Below, in pieces: positions 1 to 17,206 of a DNA stretch of 17,206 nt. The DNA is taken from NCBI GenBank assembly GCA_937124505.1, contig CAKZKV010000159.1:1-17206 (forward strand), written 5' to 3'. The position numbers were made by a program, and so were the translations under genes. Within the stretch, counting starts at the first letter, position 1. Every line of letters starts with the position of its first letter. Below the pieces are notes generated by a model. It saw only the letters and a list, made by a program, of their open reading frames with translations, searched no databases and was not told the DNA's origin. Source of the stretch: an uncultured Alphaproteobacteria bacterium. Its GTDB lineage: Bacteria; Pseudomonadota; Alphaproteobacteria; Micavibrionales; Micavibrionaceae.

Positions 1-268
1 TTTGGATGAAGGCCGGGCATCCCAGCCCGATTCCCTCCAGCGTTCCAAAGGGCAGGAGAAGAGCGCGTTCATCCCGGAAGCCGATGACTTCACAGGGGAT
101 ATTTTTCGAATCACTGGGACGTAAATGAACATGAGCCCCGATGGCCAGTGTTTCTGGAAAACCGGCGATCTCAACCAAAAGGCCAAGTACCTTTGTTACG
201 CGCCCATAAACCTCATAATCCGGGACAGTTTTTAGAGCGGCGGCTGATTTTTCCGAAAGGCGGGTCAT
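1..268 (-). CDS. fliI: Flagellum-specific ATP synthase FliI, N-terminal part (cut by window edge)
   Basis: Reading the minus strand from the ATG at 268 gives 89 codons with no stop. The protein starts MTRLSEKSAA, contains YGRVTKVLGLLVEIAG and ends near EVIGFRDERALLLPFGTLEG. This is the N-terminal beta-barrel region of the FliI/YscN ATPase family, related to F1 ATPase subunits. FliI is the cytoplasmic ATPase of the flagellar type III export apparatus. The Walker motifs and most of the protein lie beyond base 1. No clear Shine-Dalgarno sequence is visible before the ATG. The gene is divergent from ctrA across 152 bp holding several TTAA half-sites, so control by CtrA is likely but inferred. The family call rests on the N-terminal pattern only; another YscN-type ATPase is less likely. 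Confidence 0.82.
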   Translation of the reverse strand, partial: MTRLSEKSAAALKTVPDYEVYGRVTKVLGLLVEIAGFPETLAIGAHVHLRPSDSKNIPCEVIGFRDERALLLPFGTLEGIGLGCPAFIQ

Positions 269-314
269 AGATTTATGTTATCACGATTTGGACGTATTTT
301 AAGAGGGTTATATA

Positions 315-368
315 TTAATCTTTGTTAATATCTTAAATGTTTGTTAAGATTCTTTTAATAAAGTTTAA
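315..368. promoter_or_regulatory. Cluster of CtrA-type TTAA half-sites between fliI and ctrA
   Basis: Six TTAA tetramers start at 315, 325, 333, 344, 355 and 365. Three of them (333, 344, 355) are spaced exactly 11 bp apart, so they form two overlapping TTAA-N7-TTAA boxes (333-347 and 344-358), the known CtrA-binding consensus. The other gaps are 6, 4 and 6 bases. The cluster ends 52 bases before the ctrA start and begins 46 bases before the fliI start, so it can serve both promoters. CtrA autoregulation and control of flagellar genes are known in Caulobacter; binding here is inferred. Confidence 0.72.
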
Positions 369-408
369 CAATACATCAAATTTTATTTTTTTGATGACAT
401 CACTTTGT

Positions 409-414
409 AAGGGG
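409..414 (+). promoter_or_regulatory. Ribosome binding site of ctrA
   Basis: AAGGGG lies six bases before the ATG at 421. It decides the start against the upstream in-frame codon at 337. That earlier start would add 28 residues absent from CtrA proteins and would place translation inside the CtrA-box cluster. Confidence 0.75.
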
Positions 415-420
415 ATCCAA

Positions 421-1128
421 ATGCGTATTTTGCTCATAGAAGATGACAGCGCCACAGCTAAAAGTATTGAACTCATGTTGAAAAGTCAGGGCTATGTGGT
501 TGACACGACAGACATGGGAGAGGACGGCGAGGAAATCGCCAAGATTTATGATTATGATATCGTCATTCTTGATCTGATGCTGCCGGATATGGACGGCTAT
601 GAAGTCCTGAAAAATCTGCGGAGCGCGAAAATCGAGACTCCTATTCTGATTTTGTCCGGTTTGTCAGATATTAAAGACAAGATTAAAGGGTTGGGTCTTG
701 GTGCGGATGATTACCTGATTAAGCCATTTGACAAGGCCGAATTGGTCGCCCGTATTCAGGCGATTGTCCGCCGTTCTCAGGGGCATGCCCATAGTGAGAT
801 CGTCACGGGCAAAGTGCGTGTGAACCTTGATTCCCGTACGGTTGAAGTCGGTGGCAAGCCGCTGCACCTGACAGGCAAGGAATACGGGATTCTAGAGCTT
901 TTGTCTCTGCGGAAGGGGTCTACTCTGACCAAAGAGCAATTCCTGAACCACCTTTATGGTGGCATGGATGAGCCGGAAGTCAAGATTATCGACGTATTCA
1001 TCTGTAAGCTGCGTAAGAAAATACAGGACGCAGCAGATGGTGATAACTATATCGAAACCGTCTGGGGACGCGGTTATGTTCTGCGTGATCCGCAGGAAAA
1101 CAGCGAGAAGGCTGCTGCTGCGGGGTAG
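421..1128 (+). CDS. ctrA: Cell cycle response regulator CtrA
   Basis: A 235-residue OmpR-type response regulator. Residues 1-115 form the receiver domain, with the acidic pocket at E7, D8 and D9, the phosphoacceptor D51 (in [14 protein letters not shown]) and the conserved lysine K101 (YLIKPFD). Residues from about 125 to 228 form a winged-helix DNA-binding domain with [17 protein letters not shown] and [13 protein letters not shown]. These segments closely match alphaproteobacterial CtrA, the phosphorelay-controlled master regulator of replication, division and motility genes. D51 is also the Caulobacter phosphorylation position. The start at 421 is supported by AAGGGG and by the canonical MRILLIEDD opening. 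The protein ends KAAAAG, whereas Caulobacter CtrA ends in a double alanine needed for ClpXP turnover. A hairpin follows the stop codon. Confidence 0.96.
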
Positions 1129-1134
1129 CCCCAA

Positions 1135-1162
1135 AGGGGACAGTATAGTTATAATGTCCCCT
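1135..1162. terminator. Inverted repeat after ctrA, possible attenuator or terminator
   Basis: AGGGGACA (1135-1142) pairs perfectly with TGTCCCCT (1155-1162). Further A/T pairs are possible in the 12-base loop. No T-run follows, so this is not a classical intrinsic terminator. The loop and right arm contain TATAAT (1150-1155), so the repeat could instead be an operator over a promoter for the next gene. Confidence 0.4.
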
Positions 1163-1225
1163 ATGTTGACATTCCTTGTTACAGAAAAGCTTTTCTTTTG
1201 AGAGGTTTTCGCCCATAACTGCGGG

Positions 1226-2203
1226 ATGGAAAAAGTCATCCAGATCTTTTTGTGGATTTGTGCCATGCCGTTATTTTACGGATATGTGATGGCTTTGCTC
1301 GCGCCTTATCACTGGTTTTTTGATACACATGTGAATTTCACTATCCAATATGCCTTGGGAGGATTATTGCTCGGGATTGTAGCCCTTCTGCTGCAATGCC
1401 CTGTTTTAGGAGTGTTGTTGCTTCTGGTGGGATTATTGAATACCTATACGGTTTATAACAGCTATTCCGATCCATTCGTTTTTTCGTCTCCCTATCAAAA
1501 TGAAACACCTAACCTGACCATCGTACAATATAACAAGCTGTTTCCCAACCAGAGCTGGGATAAGATCGAACACTGGGTCAAGGAGAACCATGAAAATATT
1601 GATATTATGGTTGTTCAGGAAAGCGGCATTCATACCCTCTATAAGCTGAAAAATCTGGAAAAATACTTTCCGTACCAGTTTCCAGAGAACCCGAAGCAAC
1701 GGTTCAATGACGTGTCAATCTTAAGTCATATCCCGTTCAAGGTTGAGGAGATTCCCAGCCTGAATATTGACGGTCATACGCCGGGGATGAAAGTGACCTA
1801 TCAGCGCCCCGATATGCCGGAGCCATTGCATCTGTATTCCATCCACGCGCAAAGCCCGGCCAGTTCCAACAAACATAAGGAGCGTACGGAAGACCTCCTG
1901 ATTATGAAGCAGGCGATTATGAAAGACCCGCATCCCTACAAGCTTTTTGTTGGCGATCTTAATACAACGCCCTATTCGCGGGTGTTTCAGGATTTTCTGA
2001 GCGACACGGAGATGACATATAATGATTTCAAATGGTTTCCGAATACAACCTGGCATAGTGATTTAAGGTTCCCGTTTCTGATGATTCCCATTGATCATAT
2101 GTTCTACTCTCCTGAAATCCATCAGATCAGCAAAGATGTCGGCCCGACTTTGGGCTCGGATCACCATATGCTGATGGGAAAATTTCGTATTCCACAGGAA
2201 TAG
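1226..2203 (+). CDS. Membrane-anchored endonuclease/exonuclease/phosphatase (EEP) family protein
   Basis: 325 residues. Residues 1-75 hold two or three hydrophobic segments (about 5-27, 42-59 and 60-73), which should anchor the protein in the inner membrane. The rest is an EEP fold. The expected metal and catalytic motifs are present in order: QYN (N103), VQES (E132), SIHAQS (H207), GDLNTTPYS (D244, N246), PIDHMF (D290, H291) and GSDHHML (D312, H313). The family includes DNases, sphingomyelinases and phosphoinositide phosphatases, so the substrate cannot be read from the sequence. By topology the catalytic domain could be periplasmic, which would suggest a lipid or extracellular nucleic acid substrate (inference). 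It follows ctrA by 97 bp and converges with the next gene, leaving a 3-bp gap. Confidence 0.85.
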   Translation: MEKVIQIFLWICAMPLFYGYVMALLAPYHWFFDTHVNFTIQYALGGLLLGIVALLLQCPVLGVLLLLVGLLNTYTVYNSYSDPFVFSSPYQNETPNLTIVQYNKLFPNQSWDKIEHWVKENHENIDIMVVQESGIHTLYKLKNLEKYFPYQFPENPKQRFNDVSILSHIPFKVEEIPSLNIDGHTPGMKVTYQRPDMPEPLHLYSIHAQSPASSNKHKERTEDLLIMKQAIMKDPHPYKLFVGDLNTTPYSRVFQDFLSDTEMTYNDFKWFPNTTWHSDLRFPFLMIPIDHMFYSPEIHQISKDVGPTLGSDHHMLMGKFRIPQE

Positions 2204-2206
2204 GAT

Positions 2207-2719
2207 TCAAATCGAAATAAAATCCAGTTGATTAAGGATCATGCCGACCAGCATCAGGAAAATGACCACCGCAAAGGCAATCCAGGCATAGGTTGCGATA
2301 ATAGCGGCAATGCCCATAATAATGGCCATCAGAGACATGCGCTTATGTTCGTGGCGGACAAAGGCGATAATCCCGCAGATCAGGCCGGACAAACCCAGAC
2401 TGATCAGGATCACTTGCCAATGATCCGTCCAGTGTTTTGATGCGGTTTCCTCCTGCTGCATCGTGACTTCTTCCCCCTTGATTTTCGCCGTGATGTGGTT
2501 CTTGATTTTCAGGGCCATATCGGCAGCGGTTTCTTCCAGAGATGTTTCGCTGGTCGGGGCCAGTTCGTCGAGAATCCATGGCGCGGTTGCGGCAAGGCAA
2601 AAGGCAAAAAGCGAAATAATAAGTCCACACAGCGCAAAAACATTGCTGTTGGATTCTTTCGTTCGGGCGGAAATATCATTCATCTTCATAGCAATAAAAG
2701 AAGGGGGTCGTTTTGTCAA
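2207..2719 (-). CDS. Hypothetical multi-pass membrane protein
   Basis: 170 residues if translation starts at the TTG at 2719; ATG codons at 2689 and 2683 are alternatives. The TTG has a purine-rich AGAGAGA shortly upstream, whereas the ATG codons have no clear ribosome site, so I favour TTG weakly. Visible segments are a transmembrane helix at about 28-48, a charged stretch at 50-100 (SETSLEETAADMALKIKNH), a helix at about 102-121, a basic RHEHKR turn, and a long hydrophobic stretch at 127-165 that is probably two helices. I do not recognise a named family. It is divergent from pgsA by 22 bp and converges with the EEP gene. TTGACA at 2719 could also be a -35 box for an ATG start. Confidence 0.7.
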   Translation of the reverse strand: MTKRPPSFIAMKMNDISARTKESNSNVFALCGLIISLFAFCLAATAPWILDELAPTSETSLEETAADMALKIKNHITAKIKGEEVTMQQEETASKHWTDHWQVILISLGLSGLICGIIAFVRHEHKRMSLMAIIMGIAAIIATYAWIAFAVVIFLMLVGMILNQLDFISI

Positions 2720-2741
2720 AAAATCTCTCTATAATAAGGAT

Positions 2742-3371
2742 ATGAGAATTTTAAATATTGAAATTACCAAAGAACGCATTCCGAATTTACTGACCTTTGG
2801 CCGGATTGCCCTGATTCCGGTTCTGGTCGGGCTTTTGTATATTCCCCTGCATATCACGTCATGGCTGGCGCTTGCTCTTTATGTCATCATGTGTATTTCG
2901 GATTATCTGGACGGGTATCTTGCCCGCAAATGGCAGGTGACATCGCCTGTGGGCACGTTTCTCGATCCGATTGCCGACAAGATACTGATTGCGGTGTTAT
3001 TGATTGTTTTTGTTGATCTGGAACGGTTGCCGGGTTTCTGGATTTTGCCGGTGATGATTATCCTGATGCGGGAGTTCCTGATTGCCGGCTTGCGGGAATA
3101 TCTGGGGGCAAAAGATGTGAAAGTCCCGGTCATGTTTATTGCCAAGTGGAAAACCACGGTACAGATGCTGGCGCTTGGATTTTTGATGGTCGGGCATATC
3201 AACCGTGATTTGTTGTTTGTCGGCTGGACGGGGATTTTATTCGCCGCAGGAATCACAGCCTACACAGGGTATGTTTATGTCACGTCTGCCTGGCAGCACA
3301 TCTCTCAAAACCGTGATATAGAGTCTGAACCCATAAAGGAAATTGAAGGCGCAAAATCAGATGACGGATAA
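2742..3371 (+). CDS. pgsA: CDP-diacylglycerol--glycerol-3-phosphate 3-phosphatidyltransferase
   Basis: 209 residues with several transmembrane helices. It carries the complete CDP-alcohol phosphatidyltransferase signature D-x2-DG-x2-AR-x8-G-x3-D-x3-D at D54, D57, G58, A61, R62, G71, D75 and D79. The opening RIPNLLTFGRIALIP is typical of PgsA. The enzyme makes phosphatidylglycerol phosphate from CDP-diacylglycerol and glycerol 3-phosphate in the inner membrane, the committed step to phosphatidylglycerol and cardiolipin. The ATG at 2742 has AAGGA just upstream, with short spacing. Earlier in-frame codons would overlap the divergent neighbour and add residues not seen in the family. pyrD follows after 43 bp, probably in the same transcript. 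Confidence 0.92.
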   Translation: MRILNIEITKERIPNLLTFGRIALIPVLVGLLYIPLHITSWLALALYVIMCISDYLDGYLARKWQVTSPVGTFLDPIADKILIAVLLIVFVDLERLPGFWILPVMIILMREFLIAGLREYLGAKDVKVPVMFIAKWKTTVQMLALGFLMVGHINRDLLFVGWTGILFAAGITAYTGYVYVTSAWQHISQNRDIESEPIKEIEGAKSDDG

Positions 3372-3414
3372 AAAAGCGCGTGTGTTTTTAATTCAAAAAT
3401 TTTAAAACTAAGCT

Positions 3415-4434
3415 ATGTATAAAATCGCCCAGAAAGCCCTGTTCCTGATGGATGCCGAAATGGCGCACGGCGTGGGAATTAAAGCCCTGAAAACAGGTCT
3501 TTACCCGCCGCACAGACAGAAATTTTCATCTTTAAAACGGTCTTTGTTCGGGTTTGAATTTCCAAATCCCGTGGGACTCGCCGCCGGATTTGATAAAAAC
3601 GCCGAGGTTATTCCCGCCATGCTGAATATGGGATTCGGGTTTGTTGAGGTCGGAACGGTGACGCCCAAACCGCAAAGCGGCAACCCGAAGCCACGTATTT
3701 TCAGGGATATTGGCAGCAAGGCCCTGATCAACCGGCTGGGCTTTCCGAATGTCGGTCTGGAGTCCTTTAAGAAAAACCTTGAGGCGTTTCGTCATTGGGA
3801 GGAACACGCCCATGAGGCGATTGTCGGCGTTAATATCGGCATGAATAAAGACCAGAGCGATCCGGTAGAGGATTATAAACTCCTCATCCGTGAATTGTCT
3901 GACCATGCCAGCTATCTGGCCGTGAATATTTCGTCGCCGAATACGCCGGGCCTGCGCGATTTGCAGAAGAAAGAAGCATTAGCGCCGTTTCTGGATGAAC
4001 TGCTCAAAGAGCGCGATGCGCAGGATTATCACAGGCCGCTTTTGCTGAAACTTTCGTCTGATCTTACAGAGGCGGAGCAGGAAGAGGTTGCAAAGGTTGT
4101 CATGAAGGCCGGGATTGACGGGTTGATCCTGACGAATACGACTTGTGAGCGTCCTGCCGGTCTGGATGAAAAATTCTCCAGAGAAACCGGCGGGCTGAGC
4201 GGTCAGCCTTTGGCTGCAAAATCAACCGACATGATCCGCAACTTTGCACAATTAACGGGTGGAAAACTGCCGATTATCGGCGTTGGCGGCGTTGCCAGCG
4301 TCAAGGACGCGCAGGACAAGCTGGAGGCAGGCGCATCGCTGCTCCAGCTCTATACAGGTCTTGTTTATGAAGGTCCCGGCCTGCCGAACCGGATTTGCAA
4401 GGGGCTGGACGTTGCCAAACGAAACGCAGCGTGA
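3415..4434 (+). CDS. pyrD: Dihydroorotate dehydrogenase (quinone), class 2
   Basis: 339 residues, normal for class 2 PyrD, which is membrane-associated and passes electrons to quinone. It oxidises dihydroorotate to orotate in pyrimidine synthesis. The N-terminal helices (residues 1-40, with LFLMDAEMAHGVGIKALK) are the class 2 membrane-binding extension. Visible family motifs are NPVGLAAGFDKNAE (51-64), FVEVGTVTPKPQ, NRLGFPN, NISSPNTPGLRDLQ with the catalytic serine S174, ILTNTT, GGLSGQPL, and the FMN-phosphate binding IIGVGGV with YTGLVYEGPG near the end. Its ribosome site is weak. Genes downstream are on the same strand. Confidence 0.95.
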   Translation: MYKIAQKALFLMDAEMAHGVGIKALKTGLYPPHRQKFSSLKRSLFGFEFPNPVGLAAGFDKNAEVIPAMLNMGFGFVEVGTVTPKPQSGNPKPRIFRDIGSKALINRLGFPNVGLESFKKNLEAFRHWEEHAHEAIVGVNIGMNKDQSDPVEDYKLLIRELSDHASYLAVNISSPNTPGLRDLQKKEALAPFLDELLKERDAQDYHRPLLLKLSSDLTEAEQEEVAKVVMKAGIDGLILTNTTCERPAGLDEKFSRETGGLSGQPLAAKSTDMIRNFAQLTGGKLPIIGVGGVASVKDAQDKLEAGASLLQLYTGLVYEGPGLPNRICKGLDVAKRNAA

Positions 4435-4472
4435 AGATAAGTATAGTTTTTTATCTGAAAGATACCAAGAAA

Positions 4473-4997
4473 ATGAACTGGAAAAATATATTATCAGCCA
4501 TTTTAGTATTTTCTGTATTTGCAGCCATATTTTTCTATCATTTTTTTCTATTTTCATTAGGGCTAAAGTTACTATGGGCTCTTGATCGAGGGCGGATAGC
4601 CCTTTCAGTCACGCTTATGGGATGTTTTTTTGTCATTATATTTTGTTTTTTGATAGCCATTATCTGGATAGGCCTGATGAAATGGTGGAGAGGACTTACT
4701 AAAGATAAGATAGTGGCCAGGCACTTATTATCATTTTCTATTTTTATCCTGTTTTTGTACGCGCTGCTTCATTTTTATGGCTACGATTATAAAGCACAAT
4801 GGACATGTAGTTTCAGAAACACAGAAGATGGCGAAAGGTGCTGTAAAATACATGCATCTCCATCCGGTATTATAAAATACGATACGAAGTATGTGAGTGA
4901 AACTGAAAGGGTAAGTATGACAACTTGTTACTCAGGGTGTTATTCTAAAGAAGTCTTTATGTTTCTTGGGCGATGCGAAGAAGCTTTTGAAGAATAA
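4473..4997 (+). CDS. Hypothetical membrane protein with cysteine-rich C-terminal tail
   Basis: 174 residues from the ATG at 4473. An earlier in-frame ATG at 4395 overlaps pyrD and lacks support. Three hydrophobic helices lie at about 6-28, 43-69 and 84-102. A soluble tail (103-174) has six cysteines at 112, 123, 124, 152, 156 and 168. If the N-terminus is cytoplasmic the tail is periplasmic, and the cysteines could form disulfides (inference). I recognise no family. The coding sequence is visibly more AT-rich than pyrD and the DAHP synthase gene on either side, with many TTT, ATA and ATT codons, which suggests acquired DNA. It lies between two biosynthetic genes with no evident link to them. 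Confidence 0.72.
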   Translation: MNWKNILSAILVFSVFAAIFFYHFFLFSLGLKLLWALDRGRIALSVTLMGCFFVIIFCFLIAIIWIGLMKWWRGLTKDKIVARHLLSFSIFILFLYALLHFYGYDYKAQWTCSFRNTEDGERCCKIHASPSGIIKYDTKYVSETERVSMTTCYSGCYSKEVFMFLGRCEEAFEE

Positions 4998-5034
4998 TAT
5001 TCCCTTTTCGTTTCATTTACGCTAAACCAGTCAC

Positions 5035-6390
5035 ATGACGACATGGACCCCCAAAAGCTGGAGAGAGAAGCCAGCGCTACAACTCCCGAATTATCCCGAT
5101 GCGGATGCTTTAACAGCAACCGAGGCGCAACTTGCCAAATTGCCGCCGCTGGTCTTTGCCGGAGAGGCCCGCACGTTGAAGGCTAGACTGGCCAACGTGG
5201 CGGAAGGCAAAGCATTCCTGCTGCAAGGAGGCGATTGCGCGGAGAGTTTTGAGGAATTCGGCGCCAATAAAATCCGTGATACATTCCGTGTGTTGCTGCA
5301 AATGGCGGTCGTGATGACGTTTGCAGGCGGTCTGCCGGTCGTGAAGGTTGGCCGCGTGGCCGGGCAGTTTGCCAAACCACGCAGCAGCGACATGGAAACG
5401 CTGGACGGGCAAACGCTGCCGTCTTACCGCGGGGACATTATCAACAGCATTGAATTTACTGAAGAGGCGCGGATTCCCGATCCGAAGCGCATGCTGGATG
5501 CTTATCATCAGGCCGCGGCGACGCTGAACCTGCTGCGCGCCTTTGCGCGTGGCGGATATGCCGATCTGAACAAGATTCACAAGTGGAATCTTGAATTTGT
5601 AAAGGATTCGCCATTGGCAGAACGCTTTGAAAGTATGGCCGGAAGCATTGATGAAACGCTGAAATTCATGGCTGCCTGTGGCATCACTAGCGAAACGGTT
5701 CCGGCGATTCGCGAAACGGAATTCTATACGTCTCATGAGGCATTGTTGCTGCCGTATGAAGAGGCTCTGACCCGCACGGACTCCCTGACCGGGGATTGGT
5801 ATGACACATCCGGGCATCTGCTGTGGATCGGTGCACGGACGCATCAGGCAGAAAACGCCCAGATTGAATTTGTGCGCGGTATTCATAACCCGCTCGGCCT
5901 GAAATGCTCGCCGCAAATGGCCCCGGATGAACTGATTTCACTGATTGATATCCTCAATCCGGAAAACGAAGCGGGGCGTCTGACCCTGATTGCCCGGATG
6001 GGGGCCGGCAACGTGGAAGCCAATCTCACGCCTCTGGTGCGCCGTGTCAAGGAAGAAGGTCGCAAGGTTGTGTGGTCGTGTGACCCGATGCATGGCAATG
6101 TTGAAAAGTCATTCTCCGGCTATAAAACACGCAAGTTTGAGAATATTCTCTCTGAGGTGAAGGACTTCTTCGCGGTTCATAAAACCGAAGGCACATGGCC
6201 CGGCGGTGTGCATTTTGAACTGACAGGACAGGATGTGACCGAATGCACCGGCGGCGCATATCAGGTCAGCGATGAAGATCTCGCCAACCGTTACCATACG
6301 GCCTGTGACCCGCGGTTGAACGCTAACCAGTCTCTGGAACTGGCGTTTCTGGTGGCTGACGAACTGAAAGCATTTCAAAAGAGCGCTTAA
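5035..6390 (+). CDS. aroG: 3-deoxy-7-phosphoheptulonate (DAHP) synthase, class II
   Basis: 451 residues, the usual length of the plant/Mycobacterium-type class II enzyme. The N-terminal [20 protein letters not shown] is characteristic. [10 protein letters not shown] provides the metal-binding cysteine C68, and [15 protein letters not shown] (105-119) is a signature of the class. Later motifs are [26 protein letters not shown] and [15 protein letters not shown]. It condenses phosphoenolpyruvate and erythrose 4-phosphate, the first step of the shikimate pathway. Class II proteins are named inconsistently (aroG, aroF or aroH), so the symbol is less certain than the function. The start at 5035 matches family N-termini. 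A strong hairpin lies 87 bases after the stop. Confidence 0.94.
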
Positions 6391-6460
6391 CCTCTTGTAA
6401 TATATTGAGATATCGCGTCTAACTCAGTTTGTTCCAGAGATATGAGGGGAGGGCGCGATC

Positions 6461-6500
6461 TTATCACAATTGATAAAAAAACCCGCTTATGCGGGTTTTT
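6461..6500. terminator. Bidirectional intrinsic terminator between DAHP synthase gene and the orphan gene
   Basis: AAAAACCCGC (6477-6486), loop TTAT, and GCGGGTTTTT (6491-6500) form a GC-rich stem ending in T5 on the plus strand, and in a longer T-run on the minus strand from the A-run at 6475-6481. A second weaker hairpin, TTATCA-CAAT-TGATAA (6461-6476), abuts it. The two genes converge here, so the element can end transcription from both sides. Confidence 0.85.
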
Positions 6501-6524
6501 AGAATTCATGTACCAGAAGCATTG

Positions 6525-7235
6525 TTACATCAGAAACTTTTGTTCCGCTGTCGGTGTGTTAATCAGTGCTTCGAGTTCCGGCTCAAATTTCGGCGTTTGT
6601 GGACCTTCGGTCAGAACTTTGTCAATTCTGTTTTGATCGTAAGTAGCCACTGCAATCCCTTGCTCACGTTCTGTTTTGTGAATTTCAAGATCATGTGTCG
6701 CGTCTTCTAACGAGGGGATTCTGGGGGCGTGGTCACCGTCGATTATGAGATCGGCACCGCCGTTACGCTCATTCATGGTCCATAGACGCATGGTGTGAAC
6801 CAGCGTTCTAGGTACCTGGTGCAGGTTGCCAAGTTCCAGAGAAATTTCTCGCAATTGTGTTCTCCCCATGTCACCTAATTGAAGAGTGCCGCCAAGAACT
6901 CTATCCAGAACATTTTGCGTTCTTTCAACGTTATCCAGATCCTGCTCCAGTTTTGCCAGTTTTTCAGGATCCGAGGCAATGTCTGCCAGTCTTTCAGGAT
7001 GGTTCAGAACCTGTTCCAGAACGCTTCCTCCTTGCTCCATGTTTAATCTGGAACCGTATCTGAATTCTGTCGGTTTCAGGGACTCAAGACCACGGTCAAT
7101 AATAGCCCCTGAGGCAGCTTCAGCAGCTCTTTCGGCCATTATTCTCTCTCTCTCTCTCTCTGGAGCGCCTATTTCTGCAAATGAATCTGCCCCTAGAACG
7201 TCAGGTGCGGCTTGCGCCATAGCTGTAACTGCCAT
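6525..7235 (-). CDS. Hypothetical protein with an in-frame dinucleotide repeat near its start
   Basis: 236 residues from the ATG at 7235, which has AAAGGA seven bases upstream, a good ribosome site. It has no signal peptide or transmembrane segment and is highly charged. Alternating charged and hydrophobic stretches at about 30-40 and 70-145 (NHPERLADIASDPEKLAKLEQ, then QLREISLELGNLHQV) suggest helices. I recognise no family. Residues 26-31 are ERERER, encoded by a 19-base GA/TC tract (7143-7161). Gain or loss of a repeat unit would frameshift the protein after residue 30. The gene is transcribed divergently from nadE and ends at a shared terminator. It may be a cytoplasmic or secreted accessory protein; function unknown. 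Confidence 0.72.
   Translation of the reverse strand: MAVTAMAQAAPDVLGADSFAEIGAPERERERIMAERAAEAASGAIIDRGLESLKPTEFRYGSRLNMEQGGSVLEQVLNHPERLADIASDPEKLAKLEQDLDNVERTQNVLDRVLGGTLQLGDMGRTQLREISLELGNLHQVPRTLVHTMRLWTMNERNGGADLIIDGDHAPRIPSLEDATHDLEIHKTEREQGIAVATYDQNRIDKVLTEGPQTPKFEPELEALINTPTAEQKFLM
7143..7161. repeat. (TC)9 simple sequence repeat inside a coding region
   Basis: Nineteen bases of perfect alternating TC lie within the first tenth of the 6525-7235 gene. The tract is read as GA on the coding strand and gives ERERER. Such tracts can slip during replication and switch genes on or off; phase variation here is inferred, not shown. Confidence 0.9.
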
Positions 7236-7346
7236 ATTAAAATCCTTTTGTAATTACTATAAATATACGCAAATCTGGTGTTAATTGCAAGTTTTTCGCA
7301 AGAAAAAACTATCGATGTTGTTTGCAAGATAGACTAAATTAACTGG

Positions 7347-8957
7347 ATGTTGCAAAATTTAAAACTTGTCGTGGCCCAGATCAATCCGGTTGTGGGGGAT
7401 ATTTCGGGGAACCGCCGTAGAATCGAAAGGATATGGAAGAATCTGGAGGGGACGTGCGATCTGATCGTCTTTCCGGAGATGGTTTATACCGGATATCCTC
7501 TGGAAGACCTTGTCTTTCGTGAACGTTTTATCAAGGACGTGCGGGAGAGTATTGAAGATTTTGCCGCGCACAACAAAGAGAAGGAAACGGCTGTTCTGAT
7601 CGGTGCGCCGTGGAAGGTCGACGGACAGCTTTATAATGCGGCCTTTTTGATTGAGAAGGGGCATATTCACGTCATCTTGAAATGTGATCTGCCCAATGAT
7701 GGTGTATTTGATGAGGCGCGGATTTTTGCAAATGGTCCGCTGCCTGAACCGGTTATGTTTCGGGGGCATAAACTGGGGATTATGATCTGTCAGGATTTTT
7801 GGGCGCCAAAGGTCGCAAAGCACCTCAGACAAGAAGGAGCAGAAATCCTGATCGTGCCGAATGGCAGTACCTTTGAAACGGAAAAGTATCATATTCGGGT
7901 CAATGAGGCCTCTAAAAGGGTCAGGGAGACGCGATTACCGCTCCTATATGTGAATTTGATTGGTGGTCAGGATGAACTGGTTTTTGACGGTGCAAGCTTT
8001 TTGATGTCGTCTTCGGGAGAAGTCGTGTATCAGCTCAAGGCTTTTGAAGAGGAGATCGCCCCTGTGGTGAGCGGCGATCTGGACGTTTATCCGGAAACGA
8101 ATAAAGCGATGTACCAGGCGGTTGTTCTGGGCCTGCGGGATTATGTTCTCAAAAGCGGGTTTCAGACGGTGTTGTTAGGTCTGTCAGGCGGGATTGACAG
8201 TGCGCTGACGGCGGTCATCGCCGCAGATGCGCTGGGACCTGAAAACGTGCATGCGGTGCTTTTGCCCTCCCGGTTTACCTCAGATGCGAGCAATGAGGAT
8301 GCGATTCAACTGGCAGAAAATCTGGGGATTTCTTATGAGGCCATTCCCATTGCCCCGGCCATGGCGGCCTTTGAGGAGATGATAGACGGGCTGGACGGGC
8401 TGGCGCATGAAAATATGCAGGCGCGGGCGCGGGGGCTGACACTGATGAGCCTGTCCAATAAAACCGGCGCGCTGTTGCTTTCTACAGGCAACAAGTCGGA
8501 GCTGGCCGCGGGATATGCGACGTTATACGGGGATATGTGCGGGGCGTTTAATCCATTGAAGGACATGTATAAAACCAAAGTGTTTCAATTGGCCCTGCTG
8601 CGCAATCTCTGGAAGCCGGATTTAGCTTTTGGCGCGGAGACGGGTCAGGACGGGTCACTGATTCCGGAACGGATTATTGTCAGGCCGCCGACGGCGGAGC
8701 TGCGCGAGAACCAGAAAGACGAGGATTCTCTGCCGCCTTATGATGTGCTGGATCAGATTCTTGAGCGGATGATTGAGGGGGAGGACGGTCAGGAAGACAT
8801 TATCAATGACGGATTTCAGCGGGCGCTGGTTCAAAAAGTGTATAAAATGCTGCACGGCGCGGAATATAAACGGCGTCAAGCCTGCCCCGGTGTGAATTTG
8901 ACCACAAAATCGTTTGGCGGACGCTCCCGGCGCTATCCGATTGTGAACAGGTATTAG
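7347..8957 (+). CDS. nadE: Glutamine-dependent NAD(+) synthetase
   Basis: 536 residues with two domains. Residues 1-260 are a nitrilase-type glutaminase with the catalytic triad E44 (VFPEMVYTGYP), K112 (LKCDLPNDGVFDE) and C148 (GIMICQDFW). Residues 260-536 are the ATP-dependent NAD synthetase domain with the PP-loop SGGIDS (280-285), then STGNKSELAAGYATLYGD, FNPLKDMYKT and IIVRPPTAELRENQKDED. The enzyme amidates nicotinic acid adenine dinucleotide using glutamine-derived ammonia, the last step of NAD synthesis in the cytoplasm. The start at 7347 fits MLQNLKLVVAQINPVVGD, although the ribosome site is poor. A 111-bp divergent region separates it from the orphan gene. Confidence 0.96.
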   Translation: MLQNLKLVVAQINPVVGDISGNRRRIERIWKNLEGTCDLIVFPEMVYTGYPLEDLVFRERFIKDVRESIEDFAAHNKEKETAVLIGAPWKVDGQLYNAAFLIEKGHIHVILKCDLPNDGVFDEARIFANGPLPEPVMFRGHKLGIMICQDFWAPKVAKHLRQEGAEILIVPNGSTFETEKYHIRVNEASKRVRETRLPLLYVNLIGGQDELVFDGASFLMSSSGEVVYQLKAFEEEIAPVVSGDLDVYPETNKAMYQAVVLGLRDYVLKSGFQTVLLGLSGGIDSALTAVIAADALGPENVHAVLLPSRFTSDASNEDAIQLAENLGISYEAIPIAPAMAAFEEMIDGLDGLAHENMQARARGLTLMSLSNKTGALLLSTGNKSELAAGYATLYGDMCGAFNPLKDMYKTKVFQLALLRNLWKPDLAFGAETGQDGSLIPERIIVRPPTAELRENQKDEDSLPPYDVLDQILERMIEGEDGQEDIINDGFQRALVQKVYKMLHGAEYKRRQACPGVNLTTKSFGGRSRRYPIVNRY

Positions 8958-8974
8958 AATAGAATTTTGATTGA

Positions 8975-8999
8975 ACCACCAAGACACGAAGACACCAGG
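8975..8999 (+). repeat. Degenerate ACCACCAAG-type dispersed repeat, copy 1
   Basis: A 25-base run beginning ACCACCAAGACACGAAG closely resembles 10688-10713, with about 21 positions shared. The two copies flank the nuoHI pair in the same orientation. Similar CCAAGACAC-type intergenic repeats occur in many bacterial genomes; their role is not established. Confidence 0.55.
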
Positions 9000-9026
9000 T
9001 TTCTAGCGCCGCAGGCTTTTATTACA

Positions 9027-9083
9027 GGAAGAAAGGAAGATCAGAAGATTAAAAAAGAATCTCCCACAATCTTCCTTTCTTCC
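9027..9083. repeat. 15-bp perfect inverted repeat between convergent genes
   Basis: GGAAGAAAGGAAGAT (9027-9041) is the exact reverse complement of 9069-9083. Inside the 27-base loop, AGATT and AATCT can pair and extend the structure. An additional CTTCCTGT at 9087-9094 can pair with ACAGGAAG at 9024-9031. No U-tract follows, so it may be a rho-independent-like barrier, an RNA-end stabiliser, or a remnant of a small mobile repeat. Confidence 0.6.
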
Positions 9084-9169
9084 CGACTTCCTGTTTATGA
9101 TGACGCTGCGCGGCTTTTTGATGTTCCTGATGTTTCCGTGTTCGGATAGTTTAAAACCTGAGAGGTCAA

Positions 9170-9652
9170 TTATCTATAGGCAGAGTCGACTGCAAGATTT
9201 CTGGCGATTTGCGCCTCCCAGCGATCACCATTGGCGAGTAATTTTTCCTTGTTATAAAAAAGTTCTTCGCGGGTTTCTGTGGCGAATTCAAAGTTCGGGC
9301 CTTCGACAATCGCGTCCACCGGGCAGGCTTCCTGACACAGGCCGCAGTAAATGCACTTGGTCATATCAATGTCATACCGGGTCGTGCGGCGGGAGCCGTC
9401 TTCGCGTGGTTCGGCCTCAATGGTGATCGCCAGAGCCGGGCAGATGGCCTCACAGAGTTTACAGGCAATGCAGCGTTCCTCCCCGTTCGGGTAGCGGCGC
9501 AGGGCGTGTTCGCCGCGGAAACGCGGAGAAAGCGGGCCTTTTTCATAGGGGTAGTTGATCGTGACCTGTGGCATGACAAAGAAATATTTCAGGGTCAAAA
9601 ACATACCCTTTAAAATTTCAGTGAGAAGGAAAGAATTCAGGAAATATTTCAT
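9170..9652 (-). CDS. nuoI: NADH-quinone oxidoreductase subunit I
   Basis: 160 residues, typical of NuoI. Two 4Fe-4S motifs are complete: [12 protein letters not shown] (C61, C64, C67, C71) and [12 protein letters not shown] (C100, C103, C106, C110). They carry clusters N6a and N6b in the peripheral arm of complex I, passing electrons toward quinone. The family stretch [24 protein letters not shown] is present in two parts at about residues 32-54. I chose the ATG at 9652, 15 bases after the nuoH stop, over the in-frame TTG at 9664, because NuoI proteins start near [10 protein letters not shown]. nuoJ would be expected next but is absent; a convergent nadE is there instead. Confidence 0.94.
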
Positions 9653-9667
9653 GGTTCGTCTCAATCC

Positions 9668-10675
9668 TTATGGTAGCGCATCAAAAGCGAGGAGCAATCC
9701 TGACATCAGGACAATCCACAGCAGGGTAAAAGGCAGGAAGATTTTCCATCCGAGGCGCATCAACTGGTCATAGCGGTAACGCGGGAAGGTGGCGCGGGCC
9801 CAGATGAAGAAGAATAAAATCAGCGCCGTTTTCAGGGCAAACCAGATGATTCCGGGAACCATTTCGAAGATCGGAAGCGACAGGGGCGGCAGCCATCCAC
9901 CCATGAACAGCACAACCGTCATGGCGGACATCAGGATCATATTGGCATATTCGCCAAGGAAGAACAGGGCAAAGGCCATGGCAGAATATTCGACCATAAA
10001 GCCGCCGGAAAGCTCCGATTCGCCTTCGGGCAGGTCAAACGGGGCGCGGTTGGTTTCCGCCAGAATGGAGATCAGAAAGACAACAAACATCGGCACGAGA
10101 AGGAGTTGCACCCAAAACGGGCGCTCGGCCATGACGATCTCTGTCAGGTTCAGGGAGCCCGTGACCAGCAGGACGCTGATGACGATCAACCCCATGGAGA
10201 CTTCATAAGACACCATTTGCGAGGCGGAGCGCATGCCACCCAGAAAGGCATAACGGGAATTGGAGGCCCAGCCCGCCATGATCACGCCGTAAACGCCCAT
10301 GGAGGAGATGGCAAACAGGTAGAGAATGCCAACATTGATGTCAGACAGCACCAGTTTTGCGTCAACGGGAATCACCGCCCAGGCGACGAGCGCCAGCATA
10401 AATAGCAGCATCGGCGCAATCAGGAAAACGATGCGGTGGGATTGCGTCGGGATGATGGTTTCCTTGGAGAAAAGTTTTAATCCATCGGCAATGGGCTGTA
10501 GGAGGCCGAGCGGGCCAACAGTTGATGGCCCCTGACGGCGCTGCATGGCACCAAGAACTTTGCGCTCAAAATAGGTCAGGTAAGCAACGGATAACAGCAA
10601 CGCCCCGATCAGGATGCCCATATGTAACAACATCCATAAGAGAGGGTAACCGTAGATCGTCATAAATTCTATCAT
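9668..10675 (-). CDS. nuoH: NADH-quinone oxidoreductase subunit H
   Basis: 335 residues, a hydrophobic integral membrane subunit with about eight helices. Signature segments are [63 protein letters not shown] and [19 protein letters not shown]. These belong to NuoH/ND1, which forms the quinone-binding junction between the membrane and peripheral arms of complex I. It is cotranscribed with nuoI. In most alphaproteobacteria nuoG precedes and nuoJ follows this pair; here the upstream gene is a solute-binding protein 52 bp away and the gap is a repeat-hairpin, so the pair is split from the rest of the operon. Where its promoter lies is not clear. Confidence 0.95.
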
Positions 10676-10680
10676 CTTTT

Positions 10681-10721
10681 AATTTTTACCACCAAGGCGC
10701 CAAGGCACCAAGGTAAAAATT
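10681..10721. repeat. Hairpin carrying the second degenerate CCAAGG-type repeat, upstream of nuoH
   Basis: AATTTTTACC (10681-10690) pairs perfectly with GGTAAAAATT (10712-10721), a 10-bp stem around a 21-base loop. The interior (10688-10713) is three CCAAGG units and matches the copy at 8975-8999. It fills almost all of the 52-bp gap between SBP2 and nuoH. It may reduce read-through or be a small mobile repeat. Confidence 0.65.
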
Positions 10722-10727
10722 GTATTT

Positions 10728-11561
10728 CTATTTCTCCGGAGCATAAGGAACACTTAGACGATAATAACTATTGGGGTAGTGTTCATATTCATCTAGAATG
10801 CGATCGATTGCCCCGTTATTTTGTGCATTGAAAAGTGCAGTATTGAGCATATTTTGCAAATCATTTTCACCTCTTGCCATCATATAAGCATTCCCAAATA
10901 AACGAACAGGGCGTTTCAATGGAATGCGGCGGATGCTGTTCGGATTCATTTTTAGAAAATCCTCCGCCTGGGCTTTTTCAGAAAAGGTGACGTCTGCCTT
11001 TCCCGTGGAAACTTCTAATAAGAGGTGAGTGAAATCAGTTAATTCCATTAAGGATACAGTTTGTGCTTTTGGAAAATCAGTTGCAGCAATAACAGGAGAC
11101 GAGCTTCCGTCCATAACGGCTATTTTATACTCAGAATTATTCAGCTTTTCTATATTTTGGTCAAAGCGGGTATCTTCTACACGTGCATAAGCATGCACAG
11201 CCGTAAAGAAAACAGGGGTAGTAAAATATGCCTCACGGGCACGCGGCGTACTCGTCCAGACAGGATTACAAAGCAGGTCAAACCGTCCGTTTTTTAGACT
11301 CTCAATCATAGAGGCCGTACCAGTTTCTTCAACCCATTCAACCTTTAAGTTTAATTCTCCGGCAATATATTCAATGATATCATGAGCAAAGCCTGATATT
11401 TCATCTGTGGCAACGTCTTTAATCAGTTGTGGCGGGTAAATAATGTATCCACAACGAATTGTATTGGTGCGCATAATGCGTTCAAAAGCAGGTTCATCTG
11501 CGGCAGAGACTGAGAAATTAATAATAAGGCATAATAGAAAGACAGAAAAATTTTTCATCAT
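10728..11561 (-). CDS. Family 3 extracellular solute-binding protein (SBP2)
   Basis: 277 residues. Residues 1-20 are a signal peptide ending SVSA before ADEPAFER, so the protein is probably periplasmic. The mature part has the bacterial periplasmic amino-acid-binding fold (SBP_bac_3): MRTNTIRCGYIIYPP, FAHDIIEYIAGELNLKVEWVE, ESLKNGRFDLLCNPVWTSTPRAREAYFTTPVFF, and a C-terminal DRILDEYEH. Such proteins usually feed polar amino-acid ABC transporters, but no permease or ATPase gene is in the window, so a ligand-sensing role is possible. The ATG at 11561 overlaps the stop of the upstream SBP1 fragment (ATGA), showing translational coupling in the original operon. It is a paralogue of SBP1, with the same MRTxTIxCGY opening. 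Confidence 0.88.
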   Translation of the reverse strand: MMKNFSVFLLCLIINFSVSAADEPAFERIMRTNTIRCGYIIYPPQLIKDVATDEISGFAHDIIEYIAGELNLKVEWVEETGTASMIESLKNGRFDLLCNPVWTSTPRAREAYFTTPVFFTAVHAYARVEDTRFDQNIEKLNNSEYKIAVMDGSSSPVIAATDFPKAQTVSLMELTDFTHLLLEVSTGKADVTFSEKAQAEDFLKMNPNSIRRIPLKRPVRLFGNAYMMARGENDLQNMLNTALFNAQNNGAIDRILDEYEHYPNSYYRLSVPYAPEK

Positions 11562-11760
11562 TTTTTCAGCTTATATTGAGGCTGAATATCAAAATTGATA
11601 CGGCGTTCAGGGTCATATTTGTCGAGAATTTTGGCTAATGTGCCGTCATTAATCATTTCGAGGGAGGCGATATCCAGCATCCGCTGAAATCTGTATTCAC
11701 CTCCACGTAGTGCAATAGAGACAGGCGCGGTCATTAAAAGGCCGTCATATTCAACTTTGC
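11558..11760 (-). pseudogene. SBP1, C-terminal fragment (gene split by insertion)
   Basis: This is the 3' end of a family 3 solute-binding protein gene whose 5' part lies at 14664-15297. It encodes about 66 residues from KVEYDGLLMTAPVSIALRGG through DKYDPERRINFDIQPQ to the stop at 11558. Joining base 11760 to base 14664 keeps the codon phase and gives ...NPGKI-R-KVEYDG..., a 278-residue protein matching its 277-residue paralogue downstream. The longer open frame up to 11989 is chimeric, running into the element, and its upstream residues resemble no SBP. The fragment has no start or signal peptide, so it is very unlikely to be made as a functional protein. Confidence 0.92.
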
Positions 11761-11768
11761 GGATTTTT
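11761..11768. repeat. Target site duplication, left copy (GGATTTTT)
   Basis: Eight bases directly outside the left terminal repeat. The identical octamer lies directly outside the right terminal repeat at 14664-14671. On the coding strand it corresponds to AAAAATCC in the SBP1 gene. Confidence 0.95.
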
Positions 11769-11789
11769 GGTAGTGGGTCAGTTTGAAAT
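11769..11789 (+). repeat. Left terminal inverted repeat
   Basis: Begins GGTAGTGGGTCAGTTTGAAA and is identical over 21 bases to the reverse complement of 14643-14663; the next base differs. Read on the minus strand from the other end, the same repeat supplies the TAG stop that truncates SBP1. Confidence 0.95.
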
Positions 11790-11797
11790 TTAGAAAA

Positions 11798-11825
11798 TTT
11801 ACCCTCTGGACAAACCGTGCCATAA
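11798..11825 (+). promoter_or_regulatory. Possible promoter for the small KGG-type gene
   Basis: TTTACC (11798-11803), a 17-base spacer and CATAAT (11820-11825) lie just before the ATG at 11833. A start about seven bases after the -10 box would coincide with the ATG, which fits a leaderless message; no Shine-Dalgarno sequence is visible. The -35 match is only fair. Confidence 0.4.
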
Positions 11826-11832
11826 TAGCTGT

Positions 11833-12060
11833 ATGACCGATAAACGCATAAAACGCCCACGTGACCCTTCCCAGTTAGCCAAGCTGATAATGGACATTGC
11901 CACTGGCGAAGTCGAGGATAAAACGCCGGATGACGGCAAAGACCCGGCTGCTGTCGCTCTTGGTAAGAAGGGCGGCGCGGCCAGAGCAAAAAGCCTTACG
12001 CCGGATGAACGCAAGGCTATTGCTAAAAAAGCGGCTAAGGAACGATGGAAAGAGGACTAA
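11833..12060 (+). CDS. Small basic KGG-type protein, mobile-element accessory
   Basis: 75 residues, rich in lysine and alanine. The N-terminal half is RPRDPSQLAKLIMDIATGEVED, followed by a low-complexity linker. A KKGGAARAKSLTPDERKAIAKKAAKERW tail (in two runs from about residue 44) resembles the KGG motif of stress-induced and histone H1-like small proteins. Proteins of this kind are common in alphaproteobacteria, often annotated as hypothetical, RNA-binding or histone-like; I infer nucleic-acid binding from charge alone. It starts 43 bases inside the left terminal repeat and is convergent with the cargo operon, overlapping its last gene by four bases. It may be part of the transposon's own functions rather than of the toxin-antitoxin set. 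Confidence 0.75.
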   Translation: MTDKRIKRPRDPSQLAKLIMDIATGEVEDKTPDDGKDPAAVALGKKGGAARAKSLTPDERKAIAKKAAKERWKED

Positions 12061-12701
12061 AAAGCCCCTTCTATATCTTTTATCACTTCTAAGTGTACAT
12101 CGGTTGGAAGCGGAGCGATTGAATAGTAAATTTTAGTGTCAAATGAAGCCGCCCTTCTCCTATCCAAAATAAACGAATGTGGGCTTAAATGTGGACTTGC
12201 TGTTCTATCATAATCAATTATTAACCCAGTTGGTTGAAAAGAGGAAATACTATCCGCGTAGCCAGAGACGGTATCATTTATCTTTTTACAAGCAGCATTA
12301 AATCCTTTAAACGCCTCATCTAATTCTTTATCAAGAAAAACTTCTACCTCACTTACATACGTTCTCTTTGTATTGGGCATTTCGACCAGAGAGAAGTTTA
12401 GTTCTTTAGTAACAAGGTCAATCATTTCATCAATAAATTCATCTGAGATACTGGTGTTTGCCTTTGTATCTACAACAACCCCGTCTGGATGCACCTCTAT
12501 ACTTTCTATTACAGTTCCTTTAAAAGTACCGTGCATAAATTTACGTTTCTCTGAATCTTGATAATCTTCATATGTTTCAGGTACACGCATAAATCTAAAT
12601 TTTTCTTTCAAAAGTACGGCAGCATCCGGCATATAAACTCCGCCGGACTCCGCAGCAAAAAACCGAATTGTTCTGCTGGCTACAATTTTACGCAAATCCA
12701 T
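12057..12701 (-). CDS. Unknown protein, third gene of the toxin-antitoxin operon
   Basis: 214 residues from the ATG at 12701, which has AAAAAAGGAC about nine bases upstream. The frame extends to an ATG at 12749 but without a ribosome site. The gene overlaps the end of the antitoxin gene by 14 bases, so it is almost certainly co-translated. The sequence starts MDLRKIVASRTIRFFAAESGG and includes KRKFMHGTFKGTVIESIEVHPDG, FIDEMIDLVTKELNF, VFLDKELDEAFKGFNAACKK and a C-terminal DTKIYYSIAPLPTDVHLEVI. It has no signal peptide, membrane helix or catalytic motif I can name, and looks like a soluble alpha/beta protein. I do not recognise the family. The position suggests a partner, chaperone or modulator of the toxin-antitoxin pair, or a separate defence cargo (inference). 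Confidence 0.75.
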   Translation of the reverse strand: MDLRKIVASRTIRFFAAESGGVYMPDAAVLLKEKFRFMRVPETYEDYQDSEKRKFMHGTFKGTVIESIEVHPDGVVVDTKANTSISDEFIDEMIDLVTKELNFSLVEMPNTKRTYVSEVEVFLDKELDEAFKGFNAACKKINDTVSGYADSISSFQPTGLIIDYDRTASPHLSPHSFILDRRRAASFDTKIYYSIAPLPTDVHLEVIKDIEGAF

Positions 12702-13230
12702 GTGCTGAAGTCCTTTTTTCTTGGGTTGGCAATAGATGAGGCATTTCATATGGCTTGGGCGAGTCCTCTATTGATCTTTTATGGACTCCTGTTTCCTGCC
12801 CATAGTCTCTACCATAAATTCCAGATCCAATGAGAGTTAAAGGGCTTTTTCTTGTCTCCATGGATTCTATAAATCCCTCGAATTGTTTTTCGTTATATGA
12901 AGCGGGACAATGCGCTTTTTCTGAAAAGTCATTTGTCATTTTTAAAAAATCAGGAAATGTAACAAAACGAACAACAAGAGCGACATCAAGTTTTGATGCT
13001 ATATCTAAAAGTGTTTGGAGAGTAAGGTTCCCATACTCCGGGTTTTCATAGCGGGATGATATGGTGCTTTGTGGCACACCTAAAATTTCTGAAAATTCTT
13101 TCTGCGTTTTATCCCCGCGCAAACTTCTAATTTGCGCAGCTAAAAATATCCTCACGCTTTCCGATAGATAAGCATCCCTGAATTTCTTATTCTTAATTTG
13201 CTCAATTATCGGACGAAGGTAAGAAATCAT
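12688..13230 (-). CDS. XRE-family antitoxin / transcriptional regulator with C-terminal extension
   Basis: 180 residues from the ATG at 13230. A Cro/CI helix-turn-helix lies at about residues 30-85 (AAQIRSLRGDKTQKEFSEILGVPQSTISSRYENP, split at residue 40), then LTLQTLLDIASKLDVALVVRFVTF, a segment typical of antitoxins paired with Gp49/HigB-like toxins. Residues 100-180 are a polar, probably flexible tail not usual for these antitoxins, which are often about 100 residues. The start overlaps the toxin gene by 29 bases, giving the toxin-first HigBA order. It would bind the toxin and repress the operon, probably at the palindrome at 13641-13656. The frame stays open upstream to 13296, but MISYLRP is the first sensible start. 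Confidence 0.85.
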   Translation of the reverse strand: MISYLRPIIEQIKNKKFRDAYLSESVRIFLAAQIRSLRGDKTQKEFSEILGVPQSTISSRYENPEYGNLTLQTLLDIASKLDVALVVRFVTFPDFLKMTNDFSEKAHCPASYNEKQFEGFIESMETRKSPLTLIGSGIYGRDYGQETGVHKRSIEDSPKPYEMPHLLPTQEKRTSAHGFA

Positions 13231-13603
13231 ATTCGACTGTTGTCCTTTCTCCGTTTTCAATTTCAATTCTCCTTTTTGCTGCCTTCTCAAACCCACGCTT
13301 GTTGTCTTTCTTGTCTTTCTTTACCCCCTCGTTGCACATCACAAATATCTTTTCTTCTTCGATAAAATACCCATAAATTCGATGCTCCATTTTCGACTTC
13401 ATCTTAAATTTTATTTCATAAGACTCCGGGCTTCCTCCTGATTCATGTTCTGCGTAGGGATGCCTCCATTGGCTTTTTGCAACCATCTTTAAATAATTCA
13501 AACGGGCAAGAACTTTACCTCGCATATCCTCTGGAAGCGAACAGTACCATTCTGCTACCTCATTTTTTCCTTCTTTATCAGTATAACACTTGAATGTCCA
13601 CAT
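13202..13603 (-). CDS. HigB/RelE-like toxin (Gp49-like)
   Basis: 133 residues. The pattern SYEIKFKMKSKMEHRIYGYF, then IFVMCNEGVKKDKKDNKRGFEKAAKRR, corresponds to the core of the phage-derived Gp49/HigB family (beta strands with an arginine, R75, then FxKK and a closing helix). Family members are ribosome-associated mRNA endonucleases that inhibit translation. The N-terminal CYTDKEGKNEVAEWYCSLPEDMRGKVLARLNYL (in two parts) is the usual helical hairpin. It is the first gene of a minus-strand operon starting in the 175-bp gap before the transposase. The ribosome site is weak. Toxicity is inferred from family and from pairing with an XRE gene. Confidence 0.85.
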   Translation of the reverse strand: MWTFKCYTDKEGKNEVAEWYCSLPEDMRGKVLARLNYLKMVAKSQWRHPYAEHESGGSPESYEIKFKMKSKMEHRIYGYFIEEEKIFVMCNEGVKKDKKDNKRGFEKAAKRRIEIENGERTTVEYDFLPSSDN

Positions 13604-13613
13604 TTCATTACAA

Positions 13614-13678
13614 TTTTGCTATATTTTAGCTTGTGTATTTATCGCAAAATTGCGATATTAACCATTAATGTAGCAAAA
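13614..13678. promoter_or_regulatory. Nested palindromes, probable operator of the toxin-antitoxin operon
   Basis: ATCGCAA-AA-TTGCGAT (13641-13656) is a near-perfect palindrome that extends by one T/A pair. Around it, TTTTGCTA (13614-13621) and TAGCAAAA (13671-13678) form a second pair of inverted half-sites almost concentric with the first. The half-sites share a TTGCGA/TTTGCTA core. They lie 11-75 bp before the toxin start, where an XRE antitoxin would be expected to bind. Confidence 0.6.
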
Positions 13679-13749
13679 AGAGTAATGTTTTTAATGAGAT
13701 GAGTCGAATCTTTTATCTTTTTGTCTATTTTTAAACTGACTCTTTTTAC

Positions 13750-13778
13750 TTGACGGTAAGAATGTAAGGTCATATACT
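13750..13778 (+). promoter_or_regulatory. Transposase promoter
   Basis: TTGACG (13750-13755), exactly 17 bases, then TATACT (13773-13778). The ATG at 13779 directly touches the -10 box. A start about seven bases downstream would fall on the second ATG at 13785, so the transcript may be leaderless. AAGG at 13766-13769 could instead act as a ribosome site if a promoter further upstream is used. Confidence 0.65.
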
Positions 13779-14654
13779 ATGAGTATGAATAAGCTTGATA
13801 CACAGAAACGCGCCCAAATTCTCCAAATGCTTTGCGAGGGTATGTCTATACGCGCAATTACGCGGGTTACAGGGGCCAGCAAGAACACCGTAGCCAAGCT
13901 GCTTGTCGATGCAGGTACAATATTCTCTGAATATCAGGACGCCGCTTTTCGCAATCTTCCCTGCAAACGGCTTCAAGTTGATGAAATCTGGTCATTCGTT
14001 TACAGCAAGCAAAAGAACGTGCCGGATGGCATGGAAGGCGAAGCTGGCGATGTTTGGACTTGGGTTTCTTTTTGTGCGGATACAAAGCTTATGCCGTCAT
14101 GGTTTATCGGGAACCGGGATGCAGATTCGGCCAAAGCCTTTATGTGCGATCTGGCCGCGCGTCTTACCAACCGCGTTCAACTGACCAGTGACGGCCACAA
14201 ATCCTATCTGGAAGCTGTAGAGCAAGCTTTCGGCGCGGATATTGATTACGCCATGCTGGTTAAAATCTATGGCAGCACGGTAGAGGGCCAGAAGCGTTAC
14301 AGCCCTGCGGAATGTGTGGGATGCCGCAAGGACAAAATAACCGGAAGGCCTGACAAAGCCCATGTTTCAACAAGCTATATCGAGCGCCAGAATTTGACAT
14401 TGCGGATGCACATGCGCCGGTTTACACGCCTGACAAATGCTTTCAGCAAAAAAGTTGAAAACCATGCCCACGCCTTCGCCCTGAATGCAATGTATTATAA
14501 TTTCGTGAAAATTCACGGTTCTCTGCGCGTTACCCCTGCAATGGAAGCTGGCGTTACAGACAAGCTTTGGAGTATGAATGATCTTGTGGCTTTGATTGAA
14601 GCGCGGGAAGTCCCAAAAAAGCGTGGGTCTTATAAAAAGAAGATTTCAAACTGA
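13779..14654 (+). CDS. IS1-like DDE transposase
   Basis: 291 residues from 13779, or 289 if translation starts at the second ATG (13785), which the promoter position favours. An N-terminal helix-turn-helix (residues 8-45, KRAQILQMLCEGMSIRAITR, then GASKNTVAKLLVDAG) is followed by a zinc-free DDE catalytic domain: D68 in LQVDEIWSFVYSKQKN, D138 in LTSDGHKSY and E202 in SYIERQNLTLRMHMRRFTRLTN (split). These are hallmarks of IS1-family single-frame transposases (ISMhu11 type), so no programmed frameshift is needed. The stop TGA (14652-14654) lies inside the right terminal repeat. The frame is intact with all three acidic residues, so the element may still be active. Confidence 0.93.
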   Translation: MSMNKLDTQKRAQILQMLCEGMSIRAITRVTGASKNTVAKLLVDAGTIFSEYQDAAFRNLPCKRLQVDEIWSFVYSKQKNVPDGMEGEAGDVWTWVSFCADTKLMPSWFIGNRDADSAKAFMCDLAARLTNRVQLTSDGHKSYLEAVEQAFGADIDYAMLVKIYGSTVEGQKRYSPAECVGCRKDKITGRPDKAHVSTSYIERQNLTLRMHMRRFTRLTNAFSKKVENHAHAFALNAMYYNFVKIHGSLRVTPAMEAGVTDKLWSMNDLVALIEAREVPKKRGSYKKKISN

Positions 14655-14663
14655 CCCACTACC
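14643..14663 (-). repeat. Right terminal inverted repeat
   Basis: Exact 21-base inverse of 11769-11789. It overlaps the last four codons of the transposase and provides the premature TAG codon for SBP1 at 14659-14661. Confidence 0.95.
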
Positions 14664-15297
14664 GGATTTTTCCCGGATTTGATTCCATAAATTCTTCTCC
14701 GGCGCTGGTTTCTGTGATGGTAATGTCAGCTTTCCCATTTGCGACGCTTAGAAATAATTCTGCCTGTGTGGCAAGTTGCGGCATTTCGTATTTTTGTGAC
14801 AGAGGGTAATCGCGTACTGAAATTTTACTGTACAAATCCCCTTCAATGGTCGCCATCGTTACATCGGGAGCATTGGCGCCCTGTATATTATTATCAAATC
14901 GTGTATCTCCGGCTTTTACGAAGGCATCGGCCCCCAAATAAAAGAGAGGAGAGAGATAATCAATCTCTCGTGCGCGCTCAGCGTTATAGCCAACGATTGT
15001 GCAATAGGCATCAAAGCGATTATTTTCAAGTGCTGCTATGAAATCCCCCCACCCAATTTCCTCTGTCCATTCTATTTTAAGGCTTAGTCTGTCGCCCAGA
15101 GTTTCCATGTAATCATAGAAGATACCTGACATTTCTCCGGTATTTGGGTTTTTATCAAGGTATATCGACCATAAGCCATATCCACATTTAATTGTTCCCG
15201 TACGCATGACGCGTTCATAAACGGACTCTTTGTCTGTGGCATAGGCAGGTAAGGTAACAAAAATGCAAAAGAAAGCAGTGAGTAAAAATTTTACCAT
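14659..15297 (-). pseudogene. SBP1, N-terminal fragment of a family 3 solute-binding protein
   Basis: 212 codons. The host part is 14664-15297, and the final arginine and TAG stop come from the inserted element. Residues 1-20 are a signal peptide (FVTLPAYA before TDKESVYER). The mature part shows MRTGTIKCGYGLWSIYLD, GIFYDYMETLGDRLSLKIEWTEE, NRFDAYCTIVGYNAERAREIDYLSP (split) and DITITETSAGEEFMES, the SBP_bac_3 pattern shared with SBP2. The missing C-terminal 66 residues, including the last helix of the fold, lie at 11558-11760. The truncated protein could still be exported but probably cannot fold normally. It begins 15 bases after the bPH gene, in an apparent operon. Confidence 0.92.
14664..14671. 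repeat. Target site duplication, right copy (GGATTTTT)
   Basis: Identical to 11761-11768 and immediately outside the right terminal repeat. This copy is in frame with the SBP1 N-terminal coding sequence. Confidence 0.95.
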
Positions 15298-15312
15298 AAT
15301 GCAGGCTCGTCT

Positions 15313-15840
15313 TTAGCTGTTCTTTGCCTTGTCAATGGCTTTGCGGAAAAGGACCGGGTCTGCGATCGGCGGGAGAATCAATTCCCCGACACCCATTCCG
15401 CGGATGACCACACGTCCATAATTCAGCATCCGTCCGAGAAGGCCTTGCAGGAAATTGACACCTTCGATCCGGTCGACGGCGATTTCCCCAACCTGCCGGG
15501 CGATCAGGCCGCGTTTGTAGATCAGGCGTGTGTTTGTGACGGCGATTTCGGTTGTGATTTTGACGATCATCATGCGGGCAAAAGATAACAATCCATAGAC
15601 AATCATCAGGAAGGCCAGAAGCCTGACGCCAACGTGAGATGTCTGGATGGATGCTAGAAAGCCGTTATCTTCATAGCCCATGACCTGTGTCTGGAACATA
15701 TAGGAGCCAACAAGGACAATAATACAGAGAACAATCCCCCATATAATATGTGTGATGGCCCCTACCGTGTACATCCAGTGAAAATGGCCAACGTGAATCA
15801 GTTCTTCATTTTTGCCTAAGGATTGCTGTACGTAATACAT
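15313..15840 (-). CDS. bPH-domain (PF03703-like) membrane protein
   Basis: 175 residues. Two transmembrane helices lie at about 24-48 and 71-95. They are followed by a bacterial PH-like domain at 96-170 with ITTEIAVTNTRLIYKRG, IARQVGEIAVDRIEGVNFLQ, LGRMLNYGRVVIRGMG and a closing FRKAIDKAK. This is the YdbS/YdbT-type architecture (bPH_2). Biochemical roles of the family are poorly known; membrane or envelope organisation is usually suggested. The gene starts 22 bases after pfkA ends and is followed after 15 bases by SBP1, so the three are probably cotranscribed. Nothing in the sequence links it to the binding proteins other than position. Confidence 0.88.
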   Translation of the reverse strand: MYYVQQSLGKNEELIHVGHFHWMYTVGAITHIIWGIVLCIIVLVGSYMFQTQVMGYEDNGFLASIQTSHVGVRLLAFLMIVYGLLSFARMMIVKITTEIAVTNTRLIYKRGLIARQVGEIAVDRIEGVNFLQGLLGRMLNYGRVVIRGMGVGELILPPIADPVLFRKAIDKAKNS

Positions 15841-15862
15841 TCAATTCAGTCCTGTGTTTTGT

Positions 15863-16942
15863 TTATTCATCTCCCAGACAGATGCCGAGCGCACGTGCCG
15901 TCTGAACGAGTGTATCATTTATATCAACCTGTTGATAGGCCGCAATTGCATCTGCAATGGCAACATCCACAATCTGGCGGTTTTGCCAGGCCACCATGCG
16001 GTTAAACTTGCCTTCATCAATGAGTTGCACGGCCTTGACCCCGAAGGCTGTGGCCAGAACGCGGTCATTATAGGTTGGTGGAGAGCCACGCTGGACGTGC
16101 CCGAGCACCGTCACGCGTGTTTCGAAGTTGGTCATTTCTGCAATTTTTGATGCAAAGTACTGGCCAATCCCGCCATAGCGTTTTTCGCCGCCGTAATAGG
16201 TCATTTCAAATTTTTCGCCGCTTTCGGTTTTGACGGCTTCGGAGACCACAACCAGCGCAAAATTGCGCCCGGATTGCTTCACGCTTTTGATTTTTTCGGC
16301 AATTTTATTCAGGTCATATTTGATTTCCGGGATCAGAATCACGTCTGCGCCACCGGCAATCCCGGCGTTCAGGGCAATATGCCCGGCATCACGTCCCATG
16401 ACTTCGAGAATCATGACCCGGTCATGCGAGGCAGCGGTTGGTTGCAGGCGATCCAGAGCTTCAGTTGCAACGGAAACAGCCGTATCGAACCCGACTGAGG
16501 TTTCTGTTTGTCCGATATCGTTGTCGATGGTTTTGGGGATGCCGACCATGTTGATATCACCCTGTTCGGCCAGTTTGCTGAGGATGGCAAAAGAGCCGTC
16601 CCCGCCGATACCGACCACCGCGTCCAGTCCCAGTTTGTGGAAACTGGAGACGATTTCGCCGGAACGGTCTTTGGTAGAGCCGTCTTCCATAGGGAAAGCA
16701 AAGGGATTACCCTTGTTCGTGGTTCCCAGAATGGTTCCGCCCTGACGCAGAACGTTGCCGTCAAAGTCATTCGGGCTGAGGGTTCGTACTTGCGGCGGGT
16801 CGTATAGAAGCCCGGCGGTTCCGTCCAGAATCCCGATTGTTTCCCAGCCCTTTCTGTGCGCAGCGTGAACAACAGAGCGTATCACGGCGTTCAATCCGGC
16901 GCAGTCGCCACCACTTGTCAAAATCCCAATTTTTCTGATCAT
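15863..16942 (-). CDS. pfkA: 6-phosphofructokinase, probably ATP-dependent
   Basis: 359 residues from the ATG at 16942, giving MIRKIGILTSGGDCAGLNAV, the canonical start; an upstream in-frame start at 16990 would add 16 unrelated residues. Motifs are GGDC (11-14) for nucleotide binding, GIGGDGS (111-117), where glycine after the aspartate favours ATP over pyrophosphate as donor, the catalytic PKTIDNDI (136-143, D140), EVMGRDAGHIAL, and LGHVQRGSPPTYNDR. It phosphorylates fructose 6-phosphate, the committing step of glycolysis. It is about 40 residues longer than the E. coli enzyme, in the range of the mixed-substrate group. Many alphaproteobacteria lack this enzyme, so its presence is informative about metabolism. 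No strong ribosome site is seen. Confidence 0.92.
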   Translation of the reverse strand: MIRKIGILTSGGDCAGLNAVIRSVVHAAHRKGWETIGILDGTAGLLYDPPQVRTLSPNDFDGNVLRQGGTILGTTNKGNPFAFPMEDGSTKDRSGEIVSSFHKLGLDAVVGIGGDGSFAILSKLAEQGDINMVGIPKTIDNDIGQTETSVGFDTAVSVATEALDRLQPTAASHDRVMILEVMGRDAGHIALNAGIAGGADVILIPEIKYDLNKIAEKIKSVKQSGRNFALVVVSEAVKTESGEKFEMTYYGGEKRYGGIGQYFASKIAEMTNFETRVTVLGHVQRGSPPTYNDRVLATAFGVKAVQLIDEGKFNRMVAWQNRQIVDVAIADAIAAYQQVDINDTLVQTARALGICLGDE

Positions 16943-16983
16943 TTTTAGTATATATCCGAGGTAAAGATTAAAAGTGACTAGAG

Positions 16984-17006
16984 TGAACAAAAGTTTCGGC
17001 CTTTTG
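16984..17006 (-). terminator. Weak hairpin after the partial gene at the right edge
   Basis: ACAAAAG and CTTTTGT flank TTTCGGC, giving a 7-bp stem just downstream of the stop at 17014 on the minus strand. No long T-run follows, so termination is uncertain and pfkA may share the upstream transcript. Confidence 0.35.
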
Positions 17007-17013
17007 TAAAGGG

Positions 17014-17206
17014 CTAAGTCATGAATTTTATATTTTCCCTGTGTGTTTCTGTGCGCGTTAGAATTTTGACAAAGCTGGCTTTTTCTCCCTGAAAGCTTAA
17101 TTCGCCCGCAAGATCGCCATAGCGCAGGACATTTGCGTAGTTTCGGCGCATTTCAAGTTTCATGTCGTCACTTAAATCCGCTTCGGTGCGCACGACCAGA
17201 TCAAGG
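17014..17206 (-). CDS. C-terminal part of an unidentified protein (cut by window edge)
   Basis: The minus-strand frame is open from the window edge for 63 codons to the TAG at 17014-17016. It includes LDLVVRTEADLSDDMKLEMR, then RNYANVLRYGDLAGELSFQG and FVKILTRTETHRENIKFMT. The codon pattern, with frequent GCG, CGC and GAA, matches the host genes, which supports real coding. I cannot name the family from this tail. It is oriented like pfkA and ends 71 bp before it, so it may be the preceding gene of the same transcription unit. Confidence 0.55.
   Translation of the reverse strand, partial: LDLVVRTEADLSDDMKLEMRRNYANVLRYGDLAGELSFQGEKASFVKILTRTETHRENIKFMT

Follow-up and report, generated by a model that had tools for sequence, protein, structure and literature searches.

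Insertion sequences of the IS1 family are typically short elements of about 1 kb without cargo that duplicate 8-9 bp of their target, and the transposase of IS1 itself is made by frameshifting from two frames. Transposons known to carry defence genes are mostly large, as the Tn7-like ones are, or belong to the Tn3 family. Insertion sequences with passenger genes have been described as tIS (PMC7986276), toxin-antitoxin pairs have been found inside Tn3-family transposons (PMC7157771), and PD-Lambda-2 is a three-gene system reported to give abortive phage defence (PMC9519451). ISMhu11, a name that a preliminary description of the present locus had coupled with IS1, was not mentioned in the literature searched. 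We propose, with a probability of roughly three in four, that the feature analyzed here represents, in complete form, a family of small IS1-type transposons that is widespread and consists of two conserved end modules and an exchangeable cargo.

The window (the whole stretch of DNA analyzed, 17,206 nucleotides from an uncultured bacterium of the Micavibrionaceae) contains an element of 2,895 bp with five genes, namely three cargo genes, the KGG gene and a transposase gene. Its inverted ends (GGTAGTGGGTCAGTTTGAAAT, 11769-11789 on the plus strand, and 14643-14663 on the minus strand, overlapping the transposase stop) are identical over 21/21 bp, and the element is flanked by exact copies (8/8 bp) of the target sequence GGATTTTT at 11761-11768 and 14664-14671, as the preliminary description had reported. 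That description had also listed correctly the transposase, a HigB-like gene, an XRE gene and a third gene, but its count of four overlooked the KGG gene at 11833-12060. The element is inserted into a solute-binding-protein gene (SBP_bac_3), cutting it into a 5' part at 14672-15297 (minus strand), recognized by a profile match and the rejoined frame, and a 3' part at 11558-11768 (minus strand), recognized by the rejoined frame. When the flanks were rejoined computationally with one target copy, the empty site read as a single open frame of 283 residues. Because random pairs at equal spacing in related loci gave an 8/8 match in 15/35,000 draws, the duplication is not explicable by chance; together with the closed empty site, it rules out two separate elements around unrelated DNA, and cargo operon and transposase form one transposon, as had been claimed. 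Furthermore, a second family member with different cargo is present in the same genome, and exact 8-bp copies surround 8/8 elements measured in this genome and its order.

The transposase is encoded by an intact, single open frame of 291 aa (13779-14654, plus strand), in agreement with the preliminary description, and its conserved start is the ATG at 13785. The protein matches DDE_Tnp_IS1 (PF03400) with 35.1 bits, above the Pfam cut-off of 24.1, over residues 196-231 only, and it scores 65 bits with the NCBIfam IS1 model, under the cut-off of 100. Residues D68, D138 and E202, which we take to be the catalytic triad, do not vary among the 11 sequences of alignment A1. The promoter TTGACG-17-TATACT (13750-13778, plus strand) lies six bases ahead of the ATG, a position shared throughout the family, so that the message is probably leaderless, and it has its own family-wide box irrespective of cargo. 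The KGG gene (11833-12060, plus strand), defined by its frame and conservation, codes for 75 aa and lies on the transposase strand in 76/76 elements delimited in genomes and in 42/46 elements from viral contigs, being off its usual place in the other 4/46, versus 1/125 pieces of flanking DNA used as control; its frame is cut or broken in elements L055, L048 and L143. No Pfam family was matched by more than 1/40 members at E 0.1, and no solved structure matched below E 0.4; the predicted structure has three helices (mean pLDDT 78.5, pTM 0.39) and is too small for a fold to be named. The KGG protein is conserved almost as strictly as the transposase, and for this reason most likely serves the element itself, as a factor in transposition or regulation.

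The preliminary description had proposed a search for other copies bounded by paired ends and 8-bp duplications, and such copies are common. We took the 80 best-scoring transposase relatives of at least 576 genome hits, a sample that is not random, together with near kin. Paired ends surround the transposase in 70/80 of the best loci, and the target duplication is 8/8 bp in 61 of these 80 loci and 7/8 in 3. Eleven of the 80 were dropped, nine lacking a second end and two (L095, L104) lacking a good one. The 76 elements delimited from the best loci and near kin measure 2,035-4,303 bp; seven of those kept have no exact duplication (7/8 in L040, L042 and L060, 6/8 in L092 and L100, 4/8 in L046 and L061), and L056 reaches its contig ends. 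Each of the 76 copies holds more than the transposase, and among the 46 viral-contig elements of the second set there is one copy, of 1,323 bp, in which nothing but the transposase and a truncated KGG gene is present. The earlier view of cargo as an exception for such elements is thus not supported in this branch of IS1-type elements.

Several observations bear on how cargo and ends are related. Over the transposase module, elements L078/L101 and L089, L139 and L155, and L147 and L150 share 82.8-84.4% DNA identity; in the first two comparisons the left end and part of the KGG region also align, and in the third the end alone aligns at the left, while in none of them does the cargo align. As closely related transposases thus carry unrelated cargo, the cargo is exchanged between conserved ends. 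When the PD-Lambda-2-like label, borne by 30/120 rows of the transposase tree, was traced over it, 19 changes were counted, at least 10 of them forced, and a single origin of this cargo was recovered in 0% of 200 bootstrap trees. Toxin-antitoxin or anti-phage genes are present in at least 33/76 elements, and the commonest cargo (22/76) is PD-Lambda-2-like, has the gene order of the window, and contains a HigA-peptidase gene matching PD-Lambda-2_B in 22/22 cases. With 124 proteins in each set, 124 PADLOC families were matched by cargo and 42 by the flank control. The cargo is highly varied, including some genes without obvious use: the 124 cargo proteins represent 48 Pfam families, and many have none, so that a role in defence is suggested for some members rather than for the entire family. 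A RES-Xre pair near an element on an Acidiphilium plasmid was rejected as cargo, since it lies outside the element ends.

In the organization that we propose, the left module would consist of the end repeat and the KGG gene, and the right module of the transposase with its own promoter and the other end repeat. Judging from the ends and duplications, the transposase would move the whole unit, leaving the 8-bp duplication. The cargo in the middle, often beyond the transposase too, is replaced during the element's circulation, as the closely related transposases with unrelated cargo show, perhaps by recombination between copies at their conserved ends.

The cargo of the window is an operon of three minus-strand frames, all open and overlapping, with the toxin first and the HTH antitoxin second, as in HigBA-like type II toxin-antitoxin systems; a HigB-like toxin, an XRE antitoxin and an extra gene had been anticipated, and the first two have Pfam matches. 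The Gp49/HigB-like protein, the likely toxin (13202-13603), scores 25.4 bits with PF05973, barely over the 23.9 cut-off, and the XRE (HTH_3) protein, the likely antitoxin (12688-13296), also matches its family weakly. The third gene (12057-12749), of no known family, shares 4 bp with the end of the KGG gene. An AGGA-type ribosome site precedes the likelier starts of the XRE gene (13230) and the third gene (12701). PADLOC models gave no match below E 0.01 with toxin or antitoxin, no solved structure related to the toxin was found, and the toxin folded alone gave a model too poor for use (pLDDT 42.7). In the genomes searched, the same four genes were not met without the repeats, a finding that would have spoken against a transposon, and the toxin matched only itself in 193 related genomes and in 385 genomes of the class, two overlapping sets. 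Viral contigs yielded no homologue of the toxin or the XRE protein, and plasmids yielded no homologue of the third gene and, for toxin and XRE protein, a single distant pair, located on a Thiothrix plasmid and arranged in the same order. The third gene has no blastp link to other family cargo; its best match (24%, 2e-16) comes from a decayed sister element, where the matching gene occupies third place in a toxin-XRE-third operon that diverges from an IS1-type transposase. In the window, operon and transposase likewise diverge from a shared 175-bp region (13604-13778), which contains the palindrome TATCGCAA-AA-TTGCGATA (13640-13657), a weak candidate (p about 0.045) for an operator controlling the operon.

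Gene order and overlaps of the toxin-antitoxin type would suit an operon that chiefly penalises loss of the transposon or the surrounding DNA, the role put forward in the preliminary description. Segregational loss of a chromosomal insertion is rare, however, sister elements with quite different cargo do without such operons, so that upkeep of the family needs none, and the cargo met most often is similar to a system for defence against phage; addiction, although proposed for the pairs within Tn3-family transposons (PMC7157771), therefore seems to us rather unlikely as the main role. Defence against phage is at least as likely, because the commonest cargo is PD-Lambda-2-like and PD-Lambda-2 is reported to act by abortive defence (PMC9519451). 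Most likely, the XRE protein would repress the operon and restrain the toxin, with the third gene coupling toxin release to a trigger, for example phage infection, by analogy with the PD-Lambda-2-like sets of the sister elements.

The operon might also be a passenger captured by chance, with no role for element or host, as the variety of the family's cargo and the lack of a close toxin relative in the genomes searched would allow; yet its frames are all open and overlapping, its third gene recurs at third place in a sister element's operon, and the number of PADLOC families matched is three times higher for cargo than for flanking genes, which makes this reading improbable. Less probable still is that the antitoxin also represses the divergent transposase, coupling the state of the toxin to jumping. 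A similar coupling has been proposed for Tn3-family pairs (PMC7157771), and the shared divergent region with its palindrome is compatible with it, but no palindrome reached significance in any of the 21 PD-Lambda-2-like elements that could be tested (lowest p 0.065) and the transposase promoter keeps its family-wide box whatever the cargo; we found nothing beyond the weak palindrome of the window in support of the antitoxin as transposase repressor.

An element that is both small and widespread, and that keeps its ends while its cargo is exchanged, would be well suited to carry single toxin-antitoxin or anti-phage cassettes between distant bacteria. It offers a route to new cassettes as well, by delimiting an element and reading the stretch from KGG to transposase, and it raises the question of the role of so constant a 75-aa protein. 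No earlier description of the KGG/IS1-type family was found in the literature searched, a search that did not take in ISfinder's key accounts. More tentatively, at slightly less than even odds, the family may be an unrecognized one that spans several phyla, in which IS1-type transposase and KGG, the latter as a dedicated transposition or cargo-exchange factor, form a fixed two-part vehicle acquiring and exchanging toxin-antitoxin and anti-phage cassettes, with the Gp49/XRE/third-gene set of the window as a new anti-phage toxin-antitoxin type.

Compared with described systems, the element shares with the IS1 family the DDE_Tnp_IS1 domain over the Pfam cut-off, the perfect inverted ends and the exact 8-bp duplication, within the range of that family. 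It differs in its size and cargo, the 76 delimited relatives having 2.0-4.3 kb with the KGG gene and further DNA instead of the cargo-free format of about 1 kb, in its NCBIfam IS1 score, and in a transposase encoded by a single frame instead of a frameshifted pair. Like tIS (PMC7986276), it has one transposase, short ends and passenger genes in between, whereas in the present family the second gene, KGG, is constant and the cargo exchanged. With PD-Lambda-2 it shares the order HigB-like, HigA-like, third gene, and the B component is found in 22 sister elements, but the XRE protein of the window has HTH_3 only, without a peptidase domain or a PD-Lambda-2 match (PMC9519451). As in the Tn3-family pairs (PMC7157771), a toxin-antitoxin module adjoins a transposition gene; the enzyme, however, is a 291-aa IS1-type protein, whereas TnpA has about 1,000 aa, a separate resolvase gene is lacking, and the module is only one among many cargoes. 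Finally, Tn7-like transposons with defence cargo (PMC8649781) similarly join a constant set of transposition genes to cargo that varies widely and abounds in genes for defence and toxin-antitoxin systems, whereas the family of the window does so with one IS1-type transposase in an element of a few kb.

The element at 11769-14663 of the window is 2,895 bp long, and both its perfect 21-bp inverted ends and the exact 8-bp target duplication around it, GGATTTTT, reported in the preliminary description, were confirmed. From left end to right end it carries KGG, a small conserved gene (11833-12060, plus strand, 75 aa), then the third gene, the XRE gene (putative antitoxin) and the Gp49/HigB-like gene (putative toxin), all on the minus strand, and the transposase gene on the plus strand; the operon is transcribed leftwards as overlapping genes in the order toxin, antitoxin, third gene. 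The insertion interrupts a minus-strand SBP_bac_3 gene, and removal of the element and one copy of the duplication restores a single frame of 283 residues. Relatives of this target gene were found in 3 of the 11 genomes searched, the window's own included, and none at the search threshold in the other eight of the ten related genomes. SBP_bac_3 genes (10728-11561 and 14659-15297 in the window) are strongly expanded, with 12 places in the window's genome and 15 and 11 in two relatives; since the interrupted gene is one of this expanded set, its loss may cost the host little.

The window's genome holds a second element of the same family (contig C337, 1893-4315; 2,423 bp), with an 8-bp duplication, a transposase 65% identical and a different cargo, a ClpP-like protein named from Pfam counts and by eye. 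Transposase relatives are present in 11 of 142 genomes of the window's order, in 19 of 72,556 plasmid records and in 1 of 50,697 phage records, with exact duplications around three of the four plasmid elements examined. The single phage record is Brevundimonas phage vB_BpoS-Gurke (ON529850.1, 174791-175666, 33.7% identity). A collection of named genomes yielded at least 576 confirmed stretches, of which the best 80 were retained as loci (L-numbers, used below for plasmid and viral-contig elements too); among these 80, paired ends surround the transposase in 70, with duplications matching at 8/8 positions in 61 and at 7/8 in 3. We analyzed 76 elements, comprising 69 of the 80 loci (68 end pairs and L056, whose ends coincide with those of its contig), the window's element and six further relatives, ranging from 2,035 to 4,303 bp (median 3,031). 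According to record titles, hosts include Alpha- and Gammaproteobacteria, Bdellovibrionota, Nitrospirae, Verrucomicrobia, Planctomycetota, Zixibacteria and Omnitrophota, although many are metagenome bins whose individual placements may be wrong. One 1,323-bp copy from a viral contig, with an exact duplication (L143, 4518-5840), has nothing but the transposase and a cut KGG gene, and is perhaps a cargo-free deletion form.

The KGG profile was grown from five seeds and trained on the 76 elements, all of which contain the gene (63-88 residues; the cut L055 copy has 59), always on the transposase strand and typically with 66-400 bp between it and the left end. The meaningful test is therefore the set of viral contigs, where KGG was found in 42 of 46 delimited elements, and on the transposase strand in 40 of the 42. 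This second set contains near copies, for example L180 and L181. Flanking DNA gave one match in 125 pieces (367 kb); it lies in the left flank of L045, where a second or broken element perhaps adjoins. In the four viral-contig elements without the usual gene (L180, L181, L183 and L187), a small minus-strand frame beyond the transposase, opposite to it, matches the KGG motif over its first half (E values 1.5e-6, 0.019, 0.035 and 0.035), and the second half was not found. In this divergent subgroup a GGKAR-like stretch is seen by eye upstream of the half motif, as if the two halves had been permuted. Conserved residues are K-R-P-x-D, A-T-G, G-G, A-R-A, R-x-x-I-A, A-A and R-W; one plasmid record annotates the gene as 'histone H1', and a Pfam scan assigned it no family. 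KGG may have a role in the element itself.

Cargo occupies a gap of 404-2,849 bp between KGG and the transposase, and 30 of the 76 elements have more than 400 bp beyond the transposase. We scanned 124 of 170 cargo frames of at least 95 aa; the commonest trio was left out in most of its copies, as were some short frames that looked doubtful. Pfam returned HTH_3 (12), Peptidase_M78 (9), NYN (7), P63C (5), SDH_protease (4), HigB-like (4) and many single families. The P63C-domain cargo recurs in L014, L049, L075, L090 and L106, and the start of the L014 protein resembles, by eye, the second half of KGG. PADLOC matched 124 families in the cargo, led by PD-Lambda-2_B (7) and RmrA (up to 6), versus 42, each with at most 3 matches, in 124 of the 130 nearest flanking frames; cargo is therefore richer than flanks in defence-like genes, a difference partly due to methylases matching many models. 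The HigA-peptidase gene of the PD-Lambda-2-like trio is present in 22 elements, always with a PD-Lambda-2_B match, accompanied by a HigB-like gene in 12 and by the common third gene in 19. Counted by hand, at least 33 of the 76 elements carry toxin-antitoxin or defence-type cargo: these 22, M78-XRE genes (L033, L048, L073, L105), restriction genes (L043, L088, L100), the window and the single cases HicB (L045), Panacea (L012) and PemK (L014). A RES-Xre pair on an Acidiphilium multivorum plasmid (L113) abuts the right end of its element but lies outside it. Phage defence would be a plausible role for such cargo.

Besides these ends, duplications and conserved modules, we observed exchange of the cargo. 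L078 and L101, with PD-Lambda-2-like cargo, have transposases nearly identical to that of L089, whose cargo differs, and cargo also differs within the close pairs L139/L155 and L147/L150. On a tree of 120 transposases the PD-Lambda-2-like label (30 rows) requires 19 changes, at least 10 of them forced, and no bootstrap tree gave it a single origin, in a bootstrap that had not fully converged. The label is more clustered than in shuffles (mean 26.7 changes), so inheritance also contributes. These data show cargo exchange between conserved ends, alongside some inheritance.

The window's toxin had no other match in 193 related or 385 class genomes. On a Thiothrix unzii plasmid a distant toxin (27.8%) adjoins an XRE gene (41.8% over 44%) and a different third gene; that record holds no transposase of the IS1-type KGG family, so the toxin/XRE pair also exists independently. 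The window's third gene matched 2 of 384 other class genomes, weakly in G376 (2e-4, at a contig end) and in G197 (24%, 2e-16). In G197 it again occupies the third position, preceded by genes for a small protein and an XRE protein, in an operon divergent from a 285-aa transposase of the same kind, the element's clear ends being lost. Because of this recurrence, the window's operon, putatively acting as a toxin-antitoxin system, is best seen as a three-gene set travelling in the IS1-type KGG family, in keeping with its earlier description as transposon cargo.

The antitoxin might also be supposed to control the transposase. A promoter region lies upstream of the transposase at 13750-13785; a start could be placed in 68 of the 76 elements, and in 40 of the 44 scoring at least 9/12 the promoter ends 6 or 7 bases upstream of the ATG. 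A ATGCTTGA box near -39 (within one mismatch) is present in 50 of the 68, versus 4% of random stretches, and a ribosome-site-like 4-mer precedes the transposase in one of the 68; such sites are scarce at KGG genes too (11/76). The transposase message is thus probably leaderless throughout the family and under the element's own control, which counts against a main role for the cargo antitoxin there.

Our literature search, which covered neither ISfinder nor the likeliest papers, returned no account of a family of small IS1-type elements in which KGG stays constant and toxin-antitoxin and defence cargo is exchanged. Its components have precedents in the literature, which describes passenger cargo in insertion sequences (tIS; PMC7986276), toxin-antitoxin pairs inside Tn3 elements (PMC7157771) and defence cargo of Tn7-like elements (PMC8649781).
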